Positions 1 to 64,000 of a stretch of 64,000 bases of DNA are shown piece after piece; the stretch's first letter is position 1, and each line of letters begins with the position of its first letter. A model generated the notes under the pieces. It was given only the letters and a program-made list of their open reading frames with translations. It was not told the origin of the DNA and ran no database searches. This DNA is from an uncultured Pelagibacteraceae bacterium. Lineage in GTDB: Bacteria; Pseudomonadota; Alphaproteobacteria; Pelagibacterales; Pelagibacteraceae. The stretch covers positions 1 through 64,000 of the forward strand of contig CACHGH010000005.1 in NCBI GenBank assembly GCA_902579215.1, given 5' to 3'. A program made the position numbers and the translations under genes.

Positions 1-828
1 GAGCCAGTAGTTGGTTTTTATATCTATTCATTTTTTTTATTAATATCAGGATATTTATTTGTCGAATATAAAAACCAAGAAAATTATAAAAAAAACTTTA
101 TATTATTATTTTCTTTGTTAGCCTTTTCTGCAATTTTGCTTACTGGTGAAAGATCAAATACAATAAAATGTTTTATAGGTCTTATTTTATTCTATTTTGT
201 TAATGATAATTTCAGTTTAAAAAAAAAAATATCATTTTTCCTACTTGGAGTTTTTTTATTTTTAATTTCTGTAAACTACGTTACGTTTTTAAAAGTAAGA
301 TACAAACATCAAATATATAATATTTTTGTTCAAGAACACCAACATCACAAGATTACTAGCAATTTATATTATAATTTATATTTATCAGCATTTGAGGTTT
401 TTAAGAAATATCCTTTGTTTGGAGTAGGAAATAAAAATTATAGAGTAGAGACATGTGATATAGAAAATATTAAAAAATTTGGAAAAGAGGCTGATGGTGA
501 CTACCTCTGTGTAACTCATCCCCACCAAATTTATTTTGAATTTTTATCAGAACATGGTTTAATTGGAACTGCTATATTGCTAGTTATATTTTTTAATTTA
601 ATTTTCAGAAAATTAAAAATTATAATTTTGTCCAAAAATTATATTCAAATAGGATGTTTTATATATTTAGTTATTAATTTTATACCATTATTACCTAGTG
701 GTTCATTTTTTGCTGATTTTAAATCTACTATGTTTTGGTTAAATTTATCTATTATGTATTCTGTAAGTAAAGATACTAATATATTTTATCTATTTGATAA
801 AAATCATAACTTTACAAAACACAAATAA
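1..828 (+). CDS. O-antigen ligase/Wzy-type polymerase-like membrane protein (5' truncated)
   Basis: The reading frame is open from the first base, so the gene starts left of the window; the first in-frame start-like codon (TTG at 115) is internal. The visible part is very hydrophobic, with several membrane segments and a larger polar loop holding the pattern YPLFGVGNKNY and later HPHQIYFEFLSEHGLIG. That pattern, plus the LTGERSN segment after a membrane helix, is typical of the Wzy_C / O-antigen ligase family, which joins or polymerises surface polysaccharide on the periplasmic face of the inner membrane. The exact substrate and the choice between ligase and polymerase cannot be told. It is followed by a tRNA gene, so it may be the end of a surface-polysaccharide island. 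Confidence 0.75.
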   Translation, partial: EPVVGFYIYSFFLLISGYLFVEYKNQENYKKNFILLFSLLAFSAILLTGERSNTIKCFIGLILFYFVNDNFSLKKKISFFLLGVFLFLISVNYVTFLKVRYKHQIYNIFVQEHQHHKITSNLYYNLYLSAFEVFKKYPLFGVGNKNYRVETCDIENIKKFGKEADGDYLCVTHPHQIYFEFLSEHGLIGTAILLVIFFNLIFRKLKIIILSKNYIQIGCFIYLVINFIPLLPSGSFFADFKSTMFWLNLSIMYSVSKDTNIFYLFDKNHNFTKHK

Positions 829-853
829 CAAAGTAACAATTTAGCAACTAGTA

Positions 854-930
854 GGGCCTGTAGCTCAGTTGGTTAGAGCAGTACACTCATAATGTATTGG
901 TCCCAGGTTCGAGTCCTGGCGGGCCCACCA
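854..930 (+). tRNA. tRNA with CAT anticodon (Met, or lysidine-type Ile2)
   Basis: A full cloverleaf folds here. The seven-pair acceptor stem GGGCCTG/CGGGCCC includes one T-G pair. The D-arm is GCTC...GAGC, the anticodon stem GTACA/TGTAT encloses loop CTCATAA, and the T-arm CCAGG/CCTGG encloses loop TTCGAGT. CCA is encoded. The anticodon is CAT. It is not an initiator: the first acceptor pair is G-C and the anticodon stem lacks three G-C pairs. The TGGTC variable region and CTCATAA loop resemble tRNA-Ile2, whose wobble C becomes lysidine, more than elongator Met, but I cannot settle this by eye. Confidence 0.95.
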
Positions 931-936
931 ATAAAA

Positions 937-1536
937 TTATTTGCTATTAAATTTTTTCAAACTTGAAAACAAAGCGTTTATATCACCATCATTACTTTGT
1001 ATGATTGAATTAAATTCTTCTTTTTGAGTTCTTGCTAAGCTAAGTCCTTCAATTATTAGATCTCGTATTAACGGATTTTCAGGATTTTTAGTATAAATTC
1101 GCCAATCAATTTTAACTTCTGGTCTTTTATCTGTTGCAATCAAAACACTAGAAACAATAGTATAATTTTCATTAAGTTTTTCATATGAATCAACTCTTAC
1201 TTTAGGGTCTGTGTATTCAGCCAACCTATCAGAAAAAGTTTTTAAAAAATATTCCTCAAAAAGAGATATGTACTGATCTTTTTGATTATCAGTAAGTGTT
1301 TTTCTATATTTTCCTAAAGTGTAAAAACCAATACCTCTTATATCAACAGTTTCCTTTGCGATAATTTTAAGTTTTTTTATTTTTATCTCTGTTGATATTT
1401 TATTGCTCAATGCTTCAGAGGCTCTATTTACAGTTTTTTGAACAAATTCATTAGGCTCAATAGAGTGAGAATTTACTATTAATGATAACAAAAAAAATAA
1501 AGTTAAAGATATTTTAAATTTTACTTTAAAAAACAT
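937..1536 (-). CDS. mlaC: MlaC-family phospholipid-binding periplasmic protein
   Basis: The 199-residue protein begins with a signal peptide (basic start, hydrophobic residues about 8-22) and then shows the MlaC/Ttg2D pattern. This includes an N-terminal helix FVQKTVNRASEAL, the segment IDIRGIGFYTLGKYRKTLT-like around residues 66-85, and a C-terminal helix before SLLKKF-like residues. MlaC ferries phospholipids across the periplasm between the outer-membrane MlaA complex and the inner-membrane MlaFEDB ABC transporter. It lies 14 bp downstream of mlaA on the same strand, an mlaA-mlaC operon; the mlaDEF genes are not in this window. Confidence 0.85.
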   Translation of the reverse strand: MFFKVKFKISLTLFFLLSLIVNSHSIEPNEFVQKTVNRASEALSNKISTEIKIKKLKIIAKETVDIRGIGFYTLGKYRKTLTDNQKDQYISLFEEYFLKTFSDRLAEYTDPKVRVDSYEKLNENYTIVSSVLIATDKRPEVKIDWRIYTKNPENPLIRDLIIEGLSLARTQKEEFNSIIQSNDGDINALFSSLKKFNSK

Positions 1537-1550
1537 TATTATTAATTGAT

Positions 1551-2336
1551 TTAATTTGTTTCTATTTCTTCCCAGTCACTATCGTCTAGAGTATCAATAA
1601 TTCTTTTTGAATTTAAAATTTTTTGTCTTCGATCTTGAAGATACAAACTTTTTACAGATGCATAAAAGTCCATTGAATTTTTTTCTAAATTATCAAATGC
1701 TTCAATATTTTTCGATCTAAAGTCTACTCCTTTTGTAACTCTAGATGCATAATAATCAAAGTCAGCAACGTAATGAGTATCATTTCTAACAGTTATGTTA
1801 TACCAAGGGTCTCCACCAGAAAATGATGCAATCGAAGCCACAGCGTCTCTCGCAGTTGACGGACCTAATATTGGAAGAACGATATAACAACCTGGACCAA
1901 CTCCCCAGCTTGCTAAAGTTTGTCCATAATCTTCTTTTCCATTTTTTTCTAAACCAAAAGATGTAGCTGGATCAAAAATTCCTACAATTCCAATGGTTGT
2001 ATTAATTAATAATCTTAGACTGTTTATACCTGCAGATCCTAATTGACCCTGTAGAATATTATTTGGGATTGTTATTAGATTTCCTAAATTATCTAAAACG
2101 TTACTAGTACCAGTTCTTATTGGAGACGGCAGTTTTCGATAACCTTTTGCCAGTGGCTCAACAATCGCATCGTCTAATGCTTTATTAAAAGCAAATATTC
2201 CTCTATTTAGTCCTTCAAAACAATCATTTACAGGCTTATTGTTATTTTTTGACAAGTCCTCACTTCCTTCAGATGCAGCGAATCCGTTTCCTGAAATCGT
2301 GAAGATAAAAATAATTGCTAATAGTATTTTTTTCAT
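1551..2336 (-). CDS. mlaA: MlaA/VacJ family outer-membrane lipid-asymmetry protein
   Basis: The 261-residue protein has a signal peptide (about residues 1-21, GFA-AS cleavage) and then the characteristic MlaA core. That core runs from DCFEGLNRGIFAFNKALDD through the 'P(I/V)RTG..NVLDNLGN' segment, RLLINTTIGIVGIFDPA, and the DYGQTLASWGVGPG pattern with LPILGPST. MlaA forms a ring in the outer membrane that removes mislocalised phospholipids and passes them to MlaC, encoded directly downstream. E. coli MlaA is a lipoprotein, whereas here no lipobox cysteine is visible at the cleavage site. The start ATG at 2336 faces the amidase gene across an 80-bp divergent spacer. Confidence 0.88.
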   Translation of the reverse strand: MKKILLAIIFIFTISGNGFAASEGSEDLSKNNNKPVNDCFEGLNRGIFAFNKALDDAIVEPLAKGYRKLPSPIRTGTSNVLDNLGNLITIPNNILQGQLGSAGINSLRLLINTTIGIVGIFDPATSFGLEKNGKEDYGQTLASWGVGPGCYIVLPILGPSTARDAVASIASFSGGDPWYNITVRNDTHYVADFDYYASRVTKGVDFRSKNIEAFDNLEKNSMDFYASVKSLYLQDRRQKILNSKRIIDTLDDSDWEEIETN

Positions 2337-2416
2337 TGCAATAAATGTATATTATAGAATTAATTAATGTAAATCAGTTTTATTTGTTCAAAAAAACGTA
2401 ATAAAAAGTCAAAAAT

Positions 2417-3148
2417 ATGTCAATAAAAACAACGATAAATTACTCCCCTAATTTTTACCCCAAAAAACGTGCGAAAAAAGAAATTATTTACTTAGTTATT
2501 CACTATACGGGTATGAAAAATGAAAAAGCTGCATTATCTAGGCTTACCAAAATACAATCTCAGGTTAGCTCTCATTATTTGATAAAAAAGGATGGAGAAA
2601 TAATTCTCTTAGTTCCAGATTTATATATTGCTTGGCATGCTGGCTTTTCATCGTGGAAAAAAAAACGTTTTTTAAATACCAGTTCAATTGGAATTGAGCT
2701 TACAAACCCAGGTCATGAATTTAATTATAAAAAATTTTCTAAAAAGCAAATAAATTCACTAATTAAATTAAGTAAATTTTTAATAAAAAAATATAAGATA
2801 AATAGAAAAAATATATTAGGACACTCTGATATTTCCCCTGAAAGAAAGAAAGACCCAGGTGAAAAATTTCCTTGGGAATATTTATCTAAAAAAAGTATAG
2901 GAGTTTGGCATAATTTAAATAAGAATAAGCTTATAAATTTAAGATTAAAAAAGTGTAATAATTTTGAGAAAAAGAAATTTTTAATAAATTTGTACAAGTT
3001 TGGATATCCCAAAAAATCAATAAAAAAGATGAAATTTGAAAAATATAATAGATTTATTATTAAAGCTTTTCAAAGAAGGTTTAGGAAAGATCTTATAAAC
3101 GGTATAATTGATCAAGAATGCTTATTAATAAGCAAAAATTTGATTTAA
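2417..3148 (+). CDS. N-acetylmuramoyl-L-alanine amidase (Amidase_2, AmiD/AmpD-like)
   Basis: The 243-residue protein matches the Amidase_2 zinc amidase family. It has VIHYTG with zinc ligand H29, the SSHYLIKKDGEI strand pair, the WHAG motif, GIELTNPG, and GHSDISPERKKDPG, which supplies H136 and D146 as the other likely ligands. These enzymes cut the MurNAc-L-Ala bond of peptidoglycan or of anhydro-muropeptides during recycling. Residues from about 180 on form a helical, Lys-rich C-terminal part that resembles the small peptidoglycan-binding domain of AmiD. No clear signal peptide is present, so a cytoplasmic (AmpD-like) role is possible. Confidence 0.85.
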   Translation: MSIKTTINYSPNFYPKKRAKKEIIYLVIHYTGMKNEKAALSRLTKIQSQVSSHYLIKKDGEIILLVPDLYIAWHAGFSSWKKKRFLNTSSIGIELTNPGHEFNYKKFSKKQINSLIKLSKFLIKKYKINRKNILGHSDISPERKKDPGEKFPWEYLSKKSIGVWHNLNKNKLINLRLKKCNNFEKKKFLINLYKFGYPKKSIKKMKFEKYNRFIIKAFQRRFRKDLINGIIDQECLLISKNLI

Positions 3149-3162
3149 TTTATACTTTTTAC

Positions 3163-3190
3163 TTGAAAAAAAACATTTAACCAATAGATT
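3163..3190 (+). promoter_or_regulatory. Sigma70-like promoter for RNase P RNA
   Basis: TTGAAA (3163-3168) is followed after 16 bp by TAGATT (3185-3190). The expected start lies about 7 bp downstream, at 3196-3197, exactly where the P1 stem of RNase P RNA begins. The agreement between promoter spacing and RNA 5' end is the main support. Confidence 0.6.
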
Positions 3191-3196
3191 GAATCT

Positions 3197-3550
3197 GCCA
3201 GATAAACGACTTATCGCTTTATATATTTAAAGAGGAAAGTCCGGGCTCTACAGAGACACGGTGCCAGGTAACGCCTGGCGGGGGCGACCCTAGGGATAGT
3301 GCCACAGAAAACAAACCGCCTCATCAAGGCAAGGGTGAAAAGGTGTGGTAAGAGCACACCGGCTATATTGGTAACAATTAGCGCATGGAAAACCCCACCG
3401 AGAGCAAAACTGAGTAGAGATGACAACGTTGAAAAACAAAAAGCAGTCTTTGGCTAGTCATCTGGGTTAGTTGCTTGAGCTTAAGAGCGATCTTAAGCCT
3501 AGACAAATGATAGGTTTAAAAGACAGAACCCGGCTTATAGTTTATCTGGC
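3197..3550 (+). ncRNA. rnpB: RNase P RNA (catalytic subunit)
   Basis: The RNA component of ribonuclease P, which removes 5' leaders from pre-tRNAs. The ends are set by the 11-bp P1 helix: GCCAGATAAAC (3197-3207) pairs with GTTTATCTGGC (3540-3550). Inside are the universal blocks of bacterial A-type RNA: GAGGAAAGTCCGGGCT near 3232, the GCCAGGTAACGCCTGGCGGG hairpin region near 3262, ACAGAAAACAAACCGCC near 3304, GGTAAGAGCACACCGG, and near the 3' end AGACAGAACCCGGCTTA. The length of about 354 nt is normal. A reverse-strand reading frame inside this RNA (3211-3426) is spurious. Confidence 0.97.
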
Positions 3551-3723
3551 AAACTTATTAACAGCCAAAAATTATATTTTTAAATGTTCTTGTTTTGATT
3601 CAGTATTGAGTCATTTATGTTCTTTGATTTCACCAAGAAGCTAACTTTTATAAAAATTATAATTGACCCCCTATAACCAAAAAGATACCTAAATATTGAG
3701 CACAAAATAGCCAAAATTAATGA
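3551..3723. other. Spacer between rnpB and the mraZ promoter
   Basis: A+T-rich stretch with no convincing gene. A 19-codon frame from an ATG at about 3618 lacks a ribosome site. A TTGACC hexamer near 3664 has no good -10 partner. No hairpin plus T-run clearly terminates rnpB. Confidence 0.5.
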
Positions 3724-3752
3724 TTGACGCATAGGTTGAAAACCCATATTAT
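3724..3752 (+). promoter_or_regulatory. Sigma70 promoter of the mraZ-dcw cluster
   Basis: TTGACG at 3724-3729, a 17-bp spacer, and TATTAT at 3747-3752 make a near-consensus housekeeping promoter. Transcription would start near 3759, leaving a short leader before mraZ (ATG at 3796, preceded by AGGAATTTATGA). The -10 element is overlapped by the CCCA repeats listed separately. Confidence 0.75.
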
Positions 3753-3767
3753 CCCATAAATTCCCAA
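3743..3767 (-). promoter_or_regulatory. MraZ operator (three TGGG repeats, 10-bp period)
   Basis: On the + strand CCCAT (3743-3747), CCCAT (3753-3757) and CCCAA (3763-3767) recur at exactly 10 bp. Read on the other strand they are three TGGGN units separated by 5 bp, the published form of the binding site of the MraZ transcription factor, found upstream of mraZ in other bacteria. They cover the -10 element and start region of the promoter, which fits autorepression by MraZ, encoded immediately downstream. The identification rests on pattern and position. Confidence 0.8.
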
Positions 3768-3795
3768 ATAGGGATTATATAGGAATTTATGAATT

Positions 3796-4254
3796 ATGTT
3801 TTTATCGACCTACGAAAACAAATTGGACAAAAAAGGGAGGGTGTCAGTGCCTGCTAGCTTCAGATCACATCTTTCAAACTTAGGTTATAATGGGGTAATT
3901 TGTTATCCATCTTTTAACAACCAATGTATAGAAGCATGGCCACAAGAAAGAATTGAAAAGATTTCAAATACAATAGATGCACTTAACCCCTTTGAGGATA
4001 AAAAAGATTATTTTGCAACTTCTATTTTGTCCGAAAGCATTAATTTACAATTTGATAGCGAAGGAAGAATTTCATTAACAGAAAAATTATTAAAACATGC
4101 AAAAATAAAAAATAGTATGCTTTTTGTTGGCCAAGGTAAAACGTTTCAAATTTGGGAGCCAACTAATTTTGAAAAATTTAGGGCTCAAGCTAGAAAAAAA
4201 TCAAATTTAAACCGTGCTAGTCTTAAATGGGAAAAACAATTAAATAATAACTAA
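3796..4254 (+). CDS. mraZ: Transcriptional regulator MraZ
   Basis: The 152-residue protein has two tandem SpoVT/AbrB-like repeats. The first is at the N-terminus ([22 protein letters not shown], with the DxKGRVxxPxxxR motif); the second is around residues 82-105 ([21 protein letters not shown]). MraZ is an oligomeric DNA-binding protein that controls the division and cell-wall cluster it heads. It sits first in the cluster behind a promoter carrying its expected operator. It is 11 bp ahead of ftsZ, so it should be co-transcribed with it. Confidence 0.93.
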
Positions 4255-4265
4255 GAGGGGAAAAA

Positions 4266-5744
4266 ATGACAATTAACTTTAAATCACCAGACATAAGAGA
4301 ATTAAAACCAAGAATATTAGTACTTGGAGTAGGTGGAGCCGGAGGAAATGCAATAAACGGGATGATAGACTCCGGCCTTCAAGGAGTAGAATTTATAGCT
4401 GTAAATACAGATGCTCAAGACTTAAAACATAGTAAGGCACATCAAAAAGTTCAGATAGGATTAAATTTAACAAAAGGATTAGGTGCTGGAGCTAAAATAG
4501 ATATAGGTCAAGCAGCAGCCGACGAGTCGCTAAATGATATCATTAATACTCTTCAGGGCGCAAACATGGTTTTTATAACTGCTGGAATGGGCGGAGGAAC
4601 AGGCACAGGTTCAGCACATGTAATTGCAAGAGCGGCAAAAGAACTTAACATACTAACAGTAGGAGTTGTAACTTTACCTTTTTTATACGAAGGACCTTCA
4701 AGAATGAGAAGGGCTCAACAAGGATTAGAAGAACTCAGAAAACATGTAGATACAATTATTGTTATACCAAACCAAAATTTATTTAAAGTAGCAAGTGAAC
4801 AAACAACATTTGAAGAGTCTTTTGAACTTTCAAATGATGTTTTATTGCACGGTGTTAAAAGTATTACAGATTTAATGGTTAGACCTGGATTAATTAATTT
4901 AGATTTTGCTGATGTAGAGTCAGTTATGAGCTCAATGGGCAAAGCTATGATGGGAACTGGTCAGGCTGAAGGAGAGGGTAGAGCTACTAAAGCAGCAGAA
5001 ATGGCTATAAGCAATCCATTAATTGATGATTACACTCTAAAAGGTGCAAAAGGATTATTGGTAAATATTACTGGCGGAAAAGATCTAAAACTTTTTGAAG
5101 TAGATGAGGCTGTAAATAAAGTTCGGGCTGAAGTTGACTTAGATGCAGAATTAATAATTGGTGCAATTACGGATCCGGCTTTAGATGGAAGCATGAGAGT
5201 GTCGATTGTAGCAACAGCTCTTGATGGTCAGCAACCTGAGTCAAAATCAGTTATAAATATGGTTCACAGAATACAAAATCGAAACCCTGGATATTCTGAT
5301 TTTACAAATTTAGGAAATTCGAATTCTTTCAATTTTTCTTCATCTTCAGCTAATACAATTACACAAGGCGCAAACGCTTTGAAGCTTGAAAATGAAGTAA
5401 GCTCAGAGGTTGAGTCAAATGTAGTTTCCTCTAATATAGCAAATGAAGAAGGAATAAATATTCAGCAAAATACAAATGAAAGCGATTCAGTTGTCGCAAC
5501 TACAGAGATAGATAAAAATATTGAAAAAGCTCCTCTTGAAAATTTTCATGTTACAGATGATAAGCCTGAAAATGAGTCTAATGGATTAGAAAACTTTGGA
5601 ATAGAAGAAGAGACACCAGAACTTTTTAATCAAGAGAGTGAAACTACTTCGTCAGAAACATCATTAACTGACAGTTATGATGATCACTCTGAAGATGAAG
5701 ATGATTTAGAAATTCCAGCATTTTTGAGAAGACAAAAAAACTAA
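4266..5744 (+). CDS. ftsZ: Cell division GTPase FtsZ
   Basis: FtsZ is the tubulin-like GTPase that forms the cytokinetic ring. The 492-residue protein has the N-terminal [13 protein letters not shown] nucleotide-contact loop, the tubulin signature GGGTGTG at residues 109-115, and the T7-loop region near NLDFADV. A long acidic Ser/Glu/Asn-rich linker (about residues 345-478) leads to a conserved C-terminal peptide [10 protein letters not shown] that binds FtsA and other tethers. An AGAGGGG ribosome site precedes the ATG. In most proteobacteria ftsZ follows ftsA; here it sits between mraZ and rsmH, while ftsA is over 14 kb downstream and followed by lpxC. Confidence 0.98.
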
Positions 5745-5762
5745 TGGTCTTCAAAAAAATAA

Positions 5763-6773
5763 ATGATTGCCACCATAATATCGGAAAGAAAAAAACATAA
5801 TCCGGTATTGCTAAATGAAGTTACTAGCATTATTTCCCCTCAATATGGTGGCACATTTATTGATTGTACATTTGGTCAAGGCGGATACACAAGAAAAATT
5901 CTAGACTTTGAGAAAACAAATGTAATCGCTCTAGATAGAGACGAGGATTCAATTAAAATTGCAAACAATATAAAAAAAGGATTTAAAAATAGATTTATTT
6001 TTGAAAATAAAAAATTTAGTGAACTTCACAAACTAAGTTTAAATAATAAAGATATTAAAGCTATAATTTTTGATTTAGGGTTCTCACTAGACCAGATTAA
6101 AAATCAGGATAAGGGTTTGTCTTTTAGTTCAAAAGGAGAACTAAATATGAGATTAGGCTTAAATTCTTTTTCAGCAAAAGATGCAATTAACAAACTAGAG
6201 CAAAAACAATTAGAAGATATATTAAAATTTTTTGGTGAGGAAAAAGAATATAAAAGAATTTCCTATAACATTGTGCATGAAAGAAAAAAAAAAGAAATAG
6301 ACACATCTGGGCTAGTTAGAATTATTGAGTCTTCAAAAAGAAAAAAAAATTATAGAGTTCATTGTGCTACAAAAACTTTCCAGGCATTGCGTATTTTTGT
6401 TAATAAAGAAATTAGCGAACTAATTAATGGTCTAGTAAATGCAACAAAGATATTAAAAAAAAATGGAAAGATTGTTGTTGTAAGCTTTCATTCTTTAGAA
6501 GACAAAATAGTCAAATACTTTTTTAAAAATTTATCTGAGAATAAGAACTCTTCAAGATATGTTCCCAAAATAAATGATAAAATAAACTTATTAAAATTAA
6601 TAAACAAAAAACCTGTAATACCAAGTGAAGCTGAAATAAAAAAAAATCCTTCATCAAGATCAGCCAAATTAAGATCTGCTATTAAACAATATGATACTGC
6701 TAAAATTGAAACAGATATTTATGAAAAATTTGAAAATTTATTAGAAATTGAAAATTATTCAAAAAAACTATGA
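5763..6773 (+). CDS. rsmH: 16S rRNA m4C1402 methyltransferase RsmH (MraW)
   Basis: RsmH N4-methylates C1402 of 16S rRNA in the P-site. The 336-residue protein starts with the family pattern HNPVLLNEV, has SAM motif [17 protein letters not shown], then [22 protein letters not shown], and the conserved [15 protein letters not shown] and [16 protein letters not shown] blocks. [11 protein letters not shown] near the C-terminus is also typical. It occupies its usual place just upstream of ftsL and overlaps it by 4 bp (ATGA), so the two are probably translationally coupled. Confidence 0.96.
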
Positions 6774-7084
6774 GAAATTTTATTTTATTTTTTTTTTTAA
6801 TTGCACTTATTATAACCACCACAATTATAAAAAATTCATCAAAAAATTTAGAAAATCAAATATTTGTTACAAATGAAAATATTAATATTTTAAAAAATAA
6901 ATATGAATTAGTTCTTTTAGAGTTTAACTTTTTAACTTCTCCAAAACAATTATTAGATTATCAATCTCAGTATTTTGAAAATAACTTAATATCTAAAGAC
7001 ATCACCAAAATGAAATTAATTATTGAGCAAAACGAAAAATTAATAATATCTGAATTTAATAACAATATATTTAACAATGAATAA
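6770..7084 (+). CDS. ftsL: Cell division protein FtsL-like
   Basis: A small 104-residue bitopic protein: a short cytoplasmic start, one membrane helix (about residues 4-20), then a periplasmic stretch able to form a coiled coil (about 25-60) with [16 protein letters not shown] resembling FtsL. FtsL pairs with FtsB and FtsQ to recruit and activate FtsWI. Sequence identity in this family is low, so the call depends on size, topology and position between rsmH and ftsI. It overlaps both neighbours (4 and 8 bp). Confidence 0.8.
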
Positions 7085-8765
7085 ATTTGAGAATGAAAAA
7101 TTAGTTTTAGAAAATTATGAAAACGAGTTTTCTTATAAAAAAGATAAATCGAAATTAAATATAACATTTAATAGAATTGCTTTCATATTTTTTGTTTTTT
7201 TAATAATTTCGATAATATATTCTATTAAAGTTATTTACTTAGGAAGTTTAAACTTAAAACAAGCACCACTGAAATCTGAAAAGCTTAAGACTAATTATAG
7301 AGCAGACATCATAGATAGAAATGGAAATTTTGTAGTTAAAACTATAAATACTGTTGATATAGGAATTAATCCAAAATTAGTGATAGATAAAAAAAAACTA
7401 CTGATAAATTTAAGATTAATTTTCCCCAATAAAGATTTTAATAAAATAAAAAAAAAATTAAATAAAAAAAGTTTTTTTTATTTAGAAAAAAAAGTTAGCC
7501 AGGAAAATTATGAAAAACTTCGTTTACTTGGTGATAAATCAATCATCCCTGAGGAGAAGCTATCAAGAATTTATCCTCAAGAAAACTTGTTTAGCCATAT
7601 AATTGGTCAAATAGATGATGACAATAATGGAATATCTGGGATCGAAAAATATTATGATTATGAACTAAAAAAAATTAAAAAATCTTTAAGACTTACAGTC
7701 GATACAGATATACAGTTTTTAATAAGACAAGAATTAATTCGTTTCAAAGATATATTTAAAAATGTAGGAAGTTCAGCAATTTTAATGAATGTTGATAATG
7801 GGGAGATTATATCAATGGTTTCTCTGCCTGATTTTAATCTTAACAAGAGAGAGAATATTAAGGATAAAATTTATATTAATAGAGCAACCAAAGGTGTTTA
7901 TGAACTCGGATCAGTTTTTAAAACTTTTACACTTGCCGCTGGAATAAATGAGGGTGTAATTGATACAGACACCAAATTTATAGATCTACCAAAAAAAATT
8001 TGGTGCGCAGGAAATCCAATTGGAGAATATGATGATAAAATACCAACTGATTTGACAGCTGAACAAATAATTGTAAGATCTGGAAATATTGGCTCTGTCA
8101 GAATCGCTCAAAAAATAGGGATTGAAAAATTTGAAAATTTTCTAAACAAAATTGGTATTTTAGAGAAACTGGAATTTGATATCTACGAAGTTGGTGAGCC
8201 ACAAGCTGGGAGATGGGGAAAATGCAAGCTTGCTACAGCAGCTTATGGTCATGGTGTATCTACAACTTTACTTCAATTAGCTAAAGCGTATGCAATAATA
8301 GTTAATGGAGGATATGAGGTAAAACCTACATTAATTAAAAAAGATTATAATAAAAAGACTGAAAGGATTAGAATTTTAAATGAACAAGTTTCAAACAAAG
8401 TTAATCCAATCTTAAGAAAAGTTGTATCATCAGAGGAAGGAACTGCATCATTTGCCAATGTAAGTGGTTATATGGTTGGTGGTAAAACTGGAACTGCGGA
8501 CCAACCAAAAGATGGAGATTACTCATCAAAAAAAATTAATACTTTTGTGGCAGTTTTTCCAATGCAAGAACCGAAATACACCTTAATCGTTTTGCTTGAA
8601 GATCCGAAACCTAACAAAGATTATATATACCATTATAGAGATGGAAGATCTCCTTACAAAGGTAACTGGCGTAATACTGCTGGATGGACTTCAGTTGAAA
8701 TTGCAGGCAAAATAATAGAAAAAATTGGGCCTATTTTAGCCACAAAATATATAGAAATTAATTAG
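7077..8765 (+). CDS. ftsI: Septal peptidoglycan transpeptidase FtsI (PBP3)
   Basis: The monofunctional class B penicillin-binding protein for septal cross-linking. The 562-residue protein has a cytoplasmic N-terminus with one membrane helix (about residues 35-58) and a dimerisation domain with RADIIDRNG. The transpeptidase domain carries the three active-site motifs: S279-V-F-K, SGN within IIVRSGNIGS, and KTG at 470-472 (GGKTGTADQP). It is about the usual family length. It partners FtsW, encoded further along the same cluster. There is a 4-bp gap to murEF. Confidence 0.96.
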   Translation: MNKFENEKLVLENYENEFSYKKDKSKLNITFNRIAFIFFVFLIISIIYSIKVIYLGSLNLKQAPLKSEKLKTNYRADIIDRNGNFVVKTINTVDIGINPKLVIDKKKLLINLRLIFPNKDFNKIKKKLNKKSFFYLEKKVSQENYEKLRLLGDKSIIPEEKLSRIYPQENLFSHIIGQIDDDNNGISGIEKYYDYELKKIKKSLRLTVDTDIQFLIRQELIRFKDIFKNVGSSAILMNVDNGEIISMVSLPDFNLNKRENIKDKIYINRATKGVYELGSVFKTFTLAAGINEGVIDTDTKFIDLPKKIWCAGNPIGEYDDKIPTDLTAEQIIVRSGNIGSVRIAQKIGIEKFENFLNKIGILEKLEFDIYEVGEPQAGRWGKCKLATAAYGHGVSTTLLQLAKAYAIIVNGGYEVKPTLIKKDYNKKTERIRILNEQVSNKVNPILRKVVSSEEGTASFANVSGYMVGGKTGTADQPKDGDYSSKKINTFVAVFPMQEPKYTLIVLLEDPKPNKDYIYHYRDGRSPYKGNWRNTAGWTSVEIAGKIIEKIGPILATKYIEIN

Positions 8766-8769
8766 CTCA

Positions 8770-11622
8770 ATGCAGATTGGTAATTACTTTAAAAATATTA
8801 ATTTTAGGCATAAAAAACATTTTTTTTCTGGTTTAAGTTTCAAAAGTTCAAACTGCAAAAAAAATAGTATTTTTTTTGCAATTAGGGGCAATAATTCAGA
8901 TGGTTCTAAGTTTATAAAAGATGCTATTAAAAAAGGTGCACGAACAATTATTTCAAATAGCAAATTTCAAGGTATTAAAAATCAAGTATTATTTATAAAA
9001 TCAAATAAGACTAGAGAATTATTATCAAAATTATCGTCTAAGATTTATAGCGATAAACCTAAAAATTTAGTTGCCGTTACAGGAACTAATGGCAAATCTT
9101 CAATTGCAGATTTTTATACTCAAATTTTGAGACTAAATAAAATAAAAGTAGCCTCTATTGGAACACTTGGAATTAAAACAGATTCTTATAATTTGAAAAC
9201 CGAAAATACTACCTTGGATCCTATTTCTCTCCATCAACAACTACAAAAATTCAAAAAATTAAATATTAATAACGTAATTTTAGAAGCTTCAAGTCATGGA
9301 CTAAAGCAAAATAGATTAGATGGATTAAAGTTTAAAACTGGTATATTTACAAATCTTTCTCATGATCACCTAGATTATCATAAATCTTATAAAGATTATT
9401 TTGAATCAAAATTAATTTTATTTAAAAAATTACTTAAAAAAAATGCAAATGTAATAACGGATTCAGATATAGTACAATATAAAAAGATTAAAAGTATAGC
9501 TAATAAAAAGAATTATGGAATTTGCACTATTGGCAAACTAGAGAATGATTTAAAAATAATTGATCATTATTATTTAGATGATAAGCAAATTTTGAAAATA
9601 AAGCGAAAAAAAAAAATTTACAAAATTGAACTTAATTTAATTGGTAAAATTCAAGTAAAAAATATTTTGATGGCGATGTTGGCTGCAGAAAAAAATAATA
9701 TAAGTTTTGATAAAATAGTAAGAGTAATAAGTAAAATTAAAAATGTTAGTGGTAGACTTGAAAAAATAGGAATTTTAAAAAATAATTCTAAAGTAATACT
9801 TGATTACGCTCATACTCCTGAAGCTTTATTTTGTTCTTTACAAAATTTAAAGGAACAGTTTAAAAATAAAAAAATTGTAGTTGTCTTTGGCTGTGGTGGA
9901 AATAGAGATAAGTCTAAAAGGCCTAAAATGGGCAAAATAGCAAATTATTTTTGCAGCAAAATATATCTTACAGATGATAATCCAAGGTATGAAAATCCAA
10001 AAAAAATTAGATCAGAAATAAAAAAAAAAATAAAAAAAAATAAATTATATGAATTTTCAAACAGAGAAAATGCTATATCAAGTGCAATTAAAAACCTAAA
10101 CTCAGATGAGATACTATTAGTTGCAGGAAGAGGACATGAAACTAATCAAGATTATGGATCTTACTCTAGAAAATTTTCTGATAAAAAAATAATTGAAAAA
10201 AATATAAGAAATAAAAATAAATCTTTATCTTACAATTGGAAGATTAATATATTAAATGAAGAAATTAATAATAAAATAAATATTAGTTCAAAAATAAGAA
10301 AAGCTTCAATAGACACTAAAACTTTAAAAAAAAATGATATTTTTTTTGCAATTAAAGGTAAAAAAAATAATGGAAATTCATTCATCAAAGAAGCATTCAA
10401 AAAAGGAGCCTCTTATTCGATACTGAACAAATTTAATAAATCTATAAAAACTTCGAAACAAATATTAGTTAAAGACACTTTGAAGTTTTTAACTGATTTA
10501 TCAATTAAAATGAGAAATGTATCTCCAGCTACTTTTATTGCTATTACTGGTAGCTGTGGAAAAACCAGTCTGAAAGAATTGTTGGTTAATGTTTTAAAGA
10601 AAAGTCATAAATTATCTTACTCTCCCAAGTCATATAATAACAAATATGGTGTCCCCTTGAGTTTATTTAATATTAAAGAAAATGATACTTTTGATATTTT
10701 TGAAGTTGGAATGGATCGATTTGGTGAAATTAATAACTTAACTAAAATTATAAGACCTGATTTGGGCGTTATAACTAATATCTCTTATGCACATATAAAA
10801 AACTTTAAAAGTTTAAGTGAAATCGCAAAAGCAAAATCTGAAATTATAGATAACATAATTACTGGTGGGTCTATAGTATTAAATGCAGATGATTATTTTT
10901 TTAATTTTCATAAACAATTAGCTAAAAAGAAAAAACTAAAAGTTTTTTCTTTTAGTTTAAATAAAAAGAATACTAATGCTTATATTAAAAATATTATAAA
11001 AATAAAAAATAAATATCTTGTTATATTTGTCATCAATAATAAAAGAAAAAGTTTTTATACTAATTCTATATTTGAAAGTAATTTAAAAAATATACTTGCT
11101 ACCTTGTGCATTATTTCAATTTTTATAGATATTACAAATATTAATAAGAACATTTTCTATAAAATTAAAGTACCGAATGGAAGAGGAGATATTACAAATA
11201 TTAAATATGGATCAAAAAAAATAAAATTTGTTGATGAAAGTTATAATGCAAATCCTTTATCAGTAGAATCGGCAATAAAAAATTTAGACGCAATTAAGCA
11301 TAACAGAGGTAAAAAAAATGTAATTCTTGGTGATATGTTAGAACTTGGAAAATATTCAAAAAAATTACATGAAAAATTAGCTAATATAATTAACTCATCT
11401 AAAATAGATAATATATATGTATATGGAAAAAATATTAAACATACTTTTAAAAAAATATCTTCAAAAAAAAGAAGACTTATTTTAAACAATAAAAAAGAGA
11501 TAATTAATTTGATAAAAAATGATATTAATAATAATGATTACTTAATGATAAAAGGCTCTAACTCAACAGGTTTAAATAAACTATCAAGTAATTTAAAAAA
11601 AGGAAATTTCTATGCTCTATAA
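8770..11622 (+). CDS. murEF: MurE-MurF fusion: UDP-MurNAc-tripeptide and pentapeptide ligase
   Basis: One uninterrupted 950-residue frame carries two complete Mur ligases. Residues about 1-475 are MurE, with substrate domain (SIFFAIRGNNSDG), P-loop TGTNGKSS (K109), TENTTLDP, and D403-N-P-R, the motif of meso-diaminopimelate-adding enzymes. Residues about 485-950 are MurF: DIFFAIKGKKNNG, P-loop TGSCGKTS (K598), EVGMDRFGEI, and DESYNANPLS. Together they add meso-DAP to UDP-MurNAc-L-Ala-D-Glu and then D-Ala-D-Ala. No stop or frameshift separates them, and a short Lys/Asn-rich linker joins the halves. Separate murE and murF are the commoner state. The gene overlaps mraY by 11 bp. Confidence 0.95.
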   Translation: MQIGNYFKNINFRHKKHFFSGLSFKSSNCKKNSIFFAIRGNNSDGSKFIKDAIKKGARTIISNSKFQGIKNQVLFIKSNKTRELLSKLSSKIYSDKPKNLVAVTGTNGKSSIADFYTQILRLNKIKVASIGTLGIKTDSYNLKTENTTLDPISLHQQLQKFKKLNINNVILEASSHGLKQNRLDGLKFKTGIFTNLSHDHLDYHKSYKDYFESKLILFKKLLKKNANVITDSDIVQYKKIKSIANKKNYGICTIGKLENDLKIIDHYYLDDKQILKIKRKKKIYKIELNLIGKIQVKNILMAMLAAEKNNISFDKIVRVISKIKNVSGRLEKIGILKNNSKVILDYAHTPEALFCSLQNLKEQFKNKKIVVVFGCGGNRDKSKRPKMGKIANYFCSKIYLTDDNPRYENPKKIRSEIKKKIKKNKLYEFSNRENAISSAIKNLNSDEILLVAGRGHETNQDYGSYSRKFSDKKIIEKNIRNKNKSLSYNWKINILNEEINNKINISSKIRKASIDTKTLKKNDIFFAIKGKKNNGNSFIKEAFKKGASYSILNKFNKSIKTSKQILVKDTLKFLTDLSIKMRNVSPATFIAITGSCGKTSLKELLVNVLKKSHKLSYSPKSYNNKYGVPLSLFNIKENDTFDIFEVGMDRFGEINNLTKIIRPDLGVITNISYAHIKNFKSLSEIAKAKSEIIDNIITGGSIVLNADDYFFNFHKQLAKKKKLKVFSFSLNKKNTNAYIKNIIKIKNKYLVIFVINNKRKSFYTNSIFESNLKNILATLCIISIFIDITNINKNIFYKIKVPNGRGDITNIKYGSKKIKFVDESYNANPLSVESAIKNLDAIKHNRGKKNVILGDMLELGKYSKKLHEKLANIINSSKIDNIYVYGKNIKHTFKKISSKKRRLILNNKKEIINLIKNDINNNDYLMIKGSNSTGLNKLSSNLKKGNFYAL

Positions 11623-12697
11623 ATTCATTTTAAATTATGTAGATATATTTTCAGCTCTTAACGTATTTAAATATTTAACTGTAAGAACTGGCTTGTCAAT
11701 GTTCACATCTATGTTTGTAGTACTTCTAATAGGAACACCATTTATAAATTTTTTTTCTATGAAACATATTACCAACCCAATAAGGAATGATGGTCCAGAT
11801 GATCATATTGTAAAAAAAATAGGTACACCTACCATGGGAGGTCTTCTGATCTTAATTGGAATATTTTCTGCAGTATTGTTGTGGTGTGATTTATCAAGTC
11901 CATATATTTGGGTACTAGTTTTTATTGTTTCAGGATTGGGACTACTTGGGGCATATGATGACTATAAAAAAATTAAGCTAAATAACTCCACTGGAGTGTC
12001 ATTTAAATTTAAAATTATTTTACAAATTTTAATTGCTATTTTTGGAATATTAATACTAATAAATTTTACAGACAATTCCAATCTGCAAGATTTATACTTT
12101 CCTTTTTTTAAGGACTTAATAATAAATCTGGGTTGGTTCTTTATTCCTTTTTCAGTCTTTATTATAGTGGGTTCTTCAAATGCAGTAAATTTAACTGATG
12201 GTTTAGATGGTCTCGCTACAGTTCCAGTTATTCTTGTTGCAGCATGTTTTGCATTTATAAGTTATGTAACTGGAAACATTGTTTTTTCTGAATATTTACA
12301 AATTCCATACATTGAGGGAGTTGGTGAAATTTCTGTTTTTTTAGGTGCAATTATAGGAGCGTGTTTAGGTTTTCTATGGTTTAACGCCCCTCCCGCAAAA
12401 ATATTTATGGGTGACACAGGGTCTTTGGCCTTAGGTGGATCACTTGGTACAGTTGGAATTATCACAAAACATGAAATTGTTCTTGCAATAACGGGTGGTT
12501 TATTTGTTTTAGAGGCAGTTTCGGTAATTGTTCAGGTCTTATCCTATAAACTTACTGGGAAAAGAATTTTTAAAATGGCGCCAATTCATCACCATTTTGA
12601 AAAAAAAGGTTGGGCCGAGTCAACAGTTGTTATTAGATTTTGGATTATATCAATAATACTAGCGATGATAGGTCTTGCAACTTTAAAATTAAGATAA
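11612..12697 (+). CDS. mraY: Phospho-MurNAc-pentapeptide transferase MraY
   Basis: MraY moves phospho-MurNAc-pentapeptide onto undecaprenyl phosphate, making lipid I in the inner membrane. The 361-residue polytopic protein shows all the hallmark segments: GTPTMGGLLIL, the AYDDYKK aspartate pair, NLTDGLDGLA, FMGDTGSLALGG, and APIHHHFEKKGW near the C-terminus, with about ten membrane helices. It overlaps murEF by 11 bp, and its TAA shares one base with the murD start (TAATG). Confidence 0.98.
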   Translation: MLYKFILNYVDIFSALNVFKYLTVRTGLSMFTSMFVVLLIGTPFINFFSMKHITNPIRNDGPDDHIVKKIGTPTMGGLLILIGIFSAVLLWCDLSSPYIWVLVFIVSGLGLLGAYDDYKKIKLNNSTGVSFKFKIILQILIAIFGILILINFTDNSNLQDLYFPFFKDLIINLGWFFIPFSVFIIVGSSNAVNLTDGLDGLATVPVILVAACFAFISYVTGNIVFSEYLQIPYIEGVGEISVFLGAIIGACLGFLWFNAPPAKIFMGDTGSLALGGSLGTVGIITKHEIVLAITGGLFVLEAVSVIVQVLSYKLTGKRIFKMAPIHHHFEKKGWAESTVVIRFWIISIILAMIGLATLKLR

Positions 12698-14019
12698 TGT
12701 TTACAAATAAAAAAATTTTTTTTAAAAAAAAAATTTTAATTTATGGCTTAGGTAAAACTGGTATATCCAGCTACCATTTTTTAAAGAAATATAATGATTT
12801 AAATTTATTTGATGACAATAAAATAACAAACAAAAAATATCCCAAAAAATTTTTTTTGAGCATAAATAAAATTAAAAAAATAAAATTTGATTATATTTTA
12901 ATTAGCCCAGGTATAAATATTGATAAATGTAAATTAAGAAAATATTTAAAAAAAAATTTACAAAAAATTATTACAGATTTAGATGTTTTTTATTGTAATA
13001 ATTATAACAATAGAATTATTGCGATTACAGGTACTAATGGAAAATCTACAACAGCTTATCTTACTTACTTGATTTTAAAAAAACAAAATAAAGATGCAAG
13101 GTTATGTGGGAATATAGGCAACCCAATCTTATTAGAAAAAAAAATATCTAAAAAAACGATTTTTGTAGTTGAGGTATCTTCTTATCAAATTGAATATAGT
13201 AAATTTTTTAAAGCTAATTTTGCAATAATTTTAAATATTTCACCTGATCATCTTGAAAGACACCGTTCAATGAAAAATTATATTGATGCTAAATTTAAAT
13301 TGATAAAAAATCAATCAAAAGGTGGATTTGCATTTATAAATGAAAAAGATAAATACTTAAAAAGTAGAACAAAAAAACAAAAGATTCTTTCAAAAATTAT
13401 AAAGGTAAGTTTAAAAATAAATGATAAATTTAAAAATAAAATTAATAATCCTTATTTTTCAACCAAAGGAAATCAAGAAAATTTATCGTTTATTTTTCAT
13501 ATAATAAAAAAATTAAAATTAAAAAAAAACCAATCGATCAAAGCAATAAATAATTTTAGAGGACTAAAATATAGACAAGAAATTATTTATAAAAATAGTA
13601 AAATTTGCTGTATTAATGATTCAAAAGCTACTAGTTTTTCATCCTCAATTGATATTATACAATCAAAAGAAAAAGTTTTTTGGATAGTAGGCGGTATACC
13701 AAAATTAGGGGATAAATTTTATTTAAGTAAGAATAATTGCAAAAATATTAAAGCTTATATATTTGGGAAAAATAAAAAATTTTTTATTAAACAATTTAAA
13801 AATAAAATTTCATATTATTATTCTAAAAATTTAAAAACAATTATCCAAAAAATTTTACATGATATAAAAAGTAGTAAAAGTAATTTACACAAAACAATTT
13901 TATTCAGTCCATCCGCGGCATCATTTGATACTTTTAGTAATTTTGAAGAAAGAGGTGATTATTTTAATTTTTTATTAAAAAAATATAAGGTAAAAAAAAC
14001 AATTAATGCAATTATATAA
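12697..14019 (+). CDS. murD: UDP-MurNAc-L-alanine:D-glutamate ligase MurD
   Basis: MurD adds D-Glu to UDP-MurNAc-L-Ala. I place the start at the ATG at 12697, overlapping the mraY stop by one base, because upstream codons in this frame lie inside mraY and are unlike MurD. The 440-residue product begins with a Rossmann-like KKILIYGLGKTGISS, then SPGI, P-loop TGTNGKST (K116), EVSSYQIE, NISPDHLERH, NDSKATS, and the C-terminal signature FSPSAASFDTF with FEERGDYF. It is very rich in Lys and Asn. It overlaps ftsW by 14 bp. Confidence 0.96.
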   Translation: MFTNKKIFFKKKILIYGLGKTGISSYHFLKKYNDLNLFDDNKITNKKYPKKFFLSINKIKKIKFDYILISPGINIDKCKLRKYLKKNLQKIITDLDVFYCNNYNNRIIAITGTNGKSTTAYLTYLILKKQNKDARLCGNIGNPILLEKKISKKTIFVVEVSSYQIEYSKFFKANFAIILNISPDHLERHRSMKNYIDAKFKLIKNQSKGGFAFINEKDKYLKSRTKKQKILSKIIKVSLKINDKFKNKINNPYFSTKGNQENLSFIFHIIKKLKLKKNQSIKAINNFRGLKYRQEIIYKNSKICCINDSKATSFSSSIDIIQSKEKVFWIVGGIPKLGDKFYLSKNNCKNIKAYIFGKNKKFFIKQFKNKISYYYSKNLKTIIQKILHDIKSSKSNLHKTILFSPSAASFDTFSNFEERGDYFNFLLKKYKVKKTINAII

Positions 14020-15130
14020 CTCATTTCAAATCAACTATTATAACTGGTGGAAAAATATTGATAAAACAATTCTTTCATTAATAATTTTATTGTTTGGACT
14101 AGGTCTTTTTTTTTCTTTAGTTTCAACATCTTTGATTGCATCTAATAAATTAGACACAAATAGTTATTATTTTTTTTTTAAACACTTAGCATTTATTGGA
14201 ATTGGTATTATTTTTTTAATTTTTTTTTCTTCGTTATCTGAGAGCAACATGTTCAAAATATCTTTATTGCTATTTTTGATTTGTTTTATTTTTTTGGTTT
14301 TAGTACCAATAATTGGTTTAGAGGTTAAAGGCTCTAAAAGATGGATTGATTTGCCCTTTTTACCAAGATTTCAGCCAATTGAAATTTTGAAACCATTTGT
14401 AATAATAGTAATGGCTTTGATTTTAAGTTCAGAAAAAAACTATAATATTTATTATAAATATTTTTTAAGTTTTGCTTTAATTTTACCAATAATTTTTCTC
14501 TTAATAACTCAACCTGATATAGGTCAAACATTTTTAGTTTTTTTAACATGGCTAAGCTTAATTTTTATATCAGGAGTAAATTTAATAATTTTTTTTCTAT
14601 TTTTTTCTTTAATCTTAGCGTTACTATTTTATATAATTTTATTTGTACCAAAATTTAGTTATATTTTAGCAAGACTCAAATCTTTTTTTGATCCTGCATC
14701 TGGAAATAACTATCAATCTGAAAAAGCATCGGAAGCAATAATTAATGGAGGATTTTTTGGGAAAGGTATTGGAGAAGGAGTTTTAAAAAATAAAGTTCCA
14801 GAAGCACACACAGATTATATAGTTTCAGTTATATCTGAAGAATTTGGTGCGATTGTTATTGTAATTTTAATGTTAATTTTTTTATTCTTTATTTATCAAG
14901 TATTTAAAAAATTATATTTGGAAAAAAATAATAAAATTAAATTAATTCTCGTTGGATCAATATCGATTATATCTATTCAAGCATTAATACATATTGGAGT
15001 TAATATTAGATTGTTTCCAACAACTGGAATGACATTACCTTTTTTAAGTTATGGAGGATCATCTATAATTGGCACATCTATTTTAGCTGGGATTATTTTA
15101 AATCTAACCAAAAGAAAAATAAATACATGA
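14006..15130 (+). CDS. ftsW: Septal SEDS glycosyltransferase FtsW
   Basis: A 374-residue polytopic SEDS-family protein that polymerises lipid II at the septum together with FtsI. Family segments are KGSKRWIDL (residue about 110), FQPIEILKP, ITQPDIGQTFLVF, the large periplasmic loop with GNNYQSEKASEAIINGGFFGKG, PEAHTDYIVSVISEEFG, and the C-terminal LPFLSYGGSS. The position between murD and murG separates it from its elongasome paralogue (mrdB at 50905). It overlaps murG by 4 bp. Confidence 0.95.
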   Translation: MQLYNSFQINYYNWWKNIDKTILSLIILLFGLGLFFSLVSTSLIASNKLDTNSYYFFFKHLAFIGIGIIFLIFFSSLSESNMFKISLLLFLICFIFLVLVPIIGLEVKGSKRWIDLPFLPRFQPIEILKPFVIIVMALILSSEKNYNIYYKYFLSFALILPIIFLLITQPDIGQTFLVFLTWLSLIFISGVNLIIFFLFFSLILALLFYIILFVPKFSYILARLKSFFDPASGNNYQSEKASEAIINGGFFGKGIGEGVLKNKVPEAHTDYIVSVISEEFGAIVIVILMLIFLFFIYQVFKKLYLEKNNKIKLILVGSISIISIQALIHIGVNIRLFPTTGMTLPFLSYGGSSIIGTSILAGIILNLTKRKINT

Positions 15131-16203
15131 AAAAAAAGATTTTAATAAGCACAGGTGGTTCAGGTGGCCATGTTATTCCAGCTACTGTATTATATGATCA
15201 CCTAAAAGATGATTTTGATCTTTTTATAACCTTAGATAATAGAGGAAAAGGTTTTTTAAATTTGGAAAAATATAATTATACAATAATTAATACGCCAAAA
15301 TTATTCTCTAATATTATACTCTTTCCTTTGAATATTTTGTTGTTGGTATTATCTATTTTTAAATCATTATTTTTTCTTAAAAAAAGTGGAATTAATATTC
15401 TTATATCCACAGGAGGATATATGTCTTTACCTCTTTGTATTAGCTCTCTAATTTTAGGTATTGATATATATTTATTCGAGCCAAATATGGTTTTAGGAAA
15501 ATCAAATCGAATATTTTTAAAATATAGTAAAAAAATCTTCTGTTATTCAAGTGAATTACTTAACTATCCAAAGCAATATTTAAACAAGATTATTATAATT
15601 GAACCTTTACTAAGAAAAGAATTTTATTCTTTAAAAAGGGATAGTTCAAATCAATTGAATAATGAGATTAATCTTTTAATTATAGGTGGAAGCCAGGGAG
15701 CGAAACTATTTGATATTGAATTAAAAAGTTCACTTTTAAGGATTTCAAAAAAATATAAACTAAATATATATCAGCAAGCTAATAAATCTAACTTTAGAAA
15801 GCTAAAAGATTTTTACGAAAAAAATAGCATTAATTATAAAATTTTTAATTTTGAGCAGAATATTTCAAAAATAGCCAACAATATAAATTTATGCATTACT
15901 CGCGCTGGAGCATCTACTTTATCGGAGCTTGTTTTTTTAAATATCCCTTTTTTAGCTATTCCTTTACCAAGCGCAAAAGATGATCATCAGTACCAAAATG
16001 CATTACAATATAAGAAAAAAAATTGTTGCTGGATTATTAAACAGCATGAATTAAAAAATGAAGTATTGATAAATAATTTGATAAATATAATTGAAAATAA
16101 AGAAGATTACCTAGCAAAAAAGAAATGTATGAAAGAATTTAGTTATAAAAATAGTTGGAATAATATAAATGAAAAATTAATAGGAATAATTAATGAAAAT
16201 TGA
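15127..16203 (+). CDS. murG: Lipid II synthase MurG (GlcNAc transferase)
   Basis: MurG transfers GlcNAc from UDP-GlcNAc to lipid I on the inner face of the membrane. The 358-residue GT-B enzyme has the N-terminal glycine loop STGGSGGHVIPA, ISTGGYMSLP, EPN, the second loop LIIGGSQGAK, CITRAGASTLSEL, and the LPSAKDDHQYQNA segment that contacts the nucleotide sugar. The order murD-ftsW-murG-murC is standard. It overlaps murC by 11 bp. Confidence 0.96.
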   Translation: MKKKILISTGGSGGHVIPATVLYDHLKDDFDLFITLDNRGKGFLNLEKYNYTIINTPKLFSNIILFPLNILLLVLSIFKSLFFLKKSGINILISTGGYMSLPLCISSLILGIDIYLFEPNMVLGKSNRIFLKYSKKIFCYSSELLNYPKQYLNKIIIIEPLLRKEFYSLKRDSSNQLNNEINLLIIGGSQGAKLFDIELKSSLLRISKKYKLNIYQQANKSNFRKLKDFYEKNSINYKIFNFEQNISKIANNINLCITRAGASTLSELVFLNIPFLAIPLPSAKDDHQYQNALQYKKKNCCWIIKQHELKNEVLINNLINIIENKEDYLAKKKCMKEFSYKNSWNNINEKLIGIINEN

Positions 16204-17587
16204 TTTAGCTAAAAATGAAAAAATTCACTTTGTTGGAATAGGAGGCATAGGAATGAGTGGCCTAGCTTTAATAATGAAGGGTATGGGTTTTAACATTCAA
16301 GGCAGTGATATTTCATTGAATAAAAACATAGAAAGGTTAAAAAAAAATAAGATTAAAATTAGCATTGGTCATAGAAAGAAGCATATAAAAAATGTTACAA
16401 TATTAGTAATTTCATCTGCTATTAAAAATAATAATCCTGAAGTAATCGAAGCAAAAAGAAAAGCTCTTCCAATTTATAAAAGAGGAGATATGCTTGCTCA
16501 TATAGTTTCTTTAACTAAAAATGTTGTAGTTGCAGGTTCTCATGGTAAGACAACAACAACTTCGCTAGTAGCAAGTATATTTTCAAAAGCAAAAATAGAT
16601 CCAACAATTATAAATGGAGGCGTGCTTAATTCTTTCAATAACTCTGCAAAACTAGGAAGAAGCAATTGGTGTATACTTGAGTCAGACGAGTCAGATGGGA
16701 GCTTTATAAAAGTTCCACCAACATATTCTATAATAACGAATGTAGACAGGGAGCATATGGACTACTATAAATCTGTAGAAAATTTAAAAAGGCTATTTTT
16801 AAAATTTTTAGAGAAAGTCCCTTCCTTTGGTAAATCTTTTATTTGCATAGATGACAAAAATAATAATGAAATAATAAAAAATATAAAAATAAAAAATTAT
16901 TATACTTATGGAACTAATAAAAAATCAAATTTTTTAATTAAAAATATATCTCAGTACAGGGAGTTCTCTGTATTTGATATAAATATAAAATTACCGGGTA
17001 AAAAATTTTCAACAATAAAAAATGTTCAAATTCCTTTGCTGGGCTTGCATAATATAAGAAACGCTACAGCTGCAGCGGCAGTAGCAATTACCGTTGGAAT
17101 CTCAAAAAAAATTATAGTTCAAGCACTTAAAGAATTTAAAGGTGTTCAACGAAGATTTAATAAAATTTTTACTTATAGAAAAACAGTTTTTTTTGATGAT
17201 TATGCACATCATCCTACTGAAATAGAGGAAGTGCTAAAAGGAGTTAAACATGCATACAAAAATCAAGAAATTATTTGTGCATTTCAACCTCATCGAATTT
17301 CGAGAGTGAAAGATTTAAAAGAGGAATTTAGTTATGCTTTTAAAAAAGCAGATAGTGTTATTTTGTGCCCAATTTACTCTGCAGGCGAAAAATTAAAATT
17401 AGGATTTAGTTATGCAAATTTTGCAAAAATTATTATGAAAAATTCAAAAGTAAAAGTTTTTTTGGTTAATGATCAATATGAACTTAGTAAATTTATAAAA
17501 CAATCTATTTATGGTAATAAAATATTGATAGGAATGGGAGCTGGTTCTATTTCAAGTTGGATTAAACAATTGCCAAGTTTGTTATGA
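16193..17587 (+). CDS. murC: UDP-MurNAc:L-alanine ligase MurC
   Basis: MurC catalyses the first peptide addition, L-Ala onto UDP-MurNAc. The 464-residue protein has IHFVGIGGIGMSGLA and GSD near the N-terminus, the P-loop GSHGKTTTTS, ESDESDGSF, TNVDREHMDYY, GLHNIRNATAA, FDDYAHHPTEIEEVL, and FQPHRISR. All are diagnostic of MurC rather than MurD, E or F. It overlaps murB by 4 bp. Confidence 0.98.
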   Translation: MKIDLAKNEKIHFVGIGGIGMSGLALIMKGMGFNIQGSDISLNKNIERLKKNKIKISIGHRKKHIKNVTILVISSAIKNNNPEVIEAKRKALPIYKRGDMLAHIVSLTKNVVVAGSHGKTTTTSLVASIFSKAKIDPTIINGGVLNSFNNSAKLGRSNWCILESDESDGSFIKVPPTYSIITNVDREHMDYYKSVENLKRLFLKFLEKVPSFGKSFICIDDKNNNEIIKNIKIKNYYTYGTNKKSNFLIKNISQYREFSVFDINIKLPGKKFSTIKNVQIPLLGLHNIRNATAAAAVAITVGISKKIIVQALKEFKGVQRRFNKIFTYRKTVFFDDYAHHPTEIEEVLKGVKHAYKNQEIICAFQPHRISRVKDLKEEFSYAFKKADSVILCPIYSAGEKLKLGFSYANFAKIIMKNSKVKVFLVNDQYELSKFIKQSIYGNKILIGMGAGSISSWIKQLPSLL

Positions 17588-18492
17588 GACAAATTGACGA
17601 ATTAAAAAAATTTTCAGAAAGTATAAATGGAAAAATAATTTTTGACTATGATTTAAAAAAAACTAACTGGTTAAATATAGGTGGAGTTGCCAAGGGTTTT
17701 TTTAAACCAGAAAATTTGAAGGAAATAGTTGAATTTTTGAAAAGATTTGGTGAAAAAGAAAAAATATTTATATTGGGGGCTGGATCAAATATATTAGTTA
17801 ATGATAATTTTTTTAATGGAATAGTTATAAAGTTAGGAAAAAACTTTTCAAATATATCGCTCTTATCAAATGATACTTTAGTAGCTGGCAGCGCAACTAG
17901 TGATAAAAAATTGGCAGAATTTGCTGCTAAAAATAATATAGGAGGTCTTGAATTTTTATCGTGCATTCCAGGAACTATTGGTGGGGGAATAAGAATGAAT
18001 TCTGGATGCTTTAAAAAAGAATTTAAAGATATAGTTTTATCAGTACAAGCGGTAGACAAAATAGGGCAAGTCTTAACAATACCATCATCAAAAATTAAAT
18101 TTAATTATAGAAAAACGAACTTAGATAAGAGCTTAATTTTTTTAAGCGCCACTTTAAAAGGTAAAATGAGTGAAAACCAAAAAATTACTAATTATATGGA
18201 AGACTTAATTAACGAAAAGAAAAAAACTCAACCAACGAAAATCAAAACAGGTGGAAGCACTTTTAAGAATCCAATAGATCAAACTGAAGAAAAAGTTTGG
18301 CAATTAATAAAAAAATCTGTTCCATTAGATACAAAATTTGGTGATGCAGAAATTTCTAAAAAACACTGCAATTTTTTTATAAATAAAAATAATGCAAGTT
18401 ATGAAGATATGAACAAACTAATAGAATTTGTAAAAAAAAAAGTAAAAATAAAAACTGGCATAGATCTAGAAACAGAAATTGAAATAATTTAA
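17584..18492 (+). CDS. murB: UDP-GlcNAc-enolpyruvate reductase MurB
   Basis: FAD/NADPH enzyme producing UDP-MurNAc. The 302-residue protein has TNWLNIGG and FILGAGSNILVND of the FAD_binding_4 fold, then LEFLSCIPGTIGGGIRMNSGC, KFNYRKTNL, and GGSTFKNP with the likely proton donor S225. A late acidic residue in DLETEIEII completes the active site. The length of about 300 is typical of the shorter (type II) MurB class. It shares one base with the ddl start. Confidence 0.96.
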   Translation: MRQIDELKKFSESINGKIIFDYDLKKTNWLNIGGVAKGFFKPENLKEIVEFLKRFGEKEKIFILGAGSNILVNDNFFNGIVIKLGKNFSNISLLSNDTLVAGSATSDKKLAEFAAKNNIGGLEFLSCIPGTIGGGIRMNSGCFKKEFKDIVLSVQAVDKIGQVLTIPSSKIKFNYRKTNLDKSLIFLSATLKGKMSENQKITNYMEDLINEKKKTQPTKIKTGGSTFKNPIDQTEEKVWQLIKKSVPLDTKFGDAEISKKHCNFFINKNNASYEDMNKLIEFVKKKVKIKTGIDLETEIEII

Positions 18493-19412
18493 TGAAAGAA
18501 AGAATTTTAATTTTAGGCGGTGGAATTTCAAAGGAAAGATTAATAAGTCTCGAAACTGCAAAATCTGTTAATAGGGAATTAAAGAAAAATAAATATAAAT
18601 CTCTTATTTGTGAACCAAAAGAACTAATAAAAAAAATTAAATTCTATAAACCAAATATTATTTTTAATGCTTTGCACGGACAATTTGGAGAAGATGGATA
18701 TATTCAAACTGTATTAGAAACGCTAAAAATTAAATATACACATTCAGGCGTATTGGCATCTTTTATTGCGATGGATAAACTAATTTCTAAAAAAATTTTT
18801 ATTAAAAATAAAATTTTAACTCCAAAGTATATTAAATTTAAATTTAACAATGAATTTAAAATCAATAAAAAATTTATTAGCAAAGTAAATAAAAAACTTA
18901 ACTTTCCAGTTGTAATTAAACCAATCAATGAAGGTTCAAGCGTTAATGTTTTTATATGTAATAAAAAAAATTTTGTTAATAATTTAAAAAAATTAGCTAT
19001 TTATAAAGAAATTTTAATTGAAAAATATATACCTGGTAGAGAGATTCAAGTTGCCATTTTAGGAAAAAAGAAATTAGGCGCAATTGAATTAGTTCCTAAA
19101 CGGAAATTTTATGATTATGAAGCAAAATATAACGCTAAAGCTAAAACAAAACATATAATTCCTGTTGATTTGACGAAAAAAAATTTATCAAAAGTTCTAA
19201 ATGTTGCTTTAAAAGCACATAGAATTATTGGGTGCAGAGGTGTTACTAGATCTGATTTTAGATTTTATAAAAATAAATTTTATTTGCTTGAGATTAACAC
19301 ACAGCCGGGAATGACAAAACTTTCACTAGTTCCAGAAATTGCAAGTCATGTTGGAATGAAATTTATCGATTTAATTAAGTGGATGCTAAAAGATGCTTCA
19401 ACAAATAGATAA
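18492..19412 (+). CDS. ddl: D-alanine-D-alanine ligase
   Basis: ATP-grasp enzyme that makes the D-Ala-D-Ala dipeptide used by the MurF half of MurEF. The 306-residue protein has LGGGISKERLISLETA at the N-terminus, NALHGQFGEDGYIQ, the serine-rich loop FPVVIKPINEGSSVNVF, EKYIPGREIQVA, and the C-terminal metal and substrate region LLEINTQPGMTKLSLVPE. The gene follows murB as in many alphaproteobacteria and overlaps ftsQ by 20 bp. Confidence 0.96.
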   Translation: MKERILILGGGISKERLISLETAKSVNRELKKNKYKSLICEPKELIKKIKFYKPNIIFNALHGQFGEDGYIQTVLETLKIKYTHSGVLASFIAMDKLISKKIFIKNKILTPKYIKFKFNNEFKINKKFISKVNKKLNFPVVIKPINEGSSVNVFICNKKNFVNNLKKLAIYKEILIEKYIPGREIQVAILGKKKLGAIELVPKRKFYDYEAKYNAKAKTKHIIPVDLTKKNLSKVLNVALKAHRIIGCRGVTRSDFRFYKNKFYLLEINTQPGMTKLSLVPEIASHVGMKFIDLIKWMLKDASTNR

Positions 19413-20079
19413 AAAAAGTAAATTATTTCTGTATTTTGTAATGTTATGCATGTTAACTACAATTAGTAATAAAAATTTTACAGATAAAAAAAAATCAATA
19501 ATACAAATTAAAAATATTGAAGTATCAGGACTTTCTAAAAAAAATAATATATCGATAATAGACGATTTAAACTATTTACTTTCTCAAAATATTTTTATGA
19601 TAGATGAAAGAAAAATTATAGAAGTTTTAAATCAAAATAACTTAATTCATTTTTTTAATGTTAAAAAAAAATATCCTGATACCGTTAAAATTGATCTAAT
19701 CAAAACAGATTTTATTGCCATTACTACGTATAATAATGAAAATTTTTTTATAGGATCGAATGGTAAATTAATTGTATATGATAATTCAAAAAAAAATTTA
19801 CCTTTTGTTTTTGGAAGTGTTGATTTTGAAAAATTTATTACTTTTAAAAAAATAATTGAAAAATCAAATTTTAGCTTTAAAAATATAGAATCAGTATATT
19901 TTTTCCAATCTAATAGATGGGACATAAAAACTAAAGATGATTTAATCATTAAACTTCCCGAAAAAAATGTAAGCGATGCATTGAATATTGCTTATAAAAT
20001 TCAAATGAATGATATTTTAAAAAAAAATAAGATTATTGATTTAAGAATATCAAATCATATTATTATATCAGATGAATGA
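19393..20079 (+). CDS. ftsQ: Cell division protein FtsQ-like (POTRA)
   Basis: A 228-residue bitopic protein: a short cytoplasmic start, one membrane helix at about residues 11-26, a POTRA-like stretch (IQIKNIEVSGLSKKNNISIIDDL) and a beta-rich C-terminal domain. FtsQ scaffolds FtsL and FtsB and links the early ring to FtsWI. Sequence conservation is low and this copy is short, so the call leans on topology and on its place between ddl and ftsA. The start at 19393 lies inside ddl; a later ATG near 19441 would remove most of the membrane helix. Confidence 0.85.
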   Translation: MLQQIDKKSKLFLYFVMLCMLTTISNKNFTDKKKSIIQIKNIEVSGLSKKNNISIIDDLNYLLSQNIFMIDERKIIEVLNQNNLIHFFNVKKKYPDTVKIDLIKTDFIAITTYNNENFFIGSNGKLIVYDNSKKNLPFVFGSVDFEKFITFKKIIEKSNFSFKNIESVYFFQSNRWDIKTKDDLIIKLPEKNVSDALNIAYKIQMNDILKKNKIIDLRISNHIIISDE

Positions 20080-21191
20080 AAAATTTTAATGTATATATTG
20101 ATTTTGGATCTTCTAAAATAAGAACTGTAGCTTTTAATAAAATTGAGCAAAATAAATTTTATATTACTGAATGTAAATGTTTAAGTAGTTTTAAAGTTAA
20201 CCAATTAAGTTTAACACACTCAGAAAATATAATTAAAAAAACTATTTTAGAAATTGAAAAAAAAACAGGTGAGCATTTAAATGATATAAGTTTAATGGTT
20301 GATAGCCCAGACTCATTATTAATCAACGTATCAAGGTCAAAAAATATAGAAGGAAAAAAACTTAAAAAGGAAGAAGTTGAATATTTAATACAGGATACAA
20401 AACAACAAATTATTAAAGCATATAAAGATCAACATATAGTTCATATTTTGGTTACAAATTATAATGTGAATGGAACTAATTATAGTTTTATTCCATTAAA
20501 TATTAGTTGTAATCAATTATATATAGATATTGCTTTTATTTGTTTTCCAAAAGTTTTTGTTAACAGTTTAGAAAAAATATTTTCTAAAAATAATATTTTA
20601 GTTAACCAAATAATTTTTTCAAGCTATGCCAAAACATTGAGCTATAAAAAAAAAATTGAAACTTCTAAAAAAATACTTTTTGTAGATATAGGTTATGAAA
20701 AAACATCTATAATTTTTTATAATGAGGAAAATTTTGCTGGTTTTAATATTTTGCCAATTGGTGGAAACCATATTTCTAAAGATATTTCTAAAATTTTACA
20801 TGTGCCATTAGACAAAGCTGAGGAAATAAAATTAAATTTTGATAAAGGGGAATTTAAAAATACCGCAGATTTAATAAAAAAAATAGTTTTTGCAAGAATA
20901 GAAGAAATACTAGAGTTAAGCCTTAATTATTTACCATCTCAAGAAAAAGAGAATGATCTAAATAAAATTAAATTGATTTTAACAGGTGAGGGATCAAAAA
21001 TACTAGATACAAGATTTAAAGAAAGTATATCATTTTCTAATGATATAGATTTATTGGAAGAATCAACCTTAGATATATGTGAGTCTGGACTGAATTTAAA
21101 TAAGGGCTTAGGTAATCAAGAAGTTACAGTTATTCCAAAAAAACTAGAAAAAAAAGGATTTTTTGAGAGACTTTTCCACTTTTTTAAATGA
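20076..21191 (+). CDS. ftsA: Cell division actin-like protein FtsA
   Basis: FtsA is the actin-fold membrane tether of FtsZ. The 371-residue protein opens with the phosphate-1 motif YIDFGSSKIRTVAF, has an SHS2-like insert, the phosphate-2 motif KKILFVDIGYEKTSII, and LILTGEGSKI for adenosine. It ends in an amphipathic helix, KKGFFERLFHFFK, the usual membrane-targeting tail. It overlaps ftsQ by 4 bp. The gene normally next, ftsZ, is absent here, and 63 bp separate ftsA from lpxC. Confidence 0.95.
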   Translation: MKNFNVYIDFGSSKIRTVAFNKIEQNKFYITECKCLSSFKVNQLSLTHSENIIKKTILEIEKKTGEHLNDISLMVDSPDSLLINVSRSKNIEGKKLKKEEVEYLIQDTKQQIIKAYKDQHIVHILVTNYNVNGTNYSFIPLNISCNQLYIDIAFICFPKVFVNSLEKIFSKNNILVNQIIFSSYAKTLSYKKKIETSKKILFVDIGYEKTSIIFYNEENFAGFNILPIGGNHISKDISKILHVPLDKAEEIKLNFDKGEFKNTADLIKKIVFARIEEILELSLNYLPSQEKENDLNKIKLILTGEGSKILDTRFKESISFSNDIDLLEESTLDICESGLNLNKGLGNQEVTVIPKKLEKKGFFERLFHFFK

Positions 21192-21236
21192 TTTGTATTT
21201 TCCTGTAACATTTGTTGTTTTTTAAATTTTTAAGAA

Positions 21237-21252
21237 AGATTTTATAAAATCT
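21237..21252. promoter_or_regulatory. Perfect 16-bp palindrome before lpxC
   Basis: AGATTTTATAAAATCT is a perfect palindrome ending 2 bp before the lpxC start codon, in the place of the ribosome binding site. It contains TATAAA, so it could be a -10 element for a leaderless lpxC transcript, an operator, or both. A chance A+T palindrome cannot be excluded. Confidence 0.4.
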
Positions 21253-21254
21253 CG

Positions 21255-22175
21255 ATGTCAGTTTTAAATCAAAAAACGATAAAAAAAACAATTAAAGTAG
21301 ATGGCGTTGGTCTGCATAACGGAAAAAAAGTTCATATGGAAATTAAACCAGCGCAACCTAATACAGGGATATTGTTTAAAAGAATTGATTTAAAAAATAA
21401 TAATTTAATTATACCTGGAGTCTTTAATGTAAGTAGCGCCTTATACTGTACGACTATTTCTAATAATTTTGGAGCATCAGTTTCTACAATTGAGCATTTA
21501 ATGGGCGCCTTGTATGGAATGGGTATAGACAATGCATTGATTGAGATTGATAATGATGAAGTTCCAATTTTAGACGGTTCTGCAAAAATATATGTTGAAA
21601 AAATAAAAAAAGTTGGAATAGAAAAAAGCGAAGTACCAATTAAAATTATAAAAATCCTGAATACAATTTCACTAAAAGAAGGAAATAAAACTATATCGAT
21701 TGAACCAAATAAAATAAGTCTGGATATAGATTTTGAAATTAAATACGAAAATTCATTTATTGGAAATCAAAGAAATCAAATTAAAGTCTACGAAGATGAT
21801 CTTTCAAACATTTATAACTCAAGAACTTTTTGTTTATTTGAAGATATAGAAAAATTAAAAAAAATGAATTTAGCAAAAGGTGGAAGTTTAGAAAATGCAA
21901 TCGTAGTAAAAGGGGATAAAATTTTAAACCAAGATAAATTAAGAAATAAAATAGAATTTGTTAATCATAAAATACTTGATTGTATGGGCGATTTGTATTT
22001 ATCTGGATATAAAATTATAGGGAAATTGACGTGCTCTCAAGGCGGTCATAAGCTTACTAATCAATTATTAAGAAAAGTCTTTTCTGAAAATTCTAACTTT
22101 TCAATTATTGAAGTTAAAGAGAAGAATATTCCTCATTCTTTTATTAACAAGAATATCCTAGAATCTATAGCATAA
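21255..22175 (+). CDS. lpxC: UDP-3-O-acyl-GlcNAc deacetylase LpxC
   Basis: Zinc enzyme of the committed step of lipid A synthesis, implying this organism makes LPS. The 306-residue protein has DGVGLHNGKKV at the N-terminus, EHLMGALYGMGIDNA (zinc ligand H81), NDEVPILDGSA, FVNHKILDCMGDLYLSG with a second His and the Asp ligand, and the catalytic-loop His in SQGGHKLTNQLL. No Shine-Dalgarno sequence is seen; a palindrome occupies the site. It follows ftsA, where many alphaproteobacteria have ftsZ in between. Confidence 0.97.
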   Translation: MSVLNQKTIKKTIKVDGVGLHNGKKVHMEIKPAQPNTGILFKRIDLKNNNLIIPGVFNVSSALYCTTISNNFGASVSTIEHLMGALYGMGIDNALIEIDNDEVPILDGSAKIYVEKIKKVGIEKSEVPIKIIKILNTISLKEGNKTISIEPNKISLDIDFEIKYENSFIGNQRNQIKVYEDDLSNIYNSRTFCLFEDIEKLKKMNLAKGGSLENAIVVKGDKILNQDKLRNKIEFVNHKILDCMGDLYLSGYKIIGKLTCSQGGHKLTNQLLRKVFSENSNFSIIEVKEKNIPHSFINKNILESIA

Positions 22176-22212
22176 CGTTTCAGGTTTTTATATAATTCTG
22201 TATAAAGATCTA

Positions 22213-26770
<4,558 letters not shown>

Positions 26771-26774
<4 letters not shown>

Positions 26775-28801
26775 TTAATTCTCTTCTGGTATCTTATCCA
26801 ACCTGGACTTCTAAACTCATCTTCAGTATCAAAATCTTGATTAAATTCAAAATTTTCATCTTCATTTTCTTCAAATGAATTAATTTTTTCAAGGTTTTTT
26901 TCTGGTAACTCTTCAATAAATCTTGAAGCCATACTATCTATCCAATCTCCCTGATAAAATCTATTCATTGAAAATGAGACTATTAGTATTTTTTTTGCCC
27001 TTGTAATTCCAACATAAGCAAGTCTTCTCTCCTCTTCTAGTCCGTTTTGTCCTTTTTCTTCAATAGATTTTTGATGAGGAAATAAACCTTCTTCCCAACC
27101 AGGTAGAAATACGACATCAAACTCCAAACCTTTGGCTGCATGCATTGTCATCAAACTTACTTTTTCACCTTCCCAATTTTGATCAATTGAGGTAGCTAAC
27201 GCTACATGTTCTAGAAAACTCTCAAGATTATCAAATTCTTTCATAGCACTTAAAAGTTCTTTGATATTTTCTAATCTATTTTCATTTTCTAAATCTTTTT
27301 TATTTTTTAACATACTTGAGTATCCTGACTCATCAAGTACTAGTTGTAATAATTTAATATGGTTAAAATTTTTTTTATTATTATCATCTCTCCATTTATT
27401 TAATAAATTTAAAAAATGATTTAATCCAATTTTAGTTTTTGGTTTTATTAAATTTAATTCAATTAATTTTTTTGCTGCACTTTCCAAGCTAAAATTATTT
27501 TGTTTTGCATATTCATTTATTTGTTTTATTGTCGCTTCTCCAATAGATCTTTTTGGTTGATTAATTATTCTTTCAAACGCTAAATCATCTCTACTTTGGT
27601 TTATTATTCTTAAATAAGCTACACAATCCTTTATTTCTGCCCTTTCATAGAATTTAATTCCACCGACAATTCTATAAGGTAAACCAATTTTTAGAAACCT
27701 TTCTTCAAACTCTCTAGTTTGAAAGATTGCCCGTACCAAAATTGTAATATTATTTAAGGAATATTTTTTTCTCAATTTTTTTTCTATTTCATCCGATATT
27801 CCTATTGCTTCATCTTTTCCATTTTTATAACAATTAAGCTTTACTAATTCACCATCGTCCATTGAGGTTTTAAGATTTTTTCCTAGTCTATTTTGATTAT
27901 TTGAAATTAGTGATGAAGCAACAGTTAAAATATTTTGTGAAGATCGATAATTTTCTTCAAGTTTTATTATTTCTGTATTTTCATAAATTTTATCAAATTT
28001 TAAAAAGTTTTTAATTTCAGCTCCTCTCCAACTATAAATAGATTGATCATCATCTCCAACGCAGCATATGTTTTTATGTTTTTCAGCTAATAAATTTAAC
28101 CATTTACTTTGAATAAAATTTGTATCTTGATATTCATCAACTAAAATATATTTAAAATTATTTGAGTAAATATTTTTAATATCAGAGTTATTTTCAAATA
28201 TATTTACACAATGCAAAATAAGATCACCAAAATCACAAGCATTTAGATCTAATATTTTTTTTTGATATATTTTGTATATTTTTAAAATTCCTTGTTCAAT
28301 TACATCTTTCTGTTTTAATATAACTTTTTCAGGATAAAAACCTTTGTTTTTCCATCTATCTATTACAGCTAAAATATATTTTGGAGAAATTTTTTTTACA
28401 TCAATATTTTCATCTTTGCATATATTTTTTATAAGTCGAACCTGATCGTCTTGATCAATTATTGAAAAATTTGAATTAAGATTAACTGCTGAGGCGTGTT
28501 TCCTTAAAAGTTTTGCACTAATAGAATGAAATGTACCTAGCCACGGCAATCCAGTTGAACTTTTTTTTAATAATGTGCTAACTCTATTATTCATTTCTTG
28601 TGCAGCTTTATTTGTAAAAGTAACTGCTAAAATTTGATTGGGAAAAGCCTTTTTTTGTTCAATAATATGAGCTATTCTTGATGTAAGAACTCTGGTTTTG
28701 CCTGAACCAGCACCTGCTACAATTAATAATGGCCCATCAAGATGTAAAACGGCTTTTTTTTGGGCATTATTTAAATTATTTAAATATTCAGAGTTTATCA
28801 T
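26771..28801 (-). CDS. uvrD: UvrD/PcrA-type superfamily 1 DNA helicase
   Basis: The 676-residue SF1A helicase unwinds DNA 3' to 5' in excision and mismatch repair. It has LNNAQKKAVLHLDGPLLIVAG with Walker A GAGSGKT (30-36), motif Ia LAVTFTNKAAQEM, motif II LVDEYQDTN, motif III VGDDDQSIYSWRGA, motif IV LEENYRSS, motif V VSLMTMHAAKGLEFDVVFLPG and motif VI RRLAYVGITRAKK. An acidic tail precedes SPGWIRYQKRIK. UvrD and PcrA/Rep cannot be cleanly separated by eye. It reads away from the AsmA-like gene across a 35-bp divergent spacer. Confidence 0.94.
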
Positions 28802-28836
28802 TTTTTAAATTTTCATTATAAACCTAATAGATTTTA

Positions 28837-30279
28837 ATGAAAAATTTCAAATTTAAAATTAGCAAATTTAATCAATACTTAATCCTATTAATTAGTATAT
28901 TATTTTTATATTTATTTTATCTATCCATACCAAGTTTATACGATAAAGGAAGAGTACAAAAACACCTATCAGACTATATTTCGAAAGAATTTAATATAGA
29001 TTTTAGTCTTAGTTCAGAGATTAGATATTCAATACTTCCATCTCCACACATAATGATTGAAAACGTAAAAATTTTTAACAATCTTTCACCAGACTTAAAT
29101 GAAGTAAGTCAAATTAAAAATTTAAAAGTATTTATTTCTCAAAAAACCTTATTTGAAAGTTTATTTGATGAAAAAAAAATAAGGATAAAACGAATTTTAA
29201 TCGAAAAAGCTAACTTTATAATTAAAAACAATAATTTAAATTATTATAAAAATTTTTTAGATACAAAACTATCAGAAAAGAAAATTAAAATTATAAAAAG
29301 TAATTTTTTTTATAAAGATAATAATGACGAAACAATTTCAATTCTTTATTTTTCAGAAATTAATTTACAACATTTAAAAGGAAAATTAGAAAATAATGTA
29401 ATAGCAAATGGAGAAGTATTTAAGCTTCCATTTACTCTTAAATTAATAAAAAAATTTGATTCAAATAAAGCTAAAATATCAAATTTAAAAGTTAAAAAAT
29501 TAGCTTTTGAAATAGATAATATTTCTGAAACAAAAGAGGAAAAAATTTTTGGGGATAATACTATTTATATAAATAACATTAAATTAAAAAGTAAGTATGA
29601 ATTAGATAAAGATAAAATTTCGTTTTTTTCAAAAGAATCAAAATCAAAAAATAAAGTTTATACTTATAATGGAAATGTTTCCTTAAATCCTTTTAATTTA
29701 GATTTAAATATAAATTTGCCAAAATTAAGCAAGAAAGAGATTTTTAATTTTATTATTTTTTTTAATGAAATTTTAAAAACAAATTTACTATTTAATCCAA
29801 GTATTAGCGCTAGTGTAAAAGTTGATACAAATAAAATAACCTCAGGAGGAATATTTGATAAATTTAATATATTTTTAAATTTAAATAATGGCACAGTAGA
29901 TATTAATAATTCTATTTTGATAAGCAGCAAAATTGGAACCTTAATGACAGATTATAGTTCAATTTATTTAAAAAAAAATAATTTAATATTTAGTGGAAGC
30001 TTCAACTTTCAAGTAAATAATCAATCAAATTTTTATAAAATTTTTCAAATATCAAAAAAAAATAGAAAACCAATTAAAAATATTTTTTTTGATATTGATA
30101 TGAATTTTTTTAATAATAGTTTGATTGTTAAAAATATAAGAATTGATGACGGTGATATTATTTCTAATGATATCTTTGATAATTTTTTAAATGAGATGAA
30201 TAGTGTGGATTTATCAAATAAAAATTGGATTTATATTAAAAGATTCACAAGTAAATTGATTGAACTTTACGATGGATAA
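28837..30279 (+). CDS. AsmA-family-like envelope protein
   Basis: The 480-residue protein has one N-terminal membrane helix (about residues 12-30), followed by the AsmA-type opening: a basic helix, [33 protein letters not shown] and [16 protein letters not shown]. The rest is a repetitive beta-rich, Lys/Asn-rich periplasmic region. AsmA-like proteins are now viewed as bridges for phospholipid transport to the outer membrane, so this may complement MlaA and MlaC; its specific role is unknown. It overlaps fumC tail to tail by 13 bp. Confidence 0.7.
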
Positions 30280-31655
30280 GTCATTTTTTTTGGATCAACA
30301 ATCTTTTTGTAATCTTTTTCATTAATCAGCCCAGTTTTTAAAGCTTCAAATTTCAATGTTGTTTTATTTTTTAAAGCTTTTTTTGCAATCATTGACGCAT
30401 TGTCGTATCCAATTTTAGGAGCTAGCGCTGTTACTAACATTAATGAATTATCTAGTAATTCTTTAATTCTTTTTTTATCCGCTTTTATTCCTGACACACA
30501 ATACTTTGCAAAATTTTTTGTGGAGTCAGACATTATATGAATTGACTGTAAAATATTATGTATAATTAGAGGTTTAAATGCATTTAGTTCGAAATGTCCA
30601 TGAGACCCAGCCATAGTAATTCCATTATGATTTCCAATTACTTTTACACATACCATAGTCACCGCTTCGCACTGAGTTGGATTAATTTTACCAGGCATTA
30701 TTGATGACCCAGGTTCATTTTCTGGCAAAATCAATTCTCCATAGCCAGCTCTTGGTCCAGATCCTAAAAACCTAATATCGTTTGCAATTTTCATTAAACA
30801 AACAGCTGTAGTATTTAGAGTCCCAGAAAAATTTACTATTGCATCGTGAGCTGCTAAAGAAGCGAATTTATTTGGAGATACTTTAAATGGAAGTTTGGTA
30901 ATTTTTTTTATCTCAGAAACAATTTTTTTGTCAAAACCTTTTTTAGTATTTAGTCCAGTTCCTACCGCAGTGCCTCCTTGGGCTAAAAAATATATTTCAC
31001 TTAAAGATGCTTTTATCCTTTCAATACATTTTGTTAGTTGAAAATGGTAACCAGAAAATTCTTGCCCAAGAGTTAAGGGAGTTGCGTCTTGCAAATGAGT
31101 TCTTCCAACTTTTACAATTTTACGGAATTCTTTTGCTTTTTTTTTTAATTGTAAATTTAGTAAAATCAGGCTTGGGATTAATTTATCTGTAGTATTTATA
31201 GCTATTGCCATATGCATAGCTGTAGGAAAAACATCATTTGTTGATTGAGATTTGTTTACGTGGTCATTTGGATGTACTGGTTTTTTTGTTCCTTTTTTAC
31301 CACCTAAAATTTCGATTGCTCTATTAGCTATAACTTCATTAACATTCATATTTGTTTGGGTTCCAGAACCTGTTTGCCAAACTTTTAAAGGAAAATGATC
31401 TTTTAATTTTCCTGAAATAACCTCATCTGCTGATCTAATAATTACTTTGCTTAATTTTTTATCTAAGTCACCATTTTTTTCATTTACAATAGCTGCCGCT
31501 TTTTTAATTATTGCTATGGATTTAATCACGATTGGTCTAACTAAAAAATCTCCAATATCAAAATATTTACTTGACCTTTGAGTCGACGCCCCCCAATACT
31601 TATCCACAGGGACATTAATCGCTCCAATACTGTCATATTCTTTTCGTGTTTTCAT
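30267..31655 (-). CDS. fumC: Class II fumarate hydratase FumC
   Basis: TCA-cycle enzyme interconverting fumarate and malate without an iron-sulfur cluster. The 462-residue protein has the [10 protein letters not shown]-terminal block, [55 protein letters not shown], and the superfamily signature [11 protein letters not shown] at about residues 315-325. The SNDVFPTA and TQTN forms favour fumarase over aspartase. It is a single gene here, convergent with the AsmA-like gene. Confidence 0.95.
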
Positions 31656-31722
31656 AATTTAACTTTGGATGTAATTCATATTTCTTATACATTAAGTAGC
31701 TCAAGAATCAAAGAGGGGCATT

Positions 31723-32094
31723 ATGACAAATTTTGAAAAAGTAAGATTATTTATGAAAACTTTTGGCCAAGAGGTAAAAACAAATCCAAGTTTAAGTACC
31801 AACAAAATTAATGATCTAAGAATAAGCTTAATCAATGAAGAATTAGACGAATTTAGAGAAGCAATAAAAAATGACAATATTAAAGAGGTAGCTGATGCTT
31901 TAACAGATATTCTATACGTTACATATGGAGCAGGACATGCTTTTGGAATAGACCTTGATAAATGCTTCGATGAAGTGCAACGCTCAAATATGAGCAAATT
32001 AGGCAAAGATGGAAAGCCGATCTATAATGAACATGGTAAAGTGATGAAAGGTCCTAATTATTTTAAGCCAGATTTAACAAAGTTTACTGTTTAA
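31723..32094 (+). CDS. MazG/PRA-PH-like nucleotide pyrophosphohydrolase
   Basis: A single-domain 123-residue all-alpha protein with the MazG/HisE-type metal motif. EELDEFREAIKNDN supplies the first acidic helix and EVADALTDILYVTYGAGHAFGIDL the second, followed by a tail that reads SNMSKLGKDGKPIYNEHGKVMKGPNYFKPDL. That tail is typical of the phosphoribosyl-ATP pyrophosphohydrolase-like group found in many bacteria and phages. It probably hydrolyses a nucleoside triphosphate (house-cleaning), but the substrate is unknown. A strong GAGGGG ribosome site precedes the ATG. Confidence 0.8.
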   Translation: MTNFEKVRLFMKTFGQEVKTNPSLSTNKINDLRISLINEELDEFREAIKNDNIKEVADALTDILYVTYGAGHAFGIDLDKCFDEVQRSNMSKLGKDGKPIYNEHGKVMKGPNYFKPDLTKFTV

Positions 32095-32098
32095 ATTA

Positions 32099-32779
32099 TT
32101 ATTTTTTTACAATGAAGTAAAATCCACTGCATTGTTTTGTATTTTTTTCATCAGAAGCAAATTTATCTAAAAATATATTTATTCCTGTTTTTTCAACATA
32201 ATTTTTCCATCTTCCAGGAAACATTATATTAAAGGCGTGAGAATATCTTCCCCTTAAAGGAAATAGTTCTAGATCTTTAAAATCTTTGAACAAATAGACT
32301 AAAGCATCTTTTGAAAATCTAAAATAATCTTGAAATTTAAATTTTTTATGTGCGTGGTAATGGTATAAATATGGCACGTAACCATAGATAATTCCATTTT
32401 TTTTAAGCATTTTTTTTAAATTTTCTACAGCTTTGAAAGGATTGTAGACATGCTCCAAGATAGCTAAGCAAATAATTTTGTCATACTTTTCTTGTAGCTC
32501 TGACTCTAACTCAGAACAAATATCAAAAACGATGTTTGGATATTCGCCAAAGTCATTTAAATCTAATGTATGCAATGTTTTGCATTTTATTATTTGATGT
32601 CTTTTGTCACCCATCGTTTTTCCAATATCTAATACTTCATCTTCTGTTTTTATTTCATTAAGAATAAAGTCTTCGAATGATTTTTTTTTTTTTATATATT
32701 CTAAATTAATTTTAGTATTTTTAATCTTATCTATTAAAGATTGATTTATTCTTTGAGGATTTCCAAACGTTTTTTTCAT
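32099..32779 (-). CDS. Class I SAM-dependent methyltransferase
   Basis: I start the gene at the ATG at 32779 (MKKTFGN), because the earlier TTG in this frame lies inside the tmRNA. The 226-residue product has an atypical motif I (DEVLDIGKTMGDKRHQII), YDKIICLAILEHVYNPFKAVENLKKMLKKNG (motifs II-III), and a C-terminal part rich in aromatic residues, which fits the Methyltransf_11 fold. The substrate is unknown. It begins within a few bases of the 3' end of the tmRNA on the same strand, with no terminator between, so the two are probably co-transcribed. Confidence 0.75.
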   Translation of the reverse strand: MKKTFGNPQRINQSLIDKIKNTKINLEYIKKKKSFEDFILNEIKTEDEVLDIGKTMGDKRHQIIKCKTLHTLDLNDFGEYPNIVFDICSELESELQEKYDKIICLAILEHVYNPFKAVENLKKMLKKNGIIYGYVPYLYHYHAHKKFKFQDYFRFSKDALVYLFKDFKDLELFPLRGRYSHAFNIMFPGRWKNYVEKTGINIFLDKFASDEKNTKQCSGFYFIVKK

Positions 32780-32784
32780 AACTT

Positions 32785-33046
32785 GTAACAAGGGGCGTTC
32801 TGTTGCCAGGTGCCCCAAACCCCGTAACTTAATTAAAAAATTAATTAAGCTGCAAGTGCAAATTTATTATTTGCAATTATAAATAGCCCGTTACGGTGGA
32901 ACAATTCCGAACGAAAGAAAGACTTTTAGACACTCGTCGATTCTAATTCACCCCCCTTTTAAATTGTTAATGGTGGAGGTGGTGGGTACTGCCCCCACGT
33001 CCGCAATGGTTATTACGAAATTCGTTTATCGTTATAGTTTTTCAAC
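32785..33046 (-). ncRNA. ssrA: Permuted two-piece tmRNA (SsrA), tag ANNKFALAA
   Basis: On the reverse strand the acceptor piece comes first and ends in encoded CCA at 32971. A 15-nt spacer follows, then the coding piece starting at 32955 with GGGGGTGAATTAGAATCGACG, the tmRNA 5' signature. GGGGGUG pairs with CACCUCC to make the 7-bp acceptor stem, and its third pair is G-U, the alanine identity pair. The tag frame at 32874-32845 reads ANNKFALAA then TAA, ending in the ALAA degradation signal. CCGTAAC and GTTACGG helix arms flank the tag, and a GGGGC/GCCCC pseudoknot-like stem ends the RNA. It rescues stalled ribosomes with SmpB. The outer ends are approximate. Confidence 0.93.
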
Positions 33047-33052
33047 ATGATA

Positions 33053-33080
33053 TTTATAATAATTAATAGAAAAATTTCAA
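33053..33080 (-). promoter_or_regulatory. Sigma70-like promoter of the tmRNA
   Basis: On the reverse strand TTGAAA (33080-33075), a 16-bp spacer and TATAAA (33058-33053) put the start near 33046, just upstream of the acceptor piece. The arrangement is the same as at the RNase P RNA promoter. Confidence 0.6.
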
Positions 33081-33104
33081 TAATTGTTTATTAATTTAAA
33101 TTCT

Positions 33105-33821
33105 ATGACTAAAAAAAAAGACTATGATTACAATACTATCCCTATTGGCTTTTATGATCAAATATTCTCCAGAAAATCTGGTGTTAGAAGCGCATGGCAT
33201 CATATAAAATTTTCTTTCTTAAAAAGCAAAATACCAAAAAGTAATTATCATTTAGATATTGGTTGTGGACCAGGAACCTTTATAGGTTTTTTACAAACAA
33301 AGAAATCAGTCGGTGTAGATATCTCAAAAACACAAATTGATTATGCAAATAAGCTTTACAAAAAAAAAAATAAAAAGTTTATTAAAATGAAAAAAAACAA
33401 AATTCCATTTAAAAAAAATTCATTTGATTCAATATCTATGATTGAGCTTATTGAGCATTTGCCTAAGATAGAAATTTTAAAACTAATTAATGAAGCCCAT
33501 TCAAAAATTAAACATGGTGGTAAATTGTACATTACAACTCCTAACTATAGGTCAATTTGGCCTTTATTAGAGCTAATTGTAAATATTTTATCAGAAGTAT
33601 CTTATGAAGACCAACATATAACAAAACTTAACAAAAAAAAATTATTAGATTTAATAGATTTAAAAAAATTTAAAGTTAGAAATATTTCAACTTATATATT
33701 TTTATCTCCATTTCTTGCTTTTTTTTCTTTTAGATTAGCTATTTCTTTTTTAAAAATTGATAATTTTTTAACTTATTTTTTTCCAGGACATTCTATTTAT
33801 CTAGAGTTAGAAAAAATTTAA
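33105..33821 (+). CDS. Class I SAM-dependent methyltransferase (UbiG-like)
   Basis: I start at ATG 33105; the upstream TTG at 33084 is a weaker choice and lies on the tmRNA promoter. The 238-residue protein has SAM motif I HLDIGCGPGTFIGFL, VGVDISKTQIDYA, then DSISMIELIEHLPKIEILKLINEAHSKIKHGGKLYITTPN (motifs II-III). A hydrophobic C-terminal segment (about residues 200-220) suggests membrane association. This is a Methyltransf_11/UbiG-like fold, often linked to surface glycan or lipid modification; the substrate is not evident. The stop overlaps the following reverse gene by 4 bp. Confidence 0.8.
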   Translation: MTKKKDYDYNTIPIGFYDQIFSRKSGVRSAWHHIKFSFLKSKIPKSNYHLDIGCGPGTFIGFLQTKKSVGVDISKTQIDYANKLYKKKNKKFIKMKKNKIPFKKNSFDSISMIELIEHLPKIEILKLINEAHSKIKHGGKLYITTPNYRSIWPLLELIVNILSEVSYEDQHITKLNKKKLLDLIDLKKFKVRNISTYIFLSPFLAFFSFRLAISFLKIDNFLTYFFPGHSIYLELEKI

Positions 33822-35131
33822 TTGATTTTGTTAGGTTGTCTAAATTGGAAATACCAACCAGGAATCTGTTTGTGATTAATATTTAGGTACATATATTTAT
33901 TTGGATAATTCCATATTTTAATTCTATAATTAGGATTATTTTTCCATATTTTTATTTCTTCTTTCCAATGAGGACAACCCATACAAATTAAAAAACTAGG
34001 ATATTTTGCATTATGTTTAAATTCGTAAGAACCAGCCATCAAACTAAAAAAAATTATAATCATTGAGATTATTTTTATTATTTTTTGATCATATTGCACA
34101 AGACGAAGAAAAATAAAAAGCAATATTATCCCTGGTACTACTGCATACCTTCCTTGAACTTGACTACCCCAAGAACCAATAAAAACAAGTAAACTTTCTG
34201 TAATAAAAAAAAGAAATAAAAAAATTAAAGTTTTATCTTTTTCTTTTTTTGTTAAAAAAATAAATAAATAAATTGCAATAAAAATAAAACATAAAAAAAT
34301 AATTAAAAGTATAGAAGTATTAATATTATATAAATTTCCAATTATATATTGACTTGTTTCTCTTCCTAGTATTGATTTTACAACAACGTTGTAACAATAA
34401 TTTATAAGCTTTTCTATTGAAGGCTGAAATCTCACATCGAAAACCATATTATTTACTTTAGTGTAAATAACTATTGCAAATTGAATTAAAGTTGCAAAAG
34501 CGATAAAGATAAAATTTTTAAAATCAGTTTTGTTTTTAGTTAATAAATATTTGACCAGGAAAAATGGAGATAGTGCGCATACGTATAAGGCTGACATGCC
34601 ACCAATAAACAAAACATATGGAGAAGTTGCATGTATAGGTTTTTGATCTTCATTATTTTGAAAAAAAATTAAGACAGTTAAAATTCCAAAAAACGATTGA
34701 GAATTTAGAGTATTTAACCAAATTTCAGGAACAATTGGAGGGGATAAAATAACTAAAAACGAAGATATTACTTTGTAATATATATTAATCAGTAAAGAGG
34801 AGCTTGAGTTTAAAATATAATAAATAATAAATAATTTTAAAAACAGAGACAAATAAACAGTTGCAAAAGGAGCATATTCTATAGGTGGGATTAGAGCTAA
34901 AACTGAACCAATATTTGCCCAAAGATTAAAATATCCCGCTTGCCAAAAAATTTGAAATAAACCATAAATTGGGCCTTCAACGTAAGAGTTCCTAAACCAA
35001 TAAAAACCTTCCTCTGATACAAATCTGCTATTTAGCAAAATATAAGGACTTCTATAAAAAATTATTATCAGTAGGGCTAAGAATGAAAATAATTTCAACT
35101 TAAAATGGTAATCTTTAAATAAATTTTGCAT
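33818..35131 (-). CDS. Multi-pass membrane protein, possibly GT-C glycosyltransferase
   Basis: A 437-residue protein with about ten to eleven membrane helices and no cytoplasmic catalytic domain. The first outside loop reads RFVSEEGFYWFRNSYVEGP, an acidic pair in the place where GT-C lipid-linked glycosyltransferases keep their catalytic carboxylates. The last part is a polar domain with ICMGCPHWKEEIKIWKNNPN. I do not recognise a named family. Its neighbour, a sugar- or lipid-type methyltransferase, and its topology suggest envelope glycosylation, which is inference only. Confidence 0.55.
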   Translation of the reverse strand: MQNLFKDYHFKLKLFSFLALLIIIFYRSPYILLNSRFVSEEGFYWFRNSYVEGPIYGLFQIFWQAGYFNLWANIGSVLALIPPIEYAPFATVYLSLFLKLFIIYYILNSSSSLLINIYYKVISSFLVILSPPIVPEIWLNTLNSQSFFGILTVLIFFQNNEDQKPIHATSPYVLFIGGMSALYVCALSPFFLVKYLLTKNKTDFKNFIFIAFATLIQFAIVIYTKVNNMVFDVRFQPSIEKLINYCYNVVVKSILGRETSQYIIGNLYNINTSILLIIFLCFIFIAIYLFIFLTKKEKDKTLIFLFLFFITESLLVFIGSWGSQVQGRYAVVPGIILLFIFLRLVQYDQKIIKIISMIIIFFSLMAGSYEFKHNAKYPSFLICMGCPHWKEEIKIWKNNPNYRIKIWNYPNKYMYLNINHKQIPGWYFQFRQPNKIN

Positions 35132-35184
35132 TTTCCTTTTTATTGTTGATATACAAATAACATTAGATAATCGATTAATAAATC

Positions 35185-36132
35185 ATGAAATTAACAAAAG
35201 AGCAGTCACAAGAAATAAAGGACCAACAATCCCAGGAAAATAAAACTAAAAGGGTCACGGCTCCAGAATTAGAAAAAATGCTTTATGAAGCGATCTCTGT
35301 TTTAGACCATGGATTTATAAGAGTTGTTGATTATATGGGGGACGATACATCTATTGTTCAAGCTGCCAGGGTTTCTTATGGAAAAGGAACAAAAAAAGTT
35401 AACACTGATGTAGGTTTGATTAAATACTTGATGAGACATTGGCACAGCACTCCATTTGAAATGTGCGAAATAAAATATCATGTAAAGTTACCAATCTTTA
35501 TAGCAAGACAATGGATAAGACATAGAACTGCAAACGTAAATGAATATTCTGCAAGATATTCAATATTAGACAAAGAATTCTATTTACCTGCCTCAGAACA
35601 TTTGGCTGCACAATCTCAAAGCAATAGACAAGGCCGAGGAAATGTTATTGAGGGAGATCAGGCTAAACAAGTTTTAGATTTGTTAAAAAATGATGCTGAA
35701 AGAACTTATAAAAATTATGAAGAAATGCTTAATGAGAGATACGATGGAAGCATAATTGATGAAAAAAAAATTGGTTTAGCAAGAGAGTTGGCAAGAATGA
35801 ATTTAACACTTAATACTTATACCCAATGGTATTGGAAAACTGATTTATTAAACCTCATGAATTTTTTAAGGCTAAGAGCGGATACACATGCTCAATATGA
35901 GATAAGAGCTTATGCCGATGTAATGTTAGATACGTTAAAAAAGTGGGTTCCAATAACTTATGAAGCGTTTATGGATTATAGAGTAGGAGGCACAGAAGTT
36001 TCTGCTAAAGGAAAATTAATAATCCAAAAATTAATTAAAGGAGAGAAAGTATCTATTGATGACTCTGGGCTTTCTAAAAGAGAATGGAATGAGTTAATGA
36101 TAGCTTTTAATCTTAAAGATAAAGTGATTTAA
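35185..36132 (+). CDS. thyX: Flavin-dependent thymidylate synthase ThyX
   Basis: ThyX makes dTMP from dUMP using FAD and NADPH. The 315-residue protein carries the family motif RHR-X7-S-X-R (R112-H-R ... S122-A-R124 in [15 protein letters not shown]), plus [23 protein letters not shown] just before and [23 protein letters not shown] further on. The N-terminal 30 residues are polar and Gln/Lys-rich, longer than in minimal ThyX. It overlaps the mrp gene tail to tail by 20 bp. Confidence 0.96.
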
Positions 36133-36925
36133 TTTTTCTCGCCAAATCTAAATATATTTTAGAAATTTTGTGATCTGGATCACTTTCAACAATGGGCATA
36201 CCAAGGTCACCTTGTTTTCCCACTTGAGGATCAATTGGAATTTCTCCTAAAAGTTCTTTTTTAAATTCTTCTGCTGTTCTTTTTACTCCACCTTCACCAA
36301 AGATTTGATATTTCTTTCCATCATCACCAATAAAATGACTCATGTTGTCAATCAAACCAATTATTTTTACACCAAGTTTGTCAAACATTTTTATTCCACG
36401 TTTTACATCTTGTAGTGCTAATTCTTGAGGAGTTGAAACGATAACAACCCCATCCATATTTATTTCTTGAGAGAAGGTTAATTGAGTGTCCCCAGTTCCT
36501 GGCGGCATATCTACGATAATAAAATCCAAATCTTTCCAAGAAACTTTTTGGGTAAAAGTTTTTATTGCACTCGTCACCATTGGTCCTCGCCAAATCATAG
36601 GCGTTTGTTCATCAGTTAGGAATCCTATAGACATGCACTGAATTTCATATTTGTTTATTGGTGTTAAAGTTTTTCCATCACTTTCGGGTTTTTTGTTTAT
36701 TGAAAATAATTTTGGTAACGAAGGCCCATAAATATCTGCATCTAGAAGACCCACTTTGCAGCCTATCTTTTTTAATGCTAAGGCTAAATTTGTCGCAAAT
36801 GTAGATTTTCCAACTCCCCCTTTTGCACTAGATATAGCTATTGTAAACTTCGTTCCTTTAATTGGGTTTTTTTGAAAGGTTTTTCCTTTCCTTGCTTCAC
36901 TTAGTCCTGCTTTTTTGTCTTCCAT
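36113..36925 (-). CDS. Mrp/ApbC-family P-loop ATPase (iron-sulfur carrier type)
   Basis: The 270-residue deviant-Walker ATPase has [13 protein letters not shown] (K40), [43 protein letters not shown] and [22 protein letters not shown], all typical of Mrp/ApbC/Nbp35. Two usual parts are absent: the N-terminal MIP18 (DUF59) domain, and the CxxC pair that normally lies in the N-M-S-Y-F-x-C-P-x-C segment; here it reads [20 protein letters not shown]. The bridging cluster is held by that CxxC in studied members, so a role as carrier needs caution. Confidence 0.88.
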
Positions 36926-36939
36926 TAAAGTAACTTACC

Positions 36940-36974
36940 TTGTTTTTATCTATAAAGACACTATATAGAGTGTC
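36940..36974 (+). promoter_or_regulatory. hflK promoter with overlapping inverted repeat
   Basis: TTGTTT (36940-36945), a 16-bp spacer and TATATA (36962-36967) suggest a start near 36974, three bases before the hflK ATG, so the mRNA would be almost leaderless. GACACT (36957-36962) and AGTGTC (36969-36974) are perfect inverted arms around ATATAG and overlap the -10 box. This is a plausible operator for an unknown regulator. Confidence 0.5.
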
Positions 36975-36976
36975 AT

Positions 36977-38074
36977 ATGAGTGATTTCAAAAATCAAAGC
37001 CCATGGGGAACTCCTCCACCAGGAGGAAATGGGAATGGCGATGGTGGATTTAGAGGAGGGCCAAGACCTCCTGACGTAGAAGAATTAATTAGAAAAGTAC
37101 AAGAAAAAATTAAAAAATTTTTACCCGGTGGATCTGCATCAGGCGGAAGACCAATTATTTTAGGCTTGGTAGTGCTTGCGGTAATTTGGGTTGCAAGCGG
37201 ATTATACAGAGTGTTACCTGATGAACAGGGGGTTGTTTTAAGATTTGGAAAATTTGTTAAGACTACTCAACCTGGTTTAAATTATCACATTCCTTTTCCA
37301 GTGGAGAGCGTTCTTACACCCAAAGTAACTAAAGTAAATAGAATGGATGTTGGTTTTAGATCCGAGAGAGATAGTGGATTTACTTCATCTGCAGTTGCAG
37401 ATGTTCCAGAAGAAAGCTTAATGCTGACTGGAGATGAAAATATTGTAAACATTGATTTCTCTGTTTTTTGGGTAATTAAAGATGCAGGAAATTTTTTATT
37501 TAAAATTCAAGACCCTCAAGGAACTGTTAAAGCAGCAGCAGAGACAGCAATGAGGGAAGTAATTGCAAAAAGTCAATTACAGCCGATCTTAACAGAAGGA
37601 AGAGCAAAAATTGAGGCCGAAACGGAAGAAATTATTCAATCAATTTTAGATGAATACAACAGCGGAATTCAAATCACTCAAGTTCAAACTCAAAAGGCTG
37701 ATCCACCAGATCAAGTTATAGATGCATTTAGAGATGTTCAGGCAGCAAGAGCTGATATGGAAAGATCAAAAAATGAAGCTCAAGCTTATGCTAACGATGT
37801 AATACCAAGAGCAAGAGGTGAAGCTGCTAAAATTTTACAGGCAGCAGAAGCTTACAAAAAAGAAGTTGTTGCAAGAGCAGAAGGTGAAGCAAGTAGGTTT
37901 ATAGCAATTTATACAGAATACGCTAAAGCAAAAGAAGTAACACAAGAAAGAATGTATTTAGAGACAATGGAAAAGGTTTTAGCAGATATAGATAAAGTTA
38001 TTATTGATAAAAATTCAGGATCAGGTGTAGTGCCATACTTACCACTTCCTGAATTAAAAAAGAAAGTAAACTAA
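36977..38074 (+). CDS. hflK: HflK, FtsH-associated SPFH membrane protein
   Basis: HflK and HflC form a cage around the FtsH protease in the inner membrane and modulate its access to substrates. The 365-residue protein has the Gly/Pro-rich cytoplasmic start (SPWGTPPPGG), a membrane helix at about residues 60-77, then the SPFH domain: VLPDEQGVVLRFGKF, QPGLNYHIPFPVE, AAETAMREVIAKSQLQPILTEGR. A long Ala/Glu-rich coiled coil follows. Its stop shares one base with the hflC start. Confidence 0.95.
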   Translation: MSDFKNQSPWGTPPPGGNGNGDGGFRGGPRPPDVEELIRKVQEKIKKFLPGGSASGGRPIILGLVVLAVIWVASGLYRVLPDEQGVVLRFGKFVKTTQPGLNYHIPFPVESVLTPKVTKVNRMDVGFRSERDSGFTSSAVADVPEESLMLTGDENIVNIDFSVFWVIKDAGNFLFKIQDPQGTVKAAAETAMREVIAKSQLQPILTEGRAKIEAETEEIIQSILDEYNSGIQITQVQTQKADPPDQVIDAFRDVQAARADMERSKNEAQAYANDVIPRARGEAAKILQAAEAYKKEVVARAEGEASRFIAIYTEYAKAKEVTQERMYLETMEKVLADIDKVIIDKNSGSGVVPYLPLPELKKKVN

Positions 38075-38943
38075 TGAAAGCAGGAAAAATATTATTACCA
38101 ATAGTTATCGCAATATTTGCGATAGGATTCTTTTCAATATTTATTGTAAAGGAAGTTAACCAAGCGATTGTATTACAATTTGGTGATCCTAAAAGAATAA
38201 TTTCTAAACCTGGCTTAAACTTTAAAATACCTTTTATCCAAAATGTAGTTTTTTTAGATAAAAGAATTTTAAATTTAGATGCTCCGCCAGAAGAAGTTAT
38301 CGCATCTGACCAAAAAAGATTAATTGTTGACGCATTCGCAAGGTTTCAAATTATTGATCCATTAAAGTTTTACATTTCAGTTGGTAATGAAAGAGTTGCA
38401 AGATCAAGATTAGCAACAATTATAAATTCAAGAATAAGAAGTGTTTTAGGTACACAAAGATTACAAACATTATTATCTGAAGACAGAACTAAACAAATGG
38501 CATTAATACAAGATGGAGTGAATGCTGAAGCAGAAAAATTTGGTATTAAAATAGTAGATGTAAGAATAAAAAGAGCAGACTTACCACAAGCTAACAGTGA
38601 AGCCATTTATAGAAGAATGCAAACTGAAAGAGAAAGAGAAGCTAAAGAATTTAGAGCAAAAGGTGCAGAGATGGCTGTTACAATTACATCAACTGCTGAT
38701 AAAGAAGTTGCTGTAATACTAGCTGAAGCAAACAAAAATTCTGAGATTATGAAAGGTGAAGGTGATGGACAAAGAAACAAAATTTTTGCTGATGCATTTG
38801 GCAGAGATCCTGAATTTTTCGCTTTTTATAGAGCTATGCAAGCATATGAAAAAGCACTAATTGGTGGTGACACTTCTTTAATCTTATCTCCCGACAGTGA
38901 GTTTTTCAAATTTTTTGGAAATATAAAATTAAAATCTGAATAA
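38074..38943 (+). CDS. hflC: HflC, FtsH-associated SPFH membrane protein
   Basis: Partner of HflK. The 289-residue protein has an N-terminal membrane helix (about residues 6-24) and the SPFH domain with VNQAIVLQFGDPKRI, KPGLNFKIPFIQNVVFLDKRILNLDAPPEEVIASDQKRL, and RLQTLLSEDRT. The helical region holds the typical IYRRMQTEREREAKEFRAKGAE segment. It runs into the downstream DUF2065 and protease genes with short gaps, so the four genes look like one envelope quality-control operon. Confidence 0.95.
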   Translation: MKAGKILLPIVIAIFAIGFFSIFIVKEVNQAIVLQFGDPKRIISKPGLNFKIPFIQNVVFLDKRILNLDAPPEEVIASDQKRLIVDAFARFQIIDPLKFYISVGNERVARSRLATIINSRIRSVLGTQRLQTLLSEDRTKQMALIQDGVNAEAEKFGIKIVDVRIKRADLPQANSEAIYRRMQTEREREAKEFRAKGAEMAVTITSTADKEVAVILAEANKNSEIMKGEGDGQRNKIFADAFGRDPEFFAFYRAMQAYEKALIGGDTSLILSPDSEFFKFFGNIKLKSE

Positions 38944-38954
38944 TTAAATAGCTT

Positions 38955-39140
38955 ATGAAAGAGCTAATAATTGCGCTCGGTCTCTTTTTATTTATTGAGG
39001 GGATTTTGTATGCCATATTTCCATCAAAAATGAAAAATATGCTTAAAAAATTAGACATGTTAAAGACGTCACAAATGAGAATAGGTGGTTTGATTTTTGC
39101 GATTATTGGTTTTTTAATAATTTGGTATGTAAAAAGATAG
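38955..39140 (+). CDS. DUF2065 (YjeT-like) small membrane protein
   Basis: A 61-residue protein with two membrane helices: residues about 3-19 (LIIALGLFLFIEGILYA) and 42-57 (RIGGLIFAIIGFLIIW), joined by a Lys/Met-rich loop with FPSKMKNMLKKL. This is the DUF2065 pattern; the E. coli member YjeT is also encoded beside hflKC. The function is unknown, but the conserved neighbourhood suggests a link to HflKC or FtsH. It is separated by 11 bp from hflC and 1 bp from the protease gene. Confidence 0.85.
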   Translation: MKELIIALGLFLFIEGILYAIFPSKMKNMLKKLDMLKTSQMRIGGLIFAIIGFLIIWYVKR

Positions 39141-39141
39141 T

Positions 39142-40542
39142 ATGAAAAAAATTAAAATATTAATTAAAATTTTTATATTATTAATCTTACCTTCATTAGC
39201 TAATGCTAAGGATATTCCTGCTTCTTTTGCAGATCTAGCAGAAAAATTAATGCCATCAGTGGTAAATATTTCTACTACACAAACAGTAATTACTAGCACA
39301 AACCCTTTTCCATTTCAGTTTCCTCCAGGCTCTCCATTCGAAGATATGTTTAAAGAGTTTGGAACCCCTCAAAAAAGAAAAGCAAGTGCTTTAGGGTCAG
39401 GCTTCATTATTGATGCGAAGGGGATTGTTATTACAAATAATCATGTCATTCAAGATGCAGATGACATAATTGTAAGAGTAAATGGAGATAAAGAATATAA
39501 AGCAAAAATTATAGGTGCAGACCCACTTTCAGATCTTGCAGTTTTAGAAATTGAATCTAGCGATAAATTTACACCAGTTAAATTTGGCGATTCAGACAAG
39601 GCAAGAATTGGTGATTGGGTAATAGCAATTGGAAATCCTTTTGGCTTAGGAGGAACAGTAACATCGGGCATTATATCTGCTAGGAATAGAACCATCGGTC
39701 TTACTAGATATGAAGATTATATACAAACGGATGCATCTATTAACCAAGGCAATTCAGGTGGACCTTTATTTAATATGGATGGAGATGTAATTGGAATTAA
39801 TACGGCGATATTGGGACAGTCTGGTTCTATCGGTATTGGTTTTTCTATTCCTTCAAATAATGCAAGATTAGTCATTGATCAATTAATTGAATTTGGTGAA
39901 ACAAAAAGAGGATGGCTAGGAGTAAGAATTCAAGATGTAAGTAAAGAAATTGCTGAAGTAGAAAAATTAGATAAACCTCGTGGCGCTTTAGTAGCAAGCG
40001 TTGCAAAAAATGGTCCTTCAGATAAAGCTGGAATTAAAGCTGGTGATATTATTTTAGAATTCAACGGTATTTTAATTAATGAGATGAAAGAACTTCCAAA
40101 AATAGTTGCCCAAACAAAGGTAGGTAAAACTGTTGATGTTAAAATTTGGAGAAATAAGAAAGAAATAACTAAAAAAATTAAATTAGGAAGATTAGAAACT
40201 TCAGAAGATTTTCTATTAAGCAATAAGAAGGAAGAGAATAGCAATTTTAAAATTGAAACTTTAAAAATAACAGTAAGGTTATTAACTACCGAAGATATAG
40301 AATTAAGAAAACTTCCATCAAATACATCAGGTCTTGTTATTACAAATATTGAAAAAGATAGCCCAATAAATTATTTAAATATAAATAATATTATTGTTGA
40401 AGCTCAGAAGAAAAAAATTCAATCTCCTCAGGATCTAGAAAAGATCATTAATGATGTTTTAAAGTCTAGTGAAAAAACTATGCTACTAGCAATTTACAAT
40501 AATGACAATCAAAGAAGATATATTGGTGTCAAACTAGACTAA
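39142..40542 (+). CDS. degP: DegP/DegQ-like periplasmic serine protease (HtrA family)
   Basis: The 466-residue protein has a signal peptide (cleaved after about residue 22, ANA-KD), a trypsin-like domain with triad H101 (NNHVI), D131 (DLAVLEI) and S205 (GNSGGP), and two PDZ-like regions. The first PDZ holds RGWLGVRIQDVSKE and GPSDKAGIKAGDIILEFNG; the second is shorter. It degrades or chaperones misfolded envelope proteins. It follows hflKC-DUF2065 as in other alphaproteobacteria. A 4-bp gap leads to miaA. Confidence 0.93.
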   Translation: MKKIKILIKIFILLILPSLANAKDIPASFADLAEKLMPSVVNISTTQTVITSTNPFPFQFPPGSPFEDMFKEFGTPQKRKASALGSGFIIDAKGIVITNNHVIQDADDIIVRVNGDKEYKAKIIGADPLSDLAVLEIESSDKFTPVKFGDSDKARIGDWVIAIGNPFGLGGTVTSGIISARNRTIGLTRYEDYIQTDASINQGNSGGPLFNMDGDVIGINTAILGQSGSIGIGFSIPSNNARLVIDQLIEFGETKRGWLGVRIQDVSKEIAEVEKLDKPRGALVASVAKNGPSDKAGIKAGDIILEFNGILINEMKELPKIVAQTKVGKTVDVKIWRNKKEITKKIKLGRLETSEDFLLSNKKEENSNFKIETLKITVRLLTTEDIELRKLPSNTSGLVITNIEKDSPINYLNINNIIVEAQKKKIQSPQDLEKIINDVLKSSEKTMLLAIYNNDNQRRYIGVKLD

Positions 40543-40546
40543 CATA

Positions 40547-41458
40547 ATGAACTTAAGGACTAAAATAATTTTAGTTGCTGGTCCTACTGCATCAGGAAAA
40601 TCTACTTTTGCATTAAAAATTGCAAAGAAAATCAAGGGAGAAATTATAAATGCGGATAGCATGCAAGTTTATAGTGACTTAAAAATATTAACAGCAAGGC
40701 CAAAAAACGAGGATCAAAAAAAAATTAAACATCATTTATATGGATTTCAAAAATCTTCAAAAAAATTTTCAACTGGAGAATGGTTACAGTTAGCTTATAA
40801 AAAAATTCAGCAAATTAAAAAAAAAAATAAAATTCCAATTTTAGTTGGTGGGACTGGGCTTTATTTTAAATCACTTACAGATGGACTAGTTAGAATTCCA
40901 AAAATATCGAGTAAAAAAAGAAATTATGTACGATCCTTACAGAAAAAACTAGGTCAAAAAAAATTTTATAAAAAACTAATTAAAATTGATCCTTTGGCAA
41001 AAAATATAGTTAATAAACACGATATTCAAAGATCTATTAGAGCATTTGAAATTAAAAAATATACGAAAAAATCTATGACACAATGGTTTAAAGATACTAA
41101 AGCTCTATTTACTGATGATGTTTTTATAAAATTATATTTAGATTTTCCCAGAATGGAATTGCTTAATAGAATTGAGAAAAGGACAAAACAAATGTTTAAA
41201 GAAGGAGCTATTCAAGAAGTCATAAAATTTAATAGATTAAAAATAAAAAAAGAAAATAGCGCAAACAAGATCATAGGAATTAATGAAATTAATAGATATT
41301 TGAATGGTGAGCTCAGTTTGAAGGAAACCAAGGAAATAATTTTCATAAAAACAAGACAATACGCCAAAAGACAAACTACTTGGGCAAGGGGACAAATGAA
41401 GTCTTGGCTCAAGGTTGGCCCTAAAGATCTAAATTTATTAATAAAAAAATTTAAATAA
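40547..41458 (+). CDS. miaA: tRNA dimethylallyltransferase MiaA
   Basis: MiaA prenylates A37 of tRNAs reading UNN codons. The 303-residue protein has the P-loop VAGPTASGKSTFALKIA, INADSMQVYSDLKILTARP, HHLYGF, the ILVGGTGLYFKSLTDGL segment, NKHDIQRSIRAFEI, and the C-terminal IIGINEINRYLNGELSLKE with TRQYAKRQTTWARGQ. All conserved blocks are in order. It is probably co-transcribed with the upstream protease gene. Confidence 0.96.
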   Translation: MNLRTKIILVAGPTASGKSTFALKIAKKIKGEIINADSMQVYSDLKILTARPKNEDQKKIKHHLYGFQKSSKKFSTGEWLQLAYKKIQQIKKKNKIPILVGGTGLYFKSLTDGLVRIPKISSKKRNYVRSLQKKLGQKKFYKKLIKIDPLAKNIVNKHDIQRSIRAFEIKKYTKKSMTQWFKDTKALFTDDVFIKLYLDFPRMELLNRIEKRTKQMFKEGAIQEVIKFNRLKIKKENSANKIIGINEINRYLNGELSLKETKEIIFIKTRQYAKRQTTWARGQMKSWLKVGPKDLNLLIKKFK

Positions 41459-41507
41459 TCGAGTCTAAAACTTGACCAATTAGCACAACTTCAGCTAGAT
41501 TGATCAA

Positions 41508-43274
41508 ATGTCAAAATTGTATTCAGGTGCAGAAATTGTATTTAAGTGCTTAGAGGATCAAGGAGTCAAATATATTTTTGGCTATCCTGGTGGTGCGGTG
41601 TTGCCAATCTATGATGAACTAAAAAACTTTGATTCAATAAAACATATATTAGTTCGTCATGAGCAAGGTGCTGGACATGCAGCGGAAGGATATGCAAGAT
41701 CTACAGGAAAACCTGGTGTACTTCTAGTTACATCTGGCCCAGGTGCAACGAATGCTGTAACTGCATTAACCGATGCTTACATGGACTCGATACCTTTAGT
41801 TTGTATTTCTGGACAAGTACCAACTCACTTAATTGGAACTGATGCTTTTCAAGAAGCTGACACAACCGGTATTACAAGACCGTGCACAAAACATAATTGG
41901 CTTGTAAAAGATATTAAAGATTTACCTGAAGTAATTCATAAAGCTTTCGAGGTTGCAACGACTGGAAGACCTGGCCCGGTATTAGTTGATATTCCAAAAG
42001 ATATTCAATTTCAAAAAACAAATTATATAAAAAACAAAAAGAAAAAAAAATTAAATGGAAAAAACAATAATAAATTTTCTCAAAAAGATATTAATGAATT
42101 AATAAAGTTAATGAACAAAGCAACGAAGCCAATCTTTTACACAGGTGGAGGGGTTATAAATTCTGGACCTAAGGCTAGTGAACTTTTAAGAGAGCTTGTA
42201 CACATGAGTGGTTTTCCAATTACGTCTACATTACAAGGGTTGGGATCTTATCCAGGAGAGGACTCACAATTTTTAGGCATGCTTGGAATGCATGGATCTT
42301 ACGAAGCAAATAATGCAATGCATGATTGCGACTTAATGATAAATATTGGCGCTAGATTTGATGATCGAATTACCGGCAAAATTGATGAGTTTTCACCTAA
42401 TTCAAAAAAAGTTCATATAGATATTGATCCATCATCCATAAATAAAAATGTTAAAGTTGATTTACCTATTGTTGGAGATGTTTCAGAAGTAATCAATTCT
42501 ACTATAAAGACCATAAAAAAAATAAAACCTGAATTTACAAAATCTAATAAGCAAAAGATTTCAAAATGGTGGGAAAAAATTCAAAAATGGAGATCTGTTA
42601 ACTCTTTTAACTTTGTTAATAGCGACGAAACAATAAAACCTCAGTATGCAATTCAAAGACTATATGAATTAACAAAAAAAAAGGATACCTATATAACAAC
42701 TGAAGTTGGACAACATCAAATGTGGGCAGCACAACATTATAAATTTGACAAACCAAATAGATGGATGACCTCAGGAGGGTTAGGAACTATGGGATATGGT
42801 TTGCCAGCAGCTGTCGGTGTGCAGGTAGCTCATCCAAATAAACTTGTAATTGACATTGCTGGTGAGGCATCAGTACTTATGACGATGCAAGAAATGTCAA
42901 CTGCAGTTCAGTATAGCTTACCTATAAAAATTTTTATATTAAACAATGAATACATGGGAATGGTAAGACAATGGCAAGAATTACTTCATGATAAAAATTA
43001 TTCAGAAAGTTACACTGCTGCACTTCCTGATTTTGTTAAATTAGCCGAAGCTTATGGGTGTCTCGGGTTAAGAGCTAAAACACCAAGTGAACTGGACGAT
43101 AAAATCATTGAAATGATAAACACTGATAAACCAGTAATATTTGATTGTTTAGTGGATAAACAAGAAAATTGTTTTCCTATGATACCGTCAGGTAAACCTC
43201 ATAATCAAATGTTATTAGGACCACAAGATCAAAAAAATAAAAAAATAACTGGGAAAGGAAAAACTTTAGTTTGA
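41508..43274 (+). CDS. ilvB: Acetolactate synthase large subunit
   Basis: ThDP-dependent first common enzyme of valine, leucine and isoleucine synthesis. The 588-residue protein has the N-terminal GGAVLPIYDEL, the catalytic glutamate in LVRHEQGAGHAAEGYAR, SGPGATNAVTALTDAYMDS, QEADTTGITRPCTKHNW, and the cofactor region DIAGEASVLMTMQEMSTAVQYSLPIKIFILNNEYMGMVRQWQ. A Lys/Asn-rich linker near residue 180 is a local expansion. It shares one base with the ilvH start (TGATG), giving translational coupling of the two subunits. Confidence 0.97.
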   Translation: MSKLYSGAEIVFKCLEDQGVKYIFGYPGGAVLPIYDELKNFDSIKHILVRHEQGAGHAAEGYARSTGKPGVLLVTSGPGATNAVTALTDAYMDSIPLVCISGQVPTHLIGTDAFQEADTTGITRPCTKHNWLVKDIKDLPEVIHKAFEVATTGRPGPVLVDIPKDIQFQKTNYIKNKKKKKLNGKNNNKFSQKDINELIKLMNKATKPIFYTGGGVINSGPKASELLRELVHMSGFPITSTLQGLGSYPGEDSQFLGMLGMHGSYEANNAMHDCDLMINIGARFDDRITGKIDEFSPNSKKVHIDIDPSSINKNVKVDLPIVGDVSEVINSTIKTIKKIKPEFTKSNKQKISKWWEKIQKWRSVNSFNFVNSDETIKPQYAIQRLYELTKKKDTYITTEVGQHQMWAAQHYKFDKPNRWMTSGGLGTMGYGLPAAVGVQVAHPNKLVIDIAGEASVLMTMQEMSTAVQYSLPIKIFILNNEYMGMVRQWQELLHDKNYSESYTAALPDFVKLAEAYGCLGLRAKTPSELDDKIIEMINTDKPVIFDCLVDKQENCFPMIPSGKPHNQMLLGPQDQKNKKITGKGKTLV

Positions 43275-43822
43275 TGTCAAAATCTAAGTCAGCCTATAGC
43301 ACGCCAGGAAAACAAGGTAAATTTGATACGCATATAATTGTCGTTTGGGTAGACAATGAAGCTGGTGTTTTAGCAAGAGTAGTAGGGTTATTTTCTGGGA
43401 GAGGATATAACATTGAGTCACTCGCAGTAGCAGAAGTTGATGCTAAATTAAATATTTCAAGAATAACTATTGTAACCACTGGAACACCTCAGGTTATACA
43501 GCAGATAAAATTACAACTAAAAAAATTGGTACCTGTTCATAAAGTTGCTGATTTTAAAAGAGAAGATAAAAAAGTTATTTTTAAGGAAATGGCATTATTT
43601 AAACTAGTAGGAAATAATCTTAAAATACAAAAAGCTTATAAAGCATGTAAAAAATATAACCCAGTTATATTAGACAAGACAAATAAATCACACGTGATAC
43701 AAATAACAGCGCTTAGAAGAGAAATTGATAAAATGACAAAAAATCTAAAAAAATTTGGCCTTGTTAGTGTTTCAAGAACCGGGGCAGTGGCAATGACAAG
43801 AGGCTCAGAAATATTTAAATAA
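43274..43822 (+). CDS. ilvH: Acetolactate synthase small (regulatory) subunit
   Basis: The 182-residue regulatory subunit confers valine feedback on IlvB. I start at ATG 43274, overlapping the ilvB stop, rather than the TTG one codon earlier. The N-terminal ACT domain reads HIIVVWVDNEAGVLARVVGLFSGRGYNIESLAVAEVD, a near-perfect family signature, followed by the KLVPVHKVADF junction and a C-terminal ALS_ss_C domain ending with LVSVSRTGAVAMTRG. Confidence 0.96.
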   Translation: MSKSKSAYSTPGKQGKFDTHIIVVWVDNEAGVLARVVGLFSGRGYNIESLAVAEVDAKLNISRITIVTTGTPQVIQQIKLQLKKLVPVHKVADFKREDKKVIFKEMALFKLVGNNLKIQKAYKACKKYNPVILDKTNKSHVIQITALRREIDKMTKNLKKFGLVSVSRTGAVAMTRGSEIFK

Positions 43823-44863
<1,041 letters not shown>

Positions 44864-44902
44864 ATCAAACTGTTAATTTTGGGTTGAATTGTCTAAAATA
44901 TT

Positions 44903-44930
44903 TTGCAATCTAGGCGTGAGCATGTATTAT
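44903..44930 (+). promoter_or_regulatory. Sigma70-like promoter upstream of leuA
   Basis: TTGCAA (44903-44908), a 16-bp spacer and TATTAT (44925-44930) lie in the 90-bp gap between ilvC and leuA, with an expected start near 44937, about 17 bp ahead of the leuA ATG. I see no leader peptide or T-box-like structure in the gap. Confidence 0.55.
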
Positions 44931-44953
44931 GCTTGAGCTAAAAATTATTAATA

Positions 44954-46540
44954 ATGACAGATAAAAATAGAGTATTTATTTTCGATACGACGATGCGAGA
45001 TGGTGAGCAATCGCCAGGTGCATCTATGAGTTTGGAAGAAAAAATCCAAATAGCCAGAGTTTTTGATGAGCTAGGTATTGATATTATAGAAGCAGGTTTT
45101 CCGATAGCTTCACCAGGTGATTTTGAAGCGGTGACTGAGGTAAGTAAAATTTTAAAAAACTCTATTCCTGCAGGCCTTTCAAGACATTCAAAAAAAGATA
45201 TAGACAGATGCTATGAAGCTTTAAAACATGCACCTAGATTTAGAATTCATACTTTTATTTCAACAAGCTCTCTTCATATGAAACATAAATTAAATATGAC
45301 GCCTGAACAAGTATATGACTCAGTTAAAGAACATGTAACTTATGCAAGAAAATTTACAGATGATGTTGAGTGGTCTTGCGAAGACGGAACAAGAACTGAC
45401 ATGGATTATATGTGTAAAACAGTTGAGCTTGCAATAAAATGTGGAGCTAAAACTATTAATATTCCAGATACAGTTGGCTACACAGTACCTTCTGAATTTA
45501 CAAAAATTATTCAAACTTTATTAAACAAAGTACCAAACATAGATAAAGCAATTTTATCTACTCATTGTCATAATGATTTAGGTTTGGCAGTTGCAAACTC
45601 ATTAGCTGGAGTTCAAGCAGGCGCAAGACAGATTGAATGTACAATTAATGGAATTGGAGAAAGAGCAGGAAATGCAGCTCTTGAAGAAGTAGTAATGGCT
45701 ATGAAAACAAGAAGTGATTTAATGCCATATTCAACTGGAATTAATACTACGTTACTAAGCAAAGCTTCAAAAATAGTTTCTAATGCCACAGGATTTCCTG
45801 TGCAATTTAATAAAGCAATTGTTGGAAAGAACGCATTTGCACATGAAGCAGGCATTCATCAAGATGGAATGCTCAAGAATAGAAATACTTATGAAATTAT
45901 GACACCAGAAAGTGTTGGTGTTAAACAAACATCCCTTGTGATGGGAAAACATTCTGGAAGACATGCATTTAAAGATAAATTAGTAAGCCTTGGATATGCC
46001 GATTTAACCGACGATGTAATTGAAAGTGCTTTTGGAAAATTTAAAATTCTAGCTGATAAGAAAAAACATGTTTATGATGAAGATATTTTTGCTTTAGTCG
46101 ACGATAGTTTAATTAAAGATGACAATGTAATTAATTTAAAATCTTTAAAAGTTTTTGCTGGAACAGGGGAACCCCAAAAAGCAGAAATGACTTTAGAAGT
46201 TTATGGAGAGATTAAAAAAGCATCAGAGACAGGAGACGGGCCAGTAGACGCTATATTCAAATCAATTAAAAAACTTTATCCACATGAAGTTAATCTACAA
46301 CTTTATCAAGTACATGCAGTAACGGAAGGAACAGATGCTCAAGCGACAGTAAGCGTTAGGATTGAAGAAGAAGGTAAAACGACAGTTGGCCAAGCTGCAG
46401 ATACAGATACTCTTGTAGCTTCAGCAAATGCTTATATTAATGCACTAAATAAAATGATTATAAAAAGAAAAAGAAACTTTGCACCAGATTCAGTAGAAAT
46501 TAAAAAAAACCAAAAAAATGAAAAAATGAAAGGAATTTAG
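44954..46540 (+). CDS. leuA: 2-isopropylmalate synthase LeuA
   Basis: First committed enzyme of leucine synthesis, condensing acetyl-CoA with 2-oxoisovalerate. The 528-residue protein has FDTTMRDGEQSPGASM, AGFPIASPGDFEAV, the metal-binding STHCHNDLGLAVANSLAGVQAGARQIECTINGIGERAGNA, and GKHSGRHAF. The C-terminal regulatory domain (about residues 390-510) contains QLYQVHAVTEGTDAQATVSVRI, expected to bind leucine for feedback. Its TAG is followed immediately, with no gap, by the mreB ATG. Confidence 0.97.
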   Translation: MTDKNRVFIFDTTMRDGEQSPGASMSLEEKIQIARVFDELGIDIIEAGFPIASPGDFEAVTEVSKILKNSIPAGLSRHSKKDIDRCYEALKHAPRFRIHTFISTSSLHMKHKLNMTPEQVYDSVKEHVTYARKFTDDVEWSCEDGTRTDMDYMCKTVELAIKCGAKTINIPDTVGYTVPSEFTKIIQTLLNKVPNIDKAILSTHCHNDLGLAVANSLAGVQAGARQIECTINGIGERAGNAALEEVVMAMKTRSDLMPYSTGINTTLLSKASKIVSNATGFPVQFNKAIVGKNAFAHEAGIHQDGMLKNRNTYEIMTPESVGVKQTSLVMGKHSGRHAFKDKLVSLGYADLTDDVIESAFGKFKILADKKKHVYDEDIFALVDDSLIKDDNVINLKSLKVFAGTGEPQKAEMTLEVYGEIKKASETGDGPVDAIFKSIKKLYPHEVNLQLYQVHAVTEGTDAQATVSVRIEEEGKTTVGQAADTDTLVASANAYINALNKMIIKRKRNFAPDSVEIKKNQKNEKMKGI

Positions 46541-47575
<1,035 letters not shown>

Positions 47576-47581
47576 AATAAA

Positions 47582-48427
47582 ATGGAAGCGAGCAGAGACG
47601 ATTTCGTAATTGCTATTCGGTCTGCTTTTTTAAAAAAAGGTAACAAGCAAAGGTTTTCGTTAATTTTTTTAATTATTTTTTCTATAATTTTTTTGGCTCT
47701 AGGAAAGTTAAACTTAAAAGCAGTTGATTATATTAGAATTTCAATAAACGAAATAGTTTATCGTTCTGCATTTATCGCATCCTTGCCAGAGAATTATATA
47801 CAAAAAGGTTACAATACAGCAGTAAATCATTTTAATGTTTATAATGATTACAATAAAATTAAGTCTGAAAACCAAAAACTTAAATCTGAGAAAATATCAA
47901 ATAATTTTATTGTTCAAGAAAACAAAAGATTAAAAAAAATAGTAGACGATTATGTAACAATATCAGATGTAATTGTTGCAAAAGTTTTAATAGATAAAAA
48001 AAGTCCTTTTCTAAGATCAATCATAATAAATAAAGGAAGTAAAGATAATGTAAAACTTGGAATGGCAGTTATTGATGAAAGTTATTTAGCTGGCAAAGTA
48101 GTTGAGGTTAACTTCACAACTGCAAGAATATTATTATTATCTGATTTAAATAGTAAAATTCCTGTTACTATTGAACCAATTGGATTACAATCAATATTGT
48201 CTGGCACAGGAAATAATGATGGTAAAATTCAATATTTAAAGGAAGAATATAAAATTGAAAATGAAAGCACTGTTTATACTTCTGGTTCTGGCGGAATATT
48301 CAAAGCTGGCATTCCAATTGGTAAAATTAAAAATATTCCTAATGTAGAAATAGGAGTTGATTTTTTTTCTGATTTTACACAATTAAAATTTGTTAAAATT
48401 GTATCTTTTCAAAAAGAGGAAAATTAA
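47582..48427 (+). CDS. mreC: Rod-shape-determining protein MreC
   Basis: The 281-residue bitopic protein has one membrane helix (about residues 25-40), a coiled-coil stretch (YNKIKSENQKLKSEK... about residues 97-120) and two beta-barrel-like periplasmic domains with the MreC pattern VIVAKVLIDKKSPFLRSIIINKGSKDNVKLGMAVID and LLLSDLNSKIPV. MreC activates PBP2-RodA, both encoded downstream. Its stop shares a base with the mreD start. Confidence 0.95.
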   Translation: MEASRDDFVIAIRSAFLKKGNKQRFSLIFLIIFSIIFLALGKLNLKAVDYIRISINEIVYRSAFIASLPENYIQKGYNTAVNHFNVYNDYNKIKSENQKLKSEKISNNFIVQENKRLKKIVDDYVTISDVIVAKVLIDKKSPFLRSIIINKGSKDNVKLGMAVIDESYLAGKVVEVNFTTARILLLSDLNSKIPVTIEPIGLQSILSGTGNNDGKIQYLKEEYKIENESTVYTSGSGGIFKAGIPIGKIKNIPNVEIGVDFFSDFTQLKFVKIVSFQKEEN

Positions 48428-48945
48428 TGGAACAATTTGCAAAAAATACAATTTTTAAAGGTTTATTAAAATATGCTCCAATAGCATTACTTTTTATCTC
48501 AGTTTTAAATGAGTTTGATTTCAACTATTTAGATCTTAAGTATTTTTCATTTAATTTTCCTTTTATTTTAATTTTTTACTGGAGTTTAAAAAAGAGTGAA
48601 AGTTTAGGATATGGATTAATTTTTATAGCAGGATTAATTAATGATGTTGTTGTTGGTTTTCCAATGGGAATAAGCAGCTTATCATATTTATTAATTTGTG
48701 GATTTACTGCTTACTTAAGGAATATAACCTTACGGCCAAACATGTTAAAGGATTGGGTGTTTTTTTTACTTACAACTGTGTTTGCAAGTTCACTTTCTTA
48801 TTCTTTACTTGTTCTTTTTTTTTCGTTTAAACTTAATTATGCAGACTTGTTGGTAAATTTATTATTTACATTTTTATTTTATGGGATTTTTGCATATTTA
48901 TTTGAAATATATAACAAATTAGCATTTGATAAAAAAGATGATTAG
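48427..48945 (+). CDS. mreD: Rod-shape-determining protein MreD
   Basis: A 172-residue polytopic membrane protein with about five helices and the MreD-like GLIFIAGLINDVVVGFPMGISSLSYLLICG segment. MreD has weak sequence conservation; position between mreC and the PBP2 gene makes the call firm. The 3' end overlaps the PBP2 start by 8 bp. Confidence 0.9.
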   Translation: MEQFAKNTIFKGLLKYAPIALLFISVLNEFDFNYLDLKYFSFNFPFILIFYWSLKKSESLGYGLIFIAGLINDVVVGFPMGISSLSYLLICGFTAYLRNITLRPNMLKDWVFFLLTTVFASSLSYSLLVLFFSFKLNYADLLVNLLFTFLFYGIFAYLFEIYNKLAFDKKDD

Positions 48946-50905
48946 CGGAGTCGATATAGGATATAAAAAATTACACACAATGAATAGAAGAGTATTTCTT
49001 CTATCTCTTGCAAAAGTAGTTTTGCTAGGTGGAATAATCACAAGGCTGTTTTCACTTCAAATTAATGAAAATAAAAAATATTTAACCTTGTCAGACAAAA
49101 ATCGTTTAAGAGAGTGGAAATTGCCACCGACCAGGGGTGAATTTTTAGATTATTTTGGAAAGGTGGTAGCAGGAAATTTGAAAGTTTACCAATTACATGT
49201 TGTTCCTGAGCAAGTTGAAGATTTTAAATATTTAATGGGAAGATTAAAATTTATTTTAGAATTAGATAACGAACAATTTTCAAAAATAATAAAAAAGAAA
49301 AAGAAGCAAAAACCTTGGGAGACTTTAATTATTTCAGAAAACTTAACATGGGATCAATTTTCAAAAGTTAATTTTTATCTTCATGAGCTTGTTGGCGCTA
49401 AACCAGTTTTGTCAGTTGCTAGAAGTTATCCATTTAGAGAAAACTATACACATGTTTTGGGCTATGTTTCACAAGCAAGTGAAAATGATTTAATTAATAA
49501 TGAAGTGATTAAAAAAAATCATGTTCCGGGTCTTAGAGTGGGAAAAATTGGATTAGAAAAAACCTTTGAAAATGATTTAATTGGCACAAACGGCATACAG
49601 AGATACGAAGTTAATGCATATGGCAAAAGAATAAATCAAATAGATTTTAAAGAAGGAGAGAAAGGGAAAAATATTAAACTAACAATAGACACTGAAGTTC
49701 AAAAAATGAGCAATGAACTGTTAATTGGTAAATCAGGTTCTATAAGTGTTATGGATATTTTTACAGGGGATGTAATTGCTATGCATTCTTCCCCATCTTT
49801 TGATCCAAACATATTTTTATATGGCATAAGCCATAATGACTGGGATTTGATACGTAAAGATCCTTTAAAACCATTAATCAACAAAACAATATCTGGATTA
49901 TATTCTCCTGGATCAACAATCAAACCAATAGTAGCACTATCAGCTTTAGAAAATGACGTTATTTCACCGAATTTTAAAGTTCGATGCACTGGTAAAATGG
50001 AAATGTACGGGCAGACATATCACTGTTGGAAAGAAAAAGGGCATGGTGTTATGAATTTAAGAAATGCAATAAAGCAATCATGCGATACTTATTTTTATGA
50101 AGCTGCAAGAAAATTGGGCGTTGATCGTTTAAACCTTACTGCATTGAAATTTGGTTTAGGAAATAAAGTACTAAAAGATTATTATAGAAATGAAAAGGAA
50201 GGACTAGTTCCTAGTACTGAGTGGAAAAAAAATAATCTAGGAAGAGGTTGGGTTTTAGGTGAAACGCTAATAACAGGTATAGGTCAAGGTTATATACAAA
50301 CAACCCCATTACAATTATGCTTAATGACCGCTCAGCTTGCTAATGGTGGATTTAAAATTTATCCAAGAATAACTGTAGAAAAGAATCAAGATAGTTTTGA
50401 AAAAATTAAAAAAAAAATGAATAAAGCACTGATTACAAAAGATGAAAAAGTTTCTCCGATAAGAAAAGTAGGAGAGGAACTTTTTAATATAGGTGGAAAA
50501 GAACATACTCCGCTTTTTCGAAACCAAGAAAATATAAAATTTGTATTAGAGGCGATGAGTGCATCAACAAATGAAGTTATGGGGACATCTTATGGTTCTA
50601 GAATAGATGACCCAAAATATAGATTTGCTGGCAAAACTGGAACTGCTCAGGTTAAAAGAATAACTGAAGAAGCTAGAGAACTTGATTTAAAAACCAGTCA
50701 AATTCCTTATGAGGAAAGAGATCATGCTTTGTATGTAGCATTTGGACCATATAAAAACCCAAGATATGCAGTGAGTGTATTCGTCGAGCACGGTGGATCT
50801 GGTAGTAGTACAGCAGCTCCTATCGCAAAAAAACTTTTCAAAATTATAATAGATAGACATGAATTAAGAGAAAAGGTTAGAAAAGAAAATTTAGTAGGAG
50901 CTTAA
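48938..50905 (+). CDS. mrdA: Elongasome transpeptidase PBP2
   Basis: Class B penicillin-binding protein for side-wall synthesis. I place the start at ATG 48938 (MISGVDIGYKK), within mreD, in preference to the TTG at 48926. The 655-residue product has one membrane helix (about residues 21-40), the pedestal region with REWKLPPTRGEFLDYFG, YPFRENYTHVLGYVSQ, and transpeptidase motifs S326-T-I-K, SCDTYFYEAA (SxD/N region) and K566-T-G. It works with RodA, which follows with a one-base overlap. Confidence 0.95.
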   Translation: MISGVDIGYKKLHTMNRRVFLLSLAKVVLLGGIITRLFSLQINENKKYLTLSDKNRLREWKLPPTRGEFLDYFGKVVAGNLKVYQLHVVPEQVEDFKYLMGRLKFILELDNEQFSKIIKKKKKQKPWETLIISENLTWDQFSKVNFYLHELVGAKPVLSVARSYPFRENYTHVLGYVSQASENDLINNEVIKKNHVPGLRVGKIGLEKTFENDLIGTNGIQRYEVNAYGKRINQIDFKEGEKGKNIKLTIDTEVQKMSNELLIGKSGSISVMDIFTGDVIAMHSSPSFDPNIFLYGISHNDWDLIRKDPLKPLINKTISGLYSPGSTIKPIVALSALENDVISPNFKVRCTGKMEMYGQTYHCWKEKGHGVMNLRNAIKQSCDTYFYEAARKLGVDRLNLTALKFGLGNKVLKDYYRNEKEGLVPSTEWKKNNLGRGWVLGETLITGIGQGYIQTTPLQLCLMTAQLANGGFKIYPRITVEKNQDSFEKIKKKMNKALITKDEKVSPIRKVGEELFNIGGKEHTPLFRNQENIKFVLEAMSASTNEVMGTSYGSRIDDPKYRFAGKTGTAQVKRITEEARELDLKTSQIPYEERDHALYVAFGPYKNPRYAVSVFVEHGGSGSSTAAPIAKKLFKIIIDRHELREKVRKENLVGA

Positions 50906-52029
50906 TGTTACATCGAACATCATTTACAGATCAGTTAACTTTTTTTCAAAAGTTAAGAGGTTTAGACTATATATTGATTAGCTGCATCTTATTGGTTGGA
51001 ATTATAAGTAGTTTTTCAATGTATTCAACTGACGGAGGTGAATTTCTTTACCATAGCAAAAGTCATATTCTGAGGTTTGTAGTTTTTTTTACAATGATGA
51101 TTGTTTTTTCTTTTTTTACAGTAAGGTTTTGGCATTCGATTGGTTATTTATTTTATATATTTGTATTAGGACTTTTAGTTTGGGCATCATTTTATGGGAT
51201 AACCGCCTCAGGATCACAAAGATGGATAAGTTTATATTTTATAAATATCCAGCCTTCAGAATTAATGAAAATTGCCATAATCGTTTGTCTCGCAAAATTA
51301 TATCATCGTATGCAAATTAATGATGTTAATAAAATACAAAATTTATTAATTCCACTTACAATTATTTTAATCCCAATACTATTCGTGATATCTCAGCCAG
51401 ACTTAGGTACTTCTATTTTAATTGGATTAAGTGGCCTTCTGGTTTTATGGTTAGCAGGACTTAATATAAAATATTTTATTTATTCATCATTAGCTTTAAT
51501 TATATCCACACCTTTTGCTATTGCGTTTTTAAAACCATATCAAAAGCTTAGAATTTTAACATTTTTTGATCCAGATAAAGATCCTTTAGGAGCTGGTTAT
51601 CAAATAATACAATCAAAAATTGCTGTTGGATCCGGTGGATTAACTGGAAAAGGTTTTTTAAAAGGCACTCAAAGTTATTTAGACTTTTTGCCAGAAAAGC
51701 ATACTGATTTTATTTTTACGTTATTTTCAGAAGAACATGGATTTATTGGATCCGTATTTTTACTTTTTTTATATGCTATTATTATTTACCGAACTTTAAG
51801 AATAGGTACTATTACAAGAAGTTATTTTGCAAAACTTTTTTGTTATGGATTTGGTAGCGCCATTTTTATATACATTTCAGTAAACATGATGATGGTTTTG
51901 GGTTTACTACCTATAGTTGGATCTCCACTTCCAATTATGTCATATGGAGGCTCTTCTATGTTAGCAACTATGATTGGTTTTAGTATAGTGATAAGTTCCA
52001 AAATGTATCATAGACAAACAATTGCTTAG
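50905..52029 (+). CDS. mrdB: Elongasome SEDS glycosyltransferase RodA
   Basis: The 374-residue SEDS polymerase partners PBP2. Family blocks: GSQRWISLYFINIQPSELMKIAIIVCLA, ISQPDLGTSILIGLSGL, FFDPDKDPLGAGYQIIQSKIAVGSGGLTGKGFLKGTQS, LPEKHTDFIFTLFSEEHGFIG and LPIMSYGGSS. The D in the D-P-L-G-A-G-Y-Q loop and the short form distinguish it from FtsW (14006-15130). AGGAG precedes the ATG. It ends the leuA-mreBCD-mrdAB run. Confidence 0.96.
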   Translation: MLHRTSFTDQLTFFQKLRGLDYILISCILLVGIISSFSMYSTDGGEFLYHSKSHILRFVVFFTMMIVFSFFTVRFWHSIGYLFYIFVLGLLVWASFYGITASGSQRWISLYFINIQPSELMKIAIIVCLAKLYHRMQINDVNKIQNLLIPLTIILIPILFVISQPDLGTSILIGLSGLLVLWLAGLNIKYFIYSSLALIISTPFAIAFLKPYQKLRILTFFDPDKDPLGAGYQIIQSKIAVGSGGLTGKGFLKGTQSYLDFLPEKHTDFIFTLFSEEHGFIGSVFLLFLYAIIIYRTLRIGTITRSYFAKLFCYGFGSAIFIYISVNMMMVLGLLPIVGSPLPIMSYGGSSMLATMIGFSIVISSKMYHRQTIA

Positions 52030-52055
52030 TTTTAAGATATCCAAATATTTGAATA

Positions 52056-53297
52056 ATGAAAAAAGATTTAAAAATTGGAATTGTAGGAGCTGGCATCCAG
52101 GGTGTTTGTAACGCGCTGTTTTTACAGAAAAAAGGATTTCAAGTAACTATTTTCGATAAAGATGATCCGGCAGCTTATTCAGCATCATATGGCAATGCAG
52201 GGCATTTTTCTCCATATGCATCTTTGCAACTTAATAGAACAGATATACTGGCGGATGTACCTGCTATGTTGCTAAGCTCAACAGGGCCACTTGCGCTAAA
52301 ATGGAATTATGTACCAAAAATGATTCCATGGTTTATTAAATTCATTTTAAATTGTTCAAAAAGCAAGATGATGCATACAGCAAAAAATATGCATCAAATT
52401 TTAGATTTAGCAATACCCGCATATGATGAGTTGTTTGAGGATGTTGATATATCTGGATTAATTGAAAAAAAAGGGATTATGTATATTTGGAACAACAAAG
52501 ATCTATCAAGTAGAGAATTAGAAATTAAAATTAGGGATGAATTAGGAATAGATCAAAAAATCATAACACCTAAAGAAATTCATGATTTAGAACCAAACAT
52601 AAAACCTATTTATCATGGAGGAGTATATTATCCTCTTGCTAGACATGCAAGAAATCCAAAAAAAATACTTTTAAAGCTATTTGAATATTTTTTAGAAAGA
52701 GGTGGTAAGTTTTTAAAATTAAATATTCAAGATATACAGTTTGATGATGAAAAACCAATATTACAAACGGAAACACAAAAATTTATCTTTGATAAAATAC
52801 TAATTGCATGTGGGGCGTTTTCAAAAAAGTTAACAGATAAAATGAATGAAAAAATTCCTTTAGATACTGAAAGAGGATATCATATTCATTTTAAGGGGTG
52901 TGATCATTTATTATCAAGACCTGTTGTTTTTTCAAATAGAGGGTTTGGAATTACACCAATGGAACAAGGCCTAAGAGTTGTTGGTACGGTTGAATTTGGT
53001 GGTTTAAAAAATCCATTATCAAAATCTAGAATAAAAAACTTAGTGAACAACGCACATTATATGCTTGATGGTTTACCAGAACATGAAGATGAATGGCTAG
53101 GTTTTAGACCTACACTGCCAGATTTTTTGCCAGTTATTGGCCCATCAAAAAACTATAAAAATGTTTTTTACTGCTTTGGACATCACCACTTGGGATGGAC
53201 TTTAGGTGCAATTTCAGGGAAAATTATCTCAAAAATGATATCTGACGAAAATACAAATTTAAACCTTGAACCTTATAGTTCTATAAGGTTTTCTTAA
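52056..53297 (+). CDS. dadA: D-amino-acid dehydrogenase (DadA-like FAD oxidoreductase)
   Basis: The 413-residue DAO-family flavoprotein has an N-terminal dinucleotide fold GIVGAGIQGVCNALFLQKKGFQVTIFDKD, SASYGNAGHFSPY, GGVYYPLARHARNPKKILLKL, GFRPTLPDFLPVIGP and a C-terminal FAD contact GHHHLGWTLGAISGKII. It resembles the membrane-associated dehydrogenases that oxidise D-Ala and other D-amino acids, feeding electrons to the respiratory chain. The substrate is inferred. It is separated from the exporter gene by only 5 bp. Confidence 0.85.
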   Translation: MKKDLKIGIVGAGIQGVCNALFLQKKGFQVTIFDKDDPAAYSASYGNAGHFSPYASLQLNRTDILADVPAMLLSSTGPLALKWNYVPKMIPWFIKFILNCSKSKMMHTAKNMHQILDLAIPAYDELFEDVDISGLIEKKGIMYIWNNKDLSSRELEIKIRDELGIDQKIITPKEIHDLEPNIKPIYHGGVYYPLARHARNPKKILLKLFEYFLERGGKFLKLNIQDIQFDDEKPILQTETQKFIFDKILIACGAFSKKLTDKMNEKIPLDTERGYHIHFKGCDHLLSRPVVFSNRGFGITPMEQGLRVVGTVEFGGLKNPLSKSRIKNLVNNAHYMLDGLPEHEDEWLGFRPTLPDFLPVIGPSKNYKNVFYCFGHHHLGWTLGAISGKIISKMISDENTNLNLEPYSSIRFS

Positions 53298-53302
53298 TCA
53301 TA

Positions 53303-54202
53303 GTGAAAAATAAAAATAATTTAGCTTATCTATTGTTGATATTAACAACAATTTTTTGGTCAGGTAATTTTATTGTTGGAAAGGCTGCTAGCATGTATGA
53401 GATTCCACCATTCTCACTTAATTTTTATCGCTGGTTTTTTGCAGGGTTAATTTTGTTACCTTTTACTTACAAAGAAATAATAACTAAAAAAAGTTATATT
53501 TTAAATAATATTGGCTTTTTTATAATTTTAGGAGTTACAAGTATTACAATATTTAATTCAATTGTTTATTACTCTTTATACTACACCCAAGTTATTAGTG
53601 GAGTGTTGATGATATCAACCATACCAGTGTGGATTATTTTTATTTCATCATTGTTGAATATTGAAAAAACAAATTTTTTCCAAATTATTGGTGTAGCATT
53701 TTCACTTACTGGTGTAATATTTATAATTACTAAGGCAGATCTTGAATTAATTAAAAATTTAGATTTTAATAAAGGTGACTTAACTATGGTTATTGCAATG
53801 TTTGCTTGGGCAATATACTCCGCATTATTAAAAAAAAAAAAATATGAAATATCTCAAATTACATTATTAGAAGTAGTAATTATAACAGGTTTAATTTTCT
53901 TAACTCCTATTTATTTTATTGAGATGAATTTTGGCAATACGATTAAATTGGGAAAACCTTTCTATCTAACATTAACATATGTTGTATTATTTCCAGGGCT
54001 ATGTTCATTCTTTTTTTGGATCAAAGGAATTTCAATAATAGGAGCAAATAGAGCTGGAGTATTTTTACATCTAATGCCTATATTTGGAGCCATCATGGCG
54101 ATGTTTATTTTTGATGAAAAATTTATGTTTTACCATTTTTTAGGTGCAATTTTTATATTGTCAGGAATAATATTATCGAACAAAAAAACTAAAAATGTTT
54201 AA
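53303..54202 (+). CDS. EamA/DMT-family transporter
   Basis: A 299-residue protein with ten predicted membrane helices in two EamA repeats. The first opens LILTTIFWSGNFIVGKAA with PPFSLNFYRWFFAGLILLPF; the second has AMFAWAIYSALLKKKKYEI and ends HFLGAIFILSGIILS. Members export amino acids or other small metabolites, and the direction and substrate here are unknown. The start is GTG at 53303. It overlaps the next gene by 8 bp, indicating an operon with the flanking dehydrogenases. Confidence 0.88.
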   Translation: MKNKNNLAYLLLILTTIFWSGNFIVGKAASMYEIPPFSLNFYRWFFAGLILLPFTYKEIITKKSYILNNIGFFIILGVTSITIFNSIVYYSLYYTQVISGVLMISTIPVWIIFISSLLNIEKTNFFQIIGVAFSLTGVIFIITKADLELIKNLDFNKGDLTMVIAMFAWAIYSALLKKKKYEISQITLLEVVIITGLIFLTPIYFIEMNFGNTIKLGKPFYLTLTYVVLFPGLCSFFFWIKGISIIGANRAGVFLHLMPIFGAIMAMFIFDEKFMFYHFLGAIFILSGIILSNKKTKNV

Positions 54203-55148
54203 AGTTGCAATTTTAGATGATTACCAGAACGTTTCCCATGAGTTTGTAGACTTAGAAAAACTATCTAAAAAATATGAATTTAAAGTCTTTAGTGAGCCTT
54301 TTAAAAGCGAGGAAGACGCTATTGAACAATTAACAGATTATGAAGCTTTATTAATAATGAGAGAACGCACTCCAATTACCGAAAACCTAATTAAAAACCT
54401 AAAAAAATTAAAGTTTATAATTACTAGCGGAATGAGAAATAAATCAATTAATTTTGAGGCAACAAAAAAAAGAAAAATCATTGTTTCTGGGACTGATATA
54501 AATCCAAACCCAGCAGCAGAATTAACTTGGGCATTAATATTAGGATTAGCAAGAAATATAAAACCTGAAATAGACAATATGTTTCAAGGATATTGGCAAA
54601 CAACAATTGGAACTGAGTTAAAAGGTAAAATTTTAGGAATAATTGGACTTGGAAAAATTGGATCTCAAGTTGCAAAAGTTGGAAAAATTTTTGGTATGCA
54701 AGTTATTGCTTGGAGTGAAAATTTAAACTTAGATAAGTGTAAAGAGTTAGATGTGTTACCATCAAGCAAAGAAGATTTACTTAGTAATTCAGATTTTTTA
54801 TCTATTCATGTACAAGGAGGTGAAAGATATAAAGAATTAATAAAATTAAAAGAATTTGATATGATGAAAAAAACCGCATATATAATTAATACTTCTAGAG
54901 GTCATATTATAAATGAGGATGATTTAATTATTGCATTATCAACAAATGTAATTGCTGGAGCAGGTCTAGATGTTTATGAAAAGGAACCATTACCAGAAAA
55001 TCATAAGCTAAGATTTTTACCAAATGCATTATTATTACCTCATTTAGGGTATGTTACTGCAGAAAATTATTCTAAGTTTTATACTCAAATGATTGAGAAT
55101 TTAGAGGCAAGTCTAAACGGAAAACCTATAAGAATAATTAATGACTGA
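54195..55148 (+). CDS. D-2-hydroxyacid dehydrogenase (SerA/LdhA superfamily)
   Basis: The 317-residue NAD-dependent oxidoreductase has a catalytic domain start KVAILDDYQNV, the Rossmann loop LGIIGLGKIGSQVAKVGKIFGMQVIAW, catalytic Arg in INTSRGHIINEDDLI, Glu in LDVYEKEPLP, and His in LLPHLGYVT. It interconverts a 2-keto acid and D-2-hydroxy acid; the substrate cannot be told and it is not a full-length SerA with ACT domain. Overlaps on both sides (8 bp) tie it to the EamA and msrB genes. Confidence 0.87.
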   Translation: MFKVAILDDYQNVSHEFVDLEKLSKKYEFKVFSEPFKSEEDAIEQLTDYEALLIMRERTPITENLIKNLKKLKFIITSGMRNKSINFEATKKRKIIVSGTDINPNPAAELTWALILGLARNIKPEIDNMFQGYWQTTIGTELKGKILGIIGLGKIGSQVAKVGKIFGMQVIAWSENLNLDKCKELDVLPSSKEDLLSNSDFLSIHVQGGERYKELIKLKEFDMMKKTAYIINTSRGHIINEDDLIIALSTNVIAGAGLDVYEKEPLPENHKLRFLPNALLLPHLGYVTAENYSKFYTQMIENLEASLNGKPIRIIND

Positions 55149-55500
55149 TAAATTAACAAGGGAACAAAAATTTATTTTATTTGAAGAAGGTACAGAGCCA
55201 CCAGGGTCAAGCTCACTGAATAATGAAAAACGTAATGGTTCTTATCATTGTGTAGGATGTGGAGCTAAATTATTCGAGTCTGATGCAAAATACGAAAGTG
55301 GATCTGGATGGCCATCTTTTTTTCAATCTTTACCAGATGTTTTTGAAACTAAAACAGATCATCATTTAGGCTACGCCAGAACAGAATATCATTGTAAAAA
55401 ATGTGGAGGACACCACGGACATATTTTTGATGATGGACCAAAACCAACTGGAAAAAGATACTGTAATAATGGAGTTTGTTTAATTTTTAAACCTAAATAA
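55141..55500 (+). CDS. msrB: Peptide methionine-R-sulfoxide reductase MsrB
   Basis: Repairs methionine-R-sulfoxide in proteins. The 119-residue protein has the zinc-binding CVGCG and CKKCGGHHGH pairs, SGSGWPSFFQSL, and the catalytic cysteine in KRYCNNGVCLIF. The family resolving-cysteine region is short, so recycling probably uses thioredoxin or the glutaredoxin-like system. The latter is encoded convergently next door (55501), with no gap. Confidence 0.96.
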   Translation: MTDKLTREQKFILFEEGTEPPGSSSLNNEKRNGSYHCVGCGAKLFESDAKYESGSGWPSFFQSLPDVFETKTDHHLGYARTEYHCKKCGGHHGHIFDDGPKPTGKRYCNNGVCLIFKPK

Positions 55501-55755
55501 TTATTTTAAAGAATTAACTAATTCACCATTTTTTTCTAGTTCTCTTAGTTCTACATATCCACCAACATGATAATCATCAAAAAATATTTGTGGAATAGTC
55601 CTTTTGCCGTTTGCTTTTTTTATCATTTCGTCTCTAAGCCCATCTTTAGTAGAAATATCTATTTCTTTAAATTTAAGATTATTTCTAGAAAATAGTCTTT
55701 TTGCTGCTTCACAAAAATTACACATTGGTCCCGTGTACATGGTGATGATTTTCAT
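55501..55755 (-). CDS. grxC: Glutaredoxin 3-type protein
   Basis: An 84-residue single-domain thioredoxin fold. The active site is dithiol C-N-F-C in YTGPMCNFCEAAKRLF, slightly off the usual C-P-Y-C; the cis-Pro is in GKRTIPQIFFDD, and YHVGGYVELRELEKNGEL follows as in GrxC. It reduces disulfides and mixed glutathione disulfides. It is convergent with msrB. Confidence 0.93.
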   Translation of the reverse strand: MKIITMYTGPMCNFCEAAKRLFSRNNLKFKEIDISTKDGLRDEMIKKANGKRTIPQIFFDDYHVGGYVELRELEKNGELVNSLK

Positions 55756-55893
55756 ATTTTATATATAATGATTTTTTTCATTTTTTCTATAGCGGACAAT
55801 TTGACCCAATCTGGCCATCAATTTTTTCAAATATTCAGGATTTTTCAAATAAAGATCAATGGAGTTTTTTTGTGACAAATGATACTATGCATC

Positions 55894-55911
55894 CTAGATA
55901 GTCCTATCTAG
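55894..55911. promoter_or_regulatory. Dyad CTAGATAG-TC-CTATCTAG upstream of LysE-type gene
   Basis: Two perfect 8-bp inverted arms around TC, 41 bp before the exporter ATG. The two-base centre is too small for an RNA hairpin loop, so a dimeric regulator site is likelier. The rest of the 196-bp spacer (55756-55951) shows no gene; an imperfect AGCTCCC/GGGCT pair lies just downstream. Confidence 0.45.
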
Positions 55912-55951
55912 CCATCTTTAGCTCCCGGTTTTTTAGGGCTATCCTCTTAAA

Positions 55952-56566
55952 ATGCTCCCATTAAATTATATACTTTTTCTTCAAATAATTTTGTTTCTTT
56001 TTATAACACCAGGCACTCCTAGAATTGTAATTATTTCATATTCCATGAATTATGGTGTTCAAAAGTGCATATGGACAGCGTTAGGAGATATTTCTGCAAA
56101 TTTTGCTCAAGGAATTTTAGTTATTTTTGTTTTAGGATCTTTTTTTTCAGAAAATCCAAATTTTTTAAATATTTTTAAATGGGCTGGAATTATTTATTTG
56201 ATCTATTTAGCTTATGATATTTATAAAAGTAGACCAAAAGAAATTAATTCAGTTAATAATGATGAAAAAAGTTTTTTTTCTTTTTTTAAAGATGGTTTTT
56301 TAGTAGCTGGTACAAGTCCAAAGGCTTGGGCTTTTTTTCCTTTAATTTTTCCACAATTTATAGATTTTAATTCTAATTATATTGCTCAGTTCTTTATATT
56401 AATAACAACTTATATGGTTTTAGATTTTTTATCCCTTATAGGTTATGCAATTCTTGCAAATAAATTAATTGTTTGGATAAAAGCAAATCCAAAAGTAATT
56501 AATACAATTTCAGCGTGTGTTTTATTAGTTATTGCAGTTATAATTGCAGTAACTCAACATTACTAA
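55952..56566 (+). CDS. LysE/RhtB-family amino-acid exporter
   Basis: A 204-residue membrane protein with about six helices: the family opening (FLFITPGTPRIVIISYSMNYGVQKCIWTALGDISANFAQG), a central IYLIYLAYDIYKSR, and the cytoplasmic loop followed by FKDGFLVAGTSPKAWAFFPLIFPQF, matching the LysE F-x-x-G-x-x-x-x-x-x-P-K pattern. Substrates of relatives are lysine, threonine or homoserine; this one is unassigned. It stands alone, with a dyad operator-like sequence in front. Confidence 0.88.
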   Translation: MLPLNYILFLQIILFLFITPGTPRIVIISYSMNYGVQKCIWTALGDISANFAQGILVIFVLGSFFSENPNFLNIFKWAGIIYLIYLAYDIYKSRPKEINSVNNDEKSFFSFFKDGFLVAGTSPKAWAFFPLIFPQFIDFNSNYIAQFFILITTYMVLDFLSLIGYAILANKLIVWIKANPKVINTISACVLLVIAVIIAVTQHY

Positions 56567-56579
56567 GACACAGTCTAAC

Positions 56580-56609
56580 TTGAAATAAAATCAAATTCTT
56601 AGTTAAATA
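56580..56609 (+). promoter_or_regulatory. Possible promoter of the ABC importer operon
   Basis: TTGAAA (56580-56585) and TAAATA (56604-56609) with an 18-bp spacer precede the binding-protein gene; GAGAGGG about 7 bp before the ATG at 56640 is a good ribosome site. Confidence 0.4.
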
Positions 56610-56639
56610 TGTTTTTAATTAATTAAAGAGAGGGAATAA

Positions 56640-57878
56640 ATGAAAATAAAAAACATTATAATTACATTTGTTTCTGCAATAGCACTTTTATTATCAACTT
56701 CTGTTGTATCTTTTGCAAAAGTTGTTGGAGATAAAATTGTTTTAGGTGCTGCAGTTTCGTTAACAGGAAAATATTCATCTAATGGTGTTCATACTCAAAA
56801 CGGTTACAATATGGCCGTTGATAGAATTAATAGCATGGGTGGTATCAAAGTTGGCGGAAAAACTTATAAATTTGAAATTATCTATTACGATGATGAATCA
56901 AATCCTAAGAGAGCAGCTCAACTTGCAGAAAGATTAATTAGTCAAGATGGTGTTGAGTTTATGCTTGGACCTTATAGTTCAGGACTAACTAAAGCTATGG
57001 CTCCAGTTACTGAAAAGTACGGAGTACCAATGGTTGAAGCTAATGGTGCATCTAGGTCTTTATTTACTAAAGGTTATAAATATCTATTTGCGGTTTTAGC
57101 ACCAGCAAACTTATATCTTGATGTAGCCATTAGAACAGCTGTTGAATTAAATGGTGGTAAAGGTGTTAAAATTGCCCAAGCTTTTGAGCAAGATGCTTTT
57201 TCTCAAGACGTTAGATTGGGTATTTTAGATGCTGCTAAAGACACAGGATCTGAAATTATAATTGACGACAAATTACCAAAAGAACTTAATGATATGGCTG
57301 CGACTTTAGTTAAAGTAAAACAAATGAAGCCGGATGTACTTGTTGTATCAGGTCATACAAAAGGAGCTTTGACTGCTATCAGACAAATTTCTGAGATGAA
57401 AGTTGACGTTCCAATGCTTGCAATGACACACTGTGATGCTGCAAAACTATCTAAACAACATGGTAAAAATTCTCAATACGCTTTATGTGCTTCTCAATGG
57501 CACAAGACTTTAACCTACAAAGATAAGTGGTTTAAAGATGGAATGACGTATGATGCAGATTTTACTAAAATGTTTGGATATGCACCACCATATCAAGCTG
57601 CTGAATCTTCAGCTGCTTTATTGGTCTTCAAAGATGCTTTTGAAAGAGCAAATTCTTTTGATCAAAAGAAAGTAAGAGACGCTCTTGCTGCTACTGATAT
57701 GCAAACTTTTTATGGAAACATAAAATTTGCTCCAGGCGGTCAAAACGTTTCTAAGCCAATGGTACTATTCCAAGTTATGTGTGATAGCGCTGGAAAATGT
57801 GAAAACAAAGTTGTTGCTCCTCTTAAATGGGCATCTGCTGAATTAATTCACCCAATACCTAAGTGGTCTGAAAGATAA
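56640..57878 (+). CDS. ABC transporter substrate-binding protein (LivK/amide type)
   Basis: Periplasmic receptor of the importer encoded downstream. The 412-residue protein has a signal peptide cleaved about residue 28 (SFA-KV), then the Peripla_BP_6 fold: IVLGAAVSLTGKYSSNGVHTQNGYNMAVDRIN, YDDESNPKRAAQLAERLISQDGVEFMLGPYSSGL and VPMVEANGAS. Two late cysteine-containing stretches (HCDAAKLSKQ; VMCDSAGKCENK) may form disulfides. The family binds branched-chain amino acids, amides, urea or aromatic compounds; the ligand is not evident. Codon choice is somewhat richer in G+C than its neighbours, in keeping with high expression. A terminator follows immediately. Confidence 0.9.
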   Translation: MKIKNIIITFVSAIALLLSTSVVSFAKVVGDKIVLGAAVSLTGKYSSNGVHTQNGYNMAVDRINSMGGIKVGGKTYKFEIIYYDDESNPKRAAQLAERLISQDGVEFMLGPYSSGLTKAMAPVTEKYGVPMVEANGASRSLFTKGYKYLFAVLAPANLYLDVAIRTAVELNGGKGVKIAQAFEQDAFSQDVRLGILDAAKDTGSEIIIDDKLPKELNDMAATLVKVKQMKPDVLVVSGHTKGALTAIRQISEMKVDVPMLAMTHCDAAKLSKQHGKNSQYALCASQWHKTLTYKDKWFKDGMTYDADFTKMFGYAPPYQAAESSAALLVFKDAFERANSFDQKKVRDALAATDMQTFYGNIKFAPGGQNVSKPMVLFQVMCDSAGKCENKVVAPLKWASAELIHPIPKWSER

Positions 57879-57890
57879 TAACTAATATAT

Positions 57891-57924
57891 AAATACCCCC
57901 TAAATTCTAGGGGGTATTTTTTTT
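57891..57924 (+). terminator. Intrinsic terminator after the binding-protein gene
   Basis: AAATACCCCC (57891-57900) pairs with GGGGGTATTT (57910-57919) around a 9-base loop, followed by a run of T. It lies between the binding-protein gene and its permease genes, so partial read-through would give much more receptor than transporter. Confidence 0.92.
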
Positions 57925-57936
57925 CAAGGGTAAATT

Positions 57937-58830
57937 ATGGATTTTATGGTTTTCCAATATCCGATGATAACTGTTCAAGCTTGCTTGGATGGAATACTTC
58001 TTGGTATCTTATTCGCATTGATCGCATATGGAATGGCTCTTCAATGGGGAGTGATGAATATTATTAATATTGCACAAGGAGATCTTGTTATATTGGGTGG
58101 ATACATTGCTTACTTTATGTATCTTTATGGAATTCATCCAGCGTGGGGAGTTATTGTATCTCCAATAATAATGTATTTTGTGGGCGTTGGAATTTATAAA
58201 TTAGTAATTAACAAAGTTGTTGATAGAGATTTATTTATATCCATTCTAGCAACCTTTGGAATTAGTATTCTTTTCATGCAATTAATGAATTTTGCATTTG
58301 GTGCGGACGTAGTACTTGCAAACTCTGGCTATGGAACAACTTTTTTATTTGATAACAATGTTGTTTTACCAAATTCAAAAATATTTTCTGCTTTTGTAAG
58401 TATTATTTTTGCAATCTGTTTAGTGATTTATATGAAAAAATCTAAGCTAGGACGAGCGATCAGAGCAACTGCACAGAATGCAAGAGCAGCAAAGATTTTA
58501 GGCGTAGATACAGAAAAAGTGTATGCAGCTACTTTTGGAATAAATGCTGCTCTTTGTGGGGTAGCTGGAGCTCTAATATCTATTACTTTTACAATCCATC
58601 CATACATGGGATTACCTTACACAATTAGATCATTTATGATTGTAATTGTTGCAGGCTTAGGAAATTTACCTGGAGTAGCATTATCAGGAATGGGACTAGG
58701 CGTATTCGAAGAGTTTGCAGACTATATTTTGGGAACAGAATTCAGAATAGGATCGGTATTTTTATTATTAGTTTTAATTCTTGTTTATAGAAGATTTAAG
58801 CTTTCAAGAAAAAGAGAGTATTTAAAATGA
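57937..58830 (+). CDS. livH: ABC transporter permease (LivH type)
   Basis: A 297-residue inner-membrane permease with about eight helices. GILFALIAYGMALQWGVMNIINIAQGDLVILGGYIAYF at the start and GRAIRATAQNARAAKILGVDTEKVYAATFGINAALCGVAGAL in the cytoplasmic coupling loop are typical of LivH. It forms a heterodimer with the LivM-type protein encoded next, which it overlaps by 4 bp. Confidence 0.93.
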   Translation: MDFMVFQYPMITVQACLDGILLGILFALIAYGMALQWGVMNIINIAQGDLVILGGYIAYFMYLYGIHPAWGVIVSPIIMYFVGVGIYKLVINKVVDRDLFISILATFGISILFMQLMNFAFGADVVLANSGYGTTFLFDNNVVLPNSKIFSAFVSIIFAICLVIYMKKSKLGRAIRATAQNARAAKILGVDTEKVYAATFGINAALCGVAGALISITFTIHPYMGLPYTIRSFMIVIVAGLGNLPGVALSGMGLGVFEEFADYILGTEFRIGSVFLLLVLILVYRRFKLSRKREYLK

Positions 58831-59882
58831 TGTCTAATAAAAATCTATTTTTATATATAGGAATTTTAATTTTTGGATTAACTGCTCCATTTATTTTCCC
58901 AGCTTTTAAAGTTCAATTATCAATTCTGTGCGTGCTCATAGTTTTGGCCACTACTTGGAATATTCAAGGTGGTGAGATGGGATATAATTCCTTTGGTAAT
59001 ATTCTATTTTATGGTCTTGGAATGTATCTATGTGCCTCTGTTCAGGTAGGAATGTTTTTTCCACTAGCTGAATGGACAGAAAGTGGTGGAGAGAAAACAT
59101 TTGTCCACACTCCTGCTCAATTTTTTCAAGGGATGGCAGCTGGACTTGTAGTTGCTGCAATAGTTCCAACTATTGTTGCAGGACTAATTGGATACTCAAT
59201 TTTAGGTTTAAGAGGTCATTATTTTGCAATTTGTACTTTGGGTTTAGGGGTAGCCGCAGGTGAAATCTCAGGAGGCATAGAAATTATTGGAGCTGGTCAA
59301 GGATTTACAACTCCTCCTTTTCCCGACTTTGGAGGTCTAGAGGCAAGAGGTGAGTTTTTCTATTTCTTAAGTTTTTTTGTACTTGTGTTTACATTCATTG
59401 CTGTAAGAACAATTTATTCAACAAGATTCAAATTAATTTTAAACGCGATAAGAGATAATGAAGACAAAGCAGAAGCAATGGGCATTCAAACAATGAAATA
59501 TAAAATTATTGGCTGGATGATATCTGCTTTCTTTTGTGGCTTGGCTGGTGGAATAATGGGAGGATTAGTTGGATACATTGACTCAACAGATGTTGCATTT
59601 GATGGAAGAGAAATGGGAGTGTTTATGGTTTTAATGGCAATTTTAGGTGGCAAAGGAACTTTGTGGGGACCAATCATTGGAGCAACAATTTTTCATATAT
59701 TTAAAGAAGGTTTTTGGACTTTCTTTCTTGGATGGCAATATGTTGCTTTAGGAGTTTTGATTGTTGTAATTGTAATTTATTTTCCAGAAGGAATCATGGG
59801 TTGGCTCAGAGAAAAATATCCTGAAAGATTTGGAGAAGTAGTTGATGAAGCTGACAGGAAAGCACAGGTAGAACTTAAATGA
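58827..59882 (+). CDS. livM: ABC transporter permease (LivM type)
   Basis: The 351-residue permease has the LivM pattern: TWNIQGGEMGYNSFGNILFYGLGMYLCA, LRGHYFAICTLGLGVAAGEI, and the coupling loop LILNAIRDNEDKAEAMGIQTMKYKIIGWMISAFFCGLAGG. A long hydrophilic loop (about residues 75-105) faces the periplasm, and GKGTLWGPIIGA sits near the end. It overlaps livG by 4 bp. Confidence 0.93.
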   Translation: MMSNKNLFLYIGILIFGLTAPFIFPAFKVQLSILCVLIVLATTWNIQGGEMGYNSFGNILFYGLGMYLCASVQVGMFFPLAEWTESGGEKTFVHTPAQFFQGMAAGLVVAAIVPTIVAGLIGYSILGLRGHYFAICTLGLGVAAGEISGGIEIIGAGQGFTTPPFPDFGGLEARGEFFYFLSFFVLVFTFIAVRTIYSTRFKLILNAIRDNEDKAEAMGIQTMKYKIIGWMISAFFCGLAGGIMGGLVGYIDSTDVAFDGREMGVFMVLMAILGGKGTLWGPIIGATIFHIFKEGFWTFFLGWQYVALGVLIVVIVIYFPEGIMGWLREKYPERFGEVVDEADRKAQVELK

Positions 59883-60619
59883 GTATTTTAGAAGTAAAAA
59901 ATGTTAGCAAATTTTTTGGTGGCGTAAAAGCCAACGTAGATATTTCGATGTCAGTAGAAAAAGGAAAAATTGTTGGATTAATTGGACCTAATGGATCAGG
60001 AAAAACTACATTATTTAATTCTATTGTTGGAACGTACCCAATAGATAAAGGATCAATTAAATTTAAAGGTAAAGAAGTTTCAGAATTACCTGTTCCAGTA
60101 ATAGCTAAACTAGGATTGCTTAGAACATTTCAACAAACTAGAATTTATGGAAAGCTAAATTGTGTAGAAAATATGCTTATCAGTCATAAAGCAAAAGATG
60201 AAGGTTTAGTTTCTATTTTTTCAAAAATTCCAAAAGAATTGACAGAAAAATCAGAAAATTTATTAAATTTTGTAGGACTGTACCAAAAAAGAAAACTAAG
60301 AGCTGGAGATTTATCATTTGGACAACAAAAATTATTAGAACTTGCAATGGCACTCATGAATGAGCCAGAAATGCTTTTATTAGACGAACCAACGGCAGGA
60401 ATAAATCCTACTTTAATAAACGGAATTATCGATAGACTCATCAAAGTTAATAAAGAATTTGGAATTACTCTTTTAGTTATCGAGCATAATATGCGAGTTA
60501 TTATGCAGCTTGCTGAAAAAATTTTCTGTTTAGCCCATGGCAAAATGTTAACTGATGGATCTCCAGAAGAAATTAAAAAAGATAAACGAGTAATTGATGC
60601 TTACTTAGGAGTGCAATAA
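59879..60619 (+). CDS. livG: ABC transporter ATPase (LivG type)
   Basis: The 246-residue ATPase has Walker A GPNGSGKTT, LLRTFQQTRIYGKLNCVENML at the Q-loop with the LivG extension, signature LSFGQQKLLELAMAL, Walker B LLLDEPTAGINP, and H-loop VIEHNM. The C-terminal tail KRVIDAYLG is characteristic of LivG rather than LivF. It shares one base with livF. Confidence 0.94.
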   Translation: MSILEVKNVSKFFGGVKANVDISMSVEKGKIVGLIGPNGSGKTTLFNSIVGTYPIDKGSIKFKGKEVSELPVPVIAKLGLLRTFQQTRIYGKLNCVENMLISHKAKDEGLVSIFSKIPKELTEKSENLLNFVGLYQKRKLRAGDLSFGQQKLLELAMALMNEPEMLLLDEPTAGINPTLINGIIDRLIKVNKEFGITLLVIEHNMRVIMQLAEKIFCLAHGKMLTDGSPEEIKKDKRVIDAYLGVQ

Positions 60620-61404
60620 TGTCAAATCAATATGAGGTATTAGGAAAAGCACCAGTAGCAGAGGATTTAAAAAAACTTTCTCCATCAAATGTTCATTTAA
60701 ATATTAAAAATTTAAATGCAGGCTACGGAAAAATGGAAATATTACATAATTTTGATTTATTTGTTAGTAAAGCTCAATCTCTCTGTTTAATCGGACCTAA
60801 TGGTGCTGGCAAATCAACCATCCTTCATTCAATATATGGTTTTACAAACATATTTTCTGGAAAAATAGAAATAGATGGTAAAGAAATTACAAATCTTACA
60901 CCAGCTGAAAAACTTAAATCAGTTGGAATTGCCTACATCCTTCAAGATAATTCTGTATTTCCAGATATGACCGTAGAGGAAAATTTATTAATGGGAGGTT
61001 ATATTAAAGATAAGACTGAAGAATCTTTCCAAGAAGCAAAAAGAATTCTAGAAAAATATGAAAGATTAAGAAATCGAAGAAACCAACCAGCAAAAGTTCT
61101 CTCTGGTGGAGAAAGAAGATTGTTGGAAATTTCGAGGGCATTAGTTATGAAACCGTCTGTATTGTTAGTAGATGAACCCTCAATAGGATTAGAACCAAAA
61201 TATATTGAAATGGTTTTTGAAATTTTAGATGATTTACAAAAAAATGAAAAAAAAACTATTATACTTGTTGAACAAAATGCAAAAAAAGGATTAGAATTTG
61301 CAGATATTGGCTATGTTTTAGTTTCAGGTCAGACAGCAATAGCAGGAAAAGGCGATGAGTTATTGGAAAACCCTGATGTTGGGCGTTTGTTTCTTGGTGG
61401 TTAA
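60619..61404 (+). CDS. livF: ABC transporter ATPase (LivF type)
   Basis: The 261-residue second ATPase has an extra N-terminal 27 residues (EVLGKAPVAEDLKKLSPS), then NLNAGYGKMEILHNFDL, Walker A GPNGAGKST, Q-loop YILQDNSVFPDMTVEENLLMGGY, signature LSGGERRLLEISRAL, Walker B LLVDEPSIGLEP, and VEQNAKKGLEFADIGYVLVSG. It completes the five-gene importer; no permease gene follows. Confidence 0.94.
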   Translation: MSNQYEVLGKAPVAEDLKKLSPSNVHLNIKNLNAGYGKMEILHNFDLFVSKAQSLCLIGPNGAGKSTILHSIYGFTNIFSGKIEIDGKEITNLTPAEKLKSVGIAYILQDNSVFPDMTVEENLLMGGYIKDKTEESFQEAKRILEKYERLRNRRNQPAKVLSGGERRLLEISRALVMKPSVLLVDEPSIGLEPKYIEMVFEILDDLQKNEKKTIILVEQNAKKGLEFADIGYVLVSGQTAIAGKGDELLENPDVGRLFLGG

Positions 61405-61596
61405 GAGATAAACATAAACTTAAGGTTGTATTTTAATGCATCTAAAAAATGGCTTAAACATTAGATAAAAACGTTGCAATTTAGCAACATATGAAAAATT
61501 AATGCAATATAAGGTATTTTAAAATGTATTATAAAGGCAGAATCGTGTTATTTAGTTCCTCATATTAATTAATATTAACAACTATATAGGATGTAT
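61405..61596. other. Leader region of the outer-membrane protein gene
   Basis: A 190-bp A+T-rich gap. It holds a weak hairpin (GTTGC 61473-61477 with GCAAC 61484-61488) and TATTAT/TATAAA-like hexamers near 61530 without a good -35. No small gene is evident. The length suggests regulated expression of the downstream gene. Confidence 0.4.
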
Positions 61597-62322
61597 ATGA
61601 AAAAATTTAAAATTTATATAGCTTCATTATTGTTTGTTTTTGCTAGCTCTCTACCAGCTAATGCAATCGAGATGCCGACTATTGATGTCGATGGCTTAGC
61701 AATGGGTGTTACAGTAACAGCAGGTGCTTACAGAGCTTCAGGTTCTGAAACTGAAGGTACTACAGCTGGAACTAAAGAGAAAAGTTCTGACGAAGTTGTA
61801 ATGGGTGTAGGTTATCCATCAATTTTCGTTGAATACTCTATTGAGGCAGCAGCGGGTCTAACTCTAGGTATTGACTATGTTCCTGATACTTTATCAACAG
61901 AGGCAACTTCTAGAAAAGACTGTAACTCAGCTTCATACAACGAAGCAGGTACAGGTACTGACTCAGGTCTATGTACTCAAACAAACACAATTGATGCTGA
62001 TTTTGAAGACTTAATCACTGTATACGTTTCAATGCCAATCCCAGGAACAAATGCGTTCGTTAAGGCTGGTATGAAAACTGTAGATGTAATAACTAATGAA
62101 AGTTTAGATACTGGATCTGCATACAACGATACAGACCTAGACGGTGTTATGGTTGGTTTTGGTTGGACAGCTGAAGTAGGCGAAGGCGTATTTATAAGAG
62201 CCGCTGCAGACTACACAGACTTTGATGACTTGTCATTAACGTCAACAACTAACACTGATAACAAAGTTGAAGCTAGCTTAGAAGGTGTTTCTGCTAGTCT
62301 TTCAATTGGTAAATCGTTCTAA
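61597..62322 (+). CDS. Secreted, probably outer-membrane beta-barrel protein
   Basis: Two ATGs are close together; I prefer 61597 because AGGA lies 5 bp upstream. The 241-residue protein has a clean signal peptide (ANA-IE after residue 23) and then alternating polar/hydrophobic strands rich in Gly, Thr, Ser and Ala, ending in SIGKSF with a terminal Phe, the usual BAM recognition end. Two cysteines about 20 residues apart (near 107-127) may close an outer loop. Its base and codon use is richer in G+C than its neighbours, suggesting high expression. I do not recognise a family; a small porin is possible. Confidence 0.65.
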   Translation: MKKFKIYIASLLFVFASSLPANAIEMPTIDVDGLAMGVTVTAGAYRASGSETEGTTAGTKEKSSDEVVMGVGYPSIFVEYSIEAAAGLTLGIDYVPDTLSTEATSRKDCNSASYNEAGTGTDSGLCTQTNTIDADFEDLITVYVSMPIPGTNAFVKAGMKTVDVITNESLDTGSAYNDTDLDGVMVGFGWTAEVGEGVFIRAAADYTDFDDLSLTSTTNTDNKVEASLEGVSASLSIGKSF

Positions 62323-62350
62323 GTTAAGTTAAGTTTACAACTTATTTAAA

Positions 62351-62382
62351 AAAACCCGCTATTTTATAGCGGGTTTTTTTTT
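62351..62382 (+). terminator. Intrinsic terminator after the beta-barrel gene
   Basis: AAACCCGCTAT (62352-62362) pairs with ATAGCGGGTTT, followed by eight or more T. It ends the single-gene unit of the outer-membrane protein. No matching hairpin is seen for the adjoining genes. Confidence 0.93.
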
Positions 62383-62425
62383 GTCTGTAGATTAAATAAT
62401 TAACTTTATATAATATTTATTAATT

Positions 62426-63196
62426 ATGAAATTAGGTTTTATAGGAACAGGAAACATTGTATCAGATGTTGTTATAGGCATTTGTAAATCTAAAATTCCT
62501 TTTAAAAAAATAATTGTTTCTCCTAGAAACAAACAAAAAGCTATAAAACTAAAGAATAAATTTAAAAAAGTGATTATTGCAAAAGATAATCAAGATGTGA
62601 TTAACAAATCAGACTGGGTTTTTTTAGGAGTTTTGCCAGAAGTGGGTAAAAAAATATTGCCAAAGCTAAACTTTAAAAATAAACAAATAATTGTAAGTTT
62701 CATCTCAACCATAAATTATTTTCAATTAAAGAAAATTGTTAAAAAAAAATTGAAAATAGTGAGAGCTATCCCAATGCCACCAATAAGATTAGGAAGAGGC
62801 CCAGTTGCAATTTTTCCACCAGATAAAAAAGTTAAAAATTTTTTTAATAAAATTGGAACGACTATAGAGATTAAAAATGAAAAGTTATCTAATAATTTTT
62901 GGGCTATATCTGGAACAATGGCATCTTTTTATGAAATGGTGAAAATTTTATCTGATTGGTTGACTAAAAAAAAATTAAATAAAATTCAAGCTCAACAATA
63001 TGTTACTTCATTATATTCAGCTTTAGCTGAGCTAGCTTCAGTTAATTCAAACAAACCCTTAAAAAATCTTGTAGCTGAATCCCAAACTCCTGGAGGATTA
63101 AATTGGCAAGGTGTAAATGAACTTAGAAAATTAGGTTATTATAAATCTTTAGAAAAATCTGTTAATAATATATTGAAAAGATTAAACAAAGCATAA
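62426..63196 (+). CDS. proC: Pyrroline-5-carboxylate reductase family protein
   Basis: The 256-residue protein has a Rossmann start LGFIGTGNIVSDVVIGIC and KIVRAIPMPPIRLGRGPVAIFPP, where most ProC proteins have R-x-M-P-N-T-P. The C-terminal helical segment includes VAESQTPGGLNWQGVNELRKLG, matching the ProC V-x-S-P-G-G-T-T pattern loosely. True ProC reduces P5C to proline. The altered motifs leave room for another imino-acid or keto-acid substrate, and the neighbouring ABC genes hint at a catabolic partner. The ATPase gene follows after 4 bp. Confidence 0.75.
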   Translation: MKLGFIGTGNIVSDVVIGICKSKIPFKKIIVSPRNKQKAIKLKNKFKKVIIAKDNQDVINKSDWVFLGVLPEVGKKILPKLNFKNKQIIVSFISTINYFQLKKIVKKKLKIVRAIPMPPIRLGRGPVAIFPPDKKVKNFFNKIGTTIEIKNEKLSNNFWAISGTMASFYEMVKILSDWLTKKKLNKIQAQQYVTSLYSALAELASVNSNKPLKNLVAESQTPGGLNWQGVNELRKLGYYKSLEKSVNNILKRLNKA

Positions 63197-63200
63197 ATTC

Positions 63201-63995
63201 ATGCAGCAAGATTTAAATATTCTTCAAATAAACAATCTATCAAAATACTTTGGTGGTTTAGCTGCTGTATCTAATTGTTCGTTAAAAGTTAAGAGAGGAT
63301 CAATCACAGGCATTATTGGACCAAATGGTTCAGGAAAGACAACTTTATTTAATTTAATCGCTGGAAATTTAAAAAGTTCGAAAGGAAAAGTTTTGTTTAA
63401 TAATCAAGATATAACTGATGTTCCATCATATGAGTTGTTTTCAAAAGGATTATTAAGAACTTTTCAAATTGCTCACGAGTTTACAAATCTTACAGTTCTT
63501 GAAAATCTAATGATGGTTCCTGGAAATCAATCAGGAGAAAAACTGATAAATGCTTTAATTAAGCCCGGTCTAGTAAGAAAAGAAGAGGAAAAAGTTAGAA
63601 ATAAAGCATATGAGGTAATTGAATTTTTAAACCTAAAGCATTTAGCAAATGAATTAGCTGGAAATTTATCAGGAGGACAAAAGAAACTTTTAGAACTCGG
63701 AAGAACTATGATGGTAGATGCAAAATTAGTCTTATTAGATGAGGTTGGTGCAGGAGTTAATAGAACACTACTAAAAGATATAGGAACTTCAATTCAAAGG
63801 CTTAATAAAGAGAAAGGTTATACATTTTGTATGATTGAACATGATATGGATTTTATTAGTCGTTTATGTGACCCAGTAATTGTAATGGCAGAAGGATCAG
63901 TTTTATTTGAAGGAACTTCTGATGAAGTTAAAAAAAATGAAAAAGTTATTGAAAGTTACTTGGGACGTGGATCAAAAATTAAAGGAGTAAGCTAG
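63201..63995 (+). CDS. ABC transporter ATPase (LivG type), second system
   Basis: A 264-residue ATPase with NLSKYFGGLAAVSNCSLKVKRGSITGIIGPNGSGKTT (Walker A), LLRTFQIAHEFTNLTVLENLMMVPG, signature LSGGQKKLLELGRTMM, Walker B LVLLDEVGAGVNR (Glu then Val in place of the common Pro), VIEHDMDF and a LivG tail KVIESYLGRG. It is distinct in sequence from the LivG at 59879. Its TAG overlaps a GTG at 63995, the probable start of the next gene of this operon, which is cut by the window. Confidence 0.92.
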   Translation: MQQDLNILQINNLSKYFGGLAAVSNCSLKVKRGSITGIIGPNGSGKTTLFNLIAGNLKSSKGKVLFNNQDITDVPSYELFSKGLLRTFQIAHEFTNLTVLENLMMVPGNQSGEKLINALIKPGLVRKEEEKVRNKAYEVIEFLNLKHLANELAGNLSGGQKKLLELGRTMMVDAKLVLLDEVGAGVNRTLLKDIGTSIQRLNKEKGYTFCMIEHDMDFISRLCDPVIVMAEGSVLFEGTSDEVKKNEKVIESYLGRGSKIKGVS

Positions 63996-64000
63996 TGGCA

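Follow-up and report, generated by a model that had tools for sequence, protein, structure and literature searches.

The locus described here raises the question of whether SAR11, which are the most abundant bacteria of the ocean and possess very few regulators, control the synthesis of FtsZ through an operator for the MraZ protein. In a 64 kb stretch of Pelagibacteraceae DNA (the window), three copies of a short repeat surround the -10 element of the mraZ promoter, and ftsZ is the gene that follows mraZ. Positions 3743-3766 very probably constitute a MraZ operator, at which MraZ would repress its own gene by promoter occlusion and FtsZ would come under the same control. A MraZ operator as such is of a known kind; its orientation, its phase relative to the promoter and the gene order around it are what set the SAR11 locus apart from the arrangement in E. 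coli.

Three CCCA repeats interleaved with the mraZ promoter

The array adjoins a genuine mraZ gene, which starts at 3796 behind a promoter of conserved spacing (Table 1). The encoded protein matches solved MraZ chains in a sequence search (E=2e-8) and its two DXXXR motifs, D11-R15 and D87-R91, are both invariant in 18 proteins. Solved structures of the family include 9qlr, 9sx6 and 9qlg, and MraZ proteins characteristically assemble swapped-hairpin dimers into rings. An AlphaFold2 model of MraZ, obtained with 18 close relatives, reached a pLDDT of 50 and a pTM of 0.34 and was set aside for all claims.

Table 1. Features of the mraZ-ftsZ region, in window coordinates
Feature	Position	Strand	Evidence or remark
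RNase P RNA gene, directly upstream of mraZ	3198..3553	+	Rfam RF00010, 296.8 bits
-35 hexamer TTGACG	3724..3729	+	no variation in TTGAC (columns 3724-3728) among 43 dereplicated leaders
MraZ box 1 (predicted; CCCA on +, TGGG on -)	3743..3746	-	invariant in 43 dereplicated leaders
-10 hexamer TATTAT, occupying the whole spacer between boxes 1 and 2	3747..3752	+	always TANNNT-like
MraZ box 2 (predicted)	3753..3756	-	invariant in 43 dereplicated leaders
Expected transcription start, between boxes 2 and 3	3758..3760	+	promoter geometry, 6-8 bases past -10
MraZ box 3 (predicted)	3763..3766	-	invariant in 43 dereplicated leaders
mraZ, 152 aa, two MraZ domains	3796..4254	+	Pfam PF02381, E=9e-25
ftsZ, second gene, 11 nt past the mraZ stop	4266..5744	+	Pfam Tubulin and FtsZ_C
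rsmH/mraW, cluster continues	5763..6773	+	Pfam PF01795

A preliminary description of this DNA had proposed a promoter of the form TTGACG-N17-TATTAT, and the two hexamers are indeed read 17 bp apart, at 3724-3729 and 3747-3752. The repeats that it listed (CCCAT at 3743, CCCAT at 3753 and CCCAA at 3763) are spaced by exactly 10 bp, and the CCCA core is thus a 10-bp direct repeat in three copies, as expected of MraZ box repeats. The claim that the repeats start on the -10 box holds for the T of the first CCCAT, which lies inside the hexamer, but not for the CCCA cores, since those at 3743-3746 and 3753-3756 flank the hexamer exactly, box 1 adjoining it on the upstream side.

The 24-base pattern CCCA-N6-CCCA-N6-CCCA has a single match in the window and a single match in the 1,010,242-base genome, at 0 or 1 mismatch alike, so that a search for further MraZ sites that might form a regulon returned none elsewhere in this genome at either stringency. 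A third-order Markov model built from the window predicts about 0.011 such triples per Mb by chance, both strands counted. The genus-mates that were searched likewise carry one site per genome, located at the mraZ promoter. Among the other genomes scanned, a single 1-mismatch match appeared, in one of five relatives; this extra site was read as chance because a reversed control pattern yields up to two. The promoter hexamers TTGACG and TATTAT taken alone give 4 promoter-like sites against 4.1 expected, which is not above shuffles, and the promoter call is supported by the conservation of TTGAC and of the -10 element at an invariant spacing, not by the hexamer match.

Conservation, orientation and register of the array

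The closest named relatives all belong to Pelagibacteraceae, which upholds the assignment of this DNA to SAR11. The preliminary description had held that MraZ control would be contradicted if related genomes kept the promoter and lost the repeats; in fact, the triple and the promoter are kept together. The CCCA triple is present in 79/79 untruncated leaders from 80 named Pelagibacteraceae, the 80th leader ending at a contig edge after box 1 and being left out of this count. It is also present in 59/60 leaders of a second sample, and in 72/73 leaders once both samples are pooled and sequences more than 80% identical are removed. The sole exception, from another genus of the family (G203), has ACCA in place of box 1 and a -35 element that is closer, and keeps the 10-bp period. 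TTGACN lies 17 bp from the -10 element in all 79 named leaders and TTGAC is found at this spacing in 59/60 of the second set, while the -10 element itself varies (TAATAT in 63 of the 79, TATTAT in 7, TATATT in 4, TATGAT in 3 and others in 2). When 43 dereplicated leaders are aligned, conservation is 100% in TTGAC and in the columns of the boxes, several positions of the spacer ahead of box 3 are less conserved and the flank at 3683-3713 mostly stays at 35-65%. This alignment was anchored on the CCCA triple; the anchoring does not create the invariance of the boxes, because every untruncated leader had the triple.

Arrays of the same kind extend beyond the family. In a sister family of the same order (f2), up to five boxes lie 9/19/29/39/49 bases from the start of the -35 element, which is the register of Pelagibacteraceae, where the boxes are at 19/29/39. 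In the other Alphaproteobacteria, CCCA pairs are present on the coding strand in 52/59 leaders and TGGG pairs in 0/59, and a CCCA pair is found in 0.3% of shuffled leaders. These arrays resemble that of SAR11 in the presence of CCCA on the coding strand, in the 10-bp period and in the overlap with the promoter. They differ in that the boxes are mostly at -4/6/16/26/36 from TTGAC, so that the -35 element itself is a spacer and the -10 element at N17 is TATCCC, of which the 3' half belongs to a box. Relative to these arrays, that of Pelagibacterales is shifted by about 3 bp, leaving the -10 hexamer free. In the other classes of Pseudomonadota, 20 leaders were readable; 11 of them contain a coding-strand TGGG pair near the gene and none contains a nearby CCCA pair, and box orientation therefore differs between Alphaproteobacteria and the other members of the phylum that were sampled.

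The E. coli Pmra MraZ box, reportedly the subject of Eraso et al. 2014, belongs to this second orientation. Like the SAR11 array, it consists of three 10-bp repeats upstream of mraZ beside a TTGAC-type promoter and it is sited at the promoter of the division cluster, the operator role being a predicted one in SAR11. According to positions read from NC_000913, the TGGG repeats of E. coli belong to the coding strand and lie 38/48/58 bases from the start of the -35 element, past -10. In SAR11, TGGG is found on the template strand, the positions are 19/29/39, around -10, and ftsZ is the second gene. Thus, SAR11 does not fit the E. coli-type arrangement.

No description of MraZ sites in Alphaproteobacteria or SAR11 was found in the open-licence literature, though regulon databases may contain one, and in a paper on the R. 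sphaeroides dcw leader a term search found neither repeats nor binding sites mentioned. Within the same literature, neither the inverted orientation in Alphaproteobacteria nor the placement of the core promoter within the array was found described, and the same is true of the re-phasing in Pelagibacterales and of the ftsZ-second gene order.

Probable promoter occlusion by MraZ and its alternatives

The array lies on what is probably the main promoter of the division and cell-wall cluster. As predicted from the promoter geometry, it would span about -17 to +7 and present three MraZ half-sites on a single face of the DNA, each separated from the next by one helical turn. The boxes would fall at about -17, -7 and +3, and MraZ bound there would cover both the -10 element and the start site. 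The product of the first gene would in this way occupy the promoter from which it is made and keep RNA polymerase off it, so that mraZ and the genes transcribed with it would be under negative feedback. We infer that MraZ binds and represses here in SAR11 and that mraZ and ftsZ are cotranscribed, the latter because the gap between them is only 11 nt. The FtsZ level would then be set largely by the MraZ loop, since ftsZ follows mraZ immediately and no second copy was found. Points that count against this reading include the orientation opposite to that in E. coli and the number of boxes, three being at the low end of the range.

The MraZ systems of other bacteria offer precedents for parts of this scheme. 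E. coli MraZ binds and represses its own cluster, as described in two papers (PMC8475190, PMC7761207). B. cenocepacia MraZ shifts, in EMSA, the fragment on which its four repeats overlap the start site (PMC7761207); PmraBc is like the SAR11 promoter in having repeats of 10-bp period near the mraZ start site, and unlike it in that these are four 7-nt GTG-type repeats located downstream of -10 (PMC7761207). The preliminary description had cited both E. coli and Mycoplasma as cases of TGGG repeats with a 10-bp period. This is correct for E. coli, where the repeats are on the coding strand past -10, and incorrect for Mycoplasma, where the site (Fisunov 2016, as given in PMC8475190) is reported to be made of AAAGTG[T/G] direct repeats. 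The Mycoplasma site shares with that of SAR11 the direct repeats at the mraZ promoter, but its unit is distinct from CCCAT/CCCAA and the SAR11 array is not of the Mycoplasma type. The same source states that the M. genitalium MraZ site is the sole copy in its genome and that MraZ represses ftsZ there, and deletion of M. genitalium mraZ increased FtsZ 25-fold in proteomics (PMC8475190).

Among the alternatives, the one that survives best, while still unlikely, is that MraZ binds the array but activates transcription or modestly tunes it in a level-dependent manner, as reported for some other species. The sign of MraZ action is not universal, since overexpression of MraZ in M. gallisepticum was accompanied by increased FtsZ and filamentation (PMC8475190), and in other Alphaproteobacteria the boxes are also found between -35 and -10 and beside -35. 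However, boxes lying over the -10 element and the start site are poorly placed for an activator, and the documented role of MraZ in both E. coli and M. genitalium is that of a repressor. If both box orientations repress, occlusion would be the likely mechanism, rather than a specific contact with the polymerase.

It is very improbable that the CCCA repeats owe their conservation to a role as core-promoter or start-site context, or as a signal in the RNA leader, and not as a protein site. Such a role would agree with the location of the repeats inside the promoter and the expected start, as well as with the conservation of a G-run 4-7 nt past box 3, which forms CCCAAATATGGG in some genomes. However, box 1 is upstream of any transcript made from this promoter, the CCCA triplet is absent from the remainder of the genome, and in the f2 family and the other Alphaproteobacteria the number of boxes (2-6) and their phase relative to the promoter vary while the 10-bp period holds. 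Chance similarity, in favor of which only the chance-level frequency of the promoter hexamers could be cited, has a negligible probability and is refuted by conservation, the triple being found precisely at the mraZ promoter and throughout the genus in the face of the low expectation given above.

The G-run just mentioned (3771-3774) is strongly conserved and reads TGGG, i.e., an inverted box, in 15/79 leaders. It is not a ribosome site, because the start codon is too distant in the longer leaders.

Position of ftsZ and the region around mraZ

The preliminary description had named ftsZ as gene two, and this stands: the gene lies 11 nt behind mraZ and the copy there is the only tubulin/FtsZ match in the genome, which is 83% complete. 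After rsmH, the cluster continues with division and cell-wall genes, and ftsQ, ftsA and an LpxC-like gene, named from their translations and the gene order and not by family search, are found at about 19.4-22.2 kb. There is no ftsZ between ftsA and the lpxC-like gene (20076-22175). A glycine-motif pattern of FtsZ is present within 300 nt behind mraZ in 80/80 named loci, and ftsZ comes immediately after mraZ in every Pelagibacterales genome in which both were located. Most other Alphaproteobacteria for which a single contig lists both genes have ftsZ about 15-17 kb downstream of mraZ. Two further alphaproteobacterial arrangements were seen: in family f9, ftsZ immediately follows mraZ in 4/4 members, and the leaders that were read carry the boxes ACCA, CCCA, CCCA in the Pelagibacterales register; in family f108, ftsZ is 1-2 kb from mraZ in 2/3 members. 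Two nearly complete alphaproteobacterial genomes of 0.9 Mb from family f59 (G177 and G277) have mraZ and no FtsZ match.

We tentatively suggest, as an idea that may well prove wrong, that MraZ has become a one-component FtsZ homeostat in Pelagibacterales and family f9, where ftsZ would have been relocated behind mraZ and the boxes re-phased around the -10 element. Such a homeostat might consist of one regulator, one genomic operator and one promoter for FtsZ dosage, ftsZ having perhaps left its slot between ftsA and lpxC. Transcription of ftsZ may also have other sources. An additional internal ftsZ promoter is conceivable, and read-through from the RNase P RNA gene is possible because a scan of the + strand over 3100-4400 showed no terminator-like site. 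The neighborhood of these genes has a precedent in Pelagibacter HTCC1062, where the RNase P RNA gene was reported in the mraZ-ybjR gap (PMC2704228).

A single conserved predicted MraZ operator together with ftsZ as the second gene offers a concrete and testable control point for the division rate of SAR11. The arrangement also affects how a published growth index is read: the abundance of ftsZ transcripts as a ratio to those of RNase P has been used for Pelagibacterales (PMC13349992), and in SAR11 these two genes are neighbors, with ftsZ probably under MraZ feedback.

Two further observations concern mraZ itself. In isolate AG-365-D19 (L161 5001-6000), mraZ is shortened by a few codons at its end, and the stretch between it and ftsZ is about 190 bases longer. 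In the window, an out-of-frame ATG at 3789-3791, exactly 7 nt ahead of the mraZ start, opens a 22-codon ORF that overlaps mraZ; this ATG is kept in 77/79 named and 61/73 dereplicated leaders, where most neighboring positions vary, and its ORF is a possible translational attenuator of mraZ.
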